From NCBI GenBank assembly GCA_937969515.1, contig CALBVX010000070.1, positions 1 through 64,000 of the forward strand: a DNA stretch of 64,000 nt, read 5' to 3'. The position numbers and the translations under genes are program-made. The notes below the pieces were generated by a model. It did no database searches and had not been told where the DNA came from. It saw nothing but the letters and a program-made list of their open reading frames with translations. Each line of letters opens with the position of its first letter. The first letter of the stretch is position 1. Source of the DNA: an uncultured Croceitalea sp. (lineage in GTDB: Bacteria; Bacteroidota; Bacteroidia; Flavobacteriales; Flavobacteriaceae). This document shows positions 1 to 64,000 of the stretch, piece by piece.

Positions 1-2
1 GT

Positions 3-410
3 TTACTGTTTTTCAGAATACTTCGACCGAATATTCCTTACTTCAATTTCAGAAACCTGCGCATCGTTTTTATTGCCCCACGAGTTTTGAATGAAGTTCA
101 TAACATTAGCAACTTCAAGGTCGGATAATTTTACTGCTTTCATTTTACGGTTATAGTTAACCCCATTTACAGTGATTTCCCCTTTTAGACCGAATAAAAT
201 ACCGCGTAAACTTGATTCTTGATTGTTTGCTAAGTAATCAGAATTTGCTAAGGGTGGAATACGTTTTTCTTTCCCTAAACCACTTTTTCCATGGCAGGCG
301 GCGCATTTTCTAACGTATATTTTTTCGCCTAAGACCATGCTATTTTTTAAACTCGATTGTGCGTAAAGATGTGAACATCCAAATAATAATAGAACCAATA
401 ACAGTTTCAT
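3..410 (-). CDS. Secreted c-type cytochrome
   Basis: Single-haem cytochrome c of 135 aa, probably the electron acceptor of the sugar dehydrogenase encoded just upstream. A hydrophobic signal segment covers residues 2-17 (a Cys at 12 could alternatively be a lipid anchor). The haem motif CAACH is at residues 36-40, and Met90, in the segment NYNRKM, is the likely sixth ligand. The start codon overlaps the stop codon of the dehydrogenase by 4 bp (ATGA), so the two are translationally coupled. The stop codon lies three bases from the window edge, so the gene is complete. The family is clear; the partnership is inferred from gene order. Confidence 0.85.
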   Translation of the reverse strand: MKLLLVLLLFGCSHLYAQSSLKNSMVLGEKIYVRKCAACHGKSGLGKEKRIPPLANSDYLANNQESSLRGILFGLKGEITVNGVNYNRKMKAVKLSDLEVANVMNFIQNSWGNKNDAQVSEIEVRNIRSKYSEKQ

Positions 411-1531
411 TGATTTTTCGGGATAAGCTTGTAAATACCTTTTCCTTCAACACTCACATAGATAAACCCATCAGGGCCTTGTCGAACGTTTCTGACCCTT
501 CCCAAACCATCCAAGAGCTTTTCTCGGTAAACTACCTTATTATTCTTGAGCTCCAATCTTTCCAAATATTGAAAGGCCAAAGAACCGACCAATAGGCTTC
601 CTTTCCAACCTTTGTATTTTTCCGATGTTACAAAAGTCATTCCGCTAGGGGCTATAGATGGGGTCCATTGGTACAGTGGTTGTTCCATTCCGGGTCTAGA
701 GGTCTCATCTGTTATTTTTGTCCCAACGTAGTTGATTCCATAGGTAATAATAGGCCAGCCATAATTTCTACCTTTTTTGATAATATTTATTTCATCACCG
801 CCTCTAGGGCCGTGTTCGTGGTTCCAAATGTCTCCGGTTATGGGATTTTTAACCAAGCCTTGCGGATTTCGATGCCCATAACTGTAAATAGCTTTTTTTG
901 CGCCTTTTTTGTCTATAAATGGGTTGTCATCCGGAATTCGACCATCATCATGAATTCGGTATATTTTGCCCCCGTCTCTGGTAATATCCTGCGGATTTAC
1001 ATCTCTGTTGCCCCTGTCTCCAATTGAAAAATAGAGAAAACCGGCATCATCAAACTCTAATCTAGAGCCCCAATGCTGCCCTTTAGTAGTATTGGGTACT
1101 CCTTTATAGAGTGTTTCTTTAGCAACCAGTTCATTGTTTTTTAGCTTGGCACGCATGATGGTTGTATTTCCACCATTCCCATCGCCATCAGATGAAGAAT
1201 ATGAAAAGTAGATCCATCCATTATTATCATAATCTGGATGTAGTTCAATATCTAAAAATCCACCTTGACCACGCTCGTAAATATTCGGTAACCCCTGAAT
1301 TTGTGTCTTTTCTCCATCTTTAACCAAAATGAGCTTTCCACTCTTTTCTGTGATTAAAATGCTATTTTTTGAAGGAAATACCATACCCCAAGGGTTTTGT
1401 ATTCCTTCAATGATTAATTCCTCTGAAAATGAGTTAGTTACGGGGTTTTTAATGGTTTTATCCGTTGTCTGAGCACAAGATTGAGTGAGCAATACAACGA
1501 AAAAATAGAGACAAATTGGGTGGTTTTTCAT
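407..1531 (-). CDS. PQQ-dependent sugar dehydrogenase (glucose/sorbosone dehydrogenase family)
   Basis: 374-aa six-bladed beta-propeller oxidoreductase of the soluble glucose/sorbosone dehydrogenase (GSDH/YliI) family, which oxidises aldoses outside the cytoplasm with PQQ as cofactor. Family motifs visible in order are NPWGMVF near residue 47, GGFLDIELHPDY, GQHWGSRLEFD, YSYGHRNPQGL, HEHGPRGGDE and NYGWP; the conserved His and Arg residues in these are typical PQQ and calcium contacts. The N-terminus is a signal peptide ending in TQSC, possibly a lipoprotein with a weak lipobox. A cytochrome c gene follows with a 4-bp overlap, suggesting direct electron transfer. The true sugar substrate cannot be told from sequence. 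Confidence 0.88.
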   Translation of the reverse strand: MKNHPICLYFFVVLLTQSCAQTTDKTIKNPVTNSFSEELIIEGIQNPWGMVFPSKNSILITEKSGKLILVKDGEKTQIQGLPNIYERGQGGFLDIELHPDYDNNGWIYFSYSSSDGDGNGGNTTIMRAKLKNNELVAKETLYKGVPNTTKGQHWGSRLEFDDAGFLYFSIGDRGNRDVNPQDITRDGGKIYRIHDDGRIPDDNPFIDKKGAKKAIYSYGHRNPQGLVKNPITGDIWNHEHGPRGGDEINIIKKGRNYGWPIITYGINYVGTKITDETSRPGMEQPLYQWTPSIAPSGMTFVTSEKYKGWKGSLLVGSLAFQYLERLELKNNKVVYREKLLDGLGRVRNVRQGPDGFIYVSVEGKGIYKLIPKNQ

Positions 1532-1690
1532 AATTTTAACGTTCTATGGATACTTTTTATAGTTAAAACGTAGTTATAAAGGTACCAAACTAGTGACTAA
1601 TTGTATAAAATAGATTTTATTGTTTAGAAAATTATAAACTAAGAATGTAGATCCCAAATCTAACTATTCTACCTTAACCTAAATTGACCT

Positions 1691-4600
1691 ATGCTGCCCC
1701 AAACCACAAGGCGTCTTTTGTATGCCGTGCTATTGATACTGTTATCGGTAGGCACCATTTCTGCGGTTGCAAAAAACAATATCCCCACATTTTTTGATGC
1801 ATTAACTTCTAAAGTTGAAAAAACTGAAGAAAAGTCTGTAGCATTAAAGAGAGCAACAACTTATTATAAGTCTGAAGTTAGTACTGCGTCTGCTCCAATG
1901 TTTACTACTATTGTTCAAGGAGCTGATGAAGAAGTAGCCTGTAGTAACAATGGTTTTACCATAGCCCGTTTTAACTTATGTGGTGATTCAGATGATAGAA
2001 CGATATCACTTTCAGGAGGACCTTATGGTTCGGTAGAATGGCAAATTTTAGGAGGTTCGTGTTCACCTGATATCAATGAAGATTGCCCGAATACAACGAC
2101 CTCTTGTTATTCAACTGTTAGCACATCTCAAACTTTTAATTTAGATGCAAGTTCGATTCCTGCCGCTTCTGGCGCAGAGTTTCGAGTTATTGCCGACGGA
2201 GCACAATACTTTTTTAAAGTGAAGAAAAGTACTATTACCCAAACTCATGTTAAAAGAGATTTTATTTGCGGGGTAGACGGACGAATACAGATAACAAACC
2301 TTTCTAGTTCATATGAATACAGTATTGATGGAGGCGCCAATTGGCAGACTTCACCAATATTTGATGGTTTAGCTCCTGCAACCTACAATATTACAGCACG
2401 TTTACAGAATACACCCAACACTTGTGAATACCCGTATGACCCAATAGTTATTGAACAGTTGGATATTAGTATGGACGTCGAGTTCGTTGATGCACAATGT
2501 TTTGGAGATACAGGTAGTATTACGGTAACGGTTAATGATGTGCCAGGCCCTTATAAGTATACCTTATTAGATGAAAATGGGGTTCCTCAAGAATTCACCA
2601 CATTCATTACGACCAATCCATATACTTTTAGTGCTGTTGGTTTTGGCACTTATAGTGTACAGGTTGAAACTCAACAATGTATGGGTGACCCTGGAAATGG
2701 AATACCGCCACCTAGGCAAAATTTAGATATTAATGGTAATCCTATCAGTATTGGTGATGGTATAACGCCATTATCGGCTTCAACCGAGGTTAACGAAAGT
2801 TTAAGCGCTGAACCTTCATGCGGAGCGACGAGTGTAGCTATAATTGTTCGGGCATCTGGTGGTTCTGCTCCATATACGTTCACTGTAAGTGATGGTGGTA
2901 CTTCTGCAGGATCCTTTACAACTGAGACGACATATACCGTAAACACTGCGGGCAGTTATGATTTCGAAATCACTGACGCTAATGGTTGTACCATAGATGC
3001 TTCCGCAAATGTTGTTGAACTAACCCCACCTGATGTTACTGCTAGTGGAATAGACGGTACTTGTACTAATGGAGGCGCTAAATTGGATATTAACGTAGTT
3101 GATGGAAAAGGATATAATCTATCATTTAGGGCTACCCCAACAGACCCTTGGAGTACTGATCCTTTATTGACTGTTCCTGCAGGTACGTATGCAAATATTG
3201 AAGTAAGATACCAACAAGGTAGTTTCGATTGTATTTATACGATACCGACTTCTGTAACCGTGAATTCCGTAGGTACAATTAGCGGTAACGCAGTTAAAAT
3301 AGCTGATAGAACTTGTGATGGAAGTGGTGGAACAGTAGGTGGGATAATTGAGTTTCAAGGTCCTTTTTCAGGAGGTTCCGGTAGTGATTACACGTTTAGT
3401 ATTTCTGGTGATAGCCCATCGAACTTTACAACCCAAACGCTTTACAATAATTTAGCCCCGGGTACGTACACGCCAATAATTAGAGATGGTGGGGGCTGTC
3501 GCTTAGAGTTGACACCGATTACAATATTAGATATTGATCCTCCAACGGCGTTGGCTTTCGTGCAAAGTGATACCAACTGTTCTGCCGGAACATCTGATGT
3601 GCAGCTAACGGCAACAAGCACGAATCCTATCGTTAGATATGAAATTATAAGCCCAGCTTATTTTGATAATGGAACAAACGATACGTTTGATGATATAAAT
3701 GTGAACACAGCCTATGAATTCAGGGTAACAGATGACCAAGGTTGTACCTATACGGATAGTTTCACACCAGCCGTAATCAGTTCTATCCGCGCTAGGGTTA
3801 AATCTGGCGGAGATTTAAATGTTTGTACCGGGGCGGCTGATGGTGATGGTACTTTTATCATCGACGGTTTTGCGAATAATTATACCTTTAATATTGATGG
3901 TGGTACCGAGAGTGCCCCTCAAAGTGACTTGGAGGTTGATTTAAACAGCTTGACCGCCGGCAGTTACGTTATTACCGTAACTGATGCCGATACGGGTTGT
4001 CAAGATACGGCAACACTAACGGTTCAAGAACCTACAACTCCATTAACGCTAACAGGTAATGTAACACCAATGAGTTGTGCAAATGGCAATATTGGTCGAG
4101 TTATTGCTAGTGCAACAGGTGGTTGGGGAAGCTATAGTTATACATTGACTTACCCATTAGGTACTGTTGTTGGTCCCCAATCTGGAGTTACTTTTGGAGG
4201 TTTAACCGAAACAGGCACCTATACTTTGGATGTCGAGGATGCCGAAGGATGTACGGATACATTTACATTTGATTTAACTCCTTTAGATGCCCCCGTAATA
4301 GATTATGATGCAACAGCTTCAGATTTATGTTTTGAACCAGTAGCAGGAGCCACTCTTGGTGTACAAGTAACTACTGATGGTACTGCCGGTGCACCTTATG
4401 AATATCGAATTAATGGAGGTGCGTGGCAACCAAGTCCAGTTTTTTCAGGACTTTCTCCTGGTAATTACATTGTTGAGGTAAGAGATGCTAATAATTGTGG
4501 TGATACGATAAGCCTTAGTGTAAATCCTCAACTGCGGGTAAGTGCGAGTTTAGTGGCAGAAATACCTTGTGGAGGAGGAGATGGTACAATTCAAGTACAA

Positions 4601-7600
4601 GTGAATGGAGGTTATACAACCGGGGCTGGAATAAAACAATATGAAGTAAGTGCTGATAACGGTGCCACGTTTGGAACGCCCATTCCATTGACCGCAACAA
4701 GTTTTACTTATGATACCAATGCACCTGGAACATATATTTTTAGAGTTACTGATAACGAAGGATGTGTTGCTGAGTCCAATCCGTTTGTACTAGAACCACC
4801 TGTCAATATTGATCCTGCTTCAGCAGAAGTTTTTCCACCGGTTTGTGGAGAGACAAATAGTGGTAGGGCTATTATTACCCCAGATGCTACAAGTGGCGTA
4901 GCACCATATGAAATCAGTTTTGATGGTGGCGCTTTTTCAAGTCAAACAAACTTTTCAAATTTAAATCAAGGGCAGACTTACAGCTATATAGTAAGAGATG
5001 CAAGAGGGTGTGAAACGATACCTCAAAATTTAACCATTCCGAATGCAGGAACTGCTCCTGATGCCACCGTTGGGGTTATTGATGCGGTCTGTAATGCTAT
5101 CACGGATGTTATTGGAGGACAGATAGATGTTACCGCGGTAACCGGTGGCTCACCAGACTTTACCTATGTATTACAGGATCAGTTTGGGGTAGAAATAGAA
5201 AGAATAGGACCGACATCGAGCACAACGGCCAGCTTTACAAATGTTCCTGTTGGTTCATATACTGTTTTTACCATTGATAGAAACGGTTGTATCGACCAAG
5301 ATCAAGTAACGGTTGATGATGGCGATTTAGATGTTATACCAGATGCAATAACTCCAATAACATGTGACCCAGGTGGTTTTACAAATACGGTTACCATTGT
5401 CGGCGGTGTTGGGCCATTCGATATCAGATTGGTTACTGATCCGCCTAGTACTTTTGTTCCGGTTAATCTTCCCCCCGATAGGCATACTTTTACTGGATTG
5501 CAATATGGGGTATCTTATACAGTAGAGGTTTTTGATAATGGTACGGGTTGTACACATATAGAAACTATAGACCCAATTGACGGACCTTCACCACTTGATG
5601 TTACAGCAGTTTCAACCCCTGGTTTCTGTGATGCTTCACGAAATGGACAATTGGAATATACAATTACTGGGTTTGCCCCCGGTGATGATTTACTGATTGA
5701 AGTTTATAATGTTGATGACGGTAGTCTGTTAACTTCTGAGAACCCGACAAATGTAACCACTATTCCATATGTAAATAATTTTGATACGCTGCCAGGCAAT
5801 TATCAGGTGATTGTGACCAACCAAACCGATAATTGTAATGATGGAGCTTTAGTAACAATTGATAGAAATTTACCTGCTATATTTATCTTATCCGAAGAGC
5901 CTGCGAACTGTAATGCAGACGGACAGATAACCGTAGTTGGTTCTGGCGGGGCCGGTGGACCATATGAATTTGCCTTTGGTGCGACAGGTTTTGATCCAAC
6001 AGGTTTATATTCGAGCACTACAACATATACCGGAGCGGCAGGAAGCTATGATATTTACGTTAGAGATGCTGCCGGTTGTACTTCATTTGATATCGCAACC
6101 ATAATTCAGCAGCAGGCTGCCCCTGTACTTAATACTCCAGTGGTAGACAACCAATGCGATGTAACCGCAACAGTCTTCCAAATTACTGTTAGTACACCAA
6201 ATACAACGGATACCCCTCGTTTCACAATTAACGGTACAACCCAACTTGGTACTTTAAACGGAGCGGTTTATGAGGCGACTTTTACGGTCAATACGCCAGG
6301 AGATTATAATGTGTTTTTAGAAGATGCCGACGGATGTTCAAGTACCGGTATCGCCCAAGTATTTGAATTTTTATCCGCATCGGGCGGTTTTTCGGTAGAA
6401 CCTTCTTGTAATAATACAGACGGTACAATAACAGTTACCACAAATGGTGGTAGTGGTAACTTTACCTATGAATTAAGAGATGGAGCAAGCAATCCGACCG
6501 GAAATACAACGGGAGCCATAACGGGTATTTTTACTGGTGTAGGTCCTGGAGATTATGAAGTTATGGTAACCGATGATATTGCTAACGACGGAAGTATATT
6601 TTGTCCGTTTTTAGTAGACGGAATTACTTTGGAGGCAGCGACACCTCCAGTTATTGCCTCAATCATTGAAGAAGATATTACCTGTAATGGCGATGATAAC
6701 GGAAGTATTGATGTTATTCTTGCTGCTGGAACCGATGTTGATAATCCTATTACATACACTTTATATGAAACTGGTACAGCAACTGTTGTACAGCAGAATA
6801 ATTCAGGGTCATTCTCAGGTTTGGTGCCCGATAGCTATGATGTAGAAGTAGTTACGGCAAGAAATTGCGCTACAAGACAAAATAACATCGAAATAGAAGA
6901 GCCACCTACATTTTCTATTACAGCAAGTGCTCCAGATTTCAATTGCGAGCCAGGTACAAATACCTATAGTTCTACCATTATTACCGCCACCATAGTAAAT
7001 CCGGGTACGGCTACAGGCGGATACCAGTATAGTATTACTGGTTTTGAGAACTACCAGGCCAGTAATACATTTGAAATAATTGATAATGGTTCGCCACAGA
7101 ACATTACGGTATATGCTATAGATGGCAATGGATGTCAAACGACTTTTACCTTGCCCACAATTAATCCGCCTACCGATGTAGTACCATCCTTAAGTGTAGA
7201 AAGTGTCTTGGATTGTGCTAATCCGGAAAGGGTTAGAATAGATGTTACGGGCACTACTAATTTTACTATTGTGACCAATTCGGTGACATCGGTAGCAAAT
7301 GTAGATGTAGTTGGTGCATCATTTGGTTTTGTTGATTTACCGGATGCAGGAGATTATCTGATTGAGATTATTGATAATATCGGCGGTTGTACCTATCCGT
7401 TACCTAAGCATGAAGTTGAAAATCCAATTATACCTACAATTCTAATTGCTGAAGCCCAACCCGTACGTTGTGCTGTGCCAGGTAATGATGGTGAAATGTC
7501 AATCGAAGTTACCGACTACACCGGAACATATGCTTATGAAGTATTCGCTGTAGATAATCTTGGAAACGAGACTACTACCGGTATAACAGGTAATTTAGAT

Positions 7601-10177
7601 ACAACTAATAATCCAGAAACAATAACAGGGCTTACAGGTGGTAATTTTGTAGTAAGAATAACTTCAACCCAAGATCCATTTTGTACTAATGTCAGTAATT
7701 TGGCAACAATTCGAGCGCCGAACGGTCCTTTAGTACCCAGTGCCATAGAAATTGGAAATGTTAGTTGTGCCGATAATGCAGGTAAGATAGAGGCAAACTT
7801 GACTGGAGGTTGGGATGTTTCGCCGTATGAATACCGCCTTTTATTGGATTCAGATAATGACACGACCTATGAAACCGAGGTATTCACTTGGGGTACGGTC
7901 AACGAATTTGAAAATTTAGCTAGTGGTAATTATCGTGTAGAATATAGAGATATCGAAAGTTGTGATGCCTTTTTTGATATTACTTTGGATGCGATCCTAC
8001 CGATTCAAGCAGGTATACGCGAACCACAAGCTTTGGTATGTCCAGATGGTAATAATGCGGTTTTAGAAGCTTTTGACCCAACAACCGGTGATGTGCTGAC
8101 TGCATTGGCCGGTGCCACTGGTGGAGTACCAGGTGCAGGTTACAAATATCAACTGATTTATTTAGGCAGTAATGATATCACCGATGAGATTTCACGTAGC
8201 GGATTGCAAGATTCACCAACTTTTACTGGAGCTGGAGGAGGTTTTATAAGTCAAGGATGGTATGCCATAGAGGTATCCTCGAGTTTCGGATGCGCCGGAG
8301 TAACCATTCCTTATTATGTTGATCCGCCGCCGCCGATTATTCCAAATTTAGTTCAGGTTCAAGCCCCGGGATGTGGTGGCCTAGGTCAGATGCGTTTGAC
8401 CATCGAAAACCCAGAAGCAGGTTTTGAGTATGAATATAGACTCACAGATAGTGCTGGCGGAAACATAGCCGATCCTTTTATTCGAATGGAAGATTCAGCA
8501 GGTAATGCTGCTACTTTTGTCATAATCGATGGCGGGCCAAGTTTCTATCAGTATGAGGTTAGAAAAATTAACGCTACCAATACCTGTGGAGTAATCAATT
8601 CAAACGGATTAACACTAGTTGATGCGCAGGATATTGATTTGGTCGTGAATCAACCAGATGATATTTCATGTGCTTCCGAAACCGATGGACGTATAGAATC
8701 TTTCTCATCGGGAGGAGTTGGAAACAACACCTATACGCTTTATCTAGGTGACCCGGTGGATGCATTTAACCCGTCAGCATCAGCGACCATAGTGGCTTCT
8801 AATGATTTTGGTACTTTTGAGGGACTTTCAGATGCTACCAACTATTACCTTGCCGTTACCAGTGGAACTACATGTCAAGATATTGAAGGGCCTTACGCGG
8901 TAACAAGACCGGCCCCAATTGTTTTTCAGGCCAACGCTACTTCAATAAGCTGTAGTGGTGAAAATGATGGTACGATAACCGTTGAGGTTACTAGTGGCGG
9001 AGAAGGTTTGCTACAATTTGCAATTGGCCCGAATTTTAATGAATTTTTTAGCGACCCAGACAATCCTACTACATATACTTTTGAGGATTTAGAAGGTGAC
9101 GCAAACGGAAGAGAATATACTGTTCTAATACAAGACTCTCAGGGTTGCTCTGAATTAACAACAGTGATGGTCTATGAACCAGATGAGATACAGATTTCTT
9201 CGGTAGAGACTCCTGAAATTTGTCTTGGTTTTGCCGATGGAACAGCCCAGTTGACCATAACAGGAGGTACACCTTTTGTTGATGCCAATGGAGTGACATA
9301 TTACGAAACGAGTTTAAACTCAAATGACGATGCCGATTTCGTGCGTAATGACAGTCTTCTCTTTGAGAACCTTTCAGGAGGTGAGACCTATGTGGTATTT
9401 GTGCGTGATGCGAATGGTTGTGCCGATAATATTGTAATACCTATTGAAATAGGGGTTGATATTATGGCAGAAGCTATTGTTGAATATGGCTGTGATGGAA
9501 TTTTCCCGAATAGCACGGCGCGAGTAGAAATGCAAAATCAAGCTGCATTGGCAGAGGTATTATTTTCATTAGATGTCGATGATGTATCAGTAGCTTCTAC
9601 CGAAAGAATGTGGGGTGATTTGCCGGCTGGTGATCATACCGTATATATCTATCATCCAAATGGTTGTACAACCATGGTAGAATTTACAATCGATTTCTAT
9701 GAACCTTTGATGCTTGAAGTTCAAAAAACAGGTCCAGATGAAATTACGGCAATCGCCACTGGTGGTTTCGGCGGATACGAATATTTCTTCCAGGGCGAAT
9801 CGATGGGATCGGATAATATATTTAACGTGAACATAGATACAACAATTAATGTTAGGGTTATTGATGAAAGAGGCTGTGTAGTTGAAATGGTCTTTCCTTT
9901 TGATTTTGATGGTATGGTAGATATACCTGGTTTCTTTACCCCGGATGGAGATGGTTTAAACGACTCGTGGTATCCAAGAAATCGCGAATTCTTCCCGAAC
10001 ATAGAGGTAATCATCTACGACCGTTATGGTAGGGTAGTGGCAACACTAGATCAAGTTGATAAGTGGGATGGAAATTATGACGGAGCACCATTACCTACAG
10101 GAGACTACTGGTATGTTGTTAATGCCAACGATAACGAAAAACAACAGTATGTAGGTCATTTCACATTATATAGATAA
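1691..10177 (+). CDS. Giant SprB-like repeat protein with type B T9SS sorting domain
   Basis: 2828-aa cell-surface protein. Residues 1-28 form a signal peptide. Most of the length is a chain of diverged beta-sandwich repeats of about 80-95 aa of the SprB-repeat kind: each opens with a Cys near a CxG/D stretch, contains a segment like GGxxPYxYSxDGG, and ends with GxYxVxVxDxxGC. The last 85 residues are a gliding-motility-associated C-terminal domain with the hallmark FFTPDGDGLND, then IYDRYGRVV and LPTGDYWYVV, the type B signal for type IX secretion. In Flavobacterium such domains need a PorP/SprF-type partner; one is encoded at 20889. Likely an adhesin, perhaps linked to gliding. No close DNA-level repeats are seen, so the repeats are old. 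The start is the ATG before the only signal peptide. Confidence 0.88.
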   Translation: MLPQTTRRLLYAVLLILLSVGTISAVAKNNIPTFFDALTSKVEKTEEKSVALKRATTYYKSEVSTASAPMFTTIVQGADEEVACSNNGFTIARFNLCGDSDDRTISLSGGPYGSVEWQILGGSCSPDINEDCPNTTTSCYSTVSTSQTFNLDASSIPAASGAEFRVIADGAQYFFKVKKSTITQTHVKRDFICGVDGRIQITNLSSSYEYSIDGGANWQTSPIFDGLAPATYNITARLQNTPNTCEYPYDPIVIEQLDISMDVEFVDAQCFGDTGSITVTVNDVPGPYKYTLLDENGVPQEFTTFITTNPYTFSAVGFGTYSVQVETQQCMGDPGNGIPPPRQNLDINGNPISIGDGITPLSASTEVNESLSAEPSCGATSVAIIVRASGGSAPYTFTVSDGGTSAGSFTTETTYTVNTAGSYDFEITDANGCTIDASANVVELTPPDVTASGIDGTCTNGGAKLDINVVDGKGYNLSFRATPTDPWSTDPLLTVPAGTYANIEVRYQQGSFDCIYTIPTSVTVNSVGTISGNAVKIADRTCDGSGGTVGGIIEFQGPFSGGSGSDYTFSISGDSPSNFTTQTLYNNLAPGTYTPIIRDGGGCRLELTPITILDIDPPTALAFVQSDTNCSAGTSDVQLTATSTNPIVRYEIISPAYFDNGTNDTFDDINVNTAYEFRVTDDQGCTYTDSFTPAVISSIRARVKSGGDLNVCTGAADGDGTFIIDGFANNYTFNIDGGTESAPQSDLEVDLNSLTAGSYVITVTDADTGCQDTATLTVQEPTTPLTLTGNVTPMSCANGNIGRVIASATGGWGSYSYTLTYPLGTVVGPQSGVTFGGLTETGTYTLDVEDAEGCTDTFTFDLTPLDAPVIDYDATASDLCFEPVAGATLGVQVTTDGTAGAPYEYRINGGAWQPSPVFSGLSPGNYIVEVRDANNCGDTISLSVNPQLRVSASLVAEIPCGGGDGTIQVQVNGGYTTGAGIKQYEVSADNGATFGTPIPLTATSFTYDTNAPGTYIFRVTDNEGCVAESNPFVLEPPVNIDPASAEVFPPVCGETNSGRAIITPDATSGVAPYEISFDGGAFSSQTNFSNLNQGQTYSYIVRDARGCETIPQNLTIPNAGTAPDATVGVIDAVCNAITDVIGGQIDVTAVTGGSPDFTYVLQDQFGVEIERIGPTSSTTASFTNVPVGSYTVFTIDRNGCIDQDQVTVDDGDLDVIPDAITPITCDPGGFTNTVTIVGGVGPFDIRLVTDPPSTFVPVNLPPDRHTFTGLQYGVSYTVEVFDNGTGCTHIETIDPIDGPSPLDVTAVSTPGFCDASRNGQLEYTITGFAPGDDLLIEVYNVDDGSLLTSENPTNVTTIPYVNNFDTLPGNYQVIVTNQTDNCNDGALVTIDRNLPAIFILSEEPANCNADGQITVVGSGGAGGPYEFAFGATGFDPTGLYSSTTTYTGAAGSYDIYVRDAAGCTSFDIATIIQQQAAPVLNTPVVDNQCDVTATVFQITVSTPNTTDTPRFTINGTTQLGTLNGAVYEATFTVNTPGDYNVFLEDADGCSSTGIAQVFEFLSASGGFSVEPSCNNTDGTITVTTNGGSGNFTYELRDGASNPTGNTTGAITGIFTGVGPGDYEVMVTDDIANDGSIFCPFLVDGITLEAATPPVIASIIEEDITCNGDDNGSIDVILAAGTDVDNPITYTLYETGTATVVQQNNSGSFSGLVPDSYDVEVVTARNCATRQNNIEIEEPPTFSITASAPDFNCEPGTNTYSSTIITATIVNPGTATGGYQYSITGFENYQASNTFEIIDNGSPQNITVYAIDGNGCQTTFTLPTINPPTDVVPSLSVESVLDCANPERVRIDVTGTTNFTIVTNSVTSVANVDVVGASFGFVDLPDAGDYLIEIIDNIGGCTYPLPKHEVENPIIPTILIAEAQPVRCAVPGNDGEMSIEVTDYTGTYAYEVFAVDNLGNETTTGITGNLDTTNNPETITGLTGGNFVVRITSTQDPFCTNVSNLATIRAPNGPLVPSAIEIGNVSCADNAGKIEANLTGGWDVSPYEYRLLLDSDNDTTYETEVFTWGTVNEFENLASGNYRVEYRDIESCDAFFDITLDAILPIQAGIREPQALVCPDGNNAVLEAFDPTTGDVLTALAGATGGVPGAGYKYQLIYLGSNDITDEISRSGLQDSPTFTGAGGGFISQGWYAIEVSSSFGCAGVTIPYYVDPPPPIIPNLVQVQAPGCGGLGQMRLTIENPEAGFEYEYRLTDSAGGNIADPFIRMEDSAGNAATFVIIDGGPSFYQYEVRKINATNTCGVINSNGLTLVDAQDIDLVVNQPDDISCASETDGRIESFSSGGVGNNTYTLYLGDPVDAFNPSASATIVASNDFGTFEGLSDATNYYLAVTSGTTCQDIEGPYAVTRPAPIVFQANATSISCSGENDGTITVEVTSGGEGLLQFAIGPNFNEFFSDPDNPTTYTFEDLEGDANGREYTVLIQDSQGCSELTTVMVYEPDEIQISSVETPEICLGFADGTAQLTITGGTPFVDANGVTYYETSLNSNDDADFVRNDSLLFENLSGGETYVVFVRDANGCADNIVIPIEIGVDIMAEAIVEYGCDGIFPNSTARVEMQNQAALAEVLFSLDVDDVSVASTERMWGDLPAGDHTVYIYHPNGCTTMVEFTIDFYEPLMLEVQKTGPDEITAIATGGFGGYEYFFQGESMGSDNIFNVNIDTTINVRVIDERGCVVEMVFPFDFDGMVDIPGFFTPDGDGLNDSWYPRNREFFPNIEVIIYDRYGRVVATLDQVDKWDGNYDGAPLPTGDYWYVVNANDNEKQQYVGHFTLYR

Positions 10178-10267
10178 TTCTTTAAATGAAGTAACAATAC
10201 AAGGTTTTAAAATTACCGTTTAAGTGATATTTTATACATTTCATATAAAAACTTAACTGTTGTCTAA

Positions 10268-10275
10268 TACTTTTG
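10268..10275 (+). promoter_or_regulatory. Possible -7 promoter element before the 102-aa gene
   Basis: TACTTTTG fits the Bacteroidota -7 consensus TAnnTTTG and lies 52 bp before the start codon of the next gene. No TTG is present at the N21 spacing seen at other promoters in this window, so the assignment is weak. Confidence 0.3.
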
Positions 10276-10327
10276 ATTTATTTTGTAGGACAATACCTAT
10301 AAATTAATTTAGCGACAATCTGCTTTA

Positions 10328-10636
10328 ATGAAAAATAACTTATCCAAAGCCTCGCCTTCATTCTTGTTTGAAGAAAACACCAAAGTTTGTAAAGATTCAT
10401 TGATTACACTTAATTTAATCCTCAATGGATTGGCTAGTGAAAAAAAACCATATCAAATTAATTACCATACCCTTTTGATGAGTTATTCGCTTTGGCAAGG
10501 CACCGACCTTGATGATTTTTGTCATAAACAAGCATTAAGTTATTTTCTATTTAATCCCCAAAACGATTCTGAAGTTGCCCGAGAAGCTCTTTTTATTGAA
10601 ATAAGGGAATTTCTTGCTGGGTTTTCGAAAGTATAG
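10328..10636 (+). CDS. Conserved-type hypothetical protein, 102 aa
   Basis: I do not recognise a family. The product is a small soluble protein with no signal peptide or membrane segment, rich in Leu, Asp and Phe and predicted mostly helical. It sits alone between the giant repeat protein and tRNA-Pro, with about 150 bp upstream and 180 bp downstream that hold no other gene. Coding status rests on an ATG-started reading frame of uniform amino-acid composition with no overlapping competitor, and on a TAnnTTTG element upstream. Confidence 0.6.
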   Translation: MKNNLSKASPSFLFEENTKVCKDSLITLNLILNGLASEKKPYQINYHTLLMSYSLWQGTDLDDFCHKQALSYFLFNPQNDSEVAREALFIEIREFLAGFSKV

Positions 10637-10817
10637 AAACCGAACTATTCTTTCTATAACTTTATCAATAAAGGTTTCACTTTAAATAGTTATTTTTGCC
10701 TTCTTAATTTTGGAAAGTGGCCACTTGATTTTATTCAAGATAAACTGCACCACAGTAGATTGGGGTGAGTTTAAAAGCCGCAAAGTTTAACTACGTTAAA
10801 CAATATTTAATTTATTT

Positions 10818-10892
10818 CGGGATGTGGCGCAGTCCGGTTAGCGTACACGGCTGGGGGCCGTGTGGTCGCAGGTTCAAATCCTGTCATCCCGA
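10818..10892 (+). tRNA. tRNA-Pro (anticodon GGG)
   Basis: A complete 75-nt cloverleaf can be folded by eye. The acceptor stem CGGGATG pairs with CATCCCG and is followed by discriminator A. The D stem is GCGC/GCGT. The anticodon stem CACGG/CCGTG holds the loop CTGGGGG, giving anticodon GGG, which reads CCC and CCU. The T stem GCAGG/CCTGT holds the loop TTCAAAT. The 3' CCA is not encoded, as is usual for many Bacteroidota tRNAs. Confidence 0.95.
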
Positions 10893-11382
10893 CGAACCGC
10901 CTTTTGGCGGACTTCATTACCCTGCTAATTTATTGATTAGCAGGGTTTTTCATTTTTTTTGCACTCATGTAATTTTGACAACCGCTAGTTGTGCATTTTT
11001 TACTTCAAAGTGTAATTTTAATTCTCATAATGTAAAAAGTTCTTTTCATTCAAAACGCTCAGCCAAGCTGTTAGGTAAAATCAAACCTTAAAACTATCTT
11101 TTAAATAGTTCATTTTTTAGCTCTTTTTCTTCGATTTATGTAAGAAATGTCATAATTTCGAAAAGCATTAACCGCTATATTCCTATAAATAAAATCAAAG
11201 GTACGTGTGACCTTATTTTCATTGTTGTTTCTAATTGTTAAACCTCTAGTAATACTGCTATTACCACTGTTTTATCTGAGTTGACAACAAAAAATATATT
11301 TTGTTTTTGAAAAAATAAACCTTTGGGTTATCTACTTCGTAGGTATTCATCGGTAGAATAACTAACAAACCATTTTGGTATT
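10893..11382. other. Intergenic region after tRNA-Pro
   Basis: This 490-bp stretch holds the terminator hairpin at 10920-10950 and otherwise no gene I can support. The sequence before the next start codon is AT-rich with no clear TAnnTTTG element at a proper distance from a TTG; AACCTTTG at 11318-11325 is the nearest approach. Confidence 0.6.
10920..10950 (+). terminator. Rho-independent terminator of tRNA-Pro
   Basis: A perfect 10-bp stem, CCCTGCTAAT with ATTAGCAGGG, encloses a 6-nt loop and is followed by TTTTT. A diverged copy with the same stem length and loop size lies at 23957-23987. Confidence 0.9.
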
Positions 11383-14300
11383 ATGAAAAAGTTCCCCAAG
11401 ACTAATCAGAGCAGTCTTTGTCGTTTAAGATTCTTACTTATTTTCTTTAGTGTTATAACAATCCCATCACTTAGTGCACAGACACCTGGTCAAATATATT
11501 CTCCAGCTTCGCCAAGTACTAATCCAATGGATCCAAACGGAGACGGTTGGATTACAGCATCTGGATCGGCATTTACCGGCGGGCATGAGCTGCCTGAATT
11601 TGAGTTGCCATTTATTGCGGTTCCCGAGCTAACTCCAGAGCCGAACTCTGACCAACAGACCGGTGCTTCATGTGGGCCATCGGATATTATGGGAGATTCT
11701 GCTACTGGTTCTGCTGGAGGGTATTATTATATCGCTGACCCAGATGGTATACCTGATAACGGGGATGAATTAATGCTATTTAGATTGCGAATAGCCCGAC
11801 AAGCCAATGGTGCCTTTGGGTATAGTTTTTTATTTGACACCGATTTTGCTTTTGGTCCCTCAGACCCTAATAGCGTAGCGGGAAATCCTGGTTTTGAAAT
11901 TGAGGTCATCTATGGTAGTGGAAATAATAATGATGTTTTGGTCGAAAATGTAGACGGCACTACGAGCGGAACGAATATTGGTACTTACGACCCCGCAAAC
12001 AATAGTCAGCGCTCCGATGCGCTGAACACAAATCCTGGTTGTGCTGGTAACGACCCTATTTTTATTGATTGGTATGTGCCACTTTCAGATATAGGCATTA
12101 CCACAACACAAAATTTTAGACTCGCCGTGGCAACCGCAAGTTCGCCATCTTCTGCGCTCGGAGGCTCCGCTTCAGATGTCGCTGGAGTTGATGGAGGTGC
12201 TATAGGGAGTGACGATGACCAATTTACGGCAGCTGTTTTTGCCTCATCTGATATTGATGGTGACGGTGTTACCGATGCCAATGATGAAGATGATGACAAC
12301 GATGGTATTTTAGATATCGAAGAAACACCCGGAGGGGTTGATCCTAATGCTGATTCTGACGGGGATGGTGTACCAGACTATCAAGATACAGATTTTCCGG
12401 GGTTTGTAGATTCGAACTCAGACGGCATCAATGATAATTTCGATACAGATTTAGATGGCATTGAAGACCATATAGATACTGATGCTGACGGTGATGGTTG
12501 TGCCGATGTTTTGGAAGCAGGATTTACCGAGAGTACAACGACACCAGGCGAGCTTGCCGGAACGGGATACGATGCCAATAATGGACGTGTTACAGGTAAT
12601 ACCGATGGGTATACCGGAACAAATACAGACGTAACTGATGCAGCAACATTTACGGCATGCGCCGCGCCACCTGCGGATACGGATGGTGATGGTATAGATG
12701 ATGCTTCAGATTTAGACGATGATGGCGATGGTTTGGCCGATGCTGATGAATATGTTGATGGCAATAATGCTTTTGGAGATGAGGACGGTGATGGTATTTT
12801 GAATTTTGAGGATACCACAGACGATGGAACCGGTGATGGCTCGACAACAGATTACACCGATGCAAACAACGATGGTATACCAGATGTGTATGATTTTGAC
12901 GGTGATGGAATTCCTAATCATTTAGATTTAGATAGTGATGGTGACGGTATACCTGATAATATTGAAGCTCAAAGTACGGCAGGTTATATTCCCCCAAATG
13001 GAGATGCCGCCGCAAATGGAGGTTTAGATTCTGCCTATGGCAGTGGAATAGCCACGGTAAATACCGATGGCACCGATAATCCCGACTTTTTAGATTTAGA
13101 TTCCGATAACGAAGGTGGAAATGATACCGCAGAAGCTGGTCTTGTTTTAAATGGCGATGTTGGTACTAATGGCCTTGATAGCGCGGTAGATAATCCGGCT
13201 GATGACTTTTCAGACCCAAATGGAGCTTTTGATGACACACAATTGGATAACTTCCCTGATTCTGATGGCGACGTAGCGACCGGAGGTAATGTAGACTTCA
13301 GGGACAACTTTACGGGATCTATCGATTGTGGAATAATCAACACTTTATATCAGACCCGCGGGAATGGTGGAAACAGTACGGCCGAGGTCTATAGATTCAA
13401 TCCCTTTATTCAAGAATATGTGCAAATTGGAACTTTGGAAGGGGTAACCAATGCTTCAGCTACAAATTCTGCTTACAACGCAGCTTCACAATTGGTCTAT
13501 TCATTTCCTACAAGCGGTAGTAGTACGCTAAGAGTATATGACCCTTCGAATTTCAATTTTATTGGGCAAATAAATATAAGTGGTGCAGCAGCTGGCTCAA
13601 CTTTTTCGCTTTTTGCTTTTGAGGATAAGGTGGGTTACATCAATGGAGGTAACATCGTTACCTTCAGTGTGGGCAATATTACTAGTTATCCAGCAACGGT
13701 TACCGCTACAAACCAGCCCATAACCGGCACATTTTCAGGAGCAGCTGACTTTGCCCTTTTAGATGGTTTTGTATATGGTATTTCAAGAACCAACGCCGGG
13801 GTAATACGGTTAACAAAAGTAAATTTGACATCAGGTTCTTCAGAACGTTTTGATTTAACCGAAGCCAATGCAACAACCAATACCGACCCAATTACCAGTA
13901 ATTCGTTTGGTGCGGTCTGGCAAGACCGTGATGGTAATTTATACGCTTTTAACAATGGCAACGGTGATATTTACCGAATTACCGATGTTGCCAATGCAAC
14001 TGATGGCACAGACTTTACAAAGGTATTTATAGCAGATGATTCAGGTCAAAATGATGGTTTTGGCTGCGAGATTCAGGCCAACCCATTGGATTGGGATGGT
14101 GATGGAATAGATAATAGCATCGATTTAGATGATGATAATGATGGTATTTTAGATACCGCAGAAAACAACGGATTAAACCCAAATGCGGATGTGGATGGTG
14201 ATGGTGTTCCCGCTTCAATTGATGATGACGATGACAATGCTGCAATAGGCAATGCTGATGGCAATGTGCAACCCGAGTTTGATGCAGACGGCGATAATAT

Positions 14301-17300
14301 TCCCAATGCTTATGATCTCGATTCAGACAACGATGGTATTCCTGATAATGTAGAGGCACAATCTACCTTAGGCTACATACCACCGAGTGGAAATGTAGAT
14401 TTTAACGGAATCGATATTGCTTATGGTGACGGAATCGATAATACAGAGGTAATAAACTCGGACGGCGCACTAATCAATAGCGACATCGTGCCCGACTATT
14501 TAGATACCGATAGTGACAATGATGGTGATAGCGATACCTCCGAAGCTTTTGGAGGAACAACGGCTTCAGGCAATGATTCTGATTTTGATGGCATAGATGA
14601 CAGTTTTGACAATGTGCCAGATGGCGTTTCAGCAGATGGTGCGGCACAAAACGGCACAACCCCTTCTGCTCTGCCCGATGCCGATGGCGATGTAAACGGC
14701 GGTGGTGATGTTGATTATCGCGATGTTAAAGATGCAGATGGCGATGGAGTGGTCGATACAGATGATTTAGACGATGATAATGATGGCATTCTAGATACGG
14801 AAGAACATAATGGCCTTGATCCATTTGGAGATGCGGATGGTGATGGAGTACCCAACTTTTCTGATGCCAATGATAATGGTACTACAGGAGATGGTTCTAC
14901 AACAGATTATACCGACACCAATGGAGATGGTATACCAGATGCCTACGATTTTGACCTTGACGGCTTACCAAACCACTTGGATTTGGAAAGTGATGGCGAT
15001 GGTATTTATGATGTAATTGAAAGTGGTGCTGGTTTAACAGATGCTGATAACGATGGCCAAGTTGATGGTGCAACCGGTGCCAATGGAGTTCCAGATGAAG
15101 CGGAAGATGGTGGTGTTGACGGCGCAGGGGTAAGTTTTGTGCCTGTGGATACCGATACTGATGGTAGTCCTGACTTTCTGGATATCGATTCTGATAATGA
15201 TGGCAATCCAGATGTTACCGATCCCAATAGAACAAATCCCGTAGCCCAAGACGATAACACAACGGCTGATATCGGGGTTCCGAGAACCATTAACGTGTTG
15301 GTCAATGATGACTTTTTGGTTGGCAGTACCATAACCGATTTAAATACGGGCAATGCTAACGGTACGGTATCGATAGACCTAGCAACAGGTGAAATAACCT
15401 ATACACCGGTCTTGGCAGATAATAATTCCACCGTTACCATAAATTATCAGGTTTGTAATGGTAGTGTTTGTGATACGGCAACTCTTTTTGTTACGGTACC
15501 TGCATGTGTTGATACTGATGGTGACAACATTTGTGATGCTGATGAAACCCCAGAGACTATAAACGACCCATGTGAGCCAAGATCTAATCCAAATTGGCAA
15601 CCTCAGGGCACCAATGATTGTGATAATGATGGTTTGACCGATGATGAAGAGACCACAGGTGTGGATGACCCTGGTACTCCAGCAAACCCTAATGGAAATA
15701 CGACAGACCCTACACTCACCGATACCGATGGTGATGGCATTTCAGATGGCCAAGAAGCCTTGGATGGTACCGACCCTAACGATGACTGTTCATCCATAGG
15801 GGGTATTCCGTTGGCAACAGGTGATTGTGATAACGATGGCCTTATTAATGATGATGAGTTCATCGCCGGTACGGATCCTAACAATCCCGACACTGATGGT
15901 GATGGTATATTTGATGGTGATGAAGTAAACGTAGACGGCACCGACCCATTGGATGATTGTGACTCGAATAGAGGTACACCATTAGGAACAAGTGATTGCG
16001 ACAATGATGGTTTGACCAATGATGAAGAAACAACAGGTGTGGATGACCCAGCAACGCCAGCAGACCCTAATGGCGAGATAACCAACCCTGACAATGCAGA
16101 TACTGACGGAGACACTATAACTGACGGTCAAGAGGCCTTGGATGGCACGGACCCTAATAATTCGTGTGATTCGGTCGGTGGCGCACCGCTTGGAACAGCC
16201 GATTGTGATGGCGACGGTTTGACCAATGATGAGGAAACTACGGGTGTAGACGACCCGTCTACCCCTGCTGACCCTAATGGTAACACTTCAAATCCAAATC
16301 TAGCGGATACGGATGGAGATGGTATTCCAGATGGTCAAGAAGCCTTGGATGGTACAGATCCCAATAATTCTTGCGACTCGATCGGTGGTACACCACTGGG
16401 CAGTGAAGATTGCGATGGTGATGGGCTAACAAATGATGAAGAAACTACGGGTGTAGATGACCCAAGTACACCTGCTAACCCTGATGGAAACACCACTGAC
16501 CCGAGCAGCTCTGACACCGATGGCGATGGAATTTCCGATGGTCAGGAAGCCTTGGACAATACAGATCCTAATAATTCTTGCAGTTCATTGGGCGGTACCC
16601 CACTTGGTACGGCAGACTGTGATAACGATGGGTTGACCAATGATGAAGAAACTACAGGCGTGGATGACCCATCTACCCCAGCGAATCCTAATGGAGAAAC
16701 CACTGACCCATCGATAGCGGATACCGATGGTGATGGTATCAGTGATGGTCAAGAAGCTTTGGATGGCACAGATCCTAATGATGATTGCGATGCCATTGGA
16801 GGAACACCCTTACCAGATAGCGATTGTGATGGCGACGGTAACCCGACCAGTACGGACCCCAATCCTGATACGGCGACCGCTGTCGACGACAATACTACGG
16901 CAGATGTTGGTATTGCGAAAACAATTAACATACTGTTTAACGATGACTTCTTGGCCGGTAGTACCATTACAGATTTGGGTACGGGTACGGCCTCAGGAAC
17001 CATTGTTATAAATCAGGCTACAGGCGAGTTAACCTATACCGCAACCGCGGCAGAAGACAATAATACGGTAACTATAGATTATGAGGTTTGTAATGGAACG
17101 GTCTGTGCCACGGCAACAGTGTTCATTACCATTCCTGCCTGTGCGGATGCAGATGGTGACAATATTTGTGATGTGGATGACCCAGCACCTAATGACCCCT
17201 GTGTTCCTATGAGTAATCCAGATTGGCAACCAGTCGGTACTAGTGACTGTGATGGTGACGGTTTAACCTACGATGAAGAGACTACGGGTATCGATGACCC

Positions 17301-20300
17301 AAGTACACCTGCAAACCCAAGCGGTAACATAACCGATCCTATGCTTGCAGATACGGATGGTGATGGTATAAGCGATGGTCAAGAAGCTTTAGACGGCACA
17401 AATCCGAATAACGATTGTGATTCAATCGGCGGAACACCACAAGGAACCAGTGATTGCGATAACGACGGTTTGACCAATGATGAAGAGACTACAGGAGTAG
17501 ATGACCCGTCAACTCCTGCAAACCCTAATGGAAATACTACAGACCCAAATCTAATGGATACTGATGGAGACGGTATTTCTGATGGTCAAGAAGCCTTGAA
17601 TGGTACAGATCCCAATGATTCGTGTGATTCTGTTGGCGGTATGCCTTTAGGAACAAGTGATTGTGATGGTGACGGACTCACCAATACTGAAGAGATTACA
17701 GGAGTTGATGATCCTAGCACCCCGGCCAATCCTAATGGTATTTCCACAAATCCAAATATTGCGGATACGGATGGAGATGGCATTTCTGACGGACAAGAGG
17801 CCCTTGATGGTACCGACCCTAATAATTCATGCGATTCGGTAGGCGGTACTCCCTTAGGTACAGCGGATTGTGATGGTGACGGTTTGACCAATGATGAGGA
17901 AACAACAGGTGTGGATGATCCTAGTACTCCAGCAAATCCTAATGGTAATACAACAGACCCTAATGTGGTCGATACAGATGGTGATGGTATTTCTGATGGT
18001 CAAGAAGCCTTGGATGGTACCGACCCTAATAATGATTGTGATGCTTTTGGAGGAACGCCACTTGGAACCAGTGATTGCGATAATGATGGATTGACGAATG
18101 ATGAGGAAACAACAGGTGTAGATGACCCTAGTACTCCAGCAAATCCTAATGGTAATACAACTGATCCTAATAATGCCGATACCGATGGTGACGGTATAAG
18201 TGATGGTCAAGAAGCCTTGGATGGCACAAATCCTAACGATGATTGTGACTCGGTGGGTGGCACACCACTGGCCGCGAGTGATTGTGATGGAGATGGTAAC
18301 CCTAATGGTACCGATCCGAACCCTGGGGTTGCAACAGCCGTAGATGACAATACTACAGCAGATGTGGGCGTTCCAAAGACCATTAATATTCTAATAAATG
18401 ACGATTTCTTGGCGGGTAGCACTATTACCGACTTGGGTACTGGCACTGCTGCAGGAACAATAAGTATCGATCAAGCCACGGGTGAACTTACCTATACGGC
18501 GATTGCAGCTGAAGACGATTCTACGGTTACGGTGATCTATGAAGTCTGCAATGGTACAGTATGTGACACGGCTACCGTATTTATTAGTATACCCACTTGT
18601 GTAGATACCGATGGAGACAATATTTGTGATGTAGATGACCCCGCCCCTGCGGACCCTTGTATTCCAAGGTCTGATCCAAATTGGCAGCCTGTTGGCACAA
18701 GCGATTGTGATAATGATGGGCTAACCTATGCTGAAGAGACCACTGGTGTTGAGGACCCTTCGACTCCTGCAGATCCAAATGGAAATTTGACCGACCCAGA
18801 CAATATAGACTCTGATGGCGATGGTATAAGTGATGGTCAAGAAGCTTTGGATGGTACGGACCCTAATGATTCTTGTAGTTCTTTAGGTGGCACCCCTCTT
18901 GGCACTGCAGATTGTGATAATGATGGCCTAACCAATGATGAAGAAACTATTTTGGGTACCGACCCTGAAAATCCTGATACAGATGGGGATGGTATCGATG
19001 ATGGCCAAGAAGCCAATGTCGATGGCAGCGACCCATTGGACGATTGTAATTCAAACGGTGGAACTCCATTGGGCACAAGTGATTGTGACAATGACGGCCT
19101 TACCAATGCTGATGAGACAACTGCAGGTACAGATCCAAATAACCCTGACAGCGATGGTGATGGAATAAATGATGGGCAAGAAGTAAATGTTGACGGAACC
19201 GATCCATTGGACGATTGTGATTCGGTTGGCGGTATACCTTTAGGAGCAAGCGATTGTGACAATGATGGATTGACCAACGACCAAGAATCGGCTTTGGGCA
19301 CAAACCCAGATATAGCAGATACTGATGGTGACGGTATTGACGATGGTCAAGAAGTACTTAGCGATAACACAGACCCCAACGATTCTTGTGATTCTATTGG
19401 TGGTACACCAACAGGTGCTTCAGATTGTGATAACGATGGATTGACCAATGATGAAGAAACCAATGCCGGTACAGACCCTAACAATCCAGATTCTGATGGT
19501 GACGGGCTGACCGACGGTGAAGAAGTAAATAATGTGGATGACCCGAGTACGGGCGAATCTCCTAACGGAACAAGCGACCCATTAAATCCGTGTGACCCTA
19601 ACAATTCGGATGCTCTTTGCGATACAGATGGCGATGGCCTAACGGATGGTGAAGAAATTGCTATTGGCACAGACCCGAACAATCCTGATTCTGATGGTGA
19701 TGGACTCACCGATGGTGAAGAGGTGAATAATGTGGATGACCCGAGTACGAGCGAATCTCCTAATGGCACCAGTGACCCATTAAATCCATGTGACCCTGAT
19801 AATACGGACGCTTTATGCGATACGGATGGTGATGGACTAACGGATGGCGAAGAAATTGCAATTGGTACGGACCCTAACAATCCTGATTCTGATGGTGATG
19901 GTCTCACCGATGGCGAAGAGGTGAATAATGTTGATGACCCGAGTACAGGTGAATCTCCTAACGGAACAAGCGATCCATTAAACCCATGTGACCCTGATAA
20001 CACGGACGCTTTATGCGATACGGATGGTGATGGACTAACGGATGGCGAAGAAATTGCAATTGGCACGGACCCTAACAATCCTGATTCTGATGGTGACGGT
20101 CTGACCGATGGTGAAGAGGTGAATAATGTTGATGACCCGAGTACAGGTGAATCTCCTAACGGCACCAGTGACCCATTAAATGCTTGTGACCCGAACAGTT
20201 CAAATAGTGCTTGTGATAGTGATGGAGATGGATTGACCGATGCCGAAGAAGCTACGTTGGGTACAGATCCTAACGATCCTGATTCTGACGGCGACGGTAT

Positions 20301-20877
20301 CAATGATGGTCAGGAGGTTACGGATAATACCAATCCTCTTGATGATTGTGATTCCAATGGCGGAACACCTCTGGGAAGCAGTGACTGTGACGAAGATGGA
20401 TTGACGAATGATGAAGAAGATGTAAATGGAAACGGTTCGGTCGACGAAGGTGAAACAGACCCAAATAATCCGGATTCAGATGAAGATGGTATCAATGATG
20501 GTCAAGAGATAACTGATGGTACAAACCCATTAGACCCTTGTGATTCTGTAGGTGGAACGCCACCGGAAGGTGCCGCTTGTGATATCGATATCGAGAACGA
20601 TTTGGTTGATCCAAATCTGAATCAAGGCGCATTCATCATAAGAAATATCGAAAGCTTCCCTGATAATACCGTTGAAATTTATAACCGCTGGGGCGTAAAG
20701 GTTTTTGAGACCAAGGGGTATGATAATAGAGGTAATGTTTTTACAGGTATTTCCAATGGTAGGGCAACGATTCAAGAGAATGACCAGCTACCTGTAGGGG
20801 TTTACTATTATGTAATAAAGTATTTAGTAAACGGCGAAGGAAAATCCAGAGCAGGATATCTATACATCAATCGATAA
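11383..20877 (+). CDS. Giant thrombospondin type 3 repeat protein with type B T9SS sorting domain
   Basis: 3164-aa secreted protein, very rich in Asp and Asn. The signal peptide ends near residue 33 (LSAQ). Residues 40-290 form a globular N-terminal region. Residues 290-650 hold the first calcium-binding type 3 repeats (DxDGDGxxD pattern). Residues 650-900 look like a beta-propeller-type domain, and more type 3 repeats follow. Three near-identical Ig/cadherin-like domains begin at residues 1288, 1833 and 2319, each followed by a run of 65-67-aa type 3 modules carrying two Cys. The last 85 residues form a type B sorting domain ([23 protein letters not shown]), although the usual FxPNGDGxND opening is degenerate. 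PorP/SprF and OmpA genes follow directly, so this is probably their cognate cargo. Likely role: long calcium-stiffened surface stalk or adhesin. Confidence 0.88.
15244..20580 (+). repeat. Super-repeat: Ig-like domain plus type 3 module array, three copies
   Basis: Inside the 3164-aa protein a higher-order unit occurs three times, starting at 15244, 16879 and 18337. Each starts with AxDDNTTADxG, continues through a domain ending TATVFITIP-like, then a CxDxDGDNICD linker, then NWQPxGTxDCD and a series of type 3 modules: six, five and a longer mixed series. Protein identity between units is very high while the DNA differs at many third positions. Confidence 0.85.
19621..20214 (+). repeat. 198-bp tandem repeat, three copies
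   Basis: Copies begin at 19621, 19819 and 20017 with an exact period of 198 bp (66 codons); a fourth, diverged partial copy begins at 20215. Each encodes [36 protein letters not shown] and NPCDPxNxDALC in order. Unlike the rest of the array, copies two and three are almost identical as DNA, which points to recent amplification and a site prone to copy-number change. Confidence 0.9.
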
Positions 20878-20888
20878 TAAATTTTAGC

Positions 20889-21842
20889 GTGAAAACCATG
20901 AAACATATATATATCACTTTAGTATTACTGTTTACGATTTCGGCTGCAATATATGGGCAGCAAGATGCACAGTATACGCAATACATGTACAATACCCTGT
21001 CGGTTAACCCTGCATATGCCGGTTCAAGGGGTGTTTTTAGCATAGCTGCATTACATCGTTCGCAATGGGTAGGATTGGACGGTGCACCTACAACACAGAC
21101 CTTAAACTTTAACACCCCTGTTTCTCGAAGGGTAGGTATCGGATTGTCTATTGTAAATGATGAAATTGGTAACGGAACCAATCAAGACACCTATTTTGAT
21201 GGAGCATTCTCATACACCATACCTACTTCTGATCAAGGAAAACTTTCCTTTGGTCTAAAGGCAGGAGGGCATTTTCTCAATGTAGATTTTAATCAACTTC
21301 GCAACTTTCAAGCCGAAGGGAGCGCAGGCGCCCCCCCAAACATCGATAAAAAGTTCTCTCCAAATTTTGGAGCCGGAGTTTATTATCATACCGATAGGTT
21401 CTATGCTGGGCTTTCAGTACCCAACTTTTTGGAAACGGAACATTTTGATCGATCAGGGGAAACAGGGGGCTCCTCTTTTCTAGCGCAAGAACGTATGAAC
21501 TGGTATCTGATTTCCGGGTATGTTTTTGAATTGAACCAAGATTGGAAGTTTAAACCAGCGGTTCTTTTTAAGGCGGTTCAAGGTGCTCCATTACAGGCCG
21601 ACCTTTCCGCCAATTTTTTATTGAGGGATAAGTTCTCTTTTGGGGCCGCGTACAGATGGAGTGCTGCCCTCAGTGCTTTGGTGGGCATACAGCTAAGCGA
21701 CCAATTCATGTTAGGCCTGGCATATGACCGCGAAACCACTGAGTTGGGCAATACCGCTTTTAACGATGGCTCTTTCGAGGTATTCTTGAGATATGAATTT
21801 TTGACCCGGTATAGAAAAGTAGTAACCCCTAGATTCTTTTAA
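20889..21842 (+). CDS. PorP/SprF family type IX secretion membrane protein
   Basis: 317-aa outer-membrane beta-barrel of the PorP/SprF family. The family signature follows a signal peptide: QQDAQYTQYMYNTLSVNPAYAGSR at residues 24-47, then RSQWVGLDGAPTTQ near 58. Members are needed for secretion or attachment of proteins with type B C-terminal domains. The gene begins 11 bp after the giant repeat protein and ends one base before the OmpA gene, so the three form one transcription unit. By analogy with SprF and SprB of Flavobacterium johnsoniae, it should serve the preceding giant protein. The alternative start at the second Met (residue 4) is equally possible. Confidence 0.9.
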   Translation: MKTMKHIYITLVLLFTISAAIYGQQDAQYTQYMYNTLSVNPAYAGSRGVFSIAALHRSQWVGLDGAPTTQTLNFNTPVSRRVGIGLSIVNDEIGNGTNQDTYFDGAFSYTIPTSDQGKLSFGLKAGGHFLNVDFNQLRNFQAEGSAGAPPNIDKKFSPNFGAGVYYHTDRFYAGLSVPNFLETEHFDRSGETGGSSFLAQERMNWYLISGYVFELNQDWKFKPAVLFKAVQGAPLQADLSANFLLRDKFSFGAAYRWSAALSALVGIQLSDQFMLGLAYDRETTELGNTAFNDGSFEVFLRYEFLTRYRKVVTPRFF

Positions 21843-21843
21843 A

Positions 21844-23790
21844 ATGACAAAACTAAGATATATACCTGCCCTACTCATCATACTTAGCATCGTCTCGGGC
21901 AATGCGCAGAAAAATGAAAAGGCCAAAAGGGCCAAAATCGATTATGAAGCTTTTGCCTATCAAGATGCGATTGGCACCTATGAAGATATGGTCGAAGCGG
22001 GTTACAACAGCCAAGAGATTTTTCAGAACCTTGGTAACGCCAACTATCTGAACGCCAATTATGAAGAGGCTGCCAAGTGGTATGGACAACTCTTTACTAT
22101 GGATTCTGTACAAATCGAGGCCAACTATTATTTCAGGTATGCCCAGAGTCTTAAAAGTTTAAAGCAATATGAAAAATCCCATGAGTGGATGGAACAGTTC
22201 ATAAAAAGGTCCAAGGTCGACGGAAGAGCATCAAAGTTTACAAACAACAGAAATTATCTAGAGGATATCAAAAAGCGTTCTGGGCGTTATGAAATATCAT
22301 TAGCGGACATCAACTCTAAAAGTTCGGATTTTGCACCCTCGTTTTTTGGAAATCAATTGGTTTTCTCCAGTGCCAGGGACACTGGTATTGCCACAAGAAG
22401 AATCCATGAATGGAACGATACTCCTTTCCTGAATTTATTTTCAGGAACCATGGATGAAAACGGTAATGCCAATAACCCAAAACGTTTTTCCAAAACATTG
22501 AACGCCAAGACCCACGAATCTTCTACTGTATTCACAAAAGATGGAAAGACTATTTATTTTACCAGGAACAATTCTGATAATGGCAGACGATTTTCAAGGG
22601 ACAAAAAAGGCGTTAGCAGGTTGAAAATCTTTAGGGCCGATCTTGTTGAAGGAGAATGGAAAAACATCATAGCGTTGCCTTTCAATGGAGATGATTATTC
22701 CACTGCCCACCCCACATTGGACCGTGATGAAAAAAGACTATTTTTTGCATCCGATAGACCGGGTACGTTCGGGGCATCTGACATATGGGTTGTAGAACTA
22801 TTCGATGACGGTAACTTTGGCGAGCCCGTTAACCTTGGGCCGGAAATTAATACAGAAGGTAGAGAGACCTTCCCTTTTATTACAGACAATGATATCTTAT
22901 ACTTTGCTTCCGACGGTCATCCCGGTCTGGGCGGTCTGGATGTTTTTGCTTCGGAAATACTGCCCAATCGACCAAAAGAAGTACTGAACTTGGGAGAACC
23001 TGTAAATAGTGATGAGGACGATTTTTCTTTTATAATTGATACGGAAAGCAAAAAGGGATATTTTGCTTCGAACAGACCTAATGGATTGGGAAGTGATGAT
23101 ATCTATTCTTTTCAGGAAACCGAACCTCTGGTATTCAAATGTATTTCGAATATCTCGGGTATTGTAAAAAATAGCGACGACGGCAGCATTTTGGCAAATA
23201 CCAGTGTAGAGATTTTCGGGACCAATGGTAATGTTATCACTTCCACAAAATCAAATGAAAAAGGGCAATTCTCGGCCGCTTTCGAATGCGATGGAACAGA
23301 TTACACTATTGTAGGTACAAAACGAGGCTTCGATGACGGTAAGACACAGTTCAACCTTAAAACATCGAAAGAAATCAACAACCTGGAACTGTTGCTGAAA
23401 CCTGAAGAAAAACAAGCAAAAGAAGGAACAGACCTTACAAAATTATTAGAACTCAGGCCTATCTATTTTGACTTGGACAAATCAGCGATAAGACCCGATG
23501 CCATAGTCGAACTGGAAAAAGTTCGGGACTATATGCGTCAATTTCCGAAATCTAAAATTACTATTAAGTCACATACGGATAGTAGAGGAGATGATAGTTA
23601 TAACCTGAGCCTTTCGAAAAGACGTGCTAAGGCTACATTAAACTATTTGGTAAACAAAGGCATAAGTTCAAGTAGGCTTAAAGCCAAAGGTTATGGTGAG
23701 AAGCAATTATTAAACAGATGCACAAATGGGATTGATTGTACAAATGAGGAACATGATATCAACCGCAGATCTGAGTTTATCATTGAGTAA
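21844..23790 (+). CDS. OmpA family protein with TPR and propeller domains (T9SS-associated)
   Basis: 648-aa periplasmic or outer-membrane-associated protein. Domains in order: signal peptide (1-21, GNAQ), TPR-like helical repeats (about 25-140), PD40/WD40-like beta-propeller (about 155-430, with motifs such as LFFASDRPGTFGASDIWV), a carboxypeptidase regulatory-like Ig fold (about 437-520), and an OmpA C-terminal peptidoglycan-binding domain (about 535-648). In the last, IYFDLDKSAIRPDA, HTDSRGDDSYN, LSKRRA and NRRSEF mark the peptidoglycan-contacting Asp and Arg. This layout is usual for OmpA proteins encoded beside PorP/SprF; they probably anchor the secretion or cargo complex to the cell wall. 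It starts one base after the PorP/SprF stop. Confidence 0.88.
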   Translation: MTKLRYIPALLIILSIVSGNAQKNEKAKRAKIDYEAFAYQDAIGTYEDMVEAGYNSQEIFQNLGNANYLNANYEEAAKWYGQLFTMDSVQIEANYYFRYAQSLKSLKQYEKSHEWMEQFIKRSKVDGRASKFTNNRNYLEDIKKRSGRYEISLADINSKSSDFAPSFFGNQLVFSSARDTGIATRRIHEWNDTPFLNLFSGTMDENGNANNPKRFSKTLNAKTHESSTVFTKDGKTIYFTRNNSDNGRRFSRDKKGVSRLKIFRADLVEGEWKNIIALPFNGDDYSTAHPTLDRDEKRLFFASDRPGTFGASDIWVVELFDDGNFGEPVNLGPEINTEGRETFPFITDNDILYFASDGHPGLGGLDVFASEILPNRPKEVLNLGEPVNSDEDDFSFIIDTESKKGYFASNRPNGLGSDDIYSFQETEPLVFKCISNISGIVKNSDDGSILANTSVEIFGTNGNVITSTKSNEKGQFSAAFECDGTDYTIVGTKRGFDDGKTQFNLKTSKEINNLELLLKPEEKQAKEGTDLTKLLELRPIYFDLDKSAIRPDAIVELEKVRDYMRQFPKSKITIKSHTDSRGDDSYNLSLSKRRAKATLNYLVNKGISSSRLKAKGYGEKQLLNRCTNGIDCTNEEHDINRRSEFIIE

Positions 23791-23956
23791 ATGCTTTTAT
23801 CATAAGATTAATTCGTAACTAAAAGATTGATTAATTGTAATTATTTGTCATAAAAACATAATGAAGGAGACTACTTAATATGTAAGTGAAAAATGAAAAT
23901 CATAGAGATAGATGTAATAGTAGCATTTCTTTAAATTATTTTGTAACGCACCAATA

Positions 23957-23990
23957 CCCTGCTAGTTTATAGATTAGTGGGGTTTTTATT
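23957..23990 (+). terminator. Terminator of the giant protein/PorP/OmpA operon
   Basis: CCCTGCTAGT and ATTAGTGGGG can pair over 10 bp, three of them G-U, around a 6-nt loop, followed by TTTTTATTTTT. The sequence is a diverged copy of the terminator after tRNA-Pro. The rest of the 396-bp gap at 23791-24186 holds no gene; its right end carries the candidate operators listed separately. Confidence 0.8.
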
Positions 23991-24156
23991 TTTACTACTT
24001 GATTTTTAAACATCTCTTAATTATCAGAGTAGATGAATTAAAGTATAATCCACCCTAATTAAATCTGTTTCTTATACCCCCCCAATAGTAGAATTTAATA
24101 CCATTTCTATCCTAAAAATTTGATTCTCGATTAGGCAGATGACATTTTTTTATTTA

Positions 24157-24192
24157 TTTTCATATAATAAAATTGCATTTCATATAATGAAA
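24157..24192 (+). promoter_or_regulatory. Candidate IclR operator pair at the start of the kynurenine operon
   Basis: TTTCATATAAT occurs twice, exactly 20 bp apart (24158 and 24178), which puts both copies on the same helix face. The second is part of a perfect inverted repeat, TTTCAT-ATA-ATGAAA (24178-24192), that includes the start codon of the first operon gene. The first is an imperfect version. IclR-family proteins bind short AT-rich palindromes, often in pairs, and an IclR gene is the second gene of this operon. Binding is inferred. Confidence 0.55.
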
Positions 24193-24954
24193 CAAAATAT
24201 TGTTGAGTTTCCCGAGATTTTAGATGATGCTGCAAAGAATGCAGCCCCCATACCACAATTAAGTGAACGTGCTGAGCTTTCATTGGGTGACGCCTATGAG
24301 ATTCAAGAGGCCGCAATTAACTTGCGAATGCAAAGGGGAGAAGTTCTTTCAGGTATTAAACTTGGGTTTACCAGCAAGGCCAAGATGGAACAAATGGGAG
24401 TTCATGATTTAATTTGGGGCAGACTTACCGATAAGATGGAAATTGAAAATCATGGATATTTAGATAGTAAAAGATTTATTCATCCAAGAGCCGAACCTGA
24501 GGTGGCCTATCTTTTAAAAAAGGATGTTGATCAAAATGTAACGAACGATAATGTACTTGAATACGTATCTAACATTGCTGCAGCTATTGAGATTATAGAT
24601 TCTAGATACAAGAATTTTAAATTTTCTTTAGAAGATGTTATAGCTGATAATTGTTCTTCATCTGCCTATGTGCTTGGTGAGTGGAAAGATTTTTCAATTG
24701 ATGCGTCAAATTTGGAAATTAAGATGATGGTAAACAAGCAACTTGTGCAAAGCGGAAATTCTAAGGCAATTTTAGGTAATCCATTGAACTCGTTGTTAGA
24801 AGCTTTTCGTTTGGCAAAACAGTACAATGTTGATTTAAAGAAAAACATGGTTATTCTGGCGGGTGCGGCTACTCCAGCAGTATATGTGCATAAGAATGAT
24901 GTTGTAGCAGTTGAGGTAGAGGAACTTGGTAACGTAACATTGAAAGTAAATTAA
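24187..24954 (+). CDS. 4-oxalocrotonate decarboxylase / 2-keto-4-pentenoate hydratase family enzyme
   Basis: 255-aa member of the fumarylacetoacetase-like MhpD/DmpH group. In this operon it most likely decarboxylates 4-oxalocrotonate (2-oxohex-3-enedioate), formed from 2-aminomuconate, to 2-oxopent-4-enoate. Visible family features are GIKLGFTSKAKMEQMGV near residue 42, the metal-binding segment HPRAEPEVAYLL near 84, AAAIEIIDSRY near 117 and the C-terminal ILAGAATPA. Hydratase and decarboxylase are close homologues and cannot be separated by eye, so the alternative role is the next step, hydration of 2-oxopent-4-enoate. I start it at 24187 rather than 24139, because the 16 extra residues (MTFFYLFSYN...) have no family counterpart. 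The IclR gene follows after 6 bp. Confidence 0.82.
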   Translation: MKQNIVEFPEILDDAAKNAAPIPQLSERAELSLGDAYEIQEAAINLRMQRGEVLSGIKLGFTSKAKMEQMGVHDLIWGRLTDKMEIENHGYLDSKRFIHPRAEPEVAYLLKKDVDQNVTNDNVLEYVSNIAAAIEIIDSRYKNFKFSLEDVIADNCSSSAYVLGEWKDFSIDASNLEIKMMVNKQLVQSGNSKAILGNPLNSLLEAFRLAKQYNVDLKKNMVILAGAATPAVYVHKNDVVAVEVEELGNVTLKVN

Positions 24955-24960
24955 AAATCT

Positions 24961-25734
24961 ATGGCTGTTCTTAAAGCACTTAAAAGTTCCGTCGATAAAA
25001 CCTTTGCGATACTGGAGTATTTTACGGTTGACCGAGCGGAGTGGAGTGTTACTGAACTGGCCAAAGAACTTGATGCAAGTAAGAGTACGGTTTATCGCTT
25101 TCTTTCAGATATGCAAAAAAGAGGAATTATGTATCAAGATCCAGTTTCTGGAAAATACGGTCTTGGGCTGAAACTATTTGAACTTGGTAATCGAGTTAGA
25201 ATTAAATCTGCTTTTACAGATAAAACCCATCCTGTATTAATGGAGGTGGCAAAAAGTATTACGGAGACTGTGCATATTGGAGTGTTTAAAGATGAACAAG
25301 TATACTATGTGGATAAGGTTGAAAGTCCGCAAGGTCTAAGAATTAGCACAACGATAGGGTCTTACAGTCCAGCACATGCGACAAGTTTAGGAAAAGTGCT
25401 CCTTGCTTTTTCTTCTTATGATGAAAATCGTTTTGTCCAAAGATTGAAAAGGTACACAGAAAATACAATAACCGATTGCGGGCAGTTGAAAGAAGAACTC
25501 AAAAAAATAAAAAAGGATGGCTATGCTGTCGATTATGAAGAGTTTGAAATAGGGCTAATTTGTGTCGCTGTCCCCATTCTAAATCAGAAAAATGAGATTG
25601 TTGCTAGTTTAAGCGCTGCAGGCCCCGCCAATAGATTTAAAAAAGAGGAACTTCCGAACTATGTAAAAAAACTGCAAAAAGGGGCATTGCAAATCCAAAA
25701 AAATATAGGTGATTTTAAATTGAATATAACATGA
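24961..25734 (+). CDS. IclR family transcriptional regulator
   Basis: 257 aa. A winged helix-turn-helix fills residues 8-65 (SVDKTFAILEYF, then the recognition helix around DASKSTVYRFLSDM). The IclR effector domain follows at about 80-250, with the usual HPVLMEVAKSITETVHIGV, SLGKVLLAF, DYEEFEIGLICVAVPI and SLSAAGPANRF. It lies inside the tryptophan/kynurenine operon and overlaps the dioxygenase gene by 4 bp, so it is almost certainly the pathway regulator and controls itself. The effector is unknown; a kynurenine-pathway intermediate is the natural guess. Candidate binding sites are at 24157-24192. Confidence 0.9.
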   Translation: MAVLKALKSSVDKTFAILEYFTVDRAEWSVTELAKELDASKSTVYRFLSDMQKRGIMYQDPVSGKYGLGLKLFELGNRVRIKSAFTDKTHPVLMEVAKSITETVHIGVFKDEQVYYVDKVESPQGLRISTTIGSYSPAHATSLGKVLLAFSSYDENRFVQRLKRYTENTITDCGQLKEELKKIKKDGYAVDYEEFEIGLICVAVPILNQKNEIVASLSAAGPANRFKKEELPNYVKKLQKGALQIQKNIGDFKLNIT

Positions 25735-26840
25735 AGGGACAAAACAATTCCAAAAAATACAGCACAATTCATTACCATGATTATTTGGAATTGGATAAAA
25801 TTTTAGAGGCCCAACATCCGCGAAGCGAGGCAATAGGAGCCCCAGCGCATGAAGAAATGCTTTTTATTATTACCCATCAGGCCTATGAACTATGGTTTAA
25901 ACAGATTGTTCATGAGTTGGCCTCTATCTTAAACATGTTCGGTAATGAGCAGGTAGATGAACGCAGTGTTGGTACCGTAGTTTCAAGAATAGAGCGTATC
26001 GAGAAAATAATGGATTTGTTGATTCAACAGATCGAGATTATGGAGACCATGACACCATTGGATTTTTTGGATTTTAGAAACTATCTTTTTCCGGCTTCAG
26101 GGTTTCAGAGTTTTCAGTTTAGATTAGTCGAAAGCTTATTGGGTCTGCCCGAAGAAGAACGCATTACCTATAATAATCACCACTATGCGGCTTTTTTTCC
26201 AAAAGAACAGCAAGAACGATTAGATGCCATTTACGCCAATGGAACCCTATTTGATGCTATTGAGAAATGGTTAGAACGTACCCCATTTATACAATTTGGC
26301 AAATTTGCCTTTTTAGAAAGTTATGAAGTTGCCGTAGATAAAATGGTTAGAAAAGAACAAGAAGCGATAAAAACATCTTCATACTTACAAGAGGCAGAAA
26401 AGAAAATGCGTTTAAAAATGCTGGGTTCGAAAGACACTTATTTTCAATCTGTTTTAGATAAAAAAATCCATAAGAAGTTAAAGGCCGCAGGAGAGCTGAG
26501 ATTTTCTTATGACGCTACCGTTGCCGCATTATTTATAAATTTATATAGAGATGAGCCTATTTTGCATCTTCCTTTTAAATTGCTGTCCAAATTAATGGAA
26601 ATAGATAGTAAATTTACCACATGGCGTTACCGACATGCGCAAATGGTATTGAGAATGCTAGGTAAAAAGATTGGCACGGGAGGTTCAAGTGGACATGATT
26701 ATTTAAATGAAACAGCACAAAAGCATAAGTTTTTTGGAGATTTACATAACATTTCCACCCTGTTAATACCGCGCTCTGAGTTACCCGATTTGCCACCAGA
26801 CTTAAAACAAGAACTAAGTTTTTCTTTTACTGCAAAATAA
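25731..26840 (+). CDS. kynA: Tryptophan 2,3-dioxygenase
   Basis: 369-aa haem dioxygenase that opens the indole ring of L-tryptophan to N-formylkynurenine, the first step of this operon's pathway. Signature segments are YHDYLELDKIL near residue 14, HEEMLFIITHQAYELWFKQIVHEL near 40 (substrate-site His and Tyr), FRNYLFPASGFQS near 115, TTWRYRHAQMV near 300 with the haem-ligand His, and GTGGSSGHDYL near 325. It is longer than typical proteobacterial KynA (about 280 aa) and nearer the animal enzyme in length. ATG overlaps the IclR stop by 4 bp. Confidence 0.95.
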   Translation: MKGQNNSKKYSTIHYHDYLELDKILEAQHPRSEAIGAPAHEEMLFIITHQAYELWFKQIVHELASILNMFGNEQVDERSVGTVVSRIERIEKIMDLLIQQIEIMETMTPLDFLDFRNYLFPASGFQSFQFRLVESLLGLPEEERITYNNHHYAAFFPKEQQERLDAIYANGTLFDAIEKWLERTPFIQFGKFAFLESYEVAVDKMVRKEQEAIKTSSYLQEAEKKMRLKMLGSKDTYFQSVLDKKIHKKLKAAGELRFSYDATVAALFINLYRDEPILHLPFKLLSKLMEIDSKFTTWRYRHAQMVLRMLGKKIGTGGSSGHDYLNETAQKHKFFGDLHNISTLLIPRSELPDLPPDLKQELSFSFTAK

Positions 26841-26848
26841 TAGCTGAA

Positions 26849-28288
26849 ATGGAAACCATACAGAACTATATAGGGGGAATATTAAAAAACGCTAGAGCAG
26901 GGGCTGTATTAGATGTTTTTAACCCTGCAACCGGTGAGGTATATGCAACGGTTCCTGACTCTAAAAAGGAAGATATTGAAGAGGCAGTTTCTGCCGCTAA
27001 AAAAGCATACCCTTCTTGGTCCGCAACAACAGTTGAAGAGCGACACGATTATTTGATGAAAATCAGTCAAGCTATTGAAGATGAACTAGAAGAACTGGTC
27101 CTTGCAGAGTCTATAGATAATGGAAAGCCGCTTTGGCTGGCGAAAATGGTAGATATACCTCGTGCTGCAAGTAACATGCGGTTTTTTGCCACCGCAATCA
27201 TGCAATTTGCCTCTGAAGCGCATGAAATGAACGAACAGGCAATTAATTATACGTTAAGAAGACCACTAGGGCCAGTAGCTTGTATATCACCTTGGAATCT
27301 ACCTTTATATCTATTTACTTGGAAGATTGCTCCCGCTTTAGCGGCGGGGAATACAGTAGTGGCAAAACCGTCTGAAGTAACCCCGATGACGGCCTACTTG
27401 CTTTCAAAAATCGTCATCAAATCAGGATTGCCGGCCGGAGTGCTGAATATTGTGCACGGGCAAGGTAAAGATACAGGCGGAGTTTTAAGCGATCATAAAG
27501 ATGTTAAGGCAATTTCTTTTACTGGAAGTACAAAGGTTGGCGCCGATATTGCAATGAAGGCTGCACCCCTATTTAAGAAGTATTCTTTGGAAATGGGTGG
27601 TAAAAATCCAAATATCATTTTTGCAGATTGTGATTATGACAAGATGTTACAAACCACGTTGCGCTCCTCTTTTTCCAATCAAGGTCAAATTTGTTTATGC
27701 GGTTCAAAAATTTTTGTAGAAAAGATTATTTACGAAAAATTTAAACGTGATTTCATTAAAAAAACGAAAGAACTCAAAGTAGGCAATCCGTTAGATGCTG
27801 CCACCAAAATAGGAGCTATAGTTTCTAAAGACCATTTTGATAAAATTATGTCTTACATTGATTTGGCGAAAGAGGAGGGAGGGGAAGTACTTTTAGGTGG
27901 AAATGCGGTACGGCCTAAGGGTAATGAAAATGGATGGTTTATTGAGCCGACAATTATTGAAGGTCTACCTAGCAATTGTAGAACAAATAGAGAAGAAATT
28001 TTTGGCCCAGTTGTTACGCTAATACCTTTTGAAACTGAAGAGGAAGTTCTTAATATGGCAAATAACAATGAGTACGGCCTAGCGGCAACCATATGGACCG
28101 AGAATTTGAGTAGGGCACATCGTTTGTCAAATAAGGTTGAAGCTGGTATTATTTGGGTAAATACGTGGTTACTAAGAGATTTGAGAACTCCGTTTGGAGG
28201 AATGAAAAATTCCGGTGTTGGCAGAGAAGGTGGTTTTGAGGCCTTACGCTTTTTTACCGAACCCAAAAACGTTTGCATTGCATATTAA
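26849..28288 (+). CDS. 2-aminomuconic 6-semialdehyde dehydrogenase (aldehyde dehydrogenase family)
   Basis: 479-aa NAD-dependent aldehyde dehydrogenase. General motifs are the Rossmann segment SFTGSTKVGADI near residue 220, the catalytic Glu in LEMGGKNPNI near 247 and the catalytic Cys in NQGQICLCGSKIF near 280. Position between tryptophan dioxygenase and 3-hydroxyanthranilate dioxygenase, with the ACMS decarboxylase present, identifies the substrate as 2-aminomuconate semialdehyde and the product as 2-aminomuconate (AmnC/NbaE role). The ALDH family is certain; substrate assignment rests on context. Confidence 0.88.
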   Translation: METIQNYIGGILKNARAGAVLDVFNPATGEVYATVPDSKKEDIEEAVSAAKKAYPSWSATTVEERHDYLMKISQAIEDELEELVLAESIDNGKPLWLAKMVDIPRAASNMRFFATAIMQFASEAHEMNEQAINYTLRRPLGPVACISPWNLPLYLFTWKIAPALAAGNTVVAKPSEVTPMTAYLLSKIVIKSGLPAGVLNIVHGQGKDTGGVLSDHKDVKAISFTGSTKVGADIAMKAAPLFKKYSLEMGGKNPNIIFADCDYDKMLQTTLRSSFSNQGQICLCGSKIFVEKIIYEKFKRDFIKKTKELKVGNPLDAATKIGAIVSKDHFDKIMSYIDLAKEEGGEVLLGGNAVRPKGNENGWFIEPTIIEGLPSNCRTNREEIFGPVVTLIPFETEEEVLNMANNNEYGLAATIWTENLSRAHRLSNKVEAGIIWVNTWLLRDLRTPFGGMKNSGVGREGGFEALRFFTEPKNVCIAY

Positions 28289-28319
28289 AATAAAGGTCAA
28301 TTTTTAAAAAATAACTATC

Positions 28320-28835
28320 ATGTCTAAAACATTCAGTCCAATTAATTTTAAAAAGTGGATAGATGATAACCGTGAGTTTTTAAAGCCTCCGGTTGGTAAT
28401 AAAGCTATCTATAATGAAGATTACATTGTTATGGTCGTTGGTGGGCCAAATTCAAGAAAAGATTACCATTTAAACGAAACGCCAGAATTCTTTTATCAGG
28501 TTGAGGGAGATATTGTTTTAAAATTGATGGTGAACGGTTCTCCTGAAGATGTGCATATCAGGGAAGGAGAAATCTACTATCTACCTCCAAACATCCCACA
28601 CTCTCCTCAACGTGGTGCTAATACCGTGGGTTTGGTTATCGAACAAAAACGGTCTGATGATATGATGGATGGTTTAGCTTGGTTTTGCGAAAATTGTGAT
28701 AATGAGCTTTATAGAGAGCCCTTTAAACTAGATAATATAGAGACAGATATGCCGGTTATTTTTGATAGGTTTTATTCGAATGAAGAATTGAAAGCCTGTG
28801 ATAATTGCGGTACCAAGATGCAATCACCCAAATAA
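28320..28835 (+). CDS. nbaC: 3-hydroxyanthranilate 3,4-dioxygenase
   Basis: 171-aa cupin that opens the ring of 3-hydroxyanthranilate to 2-amino-3-carboxymuconate semialdehyde. The first cupin motif DYHLNETPEFFYQVEGD near residue 49 supplies the His and Glu iron ligands; IPHSPQRGANTVGLVIE near 96 supplies the third ligand. The C-terminal rubredoxin-like second metal site is intact, with paired cysteines in FCENCDNE (around 123-126) and ACDNCGTKM (around 160-163), as in the bacterial and fungal enzymes. It begins 31 bp after the dehydrogenase. Confidence 0.95.
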   Translation: MSKTFSPINFKKWIDDNREFLKPPVGNKAIYNEDYIVMVVGGPNSRKDYHLNETPEFFYQVEGDIVLKLMVNGSPEDVHIREGEIYYLPPNIPHSPQRGANTVGLVIEQKRSDDMMDGLAWFCENCDNELYREPFKLDNIETDMPVIFDRFYSNEELKACDNCGTKMQSPK

Positions 28836-28841
28836 AGACTT

Positions 28842-29912
28842 ATGAGAATTAACGGACATTCCCATCTTTTGCCCTATCCTGAACAAATACCGGCATATCT
28901 AAAAGAAAAAGAAATTTTTTGGATAGATGAGGATAGGCAGCATATGTTACAAAAAGGATGGAAACGTCCTGTAACGGACTCCAGTTTTTTCTTAGATGAG
29001 AAGCTACAATGGATGGACCGCAACAAAATTGATCATGCCGTAGTGTTGAATCTTTCACAATTGTATGGAAATGGGCTCCGTATTCGAGATATGAAATATG
29101 CTTTAAGATTTCAAAATGATTTTAATGCAAAAGTGCAGCACGATCATCCTACAAAATTTACTTGTGGCTTTGTTGTGCACGCTGGCTTTATTGATGGGGC
29201 ATGTTGGGAAATAGAGCGTTGCGTTGAAGAACTTGGTATGCAGGTATTGTGTTTGCCAACGCATTATATGGATTCTATAGGCACCTGGCGCGGAATTTTT
29301 GATAAAGAGACAGCACCAATTTTTGAACTGGCCAACAAATTTAAACTGGCCATTGAAATTCATCCATATGATGGAGAGAAATTTATTCAACTAGAAAACC
29401 AATCTTGGCGTTTTCACTTGGTTTGGATGTTGGCACAGTGCGCAGATGCCTACCACTTTTACACTTTAGACGGTTTGTATGACAAGTATCCTGATATACG
29501 GGTTTGTTTCGCTCATGGTGGTCAACTAAATCACTTGAATATTGGCAGAAGAACACAAGGATTCGATGGTAGACCAGACCTTTTTGAAGGACAGTCGCGC
29601 CCAAGAAAAGCACTAGGTCATCCAAATATTTATTTTGATACACTCGTGCATGATACTATTTCATTTGAGTTGATGGTACGCCGTCAAAAAGGAACGGATC
29701 AGTTAATACTTGGGTTGGATGATCCTTATCCACTAGGGGAAATGGAGAGCGAAAAGCAATCATCATACCCAGGTAAATTATTGGATTTAGCAGTAGAGGA
29801 AGCAATCATCACTGAAAAACAGCACGAAGAAATTTGGGATAAAAACGTTGCAAGATGGTTGTGCGGAGATAATATTGATGCCTTTTATAACAGAGTTAAG
29901 AAAAAGATATAA
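28842..29912 (+). CDS. nbaD: 2-amino-3-carboxymuconate-6-semialdehyde decarboxylase (ACMSD)
   Basis: 356-aa amidohydrolase-fold decarboxylase converting ACMS to 2-aminomuconate semialdehyde, which diverts the carbon away from quinolinate and NAD. Metal ligands are visible in order: NGHSH at residues 4-8, IEIHPYDG near 180, VCFAHGGQ near 226 and the Asp of LGLDDPYPLGE near 294. The protein is a little longer than the usual 335 aa, with an extra segment after the HxH motif (YLKEKEIFWIDEDRQ). It is followed by kynureninase with a TAATG one-base overlap. Confidence 0.93.
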   Translation: MRINGHSHLLPYPEQIPAYLKEKEIFWIDEDRQHMLQKGWKRPVTDSSFFLDEKLQWMDRNKIDHAVVLNLSQLYGNGLRIRDMKYALRFQNDFNAKVQHDHPTKFTCGFVVHAGFIDGACWEIERCVEELGMQVLCLPTHYMDSIGTWRGIFDKETAPIFELANKFKLAIEIHPYDGEKFIQLENQSWRFHLVWMLAQCADAYHFYTLDGLYDKYPDIRVCFAHGGQLNHLNIGRRTQGFDGRPDLFEGQSRPRKALGHPNIYFDTLVHDTISFELMVRRQKGTDQLILGLDDPYPLGEMESEKQSSYPGKLLDLAVEEAIITEKQHEEIWDKNVARWLCGDNIDAFYNRVKKKI

Positions 29913-31177
29913 TGAAGCATAGCTTGGTTTACGCTCAAGAACAAGATGCGCAAGACGAATTGGGTTCTTACAGGAAAAAATTTCATATTCCCAAACAAGA
30001 AAATGGAGCATTGCACACGTATTTATGTGGCAATTCTTTGGGGCTACAGCCAAAGATAACAAAGGAATATGTTCAGCAAGAGTTGGATGATTGGGCAAAT
30101 TATGGTGTAGAGGGGCATTTAAATGCAAAGAACCCATGGTTGCCTTACCATGAGTTCTTAACCGACAAAATGGCCAGAATAGTAGGTGCCAAGCCCATTG
30201 AAGTGGTGGTCATGAATACTTTGAGTGTCAACCTACATTTATTAATGGCGACATTTTATAGGCCTACCAAAGAGCGTTATAAGATTTTAATAGAGTCCGA
30301 TGCTTTTCCTTCCGATAGGTATGCAGTAGAATCACAATTAAAATTTCATGGATATCCAAATGGCCTATTAGAACTCAAACCAAGAAATGGTGAAACACTT
30401 CTAAGACATGAGGATATTGAACGCAAAATTGAGACGGAAGGAAATGAAATCGCCCTAATTCTTATTGGTTGTCCGAATTATTACACAGGTCAGGTTTTTA
30501 ATATTAAAAGTATAGCCGAATTAGGTCACAATAAAGGCTGCATGGTAGGTATTGATTTGGCGCACGGCGCTGGTAATCTAAAGCTAGAATTACATGATTC
30601 AAACATAGATTTTGCAGCGTGGTGTACCTATAAGTACTTGAATAGTGGCCCTGGCAGTGTAGGTGGTTGTTTTATACACGAACGGCACGCAAAGTCTTTT
30701 GATTTGCCGCGATTTGCAGGTTGGTGGGGCCATGATAAAGCGACTCGTTTTGGCATGCGCGATGAGTTTAGCCCTATTGCCGGGGCCGAGGGCTGGCAGT
30801 TGAGTAATCCGCCTATTTTATCCCTGGCCGCAATAAAAGCCTCACTCGATATTTTTGATGAAGTAGGTATGCAAAAACTTCATAAAAAATCAATTCAACT
30901 TACAGGTTATTTAGAGTATTTATTGAGCTTTTTTTTAGAAAACGAGGTCGAAATCATCACTCCTAAAAATCCTGAGGAACGTGGTTGTCAACTATCCCTT
31001 CAGTTAATTAAAAAAGAAGGTAAAAAGGTGTTCGAAGCAATAACAAAAAGAGGTGTCATTGCTGATTGGCGTGAACCAAATGTGATCCGAATAGCTCCGG
31101 CCCCCTTGTATAACTCTTACCAAGACGTATATCATTTTGTTATGATTTTAAAAGAAGAATTAGATAATACCCAATGA
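29912..31177 (+). CDS. kynU: Kynureninase
   Basis: 421-aa PLP enzyme that splits 3-hydroxykynurenine (and kynurenine) to 3-hydroxyanthranilate (anthranilate) and alanine. Motifs include YLCGNSLGLQPK near residue 33, the cofactor-binding Asp in VGIDLAHGAGN near 211, the PLP lysine in WCTYKYLNSGPGSVGG near 236, and the active-site segment FAGWWGH near 267. Length is normal for the family. It overlaps its neighbours on both sides by 1 and 4 bp, indicating tight translational coupling. Confidence 0.95.
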   Translation: MKHSLVYAQEQDAQDELGSYRKKFHIPKQENGALHTYLCGNSLGLQPKITKEYVQQELDDWANYGVEGHLNAKNPWLPYHEFLTDKMARIVGAKPIEVVVMNTLSVNLHLLMATFYRPTKERYKILIESDAFPSDRYAVESQLKFHGYPNGLLELKPRNGETLLRHEDIERKIETEGNEIALILIGCPNYYTGQVFNIKSIAELGHNKGCMVGIDLAHGAGNLKLELHDSNIDFAAWCTYKYLNSGPGSVGGCFIHERHAKSFDLPRFAGWWGHDKATRFGMRDEFSPIAGAEGWQLSNPPILSLAAIKASLDIFDEVGMQKLHKKSIQLTGYLEYLLSFFLENEVEIITPKNPEERGCQLSLQLIKKEGKKVFEAITKRGVIADWREPNVIRIAPAPLYNSYQDVYHFVMILKEELDNTQ

Positions 31178-32526
31178 AGGAGACTAAAAAAATAGTAATA
31201 GTTGGCGCTGGGTTGTGTGGTTCTTTATTGGCAATTCGCATGGCGCAAAGGGGTCATAAAGTTGAAGTTTACGAACGCCTGCCAGATATGCGAAAAACAC
31301 CTCTTGCCGGCGGTCGCTCCATTAATTTGGCGCTATCAGACCGTGGACTTAAGGCAATTAAGAGTGCTGGTTTTAAAGAAGAAATACTTGAAGAATGCAT
31401 AGGTATGGATGGTCGTATGATTCATAGTATTAACGGAGAAGAACGGTTTTCAAGTTACAGCGGTAGGGAAGGGGAAAGAATAAACTCGGTTTCTAGAACA
31501 GGCCTCAATATTACCTTGTTGGATAAAGCCGATGAATTTGATAATGTGAACATCCATTTCGATTCTAAATGCAAACATATCGACTTAGACAACGCAGTTG
31601 CCGAATTTGTCGATAAAGATGGAAAGGCAATAACGGTTAAAGCCGATGTTATTTTAGGGACAGATGGAGCAGGCTCCATAGTTAGAAAGAGCATGATGGC
31701 AAGAACGCCCGAGCTTTTGTTCAATTATTCTCAGAATTTTCTTCGTTCAGGATATAAAGAATTAGAAATACCTGCTACTGATGAAGGCGGTTATCGAATA
31801 GAAAAAAACGCGCTACATATTTGGCCACGAGGTAAATTTATGATGATTGCACTGCCTAATTTAGATGGTAGTTTTACGGTTACACTATTTCACCCCTATG
31901 AAGGCGAAGGCGGTTTTAATACTTTGAACACTAAGGAGAAAGTAGTTGATTTTTTTAAGAAATACTATCCAGATAGTTTAGAGCATTTCCCTAATTTGGC
32001 CGAAGAGTATTTTAATAATCCCGTCGGAATGTTGGGTACCATAAAGTGCTATCCTTGGCAGGCTTTCGGAAAAACTTTGATAATGGGTGACGCTGCGCAT
32101 GCCATTGTTCCTTTTTACGGTCAAGGAATGAATGCTTCTTTTGAGGATGTGCGTATTTTTGACGAGACTTTAGATGAATGCAATGATGATTTTGAAAAGG
32201 CATTTCAAAAATTTCAAGAAATAAGGGTTCATAATACAAATGCCATTGCAGATTTGGCAGTTGATAATTTTTATGAAATGCAGGATAAGGTCTCTGATGA
32301 GATTTTTATTCGAAAACGCACCATAGAAATGAAATTAGAACAGACCTATCCCGATTATTATTCCAAATATTCTTTGGTTACTTTTCAAGAAGACTTACCA
32401 TATCACGAGGCTATGATACGAGGTCGAAAACAAGATGAGCTGTTACTGAAAATCTGTTCGTCTGTAGACTGGGATACTATACCTATAGAGACTATTTATG
32501 AACAAGTGAAGCAGTTGACCATATAA
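31174..32526 (+). CDS. kmo: Kynurenine 3-monooxygenase
   Basis: 450-aa FAD- and NADPH-dependent hydroxylase that makes 3-hydroxykynurenine. The N-terminal FAD motif is IVGAGLCGSLLAIRMAQRG (residues 8-26) with Glu in VYERL; GGRSINLALSDRG follows near 44, and the second FAD motif is MGDAAHAIVPFYGQGMNASFED near 305. The C-terminal region has no clear membrane anchor, unlike the mitochondrial enzyme. It starts inside the kynureninase stop codon (ATGA). Confidence 0.94.
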   Translation: MKETKKIVIVGAGLCGSLLAIRMAQRGHKVEVYERLPDMRKTPLAGGRSINLALSDRGLKAIKSAGFKEEILEECIGMDGRMIHSINGEERFSSYSGREGERINSVSRTGLNITLLDKADEFDNVNIHFDSKCKHIDLDNAVAEFVDKDGKAITVKADVILGTDGAGSIVRKSMMARTPELLFNYSQNFLRSGYKELEIPATDEGGYRIEKNALHIWPRGKFMMIALPNLDGSFTVTLFHPYEGEGGFNTLNTKEKVVDFFKKYYPDSLEHFPNLAEEYFNNPVGMLGTIKCYPWQAFGKTLIMGDAAHAIVPFYGQGMNASFEDVRIFDETLDECNDDFEKAFQKFQEIRVHNTNAIADLAVDNFYEMQDKVSDEIFIRKRTIEMKLEQTYPDYYSKYSLVTFQEDLPYHEAMIRGRKQDELLLKICSSVDWDTIPIETIYEQVKQLTI

Positions 32527-32535
32527 AATAAAAAA

Positions 32536-32949
32536 ATGGGCAGTAAAACGATTAAGGACAAAGCCAAACCATTAGGTAAGTATCCGCATATCAAGAGGGT
32601 AGGCGATTATATTTTTGTCTCGGGCACAAGTAGTCGCAGGCCAGATGATACCCATATTGGGGCTACAAAAAAAGAAGATGGTTCTTGGGACCTCGATATA
32701 AAATTACAGACCCATGCGGTTATCAAGAATATTGAAGCCTTAATCCAAAATATGGATGCAACCTTAAAAGATGTAGTGGATATTACCACTTTTTTGGTAG
32801 ACATGGATGATTTTAAAGGTTACAACGAGGTATACGGACAATTTTTTGATAGTACCGGGCCAACAAGAACTACAGTTGCCGTGCATCAACTACCACACCC
32901 TAACCTGTTAATAGAAATAAAAGCTTTGGTTTATAAACCCTTGCCGTAG
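32536..32949 (+). CDS. RidA family 2-aminomuconate deaminase
   Basis: 137-aa trimeric RidA/YjgF fold. Motifs are YIFVSGTSSRRPDD near residue 26, TTFLVDMDDFKGYNEVYGQFF near 90 and the family end segment PTRTTVAVHQLPHPNLLIEIKALV. Known 2-aminomuconate deaminases (AmnD, NbaF) belong to this family, and the gene closes a kynurenine-to-oxalocrotonate operon, so hydrolytic deamination of 2-aminomuconate to 4-oxalocrotonate is the best assignment. A general enamine/imine deaminase is the alternative. It is the last gene of the operon. Confidence 0.85.
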   Translation: MGSKTIKDKAKPLGKYPHIKRVGDYIFVSGTSSRRPDDTHIGATKKEDGSWDLDIKLQTHAVIKNIEALIQNMDATLKDVVDITTFLVDMDDFKGYNEVYGQFFDSTGPTRTTVAVHQLPHPNLLIEIKALVYKPLP

Positions 32950-33028
32950 TATAATACATTTAGTAATTTCTGTGGTTCTGTAAAGTATTGCTCAATTGTT
33001 CTTATTTGTTTATAAGCTTTAATAGCTT

Positions 33029-33061
33029 TTTGTAAGGTTTTGACCAAAAAACCTACTTTTG
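33029..33061 (+). promoter_or_regulatory. Promoter of trxB
   Basis: TTTG at 33029-33032 and TACTTTTG at 33054-33061 match the Bacteroidota -33 and -7 consensus elements, with 21 bp between them. The start codon of trxB lies 31 bp after the -7 box. Confidence 0.75.
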
Positions 33062-33092
33062 TAGTTACAGAATTTTAGAGGATATTTTAGTT

Positions 33093-34070
33093 ATGTCAGA
33101 ACAAATAGAAAGATTAAAAACATTAATTATAGGCTCTGGACCTGCAGGATATACTGCAGCTATTTATGCCGCAAGAGCAGATTTAAAGCCCGTAATGTAT
33201 ACCGGTATGGAACCAGGCGGACAACTAACAACTACCACCGAGGTAGATAACTTTCCAGGATATCCCGAGGGAATAGACGGGCCCACAATGATGGTGCAAT
33301 TACAGCAACAGGCAGAACGTTTTGGAACCGAAGTAAGAATAGGTATGGTGACTTCGGTAGACTTTAGCGACGAGATAGGAGGAATACATAAAGTTGTTGT
33401 CGACAATGATAAGACCATTGAAGCGGAAAGTATTATTATTTCTACTGGTGCCACTGCAAAATATCTAAATATTCCGAGCGAACAAAAATTGCGTGGTGGG
33501 GGCGTTTCTGCATGCGCCGTTTGTGATGGATTCTTTTATAAAGGGCAAGACGTGGCAATTGTAGGTGCAGGTGATACAGCTGCCGAAGAAGCCTCGTATT
33601 TGGCAAATATTTGTAACAAAGTTACCATGTTTGTCAGAAAAGACCATATGCGGGCTTCAAAAGCAATGCAGCATCGTGTCAATAGTTTAGAGAACATAGA
33701 GGTACGTTACAATACGGAAGTAGATGAGGTTTTAGGAGACCAGGTTGTTGAAGGGCTTAGAATGGTCAATAATAAAACCGGTGAGAAAGAGGATATTGAA
33801 ATTACTGGTTTATTCATTGCCATTGGGCATAAACCAAATACTGATATTTTTAAAGGTCAGATAGATATGGACGATACCGGGTATATTATTACCCAGGGCA
33901 AATCGACCAAGACAAATAAACCGGGAGTGTTTGCTAGCGGAGATGTTCAAGACAAAGAATATAGACAAGCAGTAACCGCTGCAGGAACAGGTTGTATGGC
34001 AGCTTTAGATGCAGAACGATATTTAGCGGAAGTAGGTTCAACGGAAGAAGTTACTGCCCGCTGGGATTAA
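33093..34070 (+). CDS. trxB: Thioredoxin-disulfide reductase
   Basis: 325-aa flavoprotein that passes electrons from NADPH to thioredoxin. The FAD motif GSGPAGYTAAIYAARA is at residues 13-28, the redox pair is C141-A-V-C144 followed by DGFF, the NADPH motif is GAGDTAAEEA near 159, and the C-terminal FAD segment is GVFASGDVQDKEYRQ near 285. Length and order are standard. It has its own promoter and is not part of the kynurenine operon. Confidence 0.96.
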   Translation: MSEQIERLKTLIIGSGPAGYTAAIYAARADLKPVMYTGMEPGGQLTTTTEVDNFPGYPEGIDGPTMMVQLQQQAERFGTEVRIGMVTSVDFSDEIGGIHKVVVDNDKTIEAESIIISTGATAKYLNIPSEQKLRGGGVSACAVCDGFFYKGQDVAIVGAGDTAAEEASYLANICNKVTMFVRKDHMRASKAMQHRVNSLENIEVRYNTEVDEVLGDQVVEGLRMVNNKTGEKEDIEITGLFIAIGHKPNTDIFKGQIDMDDTGYIITQGKSTKTNKPGVFASGDVQDKEYRQAVTAAGTGCMAALDAERYLAEVGSTEEVTARWD

Positions 34071-34091
34071 GAAAAACATTTTTTGAAATAA

Positions 34092-34120
34092 CAAGGCCGC
34101 ATTATAGAGTGCAGCTTTTT
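34092..34120. terminator. Probable terminator after trxB
   Basis: AAGGCCGCA and TGCAGCTTT pair with one mismatch and one wobble around an 8-nt loop and run into TTTTT. It may also stop transcription from the opposite side. Confidence 0.45.
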
Positions 34121-34122
34121 TA

Positions 34123-34375
34123 TTAGTCTATTCTTATATAGTTTTCTGAATGTACTCGTTTACCTTCACCATCTAAAGTAATCTGACTAAAGGAATCCTC
34201 ATTAAAAATGAGTTCAAATTCAAACACTTGAATACTATCCATCATATAAATAATGGCTTATCAATTCCCAGGTCCCATTTATGGACTTGGTCGTTTTGTG
34301 TTGTAGTTTCTGGTTTGGCGTAGTTGCCGCTACCGTAACTATAAACAATAATAGTATCCCAAGGGGACTTTTTAA
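34123..34375 (-). pseudogene. Deleted and frameshifted paralogue of the adjacent lipocalin-like gene
   Basis: Read on the minus strand, one frame from 34375 gives LKSPLGILLLFIVTVAATTP, then INGTWELISHYLYDG. This matches the signal peptide and the EGTWELESFYNYDDG segment of the intact gene at 34477. After position about 34246 the match continues in another frame as MDSIQVFEFELIF and DGEGKRVHSENYIRID followed by TAA, matching the intact C-terminus (NYKRID and stop). About 65 internal codons are missing. The junction reads ATGATGG, which could have come from both sides, so deletion between short repeats is likely. The start codon also appears lost: TTA stands where ATG would be. It fills the gap between trxB and the intact copy. 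Confidence 0.8.
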
Positions 34376-34476
34376 AGTAGTACTAGGTTGTAAGGTTTTA
34401 GAATGAACACTGTTTAAATGAGCCGTACATATTGAATTAAAAAACTTACAAATATTGTATTTTTAATAAAAACAAA

Positions 34477-34929
34477 TTAATCGATACGCTTATAATTTTC
34501 TGAAAAAGTTCGGTTACCTTCTTCATCAATATTTATTTGGCTGTAGGTATCGTCTTTTAGAACAAGATCAAATGTAAACACTCGCATGGTATCCATAGCT
34601 TTCATCATTTCTGCATCACCATATTCAAGTGTTTCTATCAGTTGGTCGTCTGTAATCTTGTAAGAACCATAACCAAACCTTCCGTTAGGTTCTTCCGGTA
34701 CATAACGCGACCACATTATTTTACCATTATAATACATTTTAACTTGTCGGTAACCTGCTTCTTTTGGTAGAGTGTCCGATACGTTTTCGCCGTCATCATA
34801 ATTGTAAAAGCTTTCCAATTCCCAAGTGCCTTCAATGGAATGATAATTAGGGTTAGGCTTGGCTGAGGTAAGCATGGTGAAAGACACGAGAACTACAAGT
34901 AAAAAAACGGAGCTGAGGAGATTTTTCAT
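34477..34929 (-). CDS. Secreted lipocalin-like small protein
   Basis: 150 aa with a signal peptide (residues 1-23) and a single domain opening with IEGTWELESFYNYDDG, the GxW start typical of lipocalin-like (DUF4488-like) domains, and ending FSENYKRID. Function unknown. A broken copy of the same gene lies directly downstream, so this is the surviving member of a tandem pair. There is no Cys at the cleavage site, so it is not a lipoprotein. Confidence 0.7.
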   Translation of the reverse strand: MKNLLSSVFLLVVLVSFTMLTSAKPNPNYHSIEGTWELESFYNYDDGENVSDTLPKEAGYRQVKMYYNGKIMWSRYVPEEPNGRFGYGSYKITDDQLIETLEYGDAEMMKAMDTMRVFTFDLVLKDDTYSQINIDEEGNRTFSENYKRID

Positions 34930-35043
34930 GGTCGATAGTTTTAAGTGAGCAATAAAGTTCTTTTAAGGTACAAAAAATTGTTAAACACTTAATTATGAAG
35001 CCAATAAATTGGACCAATAGCTTTTTTAGGCTACCGTAAAAAC

Positions 35044-35074
35044 AAAAAGCCTCAAGTTTAACTTGAGGCTTTTA
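35044..35074. terminator. Bidirectional terminator
   Basis: A perfect 13-bp stem, AAAAGCCTCAAGT with ACTTGAGGCTTTT, around a 3-nt loop, with A-run and T-run on its sides. It ends the PadR-PspC-DUF2807 operon on the minus strand. Confidence 0.9.
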
Positions 35075-35098
35075 GAAGGTTAGATTGGTTTGATGTTT

Positions 35099-35818
35099 TT
35101 AGTACTTATGTACACTGCCCGCAGCTGATTTTTTCTTTGAAACCTGTGCATCTCCTGAATATGAAATGTCGGCACCACTACTGGCATTGGCCGTTAAAGA
35201 TTCTGAAACATTGACCGAAATATCAGAACCGCTACTTGCGTCAGCATTACAACGTTTGGTAAGTAAAGCTCGTGCCTTGATATCCGCACCGCTACTGGCA
35301 TTAGCATAAAAAACTTCCGTACGGCCAGATATCTTTATATCGGCACCACTACTGGCATCTGCTTCAATTTCTGCAGCAACCACTTCAACCTCTATATCCG
35401 AGCCACTACTTGCATCTAGATCAAGTTTTTCGGTTTTAATTTCATTTTGCGCGATAAGGTCTGCACCACTTGAACTTTTAAGCACTGTTATTTCTGGTAG
35501 AGAGACATAAATATTTTTAGTTGCCCTTCCAATATTTTCCAAAGTGTGCACTCTAAGTTTTCCCTCTTTGATATCGGTTGCAATAAGCTCGATTACATTT
35601 TCATCGGCCTCGACCAGAATCTTAAATTCATCACCTTGCGTAACAAAAACATCAAGGCCTTCGGCCGCGGATATTTCTGTAAACTCTTCTGTAATCTTTC
35701 TGGTTTCTTCGGTAACCACTCCATTTCCTTTTTTGCCATCACCAAAGCTGATATTGACGCATGATGAAGCAAATAGCGCCAAAACAAGGCCAATTGCAAT
35801 TCTTACTAGTGTTGTCAT
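35099..35818 (-). CDS. DUF2807 head-GIN domain lipoprotein
   Basis: 239 aa with a lipoprotein signal (ALFASSC, Cys at about 20) and a DUF2807 (putative auto-transporter adhesin head GIN) domain from about residue 45. The domain is a beta-helix whose turns are visible as repeated SSGADI/SSGSDI segments, six in all (35160-35490). Last gene of a minus-strand unit behind PadR and PspC genes, a common pairing in Bacteroidota linked to envelope stress. The PspC protein upstream also carries a C-terminal periplasmic region. The exact role is unknown. Confidence 0.82.
   Translation of the reverse strand: MTTLVRIAIGLVLALFASSCVNISFGDGKKGNGVVTEETRKITEEFTEISAAEGLDVFVTQGDEFKILVEADENVIELIATDIKEGKLRVHTLENIGRATKNIYVSLPEITVLKSSSGADLIAQNEIKTEKLDLDASSGSDIEVEVVAAEIEADASSGADIKISGRTEVFYANASSGADIKARALLTKRCNADASSGSDISVNVSESLTANASSGADISYSGDAQVSKKKSAAGSVHKY
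35160..35490 (-). repeat. SSGADI beta-helix rung repeats
   Basis: Six short protein repeats of consensus (A)SSG(A/S)D(I/L), about 19-22 residues apart, inside the DUF2807 gene. On the plus strand the DNA shows recurring blocks such as ccactactggcat. The codons vary, so the repeats are kept by protein structure. Confidence 0.75.
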
Positions 35819-35913
35819 GATTGTTGTTTTTTAGATTGATTAAAATTCGTGTTTTTGTTTGTTGTTTTTTTATAAAAGTCACCCAACTGTCGTATCGGGT
35901 GACCGAATTGTAA

Positions 35914-37653
35914 TTAGTTTTTTTCTTCTGCCTTTATTTGAACGCCATCTTCACCAATTTTCATTTCAAAAGAATCTTGTTCGTCATTAATGTCAATGTC
36001 AATTCCGTCTTTATTAATGATTATTTTACCGTTTCCGTCATCGTCGTCATTCCAGTCTTGGTCATCTTCTTCAATAGGACATTCATGGCATTGTAACTCT
36101 CCATCGTCGCCCATTAACCAAGTATGATCTGCAATACTACTTCTGTAATAGTCACGATCATTTTTTGTACTACGACCAATATGTCTCTTGGTAGATTCAT
36201 CGAATGAGATGTAACTTCCGGCAGGGATGTAAATGGTAGAGCGAACCTCTTGTTGTCTTGCTTTATTTGCAGTTGAAGTGGTCAAATAATCATCTAAAAC
36301 AATTTCATTGCCTGAAACCGTATACCCATACGAAACCTCTTTTGCCTTATCTCTAGCTACTTGAAAGGTGCTGCCATGGCTATCTTTGCGCACATTTATG
36401 CGAACAATCGAATCATCTGACTTTTTAATATTAAAGCGCACATCATCGGACACCAAAATTGGGTTATCATTCTCATCATAAGACAATACCATGCGACCAA
36501 AGTGAATTCTATCTGAACCATACTCATATTCATTCTCTTTCATTCTAATACGTATAGTATCGTTTAAATCTGTAACTACTAACTCTGATTTTTCGTTAAT
36601 ACTGCCAACAGTCGCAAATTCTGCTGCCTGACGTATACCTAAAGCTGTTAAGACCCCAATTGAAATTAACCATAAGCCCAATAAAGAGAATTTTGCTATG
36701 TTTCCTATAGACTTTAGATTGGTAACCAAGATTTTTAGCCCTAGGTACAACACAAAGAAAAACGGAATACCAACGGCAAAAAACAAGAGCAATGAAATTA
36801 ACCAAACCGGCGAACCAGAGGTATTTACTATTTCATAAAAGTCTACGCCTGGAAAATGTACAGCATCTATAATACCGACAGAGAATAGTGCAATAAATAA
36901 TCCTATAAGCGAAGTGGCGCCAATTATGATCAAGAGTATGCCAATGAATTTACCAAATACTTTAAAAAAGAACATGATAATATCACCTATAGTATCAAAA
37001 AAGGTTTTGGAGCCGCTTTTAACCTTGTTGCCTACTTTTTCGTAGTCTACACTTTTGACTGCGTCAGAAACATCATCAAACCCCTCTTTAACTTTGCGTT
37101 CTATATTGCTGATGTTTATAGGCTTTCCCGTCATATCTAACTTCTGCGAAGTTGATGAAGCCTCGGGAACCAAAATCCAAAGTAAAATATAAGCTATAAA
37201 TCCAAAGCCTGTAAATACGGCCAAAAGGATAAAAATCAACCTGATCCATACAGCATCGAAACCTAAATAGTACTCAAGACCGGAACATACCCCGCCGATG
37301 TATTTTTGTTCTACATCGCGATATAATTTCTTCGCTTTCGTTTGAGATTTAGCTTCTGATGTTCTAGGCTGGTCTTCAAAGATATCTTCATCGACCATAT
37401 AATCTTCAGGCTGCCCCATTATAGTGATTACCGCGTCTACTTCTTTTTGGGTAATTACCTGACGCTCGTTCTCCATTTTTTCAAGGAAAAGTTCGGCGAC
37501 ACGGGCTTCTATATCTGCTATAATTTCATCGCTTCCTGCGGTACCTGAGAATGATCGTTTTATAGACTCTAAGTAACGCCTAAGCTTATTATACGCCTCA
37601 TCATCGATATGAAAGAGCGTATTTGCTAGATTTATGTTTACTGTCTTGTTCAT
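35914..37653 (-). CDS. PspC domain membrane protein
   Basis: 579 aa. Residues 1-100 are a soluble region beginning MNKTVNINLANTLFHID, common to Bacteroidota PspC proteins. A PspC domain spans about 105-170 (KLYRDVEQKYIGGVCSGLEYYLGFDAVWIRL, then one or two membrane helices). Several further helices follow at about 235-360, then a beta-rich C-terminal half with a very acidic stretch (EEDDQDWNDDDDG) and the end segment DGVQIKAEEKN. In Proteobacteria PspC senses envelope stress; here the PadR overlap (4 bp) and DUF2807 partner suggest a similar envelope role. Confidence 0.85.
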   Translation of the reverse strand: MNKTVNINLANTLFHIDDEAYNKLRRYLESIKRSFSGTAGSDEIIADIEARVAELFLEKMENERQVITQKEVDAVITIMGQPEDYMVDEDIFEDQPRTSEAKSQTKAKKLYRDVEQKYIGGVCSGLEYYLGFDAVWIRLIFILLAVFTGFGFIAYILLWILVPEASSTSQKLDMTGKPINISNIERKVKEGFDDVSDAVKSVDYEKVGNKVKSGSKTFFDTIGDIIMFFFKVFGKFIGILLIIIGATSLIGLFIALFSVGIIDAVHFPGVDFYEIVNTSGSPVWLISLLLFFAVGIPFFFVLYLGLKILVTNLKSIGNIAKFSLLGLWLISIGVLTALGIRQAAEFATVGSINEKSELVVTDLNDTIRIRMKENEYEYGSDRIHFGRMVLSYDENDNPILVSDDVRFNIKKSDDSIVRINVRKDSHGSTFQVARDKAKEVSYGYTVSGNEIVLDDYLTTSTANKARQQEVRSTIYIPAGSYISFDESTKRHIGRSTKNDRDYYRSSIADHTWLMGDDGELQCHECPIEEDDQDWNDDDDGNGKIIINKDGIDIDINDEQDSFEMKIGEDGVQIKAEEKN

Positions 37654-37994
37654 TTTGTTGCTGATTGTTTTGTGTTGGTTACTAAGTTCACTGCGTTTCT
37701 AAGTTCATCCCACGTGCCGTTAAGTTCGTTAAGAAATAACTGGCCCGTTTCGGTGAGTGCATAATATTTTCGTGGTGGCCCTGAGGTAGATTCTTCCCAA
37801 CGGTAGTTGAGCAAACCTGCATTTTTGAGCCTTGTAAGCAAAGGGTAGATAGTGCCCTCTACTACGAGCATCTTAGCGTCTTTTAAGGCTCCTAGAATTT
37901 CTGATGCATATTTATCCTTATCTTTTAAAATGGACAAAATGCAATACTCTAGAACCCCTTTGCGCATTTGTGCTTTTGTGTTTTCTATGTTCAT
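37650..37994 (-). CDS. PadR family transcriptional regulator
   Basis: 114-aa winged-helix repressor: MRKGVLEYCILSILKDKDKYASEIL at residues 10-34, then VVEGTIYPLLTRLKNAGLL (recognition helix) and a C-terminal dimerisation helix. It overlaps the PspC gene by 4 bp and lies downstream of the DUF4870 gene, whose promoter carries a palindrome suited to a PadR dimer at 38740-38760. It probably represses the whole unit, and itself. Confidence 0.9.
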   Translation of the reverse strand: MNIENTKAQMRKGVLEYCILSILKDKDKYASEILGALKDAKMLVVEGTIYPLLTRLKNAGLLNYRWEESTSGPPRKYYALTETGQLFLNELNGTWDELRNAVNLVTNTKQSATK

Positions 37995-38015
37995 AATTTT
38001 GTGGGTCTAATTTTG

Positions 38016-38092
38016 CCGAACCCGGTCCGGTGTCTGATTAACTGTTCGTTTTTGCCTCCGTGCCTATCCGCTGTGATGAGCAGCGGACACGG
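38016..38092. repeat. Two inverted repeats between the DUF4870 and PadR genes
   Basis: The 156-bp gap holds an imperfect palindrome CCGAA-CCCGG-TCCGG at 38016-38030 and a strong hairpin at 38058-38092. In the hairpin, CCGTG pairs with CACGG and TCCGCTG with CAGCGGA around a 7-nt loop, with CCTA bulged. It is GC-rich against an AT-rich background. On the minus strand no U-run follows, so it may be an attenuator, an mRNA-stability element or a repeat rather than a full terminator. Confidence 0.6.
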
Positions 38093-38150
38093 AAACGTTT
38101 TTTGGTTGATTGATGTTTTCGTTTTTTGATTGATGATTAAACTCCTTTTT

Positions 38151-38633
38151 TTATTTAATAAATTTTATAGTGAACGGGTATTTAAAAGTTTGAGCTTCAT
38201 TGGTTCTTATGGTGGCCAAAATGGTGTAAACGACATTCACAATGACGAGTCCGGCTTGTAGCACCCCAGTAATACCGGCGGGCCATAACCAACGACCAAA
38301 CCGGAAATCGTCACTACTAATATGAATGTCTAGATTATTCAGGTTATTTAGTCTATTCAAGCTAAAAAAGTTTCCATCGAACAAATCGGGCAAGAATCCA
38401 ACAAAAAACGGAATGCTGATTAAACCTGCCACGACAGAATAAAGTAACATGCTTATCTGAAAGTTTAAAGCCTGTTTTCCATTATAATCTACAAAACTGT
38501 ATTCTTTTTTATTTGCTGTCCATAAAATAAGCGGAAAGATAAAATTGCCAAAAGGAACAAAATACTTTGAAAAAGTAGATGCGTGTATGATGGCAGATAA
38601 ATTTCGCTCGTGTTTGGTTAATGATTCGGTCAT
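38151..38633 (-). CDS. DUF4870 domain membrane protein
   Basis: 160 aa. The DUF4870 pattern is clear: ERNLSAIIHASTFSKYFVPFGNFIFPLILWTANK near residues 9-42, FVDYNGKQALNFQISMLLYS near 47-66, and further helices at 67-85 and 120-145, making about four membrane helices. Function unknown; often found beside PadR and PspC genes, as here. First gene of the unit, with a well-formed promoter about 85 bp upstream. Confidence 0.82.
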   Translation of the reverse strand: MTESLTKHERNLSAIIHASTFSKYFVPFGNFIFPLILWTANKKEYSFVDYNGKQALNFQISMLLYSVVAGLISIPFFVGFLPDLFDGNFFSLNRLNNLNNLDIHISSDDFRFGRWLWPAGITGVLQAGLVIVNVVYTILATIRTNEAQTFKYPFTIKFIK

Positions 38634-38718
38634 GATTCGTTTTTTTTACCCTGTTATGCCGCTCAGGATTGATTGATGATTTGTGTTGATTAAATAGCTA
38701 ACCTAATAGCTTACCATG

Positions 38719-38760
38719 CAAATATATATCCAAAAGATGGTACTATGCAACACATAGTAC
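38719..38760 (-). promoter_or_regulatory. Promoter of the DUF4870-PadR-PspC unit with overlapping palindromic operator
   Basis: On the minus strand TATATTTG (38719-38726) is a perfect -7 element, and TTG (38748-38750) is the -33 element with 21 bp between. The TTG lies in the 5-bp centre of a perfect inverted repeat, GTACTATG-N5-CATAGTAC (38740-38760). A dimeric repressor on this palindrome would cover the -33 box. PadR-family regulators bind palindromes of this size, and a PadR gene is in the controlled unit. Confidence 0.75.
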
Positions 38761-38807
38761 TTAATATTAACATTTATTTAACAAATTTAAGTGCCAAATA
38801 TTTTGAG

Positions 38808-38815
38808 TATTTTTG
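38808..38815 (+). promoter_or_regulatory. Possible -7 element of the DUF4442 gene
   Basis: TATTTTTG matches TAnnTTTG and ends 19 bp before the start codon. No TTG stands at the N21 position, so support is moderate. Confidence 0.4.
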
Positions 38816-38834
38816 AAGAACTTATAAACTGAAT

Positions 38835-39290
38835 ATGGCTGTTAACACTAGTAAAATCAATGCGTTTACGTTTTTTAAATTACCATCTGCGTGGTGGAGT
38901 GGTGTACGTTTAAAATATTTGGATGAAAAGAAAGCCGTAGCAACAGTTACCCATAGATGGTTCAACCAAAACCCTTTTAAGTCGATGTTTTGGGCCGTAC
39001 AGGGCATGGCCGCAGAACTGACCACGGGCGCCATGGTGAGCGCTCAAATTAGGAATACGGGAAAAAAAATATCAATGCTCGTTCAAAATAATAATGCGAA
39101 CTTTTCAAAGAAAGCAACCGGTAAGATTACGTTTACTTGTGAAGATGGTCATTTAATAGCCCAGGCCTTAGAAAGAACAATCGCAACTGGAGATGGACAA
39201 ACCATTTGGATGAAGGCTGTAGGAGTAAATAAAGAGGGAATTGTGGTAAGCACGTTCAACTTTGAATGGACGGTTAGGCTAAAGAGTTAG
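38835..39290 (+). CDS. DUF4442 hot-dog fold protein
   Basis: 151 aa resembling the DUF4442 group of thioesterase-like hot-dog proteins. Characteristic parts are FFKLPSAWWSGVRLKYLDEKKAVATVTHRWFNQNPFKSMF (residues 12-51) and the helix MAAELTTGAMVSAQI. Substrate unknown, probably an acyl-CoA or related thioester if active. It is transcribed away from the DUF4870/PadR unit; the palindrome there lies about 50 bp before its -7 element and might affect it too. Confidence 0.75.
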   Translation: MAVNTSKINAFTFFKLPSAWWSGVRLKYLDEKKAVATVTHRWFNQNPFKSMFWAVQGMAAELTTGAMVSAQIRNTGKKISMLVQNNNANFSKKATGKITFTCEDGHLIAQALERTIATGDGQTIWMKAVGVNKEGIVVSTFNFEWTVRLKS

Positions 39291-39363
39291 TTCGAATTTT
39301 GGGCAATTCACAATCTTTTTAGTAATTTCAAAATCAATTGTAACAATAAATTGAAAATATAAC

Positions 39364-39693
39364 ATGGGAAAATTCGAAATTAAAACGGGTAGTTCAGGTA
39401 AAACAATGTTCAACCTCAAAGCGGGTAACGGTCAGGTGATATTAACAAGTCAGTCTTATGAAAGTAAAGACGGATGTAAAAATGGAATAGAATCCGTTAG
39501 AAAGAATGCTCAAGATGATGCCCGTTTTGAGCGTAAGGTTGCAAAAGATGGTAGCCCATTTTTTACTTTAAATGCAACGAATGGCCAAGTAATTGGTAAA
39601 AGCGAGATGTACTCCTCTAATGACGCCATGGAAAACGGAATTGCCTCTGTAAAGAAAAATGCACCTGATGCAGCTGTAGACGATAATTCTTAA
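39364..39693 (+). CDS. YegP-like protein with two DUF1508 repeats
   Basis: 109 aa built of two tandem DUF1508 units: residues 1-50 (GKFEIKTGSSGKTMFNLKAGNGQVILTSQSY...GIESVRKNA) and 51-100 (ARFERKVAKDGSPFFTLNATNGQVIGKSEMY...GIASVKKNA). Family members are small soluble beta-alpha proteins of unknown role. Single gene with its own terminator. Confidence 0.88.
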   Translation: MGKFEIKTGSSGKTMFNLKAGNGQVILTSQSYESKDGCKNGIESVRKNAQDDARFERKVAKDGSPFFTLNATNGQVIGKSEMYSSNDAMENGIASVKKNAPDAAVDDNS

Positions 39694-39717
39694 ATTATTT
39701 ACAAATTAATAGTATGC

Positions 39718-39750
39718 AAAAAGCATCCGTCTGTGGCGGATGCTTTTTTT
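39718..39750 (+). terminator. Rho-independent terminator after the DUF1508 gene
   Basis: AAAAAGCATCCG pairs perfectly with CGGATGCTTTTT around a 7-nt loop, then a T-run. Confidence 0.93.
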
Positions 39751-39822
39751 ATTTTTTGGATAGTTCGATGTAACAATATTTAAAAATTTACAACTAACCA
39801 ATGTCAACAAAAAACATATATT

Positions 39823-40620
39823 ATGAACGCACACGAAATAGACTACGAAATCTTTGGAGAAGAAATGCAGTATGTAGAGTTAGAGCTTGACCCTCAAGAG
39901 GCAGTTGTAGCTGAAGCCGGTAGCTTTATGATGATGGATACCGACATCAAAATGGATACTATTTTTGGCGATGGTTCTAATCAAGATAAGGGTGTTTTGG
40001 GCAAAATATTCTCCGCGGGCAAACGAATGCTAACCGGTGAAAGCCTTTTTATGACGGCCTTTCTAAATATAGGGCGGGGCAAAAAGAAAGTAAGTTTTGC
40101 TTCCCCATATCCTGGTAAAATTCTACCCATAGATTTATCAGAAAAAGGAGGAAAATTTATTTGCCAGAAAGATGCCTTTTTATGTGCGGCTAAGGGTGTT
40201 TCCGTTGGTATCGAATTTTCAAAACGTCTTGGACGTGGCCTATTCGGTGGTGAAGGTTTTATCATGCAAAAATTAGAAGGTGATGGTATGGCTTTTGTAC
40301 ATGCCGGTGGTACCATGGCAAAAAAAGAACTGGCTGCGGGCGAGGTCTTAAAAGTGGATACGGGCTGCATTGTTGGATTCTCACACACCGTGGATTATAA
40401 TATTGAATTTGTAGGTGGAATTAAAAATACCGTTTTCGGGGGTGAGGGACTTTTCTTCGCTACATTACAAGGTCCGGGTACAGTATACGTACAGTCTTTA
40501 CCATTTAGTAGATTGGCTGGTCGTGTTTTAGCGGCTATACCTAGAGGAGGTAAGGACAAAGGCGAGGGAAGTATTTTGGGCACTTTAGGAGATATTGCAA
40601 TGGGCGACCGTGGATTTTAA
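39823..40620 (+). CDS. TIGR00266/AIM24 family protein
   Basis: 265 aa of the TIGR00266 (AIM24-like) family, a beta-rich fold found across bacteria with unknown function. Typical parts are VELDPQEAVVAEAGSFMMMD near residue 20, FMTAFLNIGRGKKKVSFASPYPGKI near 77, GRGLFGGEGFIMQKLEGDGMAFVHAGG near 138 and GGIKNTVFGGEGLFFATLQGPGTVYVQSLPFSRLA near 198, ending in a Gly-rich tail. Monocistronic, with a terminator directly after. Confidence 0.88.
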   Translation: MNAHEIDYEIFGEEMQYVELELDPQEAVVAEAGSFMMMDTDIKMDTIFGDGSNQDKGVLGKIFSAGKRMLTGESLFMTAFLNIGRGKKKVSFASPYPGKILPIDLSEKGGKFICQKDAFLCAAKGVSVGIEFSKRLGRGLFGGEGFIMQKLEGDGMAFVHAGGTMAKKELAAGEVLKVDTGCIVGFSHTVDYNIEFVGGIKNTVFGGEGLFFATLQGPGTVYVQSLPFSRLAGRVLAAIPRGGKDKGEGSILGTLGDIAMGDRGF

Positions 40621-40650
40621 AAATAGTTAGTTAAAAATTGGAGGATTTTT

Positions 40651-40683
40651 CACCCCTAAAAGAAACTTTAGGGGTGTTTTTTA
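40651..40683 (+). terminator. Rho-independent terminator after the TIGR00266 gene
   Basis: CACCCCTAAA pairs perfectly with TTTAGGGGTG around a 6-nt loop, followed by TTTTTT. Confidence 0.93.
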
Positions 40684-40696
40684 TTATGTTCGTTTT

Positions 40697-41350
40697 ATGG
40701 ATTTTAAAAACCAGATCAATTTTCTAAAAGCGCTTCAAAAAAATAATTCAAAAGAGTGGATGGATGCCAATCGCAAATGGTACAAAGAGGTGCGTGATGA
40801 TTTTATCGAGTGGTTAGATATGATGAATACCAAGCTTGCCGCCATTGATGACGAATATTATGACACCCCGGGTAAAAAAGGCATTAATCGCATCAATAAC
40901 AACTTAATGTTTCACCCCAATAAACCAATTTATAAAGACCATTTTGGAGCAGGATTGGATAAACGCCCCAATACAGGAGACTTTTATATTGAAATTGGCA
41001 TTGAACGTTCCATGTTCGCTGGAGGTTTATGGCGCCCTGACCCAAAGAGGCTAAAAAGTATTCGTGAGGCAATCGACTATGACGGCGAAGAGCTAAAAAA
41101 GATTTTAAAGAAAAAATCGTTTAAGCAGATTTTTGGTGGACTGTACGACGATGTAAAATTGACGAATTCGCCTAAAGGGTTTTTCAATGATCATCCGCAT
41201 ATAGATTTATTGCGGAACAAAACCTTCGCCGTGGCCATGGAATTTTCCACAAACGAAGTACTAAAAGATGATTTTGAAGAAATGGTAGTTGAGGTGTACA
41301 AAGAGATGCTTCCATTTCGCAGGTATTTGAATAAAGCCGTAACGGTATAA
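40697..41350 (+). CDS. DUF2461 (TIGR02453) family protein
   Basis: 217 aa. The family pattern is clear: [28 protein letters not shown] at residues 9-36, [23 protein letters not shown] near 65, [21 protein letters not shown] near 94, and a C-terminal FAVAMEFS segment. Function unknown. It begins just after a terminator and is followed at 17 bp by the Nudix gene, with which it probably shares a transcript. Confidence 0.85.
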
Positions 41351-41367
41351 CAGATAAAAAAAGATAC

Positions 41368-41952
41368 TTGAAAAACGAGAAGATAAAGAATATTAAAAAA
41401 GAGTTATTGTCAGATAACTGGTATACGCTAAATAAGTTCACTTTTGATTACCAAAAAAGAGATGGTAGTTGGGAGACTCAACATCGTGAAGCTTATGACC
41501 GCGGTAATGGTGCCGGTATTTTATTGTACAATACGCATAAAGGAACGGTTGTATTGACCAAACAGTTTAGAATGCCAACCTATGTTAATGGTAATGAAGA
41601 TGGAATGATGATAGAAGTTTGTGCAGGACTGTTAGATGGTGATAATCCTGAGGATTGTATCAGAAAAGAAACCGAAGAGGAAACGGGCTATAAAATTGAC
41701 AATGTTCAGCGCGTTTTTGAAACGTATATGTCGCCAGGTTCAGTAACTGAGATTTTATATTTATTCATTGGTGCCTACGAAGCAAAAATGAAAATTAGTG
41801 AGGGTGGTGGTGCTGAGGATGAAACGGAGAATATCGAGGTTCTAGAATTGCCATTTACCAAGGCGCTCGAAATGATAAAATCTGGTGAGATTTGTGATGC
41901 GAAAACAATACTCCTGTTGCAATATGCGCAAATCAATTCGTTATTTGGGTAA
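41368..41952 (+). CDS. nudK: Nudix hydrolase, GDP-mannose pyrophosphatase NudK type
   Basis: 194-aa Nudix enzyme splitting GDP-mannose or another nucleotide-sugar diphosphate. The Nudix box is at about residues 89-111 (EVCAGLLDG then [10 protein letters not shown]), and [17 protein letters not shown] near 125 is typical of the ADP-ribose/GDP-mannose group. The start is TTG at 41368, chosen because the frame has no upstream ATG and the N-terminus [21 protein letters not shown] matches the family start. Exact substrate not certain. Confidence 0.85.
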
Positions 41953-41973
41953 GTTTTTTACGACTATATAAAA

Positions 41974-42495
41974 GTGCGAAGAATAACTAAAATAGCTTTT
42001 GGTGGTGGCTGTCATTGGTGCACAGAAGCCGTTTTTCAATCGCTCAAAGGGGTGCATAAGGTAGAACAAGGTTTTATAGCAGGGCAAGATGAGAATAGTT
42101 CTTTTTCAGAAGCAGTAATCGTAAGCTATAATGCCGAAGAAATACCCTTAAAAGTTCTTATTGAAGTTCATTTACGTACACACAATTGTACCTCTGCCCA
42201 TGCTATGCGAAGAAAATATCGTTCAACTATTTATACTTTTAATGATGGCATGTTCGGTTATGCAGAATCATATTTGAAGGAACTGCAGTCTGATTTTGGC
42301 CAAAATCTAATTACTAAAGTTTGTCATTTTAAAGCCTTTAAACCCTCTCAAGAAGCGTTTCAAGATTATTTTTATTCCAACCCTGAAAAACCTTTTTGTG
42401 AGACGTATATATCACCAAAACTAAAAGTGTTGCTTACAAAGTTTGCTTTCTACGCAGATGAAAATAAAATCAATAGGCATCATGAAGTGAAGTGA
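41974..42495 (+). CDS. msrA: Peptide methionine sulfoxide reductase MsrA
   Basis: 173-aa MsrA. The active-site segment GGGCHWCTEAVFQSLKGV (residues 10-27) carries the catalytic Cys13; His replaces the more usual Phe in GCFWC. VSYNAEEIPLKVLIEVHLRTHNCTSAHAM follows, with changes from the usual HDPT. The start is GTG at 41974. The last 26 bp overlap the end of the convergent PBP4 gene. Third gene of a short plus-strand unit with the DUF2461 and Nudix genes. Confidence 0.85.
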   Translation: MRRITKIAFGGGCHWCTEAVFQSLKGVHKVEQGFIAGQDENSSFSEAVIVSYNAEEIPLKVLIEVHLRTHNCTSAHAMRRKYRSTIYTFNDGMFGYAESYLKELQSDFGQNLITKVCHFKAFKPSQEAFQDYFYSNPEKPFCETYISPKLKVLLTKFAFYADENKINRHHEVK

Positions 42496-43741
42496 GGGTC
42501 TTTTCTATTTGTAAACGTACTTCTTTAGAAGGAATCCTAAAATGGTTGTTCATGAAACTGAAGATGAAAATCCTTCCAGATTTGGTTTTTAAGTATCCAC
42601 TTAAATTATAGGTATTCCCCATAGAACCCGATTTAGCAAAAATAAAATACTCGTTCGAAGAATTCGGTTTTTTAACCGTTCCATTACCGTTCCATGCGGG
42701 AAGCAAGTCAAACAAACGTTGTCTGTCTATTTCAGCATAAAGTTTATGCAATACGCTGACCATAGATTCTGGTGTAAACAAGTTATATCTTGATAATCCG
42801 GATCCATCTACCCATCTGGGTTCTTGTCTCAAATTAGAAAGGTGGTTGTCTAGAATAAAATTTCTCGTATTCTTAAAACTTAGGCTATCGGATAGAGTAG
42901 AAGAGGCTAAGAGCATTAATTGCTCAGCTATGAAATTATCACTCTCGTATAACATTCTTTTGAAGAGAGAATCAGTAGAAATACCATAGAGCACTTCATA
43001 AGGTTCGTTACTAGTTTTTTTTGAAAGATAGATTTCTCTTTCAAGACTTTTTTGAAGGAATTTTTTCGTTAGTTCAGGGCTTGTTATGAAAGGTATTTGT
43101 AAAGTGTCTTTTAGAAACTTTGGTATGGTAAATTCATTTTTATGCAATGCCCGGAGCTTTGTTGGTTTGCTCCTTTTGATATGTTGGGCAAAATCACTTG
43201 GAGAAACTTCTAGGGTCTCGTCCTCATAAATCGTCGCTACATTTCCATATAAGGGCATAGGCCCGAGCTCGGGGGAAAAATAATAGTGATAATCTTCCCA
43301 GGCCCATCCAGGTCCAAACGGAACATCCTCAAAATTATCTAGATAAAGTACTACCGATTTTGGCGTATTTTTTAAAAAGGATAGTGCCGTACTATCCTTA
43401 AAATAAGGATGAAGCCAAGTTGGGTCACCGGTACCTTTTATATATATCGAATCATTACTTTCAACATAATTTAGGCTTGGTATTTTATCGTTTAAAAGCT
43501 TGTTAGCCGCATACAAAGTAAAAAGTTTGACGGTACTAGCGGGTATAAAATATTTAGCGGAATTTTTGGCGATAATAGTGTCCTTTGTTTGGAGGTCAAT
43601 CACCAAAAGACCTGTGAATTGCTCACTATATTGTTCACGCTCTAGCTCCGCGATTATTTGTCTTTTTACCTCAGGTAATCGTGCAGCGGTGCATGCCGAA
43701 AGCACTATCGATAAAATTATCAGAAGCAAAAATTTACACAT
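42470..43741 (-). CDS. dacB: D-alanyl-D-alanine carboxypeptidase/endopeptidase (PBP4, S13 family)
   Basis: 423-aa penicillin-binding protein acting on cell-wall peptides in the periplasm. Serine nucleophile motif STVK follows AKYFIPA, the SDN motif is in YESDNFIAEQL and the third motif KSG is in FAKSGSMGNT. I start at 43741 (MCKFLLLIILSIVLSAC), which gives a lipoprotein signal with lipobox LSAC; the longer frame to 43804 would hide it behind 21 residues. A Cys anchor suggests attachment to the outer-membrane inner leaf. Shorter than E. coli PBP4 (477 aa). Its 3' end overlaps msrA, tail to tail. Confidence 0.87.
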   Translation of the reverse strand: MCKFLLLIILSIVLSACTAARLPEVKRQIIAELEREQYSEQFTGLLVIDLQTKDTIIAKNSAKYFIPASTVKLFTLYAANKLLNDKIPSLNYVESNDSIYIKGTGDPTWLHPYFKDSTALSFLKNTPKSVVLYLDNFEDVPFGPGWAWEDYHYYFSPELGPMPLYGNVATIYEDETLEVSPSDFAQHIKRSKPTKLRALHKNEFTIPKFLKDTLQIPFITSPELTKKFLQKSLEREIYLSKKTSNEPYEVLYGISTDSLFKRMLYESDNFIAEQLMLLASSTLSDSLSFKNTRNFILDNHLSNLRQEPRWVDGSGLSRYNLFTPESMVSVLHKLYAEIDRQRLFDLLPAWNGNGTVKKPNSSNEYFIFAKSGSMGNTYNLSGYLKTKSGRIFIFSFMNNHFRIPSKEVRLQIEKTLTSLHDAY

Positions 43742-43891
43742 AACAGATTGGCTTAAAGCTATTTGAAAGATGTATTTTATCGACTTTAACAACAATTTAT
43801 CCAATATTTAACTGTTATAATAATTCAAGATATACCTTTTATAGGTAACTTAGTACAGAACCTAATAACATAAATAATCATTTTTGACATT

Positions 43892-44089
43892 ATGGCTAGA
43901 GCTATGTTGGAATACACCAAGACTGTCTTGCAAAAGGTTAGTTTTGATGCGAGATTATTCGCAAAAGAAGTGAAAAAAGCGATTTCTTTACTATTACCAC
44001 AAGAAATTGAAGAGTTAAAAATCTGGTTAAAACAATTTATCGATGACAAACCAGAGTTACATCAAAGTTTATTATTATTAAAAGCATAA
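43892..44089 (+). CDS. Small helical protein, 65 aa
   Basis: I do not know the family name. The product is basic, helical and soluble, with the pattern LEYTKTVLQKVSFDARLFAKEVKKAI followed by EELKIWLKQFI. Support comes from the compact frame directly followed by a perfect terminator 3 bp after the stop, and the absence of any competing frame. Confidence 0.7.
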   Translation: MARAMLEYTKTVLQKVSFDARLFAKEVKKAISLLLPQEIEELKIWLKQFIDDKPELHQSLLLLKA

Positions 44090-44091
44090 AT

Positions 44092-44117
44092 AAAGCCACC
44101 CAAACGGGTGGCTTTTT
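44092..44117 (+). terminator. Rho-independent terminator of the 65-aa gene
   Basis: AAAGCCACCC pairs perfectly with GGGTGGCTTT around a 4-nt loop, followed by a T-run. Confidence 0.93.
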
Positions 44118-44168
44118 AGTTCAATCGCGCAACCTTTTCAGAGAATATGCTTCTTACTAAAAAGATGT

Positions 44169-44543
44169 ATGAAATATAGTTGTCTCTTTTTAATACTGTT
44201 TAGTTTAAGTTGTTCTGAAAGTGAGCTGCGCACGGTAGAACTTTCTGGCGTAAATATTATTGGAAAATGGCAGCTTGAAGCTACCAAGATAAGTCCTGGT
44301 GGGCCGGTCGATTGGTCTAATGTTACCGATGGTTCTATTTTTGAATTCAAGCCCAATGGTTTTGTGGAAGTAAGTAATTCTGAAAATGAGCAAATAGGTA
44401 TTTACAAGATTGAAGAAGATGGTATTTCGATACGTTTTTCAGAAACCAATAATTATAGGGGCTCTTTACAAGAGGGAAAGCTTATTTTAGGTTTTATAGG
44501 GTGTATAGAAGAATGTTCTTTTCGGTATAAGCGGATCAATTAA
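44169..44543 (+). CDS. Lipocalin-like lipoprotein, 124 aa
   Basis: Lipoprotein signal with Cys at residue 15 (LFSLSC), then one small beta domain opening IIGKWQLEATKISPGGPVDW, a lipocalin-like GxW start, and containing FEFKPNGFVEVS. Such proteins are common in Flavobacteriaceae and of unknown function. It is related in style, not obviously in sequence, to the protein at 34477. Convergent with oxyR, only 4 bp between stops. Confidence 0.72.
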   Translation: MKYSCLFLILFSLSCSESELRTVELSGVNIIGKWQLEATKISPGGPVDWSNVTDGSIFEFKPNGFVEVSNSENEQIGIYKIEEDGISIRFSETNNYRGSLQEGKLILGFIGCIEECSFRYKRIN

Positions 44544-44547
44544 TAGT

Positions 44548-45486
44548 TTATTTATTTAAAGGACTTATAATTTTTACATCTTGAAAAGTGATTGCGCCAC
44601 GAACTATTGAAGCTATTACATCTTTTAGGGCTTCGGTTATCTGAATTTTTAATTCACTTTTATGATAGATCAAACTAATTTCACGGGCGGGAGATGGTTT
44701 TTTAAAATGCTTTAAGTTTTTTTTCTTTTTGTCATCAAGCTCCAAAGTGTTCAAATACGGCAGTAATGTCATACCCATACCTTCATTGGAGAGATTTACC
44801 AAAGTTTCAAAGCTTCCACTTTCGATTTGAAAATGATCCGTGGTTCTATTTTTTGGTGATTTGCATAGATTTATGACACCATCCCTAAAACAATGCCCAT
44901 CTTGAAGCAAAAGCACATCATTGATTTCCAAATCATCTGTGGCTAACTCTTTTGAACCGGAAAGGCGGTGATTAGGAGGTACATAACCTACAAAAGGTTC
45001 ATAATATAGAGGTCTCTCTTTAATAAATTCTATCTCTAACGGTGTGGCCGCTATGGCCGCATCAATATGCCCATCTTGAATGTTCCTTATTAGGGTATCG
45101 GTGGCCTGTTCTTTTATGATCAGATTTACTTTAGGATATTTTTTAATAAAAGTAGGTAAAAACATAGGAAGCAAAGTTGGCATTACCGTAGGAATAATTC
45201 CCAGGGTAAAGTCACCGCCGATAAATCCTTTGTCTTGATCTACGATATCTTTAATACGTTCGGCTTCTGCTACAATATTTTTTGCTTGCGCAACTATTTT
45301 TTTACCAACTTCGGTAATAGCGATAGGCTTTTTACTTCTATCAAAAAGTAATACATCCAGTTCATCCTCCAGCTTTTGCACTTGCATACTCAAGGTAGGC
45401 TGGGTGACAAAGCTCTTCTGCGCTGCGAGGGTGAAATTCTGGTACTCGGCAACTGCTAAAACATACTGTAATTGGGTGATTGTCAT
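44548..45486 (-). CDS. oxyR: LysR family hydrogen-peroxide regulator OxyR
   Basis: 312 aa. The N-terminal helix-turn-helix of the LysR type occupies residues 1-62 (TLAAQKSFVTQPTLSMQVQKLEDEL). The effector domain carries the peroxide-sensing pair Cys199 and Cys208 in the context DGHCFRDGVINLC, the same numbering as E. coli OxyR, so this can be called OxyR rather than a generic LysR protein. It normally switches on catalase, Dps and similar genes under peroxide. A large nested inverted repeat 38 bp before the start is a good candidate for its own operator. Confidence 0.93.
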   Translation of the reverse strand: MTITQLQYVLAVAEYQNFTLAAQKSFVTQPTLSMQVQKLEDELDVLLFDRSKKPIAITEVGKKIVAQAKNIVAEAERIKDIVDQDKGFIGGDFTLGIIPTVMPTLLPMFLPTFIKKYPKVNLIIKEQATDTLIRNIQDGHIDAAIAATPLEIEFIKERPLYYEPFVGYVPPNHRLSGSKELATDDLEINDVLLLQDGHCFRDGVINLCKSPKNRTTDHFQIESGSFETLVNLSNEGMGMTLLPYLNTLELDDKKKKNLKHFKKPSPAREISLIYHKSELKIQITEALKDVIASIVRGAITFQDVKIISPLNK

Positions 45487-45523
45487 TAGCTATAACTTTA
45501 AAGAATAAAAATACGAAAAACCA

Positions 45524-45559
45524 TTGATAAATCTTATTGTCATCTCTAATAAGTATCAA
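45524..45559 (-). promoter_or_regulatory. Candidate OxyR operator before oxyR
   Basis: Nested inverted repeats TTGATA...TATCAA (outer) and CTTATT-N9-AATAAG (inner) span 36 bp. OxyR tetramers bind four spaced half-sites over a similar length, and LysR sites usually contain T-N11-A cores, as ATT-N9-AAT does here. Position 38-73 bp before the start codon fits autoregulation. Confidence 0.6.
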
Positions 45560-45570
45560 TATGCCTAATG

Positions 45571-45600
45571 AAGAAAGCCCAGATAATTCTGGGCTTTCTT
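45571..45600 (-). terminator. Terminator of the DUF2141 gene
   Basis: A perfect 13-bp stem, AAGAAAGCCCAGA with TCTGGGCTTTCTT, around a 4-nt loop; T-runs occur on either strand. Confidence 0.9.
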
Positions 45601-45624
45601 TAGTGATTGATGAATTTTTTAATA

Positions 45625-46041
45625 CTAGAACCTAATGGTTAATTCCATATCCTCATTTGCAACTTCAAATTTTGCATCGGCGAATGTTGGTGGGCCCATA
45701 ACCATTACATTGTTTGACATTCCATAGTTTTCTTTAGGCATTCCATTGGCCTCAAAATCCATTCTTTGATTATTATTTTCATCATGTAGCACGATAATGG
45801 CGTAGGTGCCTGGTTCTACGTTTTCGAAACTCAATGTAATCGCACCCTTTTTTGCTATTTCTTTTAAATCGATAACTCCAGCTCCTTTCATAAAAGTATC
45901 GGTGTTATGTAGCGAAGCCAATACGCTTCCATTATCATTTAAGACATTTTCAATGGTTACTTTTACAGTTACAGTTTCTGACTGGGCTTTAGCGGTAAAA
46001 GCGATAAGTAATATTCCTAAAGTAAGTGCTAATTTTTTCAT
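45625..46041 (-). CDS. DUF2141 domain secreted protein
   Basis: 138 aa with signal peptide (residues 1-19, KAQ) and a DUF2141 beta-sandwich: VTVKVTIENVLNDNGSVLASLHN, then FENVEPGTYAIIVLHDENNNQRMDFEANGMPKENYGMSNN. Family members are small periplasmic or surface proteins of unknown role. Upstream, 46042-46291 (250 bp) holds no gene I can support. Confidence 0.85.
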   Translation of the reverse strand: MKKLALTLGILLIAFTAKAQSETVTVKVTIENVLNDNGSVLASLHNTDTFMKGAGVIDLKEIAKKGAITLSFENVEPGTYAIIVLHDENNNQRMDFEANGMPKENYGMSNNVMVMGPPTFADAKFEVANEDMELTIRF

Positions 46042-46291
46042 TTTTTTATTTGTTTTGATTGTTAATGACGAACCAAAAGTGCAACTAGGAGTTTTAAATT
46101 TCTAATGTGTATTACTGAACTGTAGTAATTTATAGTTGAATTGTAATATGGTCTCATTTTTGTCACCTTTTAAAAGGCTTGTAGTTAGGAAGATGTATTT
46201 TATGGAAGTTTCCTCTTACTATTTTATATTTTTTTAGATAAGGTATATTTTATTCAAGGTCCAAGTCATTTTGCTCCGGCCAAAAACTGAT

Positions 46292-46774
46292 TTAGAGTTC
46301 CAGACCCATTTGATAGTCCGAACGTTCGTAAGGTGTTGCTATTCCTCCTATTTTTTTAAAACCTAGTTTCTTATATAAATTGATTGCCGGTACTAAAGAG
46401 GTATGCGTTTCAAGAAATAGTTTCTTGGCACCCAATTCCTTAGCTTTTTCAATGATGCAAGTAGCAAGTAAATGGCCAATACCTTTTCCATGTACCTTTG
46501 GTGAAACACCCATTTTTGACAACTCATAATCATAGCACGTGTTTTGCATTTTAATAAGTGCGCAAACACCCACAGGTTTCTCATTTTGTAGCGCCACAGC
46601 AATGTAACCACCATTATCGATAATATGACTTTGAGGATTGTCTAGCGATTTGTAATCGGCTTCTTCCATCTTAAAATACTTCTCGATCCACCATTGGTTT
46701 AAATCTTTGAAAGCCCGACTATACATACTTTCAAAAGGCACAATGACAATATTTTCCTTGTTTGAAGTACGCAC
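46292..46774 (-). CDS. GNAT family N-acetyltransferase
   Basis: 160 aa. The acetyl-CoA-binding motif of GNAT enzymes is at about residues 90-112 (KMGVSPKVHGKGIGHLLATCIIEKA), followed by LFLETHTSLVPAINLYKKLGFKKIGG. Substrate unknown. It starts 3 bp after the small membrane protein gene and belongs to a three-gene unit with the PaiB-like gene; in Bacillus, PaiA (an acetyltransferase) and PaiB are also neighbours, a suggestive parallel. Confidence 0.87.
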   Translation of the reverse strand: MRTSNKENIVIVPFESMYSRAFKDLNQWWIEKYFKMEEADYKSLDNPQSHIIDNGGYIAVALQNEKPVGVCALIKMQNTCYDYELSKMGVSPKVHGKGIGHLLATCIIEKAKELGAKKLFLETHTSLVPAINLYKKLGFKKIGGIATPYERSDYQMGLEL

Positions 46775-46777
46775 CTG

Positions 46778-47152
46778 TTAAGTGGTCAAGCTTTTTCTTT
46801 TTCCCACGATTTCGACCAGCCAATAAATCAGTTGACCTATTCCGCTAACGAATACAAAAAGTAAGACCCAAACAACCAATAAGTTGTTTTCTTTTAGATT
46901 GGGGTTTTGTACGGCGTGGACGATGTAAAAGATAAGACTGCCAAATGAAATTAAAATGGTCAAAATAATAAAGACAAAAAACCAGACAATATTTCCAAAG
47001 ATTAAAGAAGTGGAAATATTTCCATTTGCTTCAAAGTCTTCTATATTTGAGAATATGGAGAAAATAAATAAAAAGTAGACTATAAAAAATCCAAAGAAAA
47101 CTATGATAGGGGTCAAGGCAAAAAAAGCTTGCCAAAATTTACTATTCAACAT
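46778..47152 (-). CDS. Small membrane protein with three helices
   Basis: 124 aa. Hydrophobic segments lie at about residues 10-35 (FALTPIIVFFGFFIVYFLFIF), 52-80 and 93-115 (LLVVWVLLFVFVSGIGQLIYWLVEI). The last is reminiscent of phospholipase-D-nuclease N-terminal helices, but the match is too weak to name. Middle gene of the PaiB-GNAT unit, with 7 bp to the gene before and 3 bp to the gene after. Confidence 0.75.
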   Translation of the reverse strand: MLNSKFWQAFFALTPIIVFFGFFIVYFLFIFSIFSNIEDFEANGNISTSLIFGNIVWFFVFIILTILISFGSLIFYIVHAVQNPNLKENNLLVVWVLLFVFVSGIGQLIYWLVEIVGKRKSLTT

Positions 47153-47159
47153 GATTCGT

Positions 47160-47774
47160 TTATTTTAAATTAGATTGCTTTTCAATATGTCTTGCAATTT
47201 CTTGTGCTGTTACATCTTTGGCATTTAAATTTTTAATTATCGCAGCGTGGTCTTGTTGCCTCGTTTGTGAAAGTTTAAAAGCGGCTTGAATATCTCTTAT
47301 CTCAATTTTGAAGCCTACCACACCTTTTACTTGTTTCAAGGTCTTAGAAGACATATCATGCAGCGAAACGGGATTTTCAGACTCTTTTTCATACTTGTTC
47401 ACCAGCTTATGTAACGACTTCATAACTTCTTCTTCGTTAAGAATCGATAATCTTCCATATACATGCACTGCGATATAATCCCAAGTTGGCACCTCTTCCT
47501 CGTGATACCATGATGATGAGATATACGAATGGGGGCCATTGAATATGCATAATACTTCGGGTTGCTTTTCAAATTCTTTCCATTGCGGATTCACCTTTGA
47601 AATATGGCTTACCAAAATAGCCTTTCCATCTTCATCATGATCCAACTCTAAAGGAATATGTGTTGCCCATGGTTTTCCATCCACTTGATTTACAAGAATA
47701 CCAAAACCATTTTCTTGAATAAACTTTTTTACCTCTGCTATGTTTTCATTTTTGTAATAGTGTGGTATATACAT
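47160..47774 (-). CDS. paiB: FMN-binding negative transcriptional regulator, PaiB family
   Basis: 204 aa. The family start MYIPHYYKNENIAEVKKFIQENGFGILV and the segments KPWATHIPLELD, LVSHISKVNPQW, VLCIFNGPHSYISSSWY, VPTWDYIAVHVYGRL and KGVVGFKIEI are all present; the fold is a split-barrel flavin-binding protein. I start at 47774, not 47807: the PaiB family begins with MYxP, and a terminator ending at about 47820 leaves almost no leader for the longer form. In Bacillus PaiB represses sporulation and protease genes; here the role is unknown. Confidence 0.85.
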   Translation of the reverse strand: MYIPHYYKNENIAEVKKFIQENGFGILVNQVDGKPWATHIPLELDHDEDGKAILVSHISKVNPQWKEFEKQPEVLCIFNGPHSYISSSWYHEEEVPTWDYIAVHVYGRLSILNEEEVMKSLHKLVNKYEKESENPVSLHDMSSKTLKQVKGVVGFKIEIRDIQAAFKLSQTRQQDHAAIIKNLNAKDVTAQEIARHIEKQSNLK

Positions 47775-47819
47775 ACGGTTTATATTAGGCTCTAGAAGAA
47801 AATTCATATCAATATTAAT

Positions 47820-47850
47820 GAAAAAGGCCCGACAAAATTTGCCGAGCCTT
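47820..47850 (-). terminator. Terminator of the DUF4382 lipoprotein gene
   Basis: On the minus strand AAGGCTCGGC pairs with GTCGGGCCTT over 10 bp, two of them wobble, around a 7-nt loop and is followed by TTTTT. Confidence 0.82.
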
Positions 47851-47872
47851 AATTTTTTTAATGGGTATAAGT

Positions 47873-48730
47873 TTAATTAGCTTCTTCCTCTAAAATAAAA
47901 TTTTGAATGGTTTTGTTAGATGCTACTATTTGAACTTCCACCGTGTCGCTGGCTATATATCCTTCCAATTCGGTTATAGCTTTATAAGTTCCTTGGTTGA
48001 GACCCATGATCATATAATTTCCATCCACATCTGAAAATGCTGAGGTATTTATAGTGTCCGCAACGATTACTGAAATTTGAGCTCCTTCTAGGGCTGTTTC
48101 CACATCCTCGGTTATTGTTGTGATTGTGCCGGCAAGGGTACCTGAGGTAGCTATGTTACTTGCTTTTATGACTGGTTTAAAATTGAACCCGTTGATACCA
48201 TCAACTCTTTTCGTATTTCCTTTTGCCACAAAAGAGCGACTTACATCAAAATCTAACAGTAAATCTGAAGAAAGCCCGCCTGCAACGGTGAGGCCAGGCT
48301 TGATAAATACTTTTATACCACTCTGTTCACCACTTGGCACCTTTAAATCAAATGCTCTACCATCGGTCAATACCACATTTACACCTCTTACATATACCCT
48401 AAATAAATCATAGGTCCCGACAGGCACTTCTATATTGGCCAACTGTTCGGTAACACCATTGGTCAGTTCCAAAAGGTTGGTATCTATCTCATCTTCCATT
48501 AATACGACAAAAGAAGAGTCATCATTTTCTTCATCGTCATCAGATTGAAGCCTCGCCTCAATCTTGAAAATCGTCACATTTGCCTCGGCTACCAGAGCAT
48601 ACGGAAAAGGGGCGTCAGTTAAGCGTACACTTAATCTGCCTGTTTCGCTATTGGTATTTGAATCGTCTGAGCAGCCTATAAAAAGTAAGGCTGAAGCCAG
48701 GAAAAAACTAAAAATTAAATTCTTTTTCAT
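47873..48730 (-). CDS. DUF4382 domain lipoprotein
   Basis: 285 aa. Lipobox LFIGC gives a lipid-anchored Cys at residue 20. A DUF4382 domain covers about 32-180 (GRLSVRLTDAPFPYALVAEANVTIFKIE, SGEQSGIKVF, LLLDFDVSRSFV), and a carboxypeptidase-regulatory-like beta domain follows at about 195-280 (GTLAGTITTITEDVETALEGAQISV, DVDGNYMIMGLNQGTYKA). Surface or periplasmic role unknown. The 177 bp between its start and 48907 hold no further gene. Confidence 0.85.
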   Translation of the reverse strand: MKKNLIFSFFLASALLFIGCSDDSNTNSETGRLSVRLTDAPFPYALVAEANVTIFKIEARLQSDDDEENDDSSFVVLMEDEIDTNLLELTNGVTEQLANIEVPVGTYDLFRVYVRGVNVVLTDGRAFDLKVPSGEQSGIKVFIKPGLTVAGGLSSDLLLDFDVSRSFVAKGNTKRVDGINGFNFKPVIKASNIATSGTLAGTITTITEDVETALEGAQISVIVADTINTSAFSDVDGNYMIMGLNQGTYKAITELEGYIASDTVEVQIVASNKTIQNFILEEEAN

Positions 48731-48907
48731 TTTACGTGTTTTAATTGTTTTTAAGAGGTTAAGTACTCTTTCTATTAAGGTTATGTATATGGAACAACCG
48801 AAAATGAAAATATCCTCATCAAAAAATGATTTTTTTTAGTTCTATCACGAGCAAAGTCTAATTTTTGAAGTAAGAGTAGGAGCTCACAGCACCTACAAGA
48901 GTTAAAA

Positions 48908-49024
48908 CTAGTCGAACTTATCTTTATTCTCTTTCTTCATTTCTTGATATTTCGAATAGAGTCTAAAACCAAGTCGGGCAAATAGGATTATTGCAATAAG
49001 GGTAATAATATCAATTGTGTTCAT
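48908..49024 (-). CDS. 38-aa single-pass membrane protein
   Basis: A short frame with start codon ATG at 49022-49024 that overlaps the stop of the glycosidase gene (ATGA) and ends TAG at 48908. The product has one hydrophobic helix (IDIITLIAIILFARLGFRLY, residues 4-23) followed by a charged tail with KKENKDKFD. The overlap, the textbook helix-plus-tail layout and the full use of the gap argue that it is real and co-translated with the glycosidase. It resembles small CcoQ- or YtxH-like helpers only in shape; no function is claimed. Confidence 0.6.
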   Translation of the reverse strand: MNTIDIITLIAIILFARLGFRLYSKYQEMKKENKDKFD

Positions 49025-50418
49025 AGCTTCTCTTTTTTAACAACTTTACCAAACCATTTTGCGATTACGTTTTCAGCGGGTTTAAAACGAGGGGAAAAGT
49101 CTAAATTTTTTGCTGCCCCCTCTTCGGTACTTCTGTGATCCCATTGCCAAATATAAACTCCTGCAAACCAATCTTTACGCCATACTTTCTTAAATAATGC
49201 CTCAAAAGCAAGCTGTTGGGTTTTATCAGATTTCTTGTTATATAAAATTCCAAAATTTGAGCCCCACTCCCACGGCTTTATGGTAGCCGAAACATCACTT
49301 TTATATCCGACCTCGGTAAATAGAATCGGTTTTTTGTAGGTTAGGTGCAGTTTCTCAAGTTTAGCGATATGCCTGTCCCAACCTTTTTCTATAGTTTCCA
49401 AATCAGGGCTTTTGTTTTTCGTAAGGGGAAAATAGGCCTGAATTCCTATATAATCTAAATCTCCCCAAAAATCGATATATTCATATTCGTCATGCCAATT
49501 TGCGGCATAGGTTAACTTCCCTGAATAAATTTCCCTTATTTTCCGAATGAGTTTTTTCCAGCGTTCGGGTTGTTTTTTTATCGATGTTTTAAGCTCGGTG
49601 CCTACACAAAATAATTCAACCCCTGTATGTTCTGCGAAACGCGCATAGTACAACATATAATTTTCATATGAGTCGAACCAAGTATCCCATTCTGCGTCCG
49701 AGGCTAAGCTAAGATTCGCCCGCCAACCGCTAAAGGTCCATAAGTGGGGCTTTAATTGTACATGTAGCCCTTTCTCATGCATCGCTTTTATAGACTTTAT
49801 AAAAACAGAATCTCTATACAGCCATGGGGCATCGGTGTCTACCGGTCTTCTAACCGTTTTAGAGGTTTCATCTTCTTGATCGATAAACGGAATAACGGCA
49901 ACCCATTCTATATTGGCTTTAATAAGGGCATCAGTAGCAATTTCATTGTCTACCGAACCCCAGCCAAAAGTACTCATGCCCCGATGCATTTTGTCTACGT
50001 CGTACAAAGCATTGGGTGCACCTTTGTTATTCATAAAATGTTCTGCCCAATCATAAGAATAGTTTTCGTTAGAATTGGCGAAAATCAAAGTTTTAAACAC
50101 AATAAAAACGATAAGCACGGGGGAGAGAAACCGAATGGCCAATTGTTTAAGGGCAATTTTAGCACCTTTCTTTTTATAGGTTCTGATAAAGTATCTAATA
50201 ATTAAGAAAAGAACTAAAGCCATTGCAAAAAGCATATGAACGGCTACAATAAAACTAGAATTTGACAAGAATTCGAGAAACAAACCGGCCGCCTCATAAA
50301 ATGTTCGTTTGCCTCGTGAAATTATGCTTGTAACCAGTATAAAAACACCAAGCCATGTCAACCAATAGATGACAAGAGTATTCCGGATTTCGTTTTTTAA
50401 TGATGATCGATGAAACAT
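49021..50418 (-). CDS. Membrane-anchored glycoside hydrolase, GH113-like
   Basis: 465 aa. Three membrane helices fill residues 13-34, 51-78 and 93-112; the rest is a (beta/alpha)8-type catalytic domain resembling the GH113 beta-mannanase family. Likely catalytic acids are the Glu in FCVGTELKTS (about residue 275) and the Glu in ILFTEVGYKS (about 370); GIQAYFPL and GVYIWQWDHRS are further family-like parts. With three helices the domain would face the periplasm. It is not in a polysaccharide locus; it follows helicase and peptidase E genes in one minus-strand unit. Substrate unknown. Confidence 0.75.
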   Translation of the reverse strand: MFHRSSLKNEIRNTLVIYWLTWLGVFILVTSIISRGKRTFYEAAGLFLEFLSNSSFIVAVHMLFAMALVLFLIIRYFIRTYKKKGAKIALKQLAIRFLSPVLIVFIVFKTLIFANSNENYSYDWAEHFMNNKGAPNALYDVDKMHRGMSTFGWGSVDNEIATDALIKANIEWVAVIPFIDQEDETSKTVRRPVDTDAPWLYRDSVFIKSIKAMHEKGLHVQLKPHLWTFSGWRANLSLASDAEWDTWFDSYENYMLYYARFAEHTGVELFCVGTELKTSIKKQPERWKKLIRKIREIYSGKLTYAANWHDEYEYIDFWGDLDYIGIQAYFPLTKNKSPDLETIEKGWDRHIAKLEKLHLTYKKPILFTEVGYKSDVSATIKPWEWGSNFGILYNKKSDKTQQLAFEALFKKVWRKDWFAGVYIWQWDHRSTEEGAAKNLDFSPRFKPAENVIAKWFGKVVKKEKL

Positions 50419-50446
50419 TGCCTTTTAAAGATACTGAAATAAGACG

Positions 50447-50665
50447 TTAACCTGTCTGCCCATCGCCATCAATATCTTTATTCAAATGTTCTTCTAAAGC
50501 GACCAATGTTTTTTTAAGCAAGGCTCTAGTTTTTTCAAGTTCAAGCTCTAAATGTGTAACGCGGTCTTCAATATTGTCGGCTTGTTGTTGCTTTTCTAGT
50601 TCGTCTTGCTGCAATAAATCCCAAAATACACCCATATTAGTACTGTTTTGTTGATGATTGGCCAA
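50447..50665 (-). CDS. Small coiled-coil protein, 72 aa
   Basis: Soluble, Gln- and Glu-rich protein with a clear heptad region at residues 28-64 (DRVTHLELELEKTRALLKKTLVALEEH) and an acidic tail ending DIDGDGQTG. No family recognised. It overlaps the end of the peptidase E gene by 29 bp and precedes the glycosidase gene by 28 bp, so it is part of the same transcript. Confidence 0.7.
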   Translation of the reverse strand: MANHQQNSTNMGVFWDLLQQDELEKQQQADNIEDRVTHLELELEKTRALLKKTLVALEEHLNKDIDGDGQTG

Positions 50666-51350
50666 TTACTTCACCCGGAATTCTATCCTCGAGAATTGTT
50701 CCATTTTTTTTGTAAACGTAGTACGAGTGATTGTCGCTGTCTAAAGCCACGGAATTTTCTACCTTTTCATTAATAAAATGAATTGCTGAACGGTCATCAC
50801 AGGCGTAACCATCGGCTAATTTTCCTTCTAAAATATTTTTATGATAAAGCGGTCTTCGAGACTTTTCTGAGTTGTAATGCGGGCAATGGCTTTTCTTTAT
50901 AAAAGCTAATCCTTCTACAATACTAAGTTCTACTGGCCGCGAGTCGGTAGTTCCGCCGCTGGTCCAACATAAAGAGCCTGCACTACCACCACCCATCACA
51001 GTGCCATTCTCATAAGCTTTACGCAAGAGAACATCAATACCCTGGGCTTTCCATATAGCTAGCATGTTTAAGGTGTTTCCTCCTCCGACTACGATGGCAT
51101 CCATTTTATTGATAATGGTCTCAAAGGTTTCCTTTTGGTCATAAGAGTTTATCCAAACCTTTAAAACATGGGGTTTTACCTTAATTTGGCTACAAACCTC
51201 ATAAAACCTGGCAATATAGCCCTCATCATCTCCGCTGGCAGTGGGTATAAAACAAATGTTCGGATTTTCTTTTCCGGTCATTTGTGCCATATACTTTAAG
51301 AAAGGTACGGTATGGCGACCACTACCATAAATTAATAACTGTCTTTTCAT
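50637..51350 (-). CDS. Peptidase E (S51 family)
   Basis: 237-aa serine peptidase of the aspartyl dipeptidase/cyanophycinase family. The nucleophile elbow GGGSAGSLCWTSGG is at about residues 120-133, preceded by IVVGGGNTLNMLAIWKAQGID; PHYNSEKSRRP provides the His region. It begins 21 bp after the helicase gene. Actual substrate (Asp-X dipeptides or other) not known. Confidence 0.85.
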   Translation of the reverse strand: MKRQLLIYGSGRHTVPFLKYMAQMTGKENPNICFIPTASGDDEGYIARFYEVCSQIKVKPHVLKVWINSYDQKETFETIINKMDAIVVGGGNTLNMLAIWKAQGIDVLLRKAYENGTVMGGGSAGSLCWTSGGTTDSRPVELSIVEGLAFIKKSHCPHYNSEKSRRPLYHKNILEGKLADGYACDDRSAIHFINEKVENSVALDSDNHSYYVYKKNGTILEDRIPGEVIGQSSTKQY

Positions 51351-51371
51351 GAATACTAAAATAAAAAAACA

Positions 51372-52670
51372 TTATTCGCCAGAAGCGCTGCGATTCTGGC
51401 CGTTTTTATTTCTTGAATTTCGACCTCGAGGATTCTGATTTCCGGACTTGTTGCGATTTTTATTACGGTTTCGGTTTCTATTACCAGAGTTGTTGGGCTT
51501 TTTAACCTGTTTTGGATTTGCAGGTTCTTTAGAATCGTCAACATAAGGGTTCTCGGCAATTCGAGGTACTTCTTGCTTTATCAACTTTTCAATATCCCTT
51601 AAGTACGGTCGCTCCTCAACCTCACAAAAAGACAATGCTATCCCACTAGCACTTGCACGCCCCGTTCTTCCGATACGATGCACGTATGTTTCAGGTACAT
51701 TGGGTAAATCGTAGTTGACAACCAAAGAAAGCTCTTCAACATCGATTCCACGGGCGGCAATATCGGTCGCTACCAGTACTTTTAGCTGTCCTTCCTTAAA
51801 GGCACCTAAGGCTTTTTGGCGTGCAGTCTGTGATTTATTGCCATGTATTGCCGCAGATTCGATATCCGCTTGGGCCAACTTTTTAACAATTTTATTGGCA
51901 CCGTGCTTGGTTCTTGAGAATACCAATACAGATTCTTTGGTTTTATCTTGAAGTATATGCACTAAAAGTTTGGGTTTATCGGATTTGCTCACAAAATAAA
52001 CCCCCTGCTCCACTTTCTCTGCGGTCGCTTGTTGCGGTTTTATGGTCACCTGTTCAAAATCTCCCAATATTTTTCTTGAAAGTTCAACAATGGTTTTGGG
52101 CATTGTTGCAGAAAAAAACAGTGATTGGCGTTTAGGGGGTAGCTTGGCTATGATTTTTTTGATATCATGAATAAACCCCATATCCAGCATCTGGTCCGCT
52201 TCATCAAGCACGGCATATTCGATATCCTGTAGCGATATAAATCCTTGATTCATTAAATCTAACAGACGCCCTGGGGTAGCAATTAAAATATCTACGCCAT
52301 TTTTAAGGGTATTTACCTGCTTGCCCTGTTTTACCCCGCCAAAAATTACTGTATTCCTTAGTCCGGTATGCCTACCATAGGCCGTAAAACTTTCACCTAT
52401 TTGTATGGCCAGTTCTCGGGTCGGGGTGACCACCAAAGCCTTTATGCTTCTTCTTCGCTCTTGCTGATTTTTTGCAAGAAATAAATGATGCAAGATAGGA
52501 ATACCGAATGCAGCGGTTTTACCAGTGCCGGTTTGCGCTACACCTAAAAGGTCTTTTCCTTTAAGTAAAATTGGGATTGCTTGTGATTGAATCGGGGTAG
52601 GATGTATGTAGCCTTCGGTTTCTAAAGCTTTTAGTATGGGTTCGGCAAGGCCGAGGTCTTTAAATGTCAT
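51372..52670 (-). CDS. rhlE: DEAD-box RNA helicase, RhlE type
   Basis: 432 aa with all DEAD-box motifs: Q motif ([23 protein letters not shown]), Walker A AQTGTGKT at about residue 45, [17 protein letters not shown] in [39 protein letters not shown] and HRIGRTGRA. The tail after 390 is a basic Asn/Arg/Lys-rich region, usual for RhlE-like proteins acting in ribosome assembly or mRNA decay. First gene of the unit with peptidase E and the GH113-like gene. Its start region is divergent from the TonB receptor promoter. Confidence 0.92.
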
Positions 52671-52706
52671 ATTATTTTATCAGTGGCGAAGGTACTGGAA
52701 TTTGTA

Positions 52707-52777
52707 ACAATCTAGTCGCATAAAATTACAGTTGGGTAATTCTTATTGCCCAAAGAACAAATGTCTTTCGACTTTTG
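52707..52777 (+). promoter_or_regulatory. LytTR-type site A and promoter of the TonB receptor gene
   Basis: Direct repeats ACAATCTAG (52707) and ACAGTTGGG (52728) are 21 bp apart start to start. The second repeat begins 42 bp before GACTTTTG (52770-52777), a -7 box with G for the usual first T. TTG at 52746-52748 is the -33 element, 21 bp from the -7 box. ACAGTTGGG fits the general LytTR half-site [TA][AC][CA]GTTN[AG][TG] exactly. The same geometry recurs at two other promoters nearby. Confidence 0.7.
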
Positions 52778-52795
52778 ACCTGTCAATCAAAAACG

Positions 52796-54964
52796 ATGAA
52801 CATGAAAAACCAAATTACATTTAGCCTTCTTTTTCTAATGGCCTGTGTCTCATCAGCACAGCTTACAGTAAATGGAATCGTCACGGACAAATCAAACGTA
52901 CCTGTAGTGGGTGCCAATGTGTATTTAGAAGGCACCTATGATGGTTCTTCTACCGACGATAATGGTAAATTCTCTTTTGAAACCTCTGAAACGGGCACAC
53001 AAACCCTCATAATTTCCATGTTGTCCTATGAACCACATTACGAGATAGGCGATGTTTCTTATCTCCAAAATTTGAATATTAGGCTTTTAGAAGCGGTAAA
53101 TTCGCTTACTGGTGTAACACTTACCGCCGGAACGTTTGAAGCAGGCGACAATTCAAAAGTTTCTGTTCTTAAACCGTTAGATATTGTTACTACGGCAGGG
53201 GCAGCAGGCGATTTTGTAGCAGCACTGCAGACTTTACCAGGCACCAGTACTGTAAATGAAGATGGGCGTTTATTTGTAAGGGGTGGCGATGCCGGTGAAA
53301 CTCAAGTTTTTATTGACGGTCTTCGGGTTTTTCAGCCTTTTAATGCGACGGCCAATAATATACCCACTAGGGGAAGATTTTCTCCTTTTCTATTTAAAGG
53401 GATTACCTTTAGTACCGGGGGATATTCAGCGGAATATGGCCAAGCCTTATCAAGCGTACTTCTACTGAACACAACCGATGTTCCTGACCAGGAGAAAACG
53501 GATATTTCAATCATGTCAGTTGGTGGTGGTATCGGTCATACCGAAATTTGGGGTGACGAATCTTTGAGTTTTAATACCCAATACATCAATCTTGCACCTT
53601 ATGAATCATTAATACCGTCTAATCAGGGTATTCGTTGGAATAGTCCGTACGAGTCTATCTCTGGTGAGGCAGTCTTCAGAAGTAAAGGAGAGAAAGGTAT
53701 ATTCAAGCTTTACACGGGCTTTAACCACGCTGATCTTGATATTGAGCAAGAGAATATCAATTTTGAGGAATTTGTACGTTTTGAGCTGACGAACAATAAC
53801 CTTTACTTCAATTCTTCGTACAAACACTTTTTTGCAAACGATTGGACTTTAACCTCAGGGGCGAGTCTCTCGTGGGATACCAATGAGATTGGCCTATTTG
53901 AAAACACAATTGATATCAAAGAAACCGGTTCACACCTAAAACTAAAGTTGAAAAAGACTTTTAGTAACCGATTCAATCTTCAATTTGGCACTGAACTATT
54001 TAATATAGACTTTGAAGAAACCTTTAGAACGCCTGATGGCATGCAGTTTAAAAGTGCTTACGATGACCAGTTGCTAGCAGGTTTTGTAGAAAGTGATGTA
54101 TTCTTCAGTAATAAATTTGCTATGAAATTGGGCGCCCGGGTAGATAATACTTCCGTTTTAAATCAATTTAATTTTTCTCCAAGAGTATCCTTAGCATACC
54201 AAAGCAGCGAAAATGGGCAATTTTCTTTTGCCTATGGCGATTTCTATCAAAACCCCCAAAGTAATATTCTTAGATATGATCAAAATTTAAATGTCGAGAA
54301 AACGTCTCATTATATTCTTAACTATCAATATGTCGCTAATGGAAAAACCTTTAGGGCTGAAGCGTACCATAAAGCTTATGACGGTTTGGTAAAATACAAC
54401 ACGGAAATGCCTCAATTTGATTCGCAGTTCAACAATTTAGGCAATGGGTATGCTAGCGGATTGGATATTTTTTGGAGAGATAACAAAAGCATTAAAGACT
54501 TCGATTATTGGGCTTCATACAGCTATCTAAATACGAAACGAGATTTTAGAAATTTCAGGGAGCGTGCTACACCTAATTTTGCGCCTAAGCATAACATTTC
54601 AATTGTCACCAAAAAGTGGGTAAACAAACTAAGATCTCAAATTGGGCTTTCTTATAGCTATGTTTCGGGCAGACCTTATGATAACCCCAATACAGCAGAA
54701 TTTCTGGCTGAAAAGACCAAGGCCTTTAACAATCTTAGTTTTAATTGGGCCTATCTCATAGATCAGCAGAAGATTTTGTATTTCTCTGTAAACAATGTTC
54801 TAGGTTTCAATAATGTAAACAACTATCAATATGCCAACGTCCCTAATGTTGATGGTGTTTTTGAAAGGCAAACGATTAGACCTGCAGCCGATAGTTTTTT
54901 CTTTGTAGGCTTCTTTTGGACCATCAGTAAAGACAAAAAAAGTAATCAGTTAGATAATCTATAG
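52796..54964 (+). CDS. TonB-dependent receptor with carboxypeptidase-like N-terminal domain
   Basis: About 722-aa outer-membrane transporter. Signal peptide, then a CarboxypepD_reg-like domain (residues 20-100: VNGIVTDKSNVPVVGANVYLEGTYDGSSTDDNGKF), a plug domain (about 115-210: FVAALQTLPGTSTVNEDGRLFVRGGDAGETQVFIDGLRV) and a 22-strand barrel to the end. There is no SusD partner, so it is not a typical polysaccharide receptor; substrate unknown. Longer frames begin at TTG 52775, but that codon lies inside the -7 box, so I use the ATG at 52796; the ATG at 52802 is equally possible. A LytTR-type site precedes it, linking it to the kinase/2TM cluster downstream. Confidence 0.88.
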   Translation: MNMKNQITFSLLFLMACVSSAQLTVNGIVTDKSNVPVVGANVYLEGTYDGSSTDDNGKFSFETSETGTQTLIISMLSYEPHYEIGDVSYLQNLNIRLLEAVNSLTGVTLTAGTFEAGDNSKVSVLKPLDIVTTAGAAGDFVAALQTLPGTSTVNEDGRLFVRGGDAGETQVFIDGLRVFQPFNATANNIPTRGRFSPFLFKGITFSTGGYSAEYGQALSSVLLLNTTDVPDQEKTDISIMSVGGGIGHTEIWGDESLSFNTQYINLAPYESLIPSNQGIRWNSPYESISGEAVFRSKGEKGIFKLYTGFNHADLDIEQENINFEEFVRFELTNNNLYFNSSYKHFFANDWTLTSGASLSWDTNEIGLFENTIDIKETGSHLKLKLKKTFSNRFNLQFGTELFNIDFEETFRTPDGMQFKSAYDDQLLAGFVESDVFFSNKFAMKLGARVDNTSVLNQFNFSPRVSLAYQSSENGQFSFAYGDFYQNPQSNILRYDQNLNVEKTSHYILNYQYVANGKTFRAEAYHKAYDGLVKYNTEMPQFDSQFNNLGNGYASGLDIFWRDNKSIKDFDYWASYSYLNTKRDFRNFRERATPNFAPKHNISIVTKKWVNKLRSQIGLSYSYVSGRPYDNPNTAEFLAEKTKAFNNLSFNWAYLIDQQKILYFSVNNVLGFNNVNNYQYANVPNVDGVFERQTIRPAADSFFFVGFFWTISKDKKSNQLDNL

Positions 54965-54967
54965 TAA

Positions 54968-55038
54968 ACAGTTCGTCATTAGAATACTACAATTGGGTAA
55001 TTCATATTGTTTAAAGAGATAATTCAGAATCATATTTG
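54968..55038 (+). promoter_or_regulatory. LytTR-type site B and promoter of the TPR/kinase operon
   Basis: Direct repeats ACAGTTCGT (54968) and ACAATTGGG (54989) are 21 bp apart. The second starts 42 bp before CATATTTG (55031-55038), a -7 box with C for the usual first T; TTG at 55007-55009 is the -33 element. The transcript would have a leader of about 60 nt. Confidence 0.7.
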
Positions 55039-55104
55039 TCATGAAATAAATGTTTCATTGAAATCAATTAGAAGAAAAATCAACAACTATAAAACTACAA
55101 TACA

Positions 55105-55728
55105 ATGAGAAGACTTACACTACTTTTATTATTTCTAACAATATCAAGTTTAAAGGCTCAAGATCAATATTCCATGGGCATGCAAAAGGCAATGGAATTA
55201 TGGTCGGAACAAAAGATTGTGGAGGCATCGAATATGTTCGAACGAATCGCCACGGCCGAAATGGATAATTGGTTGCCGTATTATTATGTAGCCATGGTCA
55301 ATACAACGGCCTCTTTTGGTGAAAAAGACGAACAAAAATTAAAAATGCAACTGAAAAAGGCCAAAGAATATATTGATAATGCAAAAAACATTTCTCCTGA
55401 CAACGCTGAAATTCTAGTGCAAGAAGCAATGATAAATACCGCCTGGATGGCTTTCGATGGAGCTACCTACGGAATGACGCTTTCAGGAAAGAATGTACAA
55501 CTTTATCAAAAAGCGGCTGAACTGGCTCCAAACAACCCAAGAGTCGTGTTCGGAAAGGCAGAGTGGGATATGGGAACAGCACGCTATTTTGGTAAGGATA
55601 CGACGCCTTATTGTAAAGATATTGAAAGGGCTTTACAACTTTTTGCTACTTTTAAACCAGAAACAGAATTTCATCCTAACTGGGGTAAAGAACGTGCTGA
55701 GCAGATTGCTGAAGAATGTAAATCATAG
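55105..55728 (+). CDS. Secreted TPR-like protein
   Basis: 207 aa. A signal peptide (residues 1-18, KAQ) is followed by helical repeats with TPR spacing (MELWSEQKIVEASNMFERIATAEMDNWLPYYYVAMVN; AKEYIDNAKNISPDNAEILVQEAMIN; YQKAAELAPNNPRVVFGKA). Function unknown; by position between the TonB receptor and the kinase it may sense or relay an envelope signal. It lies 3 bp before the kinase gene, certainly co-transcribed. Confidence 0.82.
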   Translation: MRRLTLLLLFLTISSLKAQDQYSMGMQKAMELWSEQKIVEASNMFERIATAEMDNWLPYYYVAMVNTTASFGEKDEQKLKMQLKKAKEYIDNAKNISPDNAEILVQEAMINTAWMAFDGATYGMTLSGKNVQLYQKAAELAPNNPRVVFGKAEWDMGTARYFGKDTTPYCKDIERALQLFATFKPETEFHPNWGKERAEQIAEECKS

Positions 55729-55731
55729 TTT

Positions 55732-57054
55732 ATGAAGAATTTTATTAAGGTTCTTAAGGTTTCGTTGATTATAACGGTCTTTATCTCTTTAATGAATATT
55801 TTCATTTTTAATGATGGTGATTATAGTATCGAAAATGCGATAAGGCAGATTATTATAAGCTTTATATTTTCACTAGCCCTTACTGCTGCCAACTCCTATT
55901 ATTATGACGGTATAAGCTTAAAATACGATTGGGAAAAAGACCCTAAAAAACGCTTATGGTTCGGCGCAATAGGTTCTATAGTAATCACCATTGTTGTTTT
56001 TGCGATTCTCCGATATTTTCTAACGTTTTATTATACTGGTAGGTCATTGGGTGAGTTCATTGAAAAAGAAGAATTCACGCCTTATCTGATAGCACTGATT
56101 ATAACCCTGATTGCTTCACTTTTTATACATACCTTCTATTTTTATAGGGCCCTTCAGAAAAAGCAGGTCAAAGAACAAAAGATAATTGCAGGTACGGCAT
56201 CTGCACGTTTTGATGCTTTAAAAAACCAGTTAGACCCACATTTTTTGTTCAATAGCTTAAACGTGCTTACTAGTCTAATAGAAGAAGATCCACATCAGGC
56301 CCAAAAATTTACCACTTCGTTATCAAAAGTATATCGCTATGTGTTAGAGCAGAAGAACAAAGACTTGGTAACGGTTGATGAAGAATTGAATTTCGCAAGA
56401 ACTTACGTTCGGTTACTAAAAATGCGTTTTGAAGATAGTATCGTTTTTGAGATTCCTGAGGCATCTTCAGATCCTGAAGCTAAAATAGTTCCCCTCTCAC
56501 TTCAGTTGCTACTCGAAAATGCGGTCAAACATAATGTAGTTACTTCGTCAAGACCTTTACGTATAAGCGTTTTTGAAGAGAATGGTAATCTTGTTGTAAA
56601 GAACAATCTTCAAGAGAAACAGGTCGTCAAAAAAAGTAGTGGTGTTGGTCTGCAGAATATTAGGCAGCGCTATGACATTCTCACCGATAGAAAAGTAAGT
56701 ATAGACAAAAAAACTGATGAGTTCAGCGTTGCATTACCCATGTTGAGTAAAAAAGTATCTATACTCGAAACCCAAGAAACACATATTGAAGAAAAGCGCT
56801 ATCTAAAAGCAAAAGAACGTGTAGATGCGATAAAAGGGTTTTACAGTAATCTTTTCGCCTATTTAATTGTTATTCCCTTTCTGTGGTGGCTTAACCTTAG
56901 AACCACGGATTTCTTATGGGCGATTTTCCCTACACTTGGTTGGGGTTTTGGTCTTACCGCCCATGCTATGGAGGCCTTTGGCTACAATCCACTTTGGGGA
57001 AAACGATGGCAAGACAAGAAGATCAAGGAACTTATGGACAAGGAGGATTTTTAA
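55732..57054 (+). CDS. LytS/YehU-type sensor histidine kinase with C-terminal 2TM domain
   Basis: 440 aa. Four membrane helices (about residues 8-28, 38-60, 78-100, 115-137) lead to a His_kinase domain whose phospho-acceptor motif is QLDPHFLFNSLNVLTSL near 166-182; the ATP-binding N box is LLLENAVKHNVV near 260, with GVGLQNIRQRY near 305. Residues 356-440 are a 2TM domain (AKERVDAIKGFYSNLFAYLIVIP ... LGWGFGLTAHAMEAFGYNPLWGKRW), closely like the five free-standing proteins that follow. The kinase core is thus held between membrane segments on both sides. Cognate regulator: the LytTR protein at 58849. Confidence 0.9.
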   Translation: MKNFIKVLKVSLIITVFISLMNIFIFNDGDYSIENAIRQIIISFIFSLALTAANSYYYDGISLKYDWEKDPKKRLWFGAIGSIVITIVVFAILRYFLTFYYTGRSLGEFIEKEEFTPYLIALIITLIASLFIHTFYFYRALQKKQVKEQKIIAGTASARFDALKNQLDPHFLFNSLNVLTSLIEEDPHQAQKFTTSLSKVYRYVLEQKNKDLVTVDEELNFARTYVRLLKMRFEDSIVFEIPEASSDPEAKIVPLSLQLLLENAVKHNVVTSSRPLRISVFEENGNLVVKNNLQEKQVVKKSSGVGLQNIRQRYDILTDRKVSIDKKTDEFSVALPMLSKKVSILETQETHIEEKRYLKAKERVDAIKGFYSNLFAYLIVIPFLWWLNLRTTDFLWAIFPTLGWGFGLTAHAMEAFGYNPLWGKRWQDKKIKELMDKEDF

Positions 57055-57071
57055 AGTTCAAGTTCAAAATC

Positions 57072-57142
57072 ACAATCCATCCTTAAAAAAATACAATTCG
57101 GTCACACAGTTTTTTAAACCCCCCTATCTCTTAAGACATTTG
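57072..57142 (+). promoter_or_regulatory. LytTR-type site D and promoter of the 2TM operon
   Basis: Direct repeats ACAATCCAT (57072) and ACAATTCGG (57093) are 21 bp apart, and the second begins 42 bp before GACATTTG (57135-57142), a -7 box with G for the first T. The -33 triplet here is TTT instead of TTG. The first 2TM gene begins 25 bp after the -7 box. Confidence 0.65.
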
Positions 57143-57167
57143 ATATGTAATTAAAAAACATAAAAAG

Positions 57168-57446
57168 ATGGAAAATAGAGACGATCTCAGATATCAAAAA
57201 GCAAAAGAGCGCGTAGAAGAGATAAAGGGATTTTACAGTAATCTAACGGCTTACGCAATTGTTATTCCCCTTCTGGCATATTTAAATTATCAAACTACGT
57301 ATTTTCCATGGGTTATATTTCCGGCATTAGGATGGGGTCTTGGGCTTTTATTTCATGGAATATGCGCTTTTGGTTATAATCCATTGTTTGGGAAAAGCTG
57401 GGAACAACGAAAAATTCAAGAATTAATGAACAGCGATGAGTTCTAA
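57168..57446 (+). CDS. 2TM domain protein 1
   Basis: 92 aa, essentially one 2TM domain: KAKERVEEIKGFYSNLTAYAIVIPLLAYLNYQT (first helix), FPWVIFPALGWGLGLLFHGICAFGYNPLFGKSWEQRKIQELM (second helix and amphipathic end). It is the closest in sequence to the C-terminal domain of the upstream kinase, suggesting it arose from it. First gene after its own LytTR-type promoter. Function not established; association with the kinase through like-with-like membrane contacts is the natural hypothesis. Confidence 0.88.
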   Translation: MENRDDLRYQKAKERVEEIKGFYSNLTAYAIVIPLLAYLNYQTTYFPWVIFPALGWGLGLLFHGICAFGYNPLFGKSWEQRKIQELMNSDEF

Positions 57447-57502
57447 AAACTGTAACTAAACACTATTCATCTGGGTAACTATTCAGATTAAAAACAATTA
57501 TT

Positions 57503-57790
57503 ATGGAATTCAATACAAATGACACTAAATATAGAAGGGTATTAGATAGAGTTGCCAAACTAAAACGGTTTTATGGACAAGCTTTGAGAGGTTTGTTGGC
57601 GATTCTAATAACAGGTGCAATTAATTATTACCTTAACGAATGGAGTCATCCCTGGTTTTTATGGGTAGTTTTCGGCGTTGTGGTCTTGACCATTTTAAGG
57701 GCTATAAGACTCTTTGGCGCAGCTATTTTATTCGGAAAAGACTGGGAAGAACAAAAAGTAAGACAATTCATGGAAAAAGATAATTTTTAA
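57503..57790 (+). CDS. 2TM domain protein 2
   Basis: 95 aa. Same fold: YRRVLDRVAKLKRFYGQALRGLLAILITGAINYYLNEWSHPWFLWVVFGVVVLTILRAIRLFG then GKDWEEQKVRQFMEKDNF. It is the most diverged copy: the GWGxGLxxHA segment of the second helix is lost, replaced by VVVLTILRAI. Gap of 56 bp to the previous gene, with no clear promoter. Confidence 0.85.
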   Translation: MEFNTNDTKYRRVLDRVAKLKRFYGQALRGLLAILITGAINYYLNEWSHPWFLWVVFGVVVLTILRAIRLFGAAILFGKDWEEQKVRQFMEKDNF

Positions 57791-57834
57791 ACTATTTGTA
57801 ATTTTAATCAAAAGGGCAATCAAAACAATTTAAA

Positions 57835-58137
57835 ATGGAAACCAATAGAGCTGAAAACAAATATCAACGAGCAAAAGAACGTGTTGAAGAGCTAAAAAAG
57901 TTCTACGGTCATTTAACCTCTTACATTTTGGTAATTGGCAGTCTAGCTATATTAAACTATTGGGTAGATGGATGGCGATATATGTGGTTTTTATGGGCTG
58001 CTTTTGGCTGGGGTATAGGTATTTTGGCCCATGCTTCACGTACATTTAATCTCAACCCTTTCTTTAATAAAGAATGGGAGCAAAGAAAGATCAAGGAGTT
58101 TATGGAAAAGCAGGAAGAACAAGAAAAATGGAGGTAA
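57835..58137 (+). CDS. 2TM domain protein 3
   Basis: 100 aa with the complete pattern: YQRAKERVEELKKFYGHLTSYILVIGSLAILNYWVDGW, MWFLWAAFGWGIGILAHASRTFNLNPFFNKEWEQRKIKEFMEK, plus a charged tail. A purine-rich GGAGG for the next gene lies across its stop codon. Confidence 0.87.
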   Translation: METNRAENKYQRAKERVEELKKFYGHLTSYILVIGSLAILNYWVDGWRYMWFLWAAFGWGIGILAHASRTFNLNPFFNKEWEQRKIKEFMEKQEEQEKWR

Positions 58138-58139
58138 TC

Positions 58140-58460
58140 ATGAAAAATTATAATAAGGATAAGTACGCTAAAGCAAAAAAGAGGGTGGATGAGCTCAAAG
58201 GGTTTTATATACATGCCACTATTTACACGGTAATCAATGCTTTTATTTTGGTAAATATTTTTATACAAAGTGGATACAATGGCACCGGTTTCTGGCAGAT
58301 TGAACATTTTTTCACTTTGTTTTTCTGGGGTATAGGCTTGTTTTTTCATGCTTCAAAGGTATTTAGGTTAAATCCTTTTTTCAATAAGGATTGGGAGCAA
58401 CGCCAGATAGAGAAGTATATAGAAAAAGATAGGGAAGAAGCTGATAAATTCACAAAATGA
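58140..58460 (+). CDS. 2TM domain protein 4
   Basis: 106 aa: KYAKAKKRVDELKGFYIHATIYTVINAFILVNIFI, then EHFFTLFFWGIGLFFHASKVFRLNPFFNKDWEQRQIEKYIEKD. I start at 58140, where GGAGGT stands 5 bp before the ATG (a strong ribosome site, unusual for this genome); the longer frame from 58074 only adds residues read out of frame from gene 3. Overlaps gene 5 by 4 bp. Confidence 0.87.
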   Translation: MKNYNKDKYAKAKKRVDELKGFYIHATIYTVINAFILVNIFIQSGYNGTGFWQIEHFFTLFFWGIGLFFHASKVFRLNPFFNKDWEQRQIEKYIEKDREEADKFTK

Positions 58461-58807
58461 CAACTGAAAATAAACAACCAATTAGTCCTCTCATTAGAGC
58501 AAAAGAGAGGGTGAGAAAACTAAAATCGTTTTATAAACATCTAACGGCTTATATTCTTGTAAGTGCCATGCTGCTTATACTGTCGGGCAGGGTGACATTC
58601 ATTCTTTTAAGCAAAGAGGCGCTTGGCAATCCAGAGTTTTTAGAATGGATCAATTGGAACCTTTTTGGAACTCCGATTATATGGGGTATAGTTGTGCTGA
58701 TACATGCAGCTTCTGTTTTTATGAATAGTCCGTTTAAAAAGTGGGAAGAAAGGCAAATCCAGAAATTTATTAGAAAAGATAAAGAGGAAACGGAAAGATA
58801 TCGTTAG
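58457..58807 (+). CDS. 2TM domain protein 5
   Basis: 116 aa: RAKERVRKLKSFYKHLTAYILVSAMLLILSGRVTFILLS, a longer loop than in the others, then WNLFGTPIIWGIVVLIHAASVFMNSPFKKWEERQIQKFIRKD. Start overlaps the stop of copy 4 (ATGA) and the response-regulator gene follows 41 bp later, so copies 4-5 and the regulator are made together. Confidence 0.86.
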   Translation: MTTENKQPISPLIRAKERVRKLKSFYKHLTAYILVSAMLLILSGRVTFILLSKEALGNPEFLEWINWNLFGTPIIWGIVVLIHAASVFMNSPFKKWEERQIQKFIRKDKEETERYR

Positions 58808-58848
58808 TGCGCTATATTTATCGTTTAGCAAACCAATAGAAAGCTATA

Positions 58849-59604
58849 ATGAACGTAATTGTAATAGAAGACGAAAAACCGGCGGCAAGAAGATTGGCCA
58901 GGCTATTGGCCGAACTTGATGTTCAAGTTTCTACAATGTTGCATTCGGTAGAAGAATCTATCGAGTGGTTTCAAAACAATGAACACCCCGAACTGATATT
59001 TTTAGACATTCAACTTTCAGATGGGCTTTCATTTGAAATTTTTGATGTTATCGAGGTTAAAAGTGCCATCATATTTACTACCGCTTTTGATGAATATGCA
59101 CTACAAGCTTTTAAGTTAAACAGCATTGATTATTTGTTAAAACCCATTGATGATGAAGACCTAGAAAAAGCGGTAAAAAAGTACCGTGATTTTAAGCCTG
59201 AAAAAGATAGAATTTCGGTAGATTTTGAAGACATAAAAAAACTGCTTGTAAACCCCTTGGAAAGGGAGTATAAAAAACGATTTACGGCTAGGGTAGGGCA
59301 GCACTTAAAAATTATTAATGCAGATGAGGTTGAATGTTTTTACAGCGAGAACAAAGGTACTTATGCCGCAACTATAGATGGTAGAAATTATTTGTTGGAT
59401 ACCACATTAGAGAATTTGGAAGAAGAGCTGGCCCCAAAAATATTTTTTAGGGTAAGCCGAAAATTCTATGTGAACATTAATCACATTAATGACATTATTT
59501 CGTACACCAATTCAAGGCTTCAAATCAAGTTGAACCACTTTAAAGAACAAGAAATCATCGTTAGTAGAGAGCGTGTCAAAGATTTTAAGCTTTGGTTGGA
59601 ATGA
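58849..59604 (+). CDS. LytTR family response regulator
   Basis: 251 aa. Receiver domain at residues 1-120: acidic pocket IEDEKPAA, phospho-acceptor Asp in LIFLDIQLSDGLSFE near residue 51, Thr in FTTAFDEYALQAF and Lys in YLLKPID. LytTR DNA-binding domain at about 150-250 (RFTARVGQHLKIINADEVECFYSENKGTY, FFRVSRKFYVNINHIND, VSRERVKDFKLWLE). Partner of the kinase at 55732. LytTR domains bind paired 9-bp direct repeats about 21 bp apart, exactly the spacing found at three promoters of this cluster. Confidence 0.93.
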   Translation: MNVIVIEDEKPAARRLARLLAELDVQVSTMLHSVEESIEWFQNNEHPELIFLDIQLSDGLSFEIFDVIEVKSAIIFTTAFDEYALQAFKLNSIDYLLKPIDDEDLEKAVKKYRDFKPEKDRISVDFEDIKKLLVNPLEREYKKRFTARVGQHLKIINADEVECFYSENKGTYAATIDGRNYLLDTTLENLEEELAPKIFFRVSRKFYVNINHINDIISYTNSRLQIKLNHFKEQEIIVSRERVKDFKLWLE

Positions 59605-59635
59605 CAATATTTAAAATATTGATTTAAAACAAATT

Positions 59636-59673
59636 AAAGCTATCAATAGATTTTTCTTATAGTAGCTTTTTTT
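59636..59673. terminator. Possible terminator between LytTR and LETM1-like genes
   Basis: AAAGCTA and TAGCTTT form a 7-bp stem with a long 20-nt loop that can pair further (CTAT/ATAG), followed by TTTTTTT. It lies between convergent genes and could act on both. Confidence 0.45.
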
Positions 59674-59683
59674 GAGATTTTAA

Positions 59684-60874
59684 CTACTTTTCATCAATAC
59701 GATTGTCATCAAATGCAGAGGGCAATAACTTCGGTATTAATTTTATAAAGATAGGTAATAAAACGGCTCCTCCGGGCAATATAAAAATAGCTAATGAGGG
59801 AATAGATTTAAAAATATCCAGTAATTGTAATTGTATTTTTTTTCGCTCCTCTTCATTTAATTCTTTAGTGGTAGCTTTTGTCAATAATAAAACCAATTCT
59901 TTACTTTCAGACAATTCTTTCTTTAATCTTTTACTATTTCTTAGAATTATTTTACTGACATTTTTCGTCATTCCATCGTAGAATTTAGAAGCCAAATTGG
60001 TGTCCTTTAAATAGGGTATTTTTTCAAAATTTTCTTCAAAGAAAATCCGTACATTTTTTAATGCATTTTCGATGGTGTTTTTTTCATGATTTAGGTCCTT
60101 CCCAAGACGGTCTATGTACTCCGATTCTGTATAGTCTAATGAGTGGTCTTCCCAAACGGTCAGGCAAGCGATATCGAGTAGGTATTTTTTTTCGCAGGAG
60201 GTAAAGTTAGTGTAAAGAATGTTTAGATCGTTATTGTCAAAATTTGCATTTTCGATATCAACATAGGTTAATGAAGAAGCAAGAAGTTGAATTAGTTTTT
60301 CATCTGACTTACGGGTTTTTTTAGAATTCAAGGCCTGATAAGCGATATTTACGGTCACATATTCCAACAGTTGCGCGTGTCGAATCAAATTGGTTTTATC
60401 CGATAGATAGGCCCTAAATAACAAAACATCTATAAAAAGCAGTGAATTGGTGATGCTATTTCCGAATGCTCTGTTAAATATATTGCCATTCAAATAGATT
60501 CTTGAATCTATCAATTGCTCTAACTGGGCATCTGTCTTACTTCCGGTAAGTATTTTATTTAAAAAAGAAATTTTGCCTAGGTCTAGGGTATTGTAATAGC
60601 TAAATACCGTATTTACAAACTCTTCAAAATTAATGTTACCCGTATCAAAGCGATAGGAGCAGTATAGCGCGGATAACAGATTGATTTTTGCTACTTCGTC
60701 TTCAGATAATTTATGCTCCGTTGCTATAAATGAAGGTACGGCCAAATGCACACCATAAATAAACCCGTTTAATAAAAGGTCATCATAAAGGTCATCAAAA
60801 TCTTTGTAAGCTTTGGAGTATTCATCTGCTAAAGAGCCAAATTTAGAAATCCATCCTGAGGCTGAAGGGTTCAT
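59684..60874 (-). CDS. LETM1-related biofilm-associated protein
   Basis: 396 aa, mostly helical. The N-terminal part (MNPSASGWISKFGSLADEYSKAYKDFDDLYDDLLLNGFIYGVHLAVPSF) is typical of the Flavobacteriaceae proteins annotated as LETM1-related. The C-terminal 60 residues (ELNEEERKKIQLQLLDIFKSIPSLAIFILPGGAVLLPIFIKLIPKLLPSAF) match the membrane-associated core of mitochondrial LETM1, with one or two hydrophobic helices. Function in bacteria is not settled; ion exchange or biofilm links have been suggested. Single gene. Confidence 0.8.
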   Translation of the reverse strand: MNPSASGWISKFGSLADEYSKAYKDFDDLYDDLLLNGFIYGVHLAVPSFIATEHKLSEDEVAKINLLSALYCSYRFDTGNINFEEFVNTVFSYYNTLDLGKISFLNKILTGSKTDAQLEQLIDSRIYLNGNIFNRAFGNSITNSLLFIDVLLFRAYLSDKTNLIRHAQLLEYVTVNIAYQALNSKKTRKSDEKLIQLLASSLTYVDIENANFDNNDLNILYTNFTSCEKKYLLDIACLTVWEDHSLDYTESEYIDRLGKDLNHEKNTIENALKNVRIFFEENFEKIPYLKDTNLASKFYDGMTKNVSKIILRNSKRLKKELSESKELVLLLTKATTKELNEEERKKIQLQLLDIFKSIPSLAIFILPGGAVLLPIFIKLIPKLLPSAFDDNRIDEK

Positions 60875-61053
60875 AAGGTAGGTTAATTAAAACTCAAAGA
60901 AAATGAAAATATAGGACTTCACCTACACTTCTATACAAAGTATATGATTCTCAGCTAGAATTTTCATTAAGACAATTTTAACATATTAAACCAAACCCCT
61001 AACTGTGATGTCCCGTAGGTAGGGTTGTATTAATCTTCAAACAATTATAAGAA

Positions 61054-61737
61054 ATGAAAAAAACAACTAAGTTTTTCACTGGTTTTGGGCTGTTGGCCCT
61101 CGCAACGGGCATTTTTGTTGCTGCAGACCACATTGACGCACCGGCTAGTATGGGAACAACAGCCGATATCGCCGACTATTTTGCGTTTGAGCCTACTATG
61201 GGCTCAGATAATACAGTTTTTATAGTTGACCTGCAGTCTAATGTTGTGGATGGATTGGCTTACGGAACATTTGACGAAGATGTTTTAACAGAAATAAACA
61301 TTGATTTAGATGGTGATCTTACCGAAGACATGGTTATACAGGCCATTCCTCGCAACGGAAGAATGTATTTCTTTGGCCCTGTTACCCCTAATCAAACGGG
61401 GCTAAATAGTCAAGTTTTGGTAGACAGCCCTCTAGGCGATGTCGAAATCTCTGCTACTTCGGCTATAACAGAAACGACCTCAGAAGGTGTATCGTTTTTT
61501 GCAGGTCCACGACAAGATCCTTTCTTTTTCGACTTTTTCCGTTTTAATGAGGTTTTAGCTCCTAGCCCTATGGATAACAGTGGTTTTAATGTGCCGGGGG
61601 AAGATACTTTTGATGGGGCAAACACAATGTCCATCGCAATTGAAATACCGAATAGCATGATAGGTGAGGCTACTGGGACCAATGTAATAGGGCTGCCAGT
61701 TTATAAAACTTGGATAACGACAAACAGAAAACAGTAA
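61054..61737 (+). CDS. DUF4331 family protein, N-terminal half
   Basis: 227 aa with a signal peptide (residues 1-23). The start of the mature protein, AADHIDAPASMGTTADIADYFAFEP, is the classic DUF4331 opening, and it ends GLPVYKTWITTNRKQ, where full-length DUF4331 proteins normally continue with the xVxRMGxPxxN segment. That segment opens the next gene, so the family domain is divided between two proteins. Role unknown. Confidence 0.83.
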   Translation: MKKTTKFFTGFGLLALATGIFVAADHIDAPASMGTTADIADYFAFEPTMGSDNTVFIVDLQSNVVDGLAYGTFDEDVLTEINIDLDGDLTEDMVIQAIPRNGRMYFFGPVTPNQTGLNSQVLVDSPLGDVEISATSAITETTSEGVSFFAGPRQDPFFFDFFRFNEVLAPSPMDNSGFNVPGEDTFDGANTMSIAIEIPNSMIGEATGTNVIGLPVYKTWITTNRKQ

Positions 61738-61759
61738 TTACAATCTAAAAACTAAGAAC

Positions 61760-62401
61760 ATGAAATTAAATAGTATAAAACACATATTTGTAGGGTTATT
61801 ACTGTCTTTTGTAGTGGTAAGTTGCAATAATGATGATGATATGATGATGGATGACGATATGATGGCAGGGCCAGATTTTTCAGGAACATTTGCTCAAGTG
61901 GATCATATGGGCCGTCCGGGTATCAATACGGTGTTAGGTGCCGACGGTGATGCAAAGGATGCACACAATATTTCAATTCCGGCAAATCAGGGAGCTGCTT
62001 TTCAAATGGCATACCAAGAACGTTTAGAGGCATTGCATGATGCCTATGCAATCGCGTTAGGGCTAACAGCAGAAGATGTAGATTATGAACCTAATATTTT
62101 AAGTGGTATTCTTGGTTTTGATGTGACCGCCGAAATATTAACCAGTGTTCTGGCCACCGATGTTTTAGAAGTCGCCCCGGATGCACAAACGGTTTATTTT
62201 GATGGCAGTGTACCTGTTGGTTTTACCGGCAGAAAATTACAAGATGATGTGATTGATATTTCGCTTATTCTTCTTTTTGGAGGTCGTGACGGTGCACGTT
62301 TTAATGGTGAAGGAGGTTTACCACAGTTAGTCACCGATGGCGTTGGGCTCACTGCAGATAATATTACTACTACATTCCCTTATATAGGGTCTCCTGAGTA
62401 A
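61760..62401 (+). CDS. DUF4331 family lipoprotein, C-terminal half
   Basis: 213 aa. Lipoprotein signal with Cys at residue 22 (VVVSC), an Asp/Met-rich linker (NNDDDMMMDDDMM), then the second half of DUF4331: FAQVDHMGRPGINTVL, VYFDGSVPVGFTGRKLQDDVIDISLILLFGG, ending in a short tail. It starts 22 bp after the first half. The two halves probably form one complex at the membrane. Confidence 0.83.
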   Translation: MKLNSIKHIFVGLLLSFVVVSCNNDDDMMMDDDMMAGPDFSGTFAQVDHMGRPGINTVLGADGDAKDAHNISIPANQGAAFQMAYQERLEALHDAYAIALGLTAEDVDYEPNILSGILGFDVTAEILTSVLATDVLEVAPDAQTVYFDGSVPVGFTGRKLQDDVIDISLILLFGGRDGARFNGEGGLPQLVTDGVGLTADNITTTFPYIGSPE

Positions 62402-62481
62402 GATGATGTATGCTATGAAAAGGAGGTAGAAGGGGAGTTTTAAAGAGCTCTCCTTCTTTTTTAACAACTAAAATCACTACA

Positions 62482-63765
62482 ATGAAAAACATCGTTTATA
62501 GTATAGCTGTTCTGCTTATCGTTTCTTGCAACGTTACAAATACAAAATTTGCGACCAATTCAAAAGACTACGAGGCCTATTTGTCTCCTCACCAAGTGGA
62601 AACCACTTCAAAACATTTTGAATTATGGAATTCAAAGATAAAACCGGACAGTGTTCAATTATTAAGTTTCCCTAACATTGCGGGCGAATACAATCGTTTC
62701 TTTAAAAAAACAGGTGAAATTACGTATTTAAAGAAAGCCGAAAAAGCTTTAGTGAAAGCCGTTGAAATCGCTAATATGAATAAAGCGGGGTATCGAAGAG
62801 CTTTAGCACGCAATTATATTTCACAACACCGTTTTAAGGAGGCACTCACACTTGCTGAAGAGGCTTCAAAGATCGGTGGAGGAAAAACGGAAACACAAAG
62901 CCTACTTTTTGATGTTCATATGGAACTGGGCAACTACAAAAAAGCGGAAGCCTATTTAGACAGTATTAAAGACATGTCCAGCTTTGGATACCTTATCCGA
63001 ATTGCAAAATGGAACGATTACAAGGGAGACCTTGATACCACTATAACTTTCATGGAAAAGGCCATGGCAAAAGCAGAATCATCTAAAAACAAAACACTTC
63101 TACTTTGGTCATATAGCAATATTGCTGATTATTATGGTCATGCAGGTAGAATAAAAGACTCGTATAATTATTATCTAAAAACATTAGAGCTCGACCCCCA
63201 AAATGCGTACGCTAAAAAAGGTATCGCTTGGATTGTCTTTTCCTATGAGAAAAATGGAAAAGAAGCACTTCGCATTTTGGATGCCGTTACGGAAAATTAT
63301 AATGCTCCAGATTATTATTTATTGAAGGCAGAAATTTCCGAATTCATGAATAACGAAGTGGCAGTGATAGAAAATATGGATAAATATTACACGGCTATTA
63401 AATCAGAAGCACTTGCTTATGGTGATATGTATAATGCTTATCAAGTAGAGTTTTACCTAAACCATACAGAGCAGTATGAAAAGGCATTAAGCCTGGCCTT
63501 AAAAGAAGTAATGAATAGACCAACTCCCGAGGCTTATGGCCTTTTGGGCCAAACATATTATAAAATGGGTGAATATCAGGCTGCCTTAGAGGTTGTGGAG
63601 AATCGCATAAAAGGCAAAACCTTTGAACCGGCCATTTTATATAAGGCCGCCGAAATTTATAAGGCTAACAATAAGTTAGAAAAGGTAGACGCCTTAAAGC
63701 AAGAACTTTTAGGGGCTGTATACGAGTTGGGTCCGGCATCTAAAAATGAAATTTTAAGTTTATAA
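62482..63765 (+). CDS. TPR lipoprotein
   Basis: 427 aa. Lipoprotein signal, Cys at residue 12 (LLIVSC), then tetratricopeptide repeats through the whole length (for example ALARNYISQHRFKEALTLAEEASKIG, NYYLKTLELDPQNAYAKKGIAWIVFS, YGLLGQTYYKMGEYQAALEVVENRI). Binding partner unknown; it follows the DUF4331 pair with a gap of 80 bp and is likely in the same unit. A strong terminator follows. Confidence 0.85.
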   Translation: MKNIVYSIAVLLIVSCNVTNTKFATNSKDYEAYLSPHQVETTSKHFELWNSKIKPDSVQLLSFPNIAGEYNRFFKKTGEITYLKKAEKALVKAVEIANMNKAGYRRALARNYISQHRFKEALTLAEEASKIGGGKTETQSLLFDVHMELGNYKKAEAYLDSIKDMSSFGYLIRIAKWNDYKGDLDTTITFMEKAMAKAESSKNKTLLLWSYSNIADYYGHAGRIKDSYNYYLKTLELDPQNAYAKKGIAWIVFSYEKNGKEALRILDAVTENYNAPDYYLLKAEISEFMNNEVAVIENMDKYYTAIKSEALAYGDMYNAYQVEFYLNHTEQYEKALSLALKEVMNRPTPEAYGLLGQTYYKMGEYQAALEVVENRIKGKTFEPAILYKAAEIYKANNKLEKVDALKQELLGAVYELGPASKNEILSL

Positions 63766-63801
63766 GATATCCGATTGTAGGATGTTTAGTTGTTTTTAAG
63801 T

Positions 63802-63830
63802 AGCTCTCCGATATTGTCGGAGAGCTTTTT
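63802..63830 (+). terminator. Terminator after the TPR lipoprotein gene
   Basis: AGCTCTCCGA pairs perfectly with TCGGAGAGCT around a 5-nt loop, then TTTT. Confidence 0.92.
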
Positions 63831-63875
63831 AGGTTCTAATTTTAGTACTTGACCTGAGATATGTACCTTGTAAAA

Positions 63876-64000
63876 ATGAGAAGCTATACTTTAGGTATTT
63901 TGACTTTAATTCTTGTTCTATTCGCCACAACTATTTATGGTCAGTCGAATACCCAGGGTGTCAAACAAGATTCAATCAAAAATTTTAATCTTACCGCGCT
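63876..64000 (+). CDS. Partial gene for a secreted protein (cut by window end)
   Basis: An ATG at 63876 opens a frame that runs to the window edge (41 codons). The first 22 residues form a signal peptide (YTLGILTLILVLFATTIYGQ), followed by a Ser/Asn/Gln-rich start of the mature protein. Nothing beyond secretion can be said. Confidence 0.65.
   Translation, partial: MRSYTLGILTLILVLFATTIYGQSNTQGVKQDSIKNFNLTA

Follow-up and report, generated by a model that had tools for sequence, protein, structure and literature searches.

The window (the whole stretch of DNA analysed, 64,000 nucleotides from an uncultured Croceitalea sp. of the Flavobacteriaceae) carried a two-component system together with its putative target genes. 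On the plus strand, a TonB-dependent receptor with a carboxypeptidase-regulatory-like domain was encoded at 52796..54964 (start ATG at 52796 or 52802), followed by a 207-aa protein (55105..55728) and, at 55732..57054, a histidine kinase of the LytS type (PF06580) whose C-terminus is a 2TM domain (PF13239). The 207-aa protein gave no match in a Pfam search, and its TPR designation rests only on the label of the first-pass annotation. Five small 2TM-domain proteins (57168-57446, 57503-57790, 57835-58137, 58134-58460, and 58457-58807; PF13239 in each) preceded a response regulator at 58849..59604, composed of a receiver and a LytTR DNA-binding domain (PF04397, 5e-21), which is the proposed binder of the sites described below. 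The H, N, and G boxes of the kinase were intact in 60/60 orthologues, and 40 aligned orthologues and paralogues showed no variation at D53 and K98 of the receiver. Both features expected of a LytS/LytTR system were present, namely these three boxes in a PF06580 kinase and a conserved Asp in the receiver. Two further proposed regulon members lay on the minus strand: a DUF2141 gene (PF09912; 45625..46041) and a DUF2807 gene (head GIN, Toastrack superfamily; 35099..35818). Upstream of the latter, also on the minus strand, were a PspC-Toastrack gene (35914-37653) and a PadR-type regulator gene (37650-37994); no site preceding these two genes (35914..37994) was among the best weight-matrix scores of the window.

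Three LytTR-type promoters on the plus strand were all found inside 4.4 kb. The promoter of the TonB receptor gene (52707..52777) had the repeats ACAATCTAG and ACAGTTGGG at 52707-52715 and 52728-52736, a -33 region at 52747-52750, and the -7 box GACTTTTG at 52770-52777 (profile E-value 1.8e-8; weight-matrix score 46.9). The promoter of the TPR-like/kinase operon (54968..55038) had ACAGTTCGT and ACAATTGGG at 54968-54976 and 54989-54997 and the -7 box CATATTTG at 55031-55038 (2.4e-11; 50.4). The promoter of the 2TM/LytTR gene cluster (57072..57142) had ACAATCCAT and ACAATTCGG at 57072-57080 and 57093-57101, a TTTT -33 region at 57112-57115, and the -7 box GACATTTG at 57135-57142 (4.2e-11; 53.4). 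In each pair the repeat period was 21 bp, and the -7 box began exactly 42 bp after the start of the second repeat. The first-pass annotation had proposed these three promoters with the same positions, period, and distance, and all three held. Its description of the repeats as identical was too strong: the half-sites were ACARTY and ACARTT with similar flanks, and only the layout was identical. The number of promoters was also understated, as five were present in the window. The fourth, which had been missed, lay at 46144-46074 (minus strand), with 32 nt between it and the start codon of DUF2141, and had the -7 box CACTTTTG (profile E-value 1.1e-8; matrix 41.4). The fifth, at 35911-35841 (minus strand) between pspC and the DUF2807 gene, was weaker; it read ACAATTCGG-N12-ACAGTTGGG with the -7 box GAATTTTA, which ends in TTTA, and scored 29.0 by the matrix with a profile E-value of only 0.46.

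The common order of the site was a 9-bp repeat, 12 bp, a 9-bp repeat, 10 bp, the -33 region, 19 bp, and the -7 box. The repeats were 12 bp apart in 5/5 window sites, within the 11-13 bp expected between the roughly 9-bp direct repeats of a LytTR promoter. LytTR promoters have been reported to contain 9-bp direct repeats, mostly with a 12-bp spacer and strongly tending to stand 10 bp ahead of the -35 element (Zou et al. 2018, PMC6193735), and AgrA has a pair of direct repeats as its binding site ahead of P2 and P3 (PMC4227749). ComE also belongs to the LytTR direct-repeat promoter systems. The layout of the window sites was that published for LytTR-activated promoters, set on a Bacteroidota promoter. 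Repeat length, spacer, and distance to the promoter were like those of AgrA and of the LRS regulators HdrR and BrsR, whereas the window promoters were of the Bacteroidota -33/-7 type with the T at -12 mostly replaced by G or C, and the regulon content was different.

The source genome (2.09 Mb, 54% complete) contained four matches to the pattern of the first-pass annotation, all inside the window, and none to the same pattern read backwards. In a profile search of the genome, four window sites ranked top, with the E-values given above, and the next best was 0.046; these E-values were partly by construction, as the four sites were among the 74 sequences that built the profile. In the weight-matrix scan of the window, the next-best position after the fifth site scored -4.1 and the reversed control -9.3. 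Seven other LytTR loci of the source genome had no site of the class seen in the window (class A), with one match scoring 19, of paralogous-class appearance, and one scoring 3. Among these loci, L134 has a contig that stopped within the kinase, so that the upstream region was outside the data.

Across 249 genomes of the family, the strict pattern was matched 227 times, against 4 for the reversed pattern (the latter tallied by eye). Spacing counts were made on sixty kinase loci, those ranking highest by identity among the 194 except for several passed over for short contigs. Before any training, a gap of 15 between hexamers occurred 47 times and every other gap from 0 to 44 occurred 0-6 times; the -7 core stood at exactly 37 nt in 37/47 of the pairs with the 15 spacing. 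These counts are independent of the weight matrix, which was trained on 37 strict sites from the same 60 loci. Chance matches in AT-rich DNA would be another explanation of the sites. Single hexamers are indeed common, and 11 repeat pairs with one mismatch tolerated were found in the window against 4.2 expected. This explanation was nevertheless rejected on the family-wide counts and the spacing peak, and can be all but excluded; the first-pass view that the matches were very unlikely by chance held.

The weight matrix gave 125 sites scoring at least 21 in the 60 loci, which are not independent of the training sites, and the top reversed control scored -0.4. Almost all of them (123/125) stood before a gene of five classes. 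Every kinase operon carried a site (60/60), including 15 loci of genomes without any strict match, as did all 19 TonB genes found in these loci and the first 2TM gene in 36/60 loci. The regulator orthologue was on the same strand in 58/60. It was missing from L072, where it sits with a relocated 2TM cluster (L200 of the same genome, G222), and from L075, where the contig ends 1.2 kb past the kinase. Relocated targets still carried the site, namely the G222 2TM/LytTR cluster, TonB genes (L217, L219, and L224), and DUF2141 genes, although these distal loci were selected for holding one. The motif was conserved before the same genes in related species, also when unlinked. The closeness of the three plus-strand promoters would fit a recent duplication, with their likeness a by-product without function. 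This is very unlikely and was rejected, since it is contradicted by the family-wide pattern: the repeats, T run, and -7 box were kept over the 60 loci and most spacer positions were not, and the site was carried by unrelated, far-apart genes.

The T-rich -33 region started 10 bp after the repeats, with T at site position 41 in 123/125 sites, and the -7 box lay 19 bp beyond this 4-bp region. Compared with TTTG, the T run was conserved and the G was rare; the -33 motif is likewise weak in F. johnsoniae (PMC6847099). The -12 base, usually T, was G or C in 113/125 kinase-locus sites and 62/70 distal sites. Among the other candidate -7 boxes of the same kinase loci it was G or C in 15/91 and T in 57/91. 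The sites did not meet the criterion of a housekeeping Bacteroidota promoter (TTTG / TAnnTTTG) with T at -12, and the G or C at this position is a new observation. A weak basal promoter is a possible consequence, inferred from sequence alone.

To relate the site to the two-component system, its occurrence was compared with that of the 2TM-kinase, whose orthologue was found in 194/249 genomes. The strict pattern occurred in 139/194 kinase-positive and 0/55 kinase-negative genomes (Fisher 1.3e-24). The association remained when the kinase-negative set was restricted to 27 genomes having a regulator homologue (p = 9.9e-14) or to the 19 that were 2.5 Mb or larger (p = 3.4e-10). The pattern was missing from 55/194 kinase-positive genomes. 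At least eight strict matches belonged to paralogous systems or had odd flanks (G010:C88, G048:C2, G099:C2, G108:C18, G118:C3, G124, G142:C2, and G197:C1:2673096), and in G108, G124, and G142 the sole strict match was of this kind. The layout, this co-occurrence, and the gene partners supported the first-pass reading of a LytTR regulon.

Another LytTR regulator, or several with overlapping specificity, might read the sites, the linked regulator not being the main binder. Relatives have several LytTR regulators, and paralogous LytTR systems had the same layout and ACARTT core with other flanks. Genome G013 retains a site without a kinase orthologue. Against this, the 27 kinase-negative genomes had regulator homologues (at most 49% identical, some rows spanning the receiver only) and no strict site, and the seven other LytTR loci retrieved from the source genome lacked class A sites as far as their sequence reached. 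This alternative was considered unlikely. Several conserved residues within the LytTR domain distinguished class A from class B regulators. A LytTR-DNA complex was sought for contact mapping, and none was present by name in the 29 solved-structure matches of the regulator alone, whose listed stretches lay in the receiver part, or in the best 60 of 117 matches of the regulator alignment, which included one LytTR-part match (3d6w). Therefore, no DNA-contact code is claimed.

The association with DUF2807 was less regular. The position of the fifth site was occupied in 6 of 7 other genomes of the genus, and the seventh was not located. Forty chosen kinase-positive genomes were searched for DUF2807 and all 40 matched; in the 30 best loci examined, the gene had a site in only 18/30. 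The kinase-negative set comprised 23 DUF2807 loci, of which 3 were dropped as the gene was not re-found. A full weight-matrix site (40.8) preceded DUF2807 in kinase-negative G013, whose congener G261 possesses the kinase, and a weaker one (24.5) in G181. Because of these two sites, the value of 0/55 is valid for the strict pattern only; the weight matrix covered DUF2807 loci of kinase-negative genomes, not whole genomes.

The sites, their layout and conservation, their gene partners, and their co-occurrence with the regulator system are shown. The likely explanation is an autoregulated LytS/LytTR regulon whose sites are bound by the 58849-59604 regulator; binding, activation, and signal are inferred, with no binding, footprint, or expression data. 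In this model, the 2TM-ended kinase (55732) would phosphorylate the regulator, a dimer of which would occupy both repeats, two helical turns apart and immediately ahead of the -33 region, and aid RNA polymerase at a promoter whose -12 base is conserved but non-consensus. Targets would be the TonB receptor gene, the TPR-like/kinase operon, the 2TM/LytTR cluster, and the DUF2141 gene, with the DUF2807 Toastrack-type gene beside pspC as a less regular one. The 2TM genes and the regulator gene may share one transcript, and control of this cluster would form a positive loop. The free 2TM proteins may tune the system, and the signal may be related to the envelope. The first-pass annotation had named the 58849 product as activator of the TonB, TPR/kinase, and 2TM genes; its binding and the sign of its effect remain inferences, activation being inferred from the placement of the repeats directly ahead of a -33/-7 promoter that looks weak. 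The regulator could instead be a repressor, or the repeats could set the basal level only, since the sign of regulation is not given by sequence alone. This is unlikely, as the repeats stop 10 bp short of the -33 region, at the place bound by LytTR activators in published cases, and the non-consensus -12 base suggests low basal activity.

The proposed regulon was compared with known systems. BtsS/BtsR and YpdA/YpdB likewise pair a LytS-type kinase with a receiver-LytTR regulator; unlike them, the window system has free 2TM proteins alongside a kinase with a terminal 2TM domain, and its proposed targets are TonB, DUF2141, and DUF2807 genes. A LytTR Regulatory System (LRS) consists of a LytTR regulator plus its membrane inhibitor (PMC6193735). 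LRS are not known to include a receiver or a kinase. Membership in this group was ruled out by the receiver domain and the kinase, and inhibition by 2TM proteins is untested. The LRS-like operons of B. thetaiotaomicron and B. ovatus (PMC6193735) are alike in combining a LytTR regulator with a membrane protein and in having repeats before a -33 / 19 bp / TATCTTTG promoter, but differ in their 11-bp repeats, 11-bp spacing, sequence, transmembrane segments in the regulator, and retained T at -12. In Lia/PSP envelope-stress systems (PMC11237479), Toastrack-type (DUF2807 superfamily) and PspC proteins are also tied to a signalling system; however, LiaR is a winged-HTH regulator, whereas the link in the window is a LytTR site before DUF2807, with an untested stress role. 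LytTR domains were among the prominent protein domains of Flavobacteriaceae in one comparison (PMC7440613, table row). No description of the regulon was found in the open-access literature searched on LytTR in Bacteroidota/Flavobacteriaceae, 2TM proteins, and DUF2141, nor in the LytTR sections of PMC5395568, PMC7440613, PMC10057207, PMC10269533, and PMC10197871, which does not prove its absence.

A bolder reading is a widespread Flavobacteriaceae envelope-stress circuit, in which the 2TM-kinase and its free 2TM relatives would set the threshold of the LytTR regulator. The regulator would turn on the TonB receptor, DUF2141, and Toastrack proteins, the -12 base would be kept non-consensus for activator-only firing, and the paralogous systems with other flanks would form a readable LytTR code. 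As a joint claim, it is judged less likely than not. More modestly, the results point to a small, widely shared control circuit, apparently undescribed and perhaps serving the cell envelope. A consensus and a precise site layout now define the proposed LytTR regulon in a large bacterial family, for which LytTR roles were little treated in the papers found. The proposal places 2TM, DUF2141, and DUF2807 proteins, whose functions are unknown, under common control with a TonB receptor, and the conserved G or C at -12 provides a testable idea for activator dependence of the unusual Bacteroidota sigma factor.

The first-pass annotation had proposed paired repeats at three promoters, and all three held exactly: before the TonB receptor gene (52707-52777, +), the TPR-like/kinase operon (54968-55038, +) and the 2TM/LytTR cluster (57072-57142, +). 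Its strict pattern, ACARTY-N15-ACARTT-N36 followed by a -7 box, was scanned through the own genome assembly (2.09 Mb, 54% complete), a check that it had proposed. Four matches were found, all inside the window, and the reversed pattern gave none. The additional match (46144-46074, -) was located 32 nt upstream of a DUF2141 gene. A fifth, weaker site (35911-35841, -), between pspC and a DUF2807 gene, was detected with a weight matrix trained on relatives.

The four strong sites consisted of a 9-bp repeat, 12 bp, a 9-bp repeat, 10 bp, a 4-bp -33 region, 19 bp and an 8-bp -7 box; the fifth had the same length and repeat positions. The consensus was approximately ACAATTCATCC-N10-ACARTTCRGTA, then a T run, then SANNTTTG. 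LytTR-controlled operons carry 9-bp repeats, mostly spaced by 12 bp, and these strongly tend to lie 10 bp before the -35 element; in two Bacteroides operons, a 19-bp gap is followed by TATCTTTG (Zou et al. 2018, PMC6193735). The window sites were alike in repeat length, 12-bp spacer and 10 bp to the promoter element. Therefore, the 42 bp noted in the first-pass annotation from the second repeat to the -7 box (9+10+4+19) is explained as a LytTR layout on a Bacteroidota promoter.

Sixty loci were fetched by the position of the 2TM-kinase (55732-57054 in the window), without using the motif for the choice. Hexamer pairs peaked only at spacing 15 (n = 47, versus 0-6 at every other spacing from 0 to 44), where reversed hexamers occurred twice. 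The -7 core was exactly 37 nt away in 37 of the 47 pairs. The trained matrix gave 125 sites above 21 and three at 0 to 4, with a best reversed score of -0.4. A recognised gene followed 123 of the 125 sites (19 TonB, 34 TPR-like, 15 DUF2141, 17 kinase and 38 2TM); the other two had none within 700 nt. When the operon head was traced, every one of the 60 kinase operons had a site no more than 700 nt away, including 15 operons in genomes that lacked a strict match. The first 2TM gene was preceded by a site in 36/60 loci, and two of the 60 had no 2TM gene in the stretch. Measured from the -7 box, the first aligned codon lay at a median of 28-31 nt in TonB, TPR-like and DUF2141 genes, 35 nt in the first 2TM gene, and 130 nt where the kinase was the first recognised gene; five negative 2TM distances were artefacts of fragment extrapolation.

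The LytTR gene was seen in 58 of these loci. Of the remaining two, L072 (genome G222) had its 2TM/LytTR cluster elsewhere with its own site (locus L200), and L075 was truncated at a contig end. In genome G004, the kinase was on contig C4 (L075), and contig C1 (L242) carried a 2TM cluster whose site was strong (57.2). A DUF2141 gene headed the TPR-like/kinase operon, after a site, in 11/60 loci (e.g., L076, L097 and L122). A LETM1-type gene (59684-60874, -) was convergent and downstream of the window's LytTR gene; a relative was present in 48/60 loci, and in 39 it was convergent with the LytTR gene at a distance of no more than 300 bp.

The strict pattern gave nine matches in eight genomes of the genus (control 0) and 227 in 139 of 249 family genomes (control 4). 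At least eight of the listed family matches were odd or came from paralogous systems; three genomes counted solely by such a match. A phylum draw of 247 genomes gave 26 matches (control 3), spread over 15 genomes: 12 of 27 same-family genomes, two from the same class but outside the family, and one elsewhere, whose matches were a run of tandem repeats. At E <= 1e-4, a 74-site profile detected 80 sites across 25 genomes, each of which had 1 to 6.

A 2TM-kinase orthologue (E <= 1e-60) was present in 194 of the 249 family genomes. Strict sites occurred in 139/194 kinase-positive genomes versus 0/55 kinase-negative ones. Regulator homologues (E <= 1e-10) were present in 27 of these 55, at most 49% identical and some covering the receiver only. 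Therefore, the sites follow the 2TM-kinase/regulator system, not LytTR proteins generally. Two weight-matrix exceptions are known, kinase-negative genomes G013 (L244) and G181 (L249), each with a site before DUF2807; these could be relics of a lost system.

Thirty-five loci were fetched because of profile matches, and kinase loci were among them; of their 45 sites, 38 preceded TonB (12), DUF2141 (12), TPR-like (6), DUF2807 (6, one with a small gene in between) or 2TM (2) genes. The other seven had other genes downstream or no gene nearby. Sites also preceded serine-hydrolase-like genes in L167 (9252), L210 (5110) and L222 (4956), possibly extra regulon members; the L167 protein matched PF00144, and the other two were assigned by eye. 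In L163 (5043/5061), L081 (2868/2875) and L221 (5031/5049), sites occurred as divergent pairs whose 5' ends were separated by 7-18 bp; the pairs in L163 and L081 faced back-to-back TonB and DUF2141 genes.

The gene order PadR, PspC, DUF2807 was found in a relative, and the window has the same gene set. A site scoring 29-41 preceded DUF2807 in six of seven other genus genomes; the gene was not located in the seventh (G002). Over the family, a DUF2807 site was present in 18/30 kinase-positive versus 2/14 kinase-negative loci in which PspC was adjacent (p = 0.008). The DUF2807 link is looser over the family than within the genus.

A second site class was found in five paralogous kinase/LytTR systems of relatives (L139 5683, L140 5230, L141 4787, L142 5016 and L143 5812), and the own-genome L133 site (6787) probably belongs to it. 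Core, period and -7 distance were alike, keeping the 21/42 layout, and the flanks differed from the main class, e.g., ACAATTCAATACAT. These sites were upstream of a gene of about 480-550 aa near the kinase and LytTR genes; two of its products were tested and had no Pfam match. The five systems' regulators were 38-44% identical to the window's. The results suggested that different LytTR regulators use a common site frame, with the differences among them lying in the flanking letters.

Promoters of F. johnsoniae almost always have T at -12 (PMC6847099), whereas LytTR-type sites mostly had G or C there. The counts were G 67, C 46, T 6 and A 6 in kinase loci and G 35, C 27, T 5 and A 3 in 70 distal sites. 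Candidate boxes of other genes in the same kinase loci, which were predicted and unmapped, had T 57, A 19, G 8 and C 7. Genus g143 in the phylum draw was an exception, with four sites ending in TACTTTTG. The poor -12 base would make these promoters activator-dependent, an inference without expression data.

The kinase H, N and G boxes were present in 60/60 orthologues, and the receiver Asp was kept in the regulator (58849-59604). The 2TM domain is common to the free 2TM proteins and the kinase tail; as a guess, the free proteins may tune the kinase. The link to PspC/Toastrack proteins (PMC11237479) suggests the envelope as a possible source of the signal. In the proposed mechanism, the kinase would phosphorylate the LytTR regulator, which would bind the repeats as a dimer (no binding data) and activate the promoters (no expression data). 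Acting on the kinase operon and the 2TM/LytTR cluster, it would form a positive loop.
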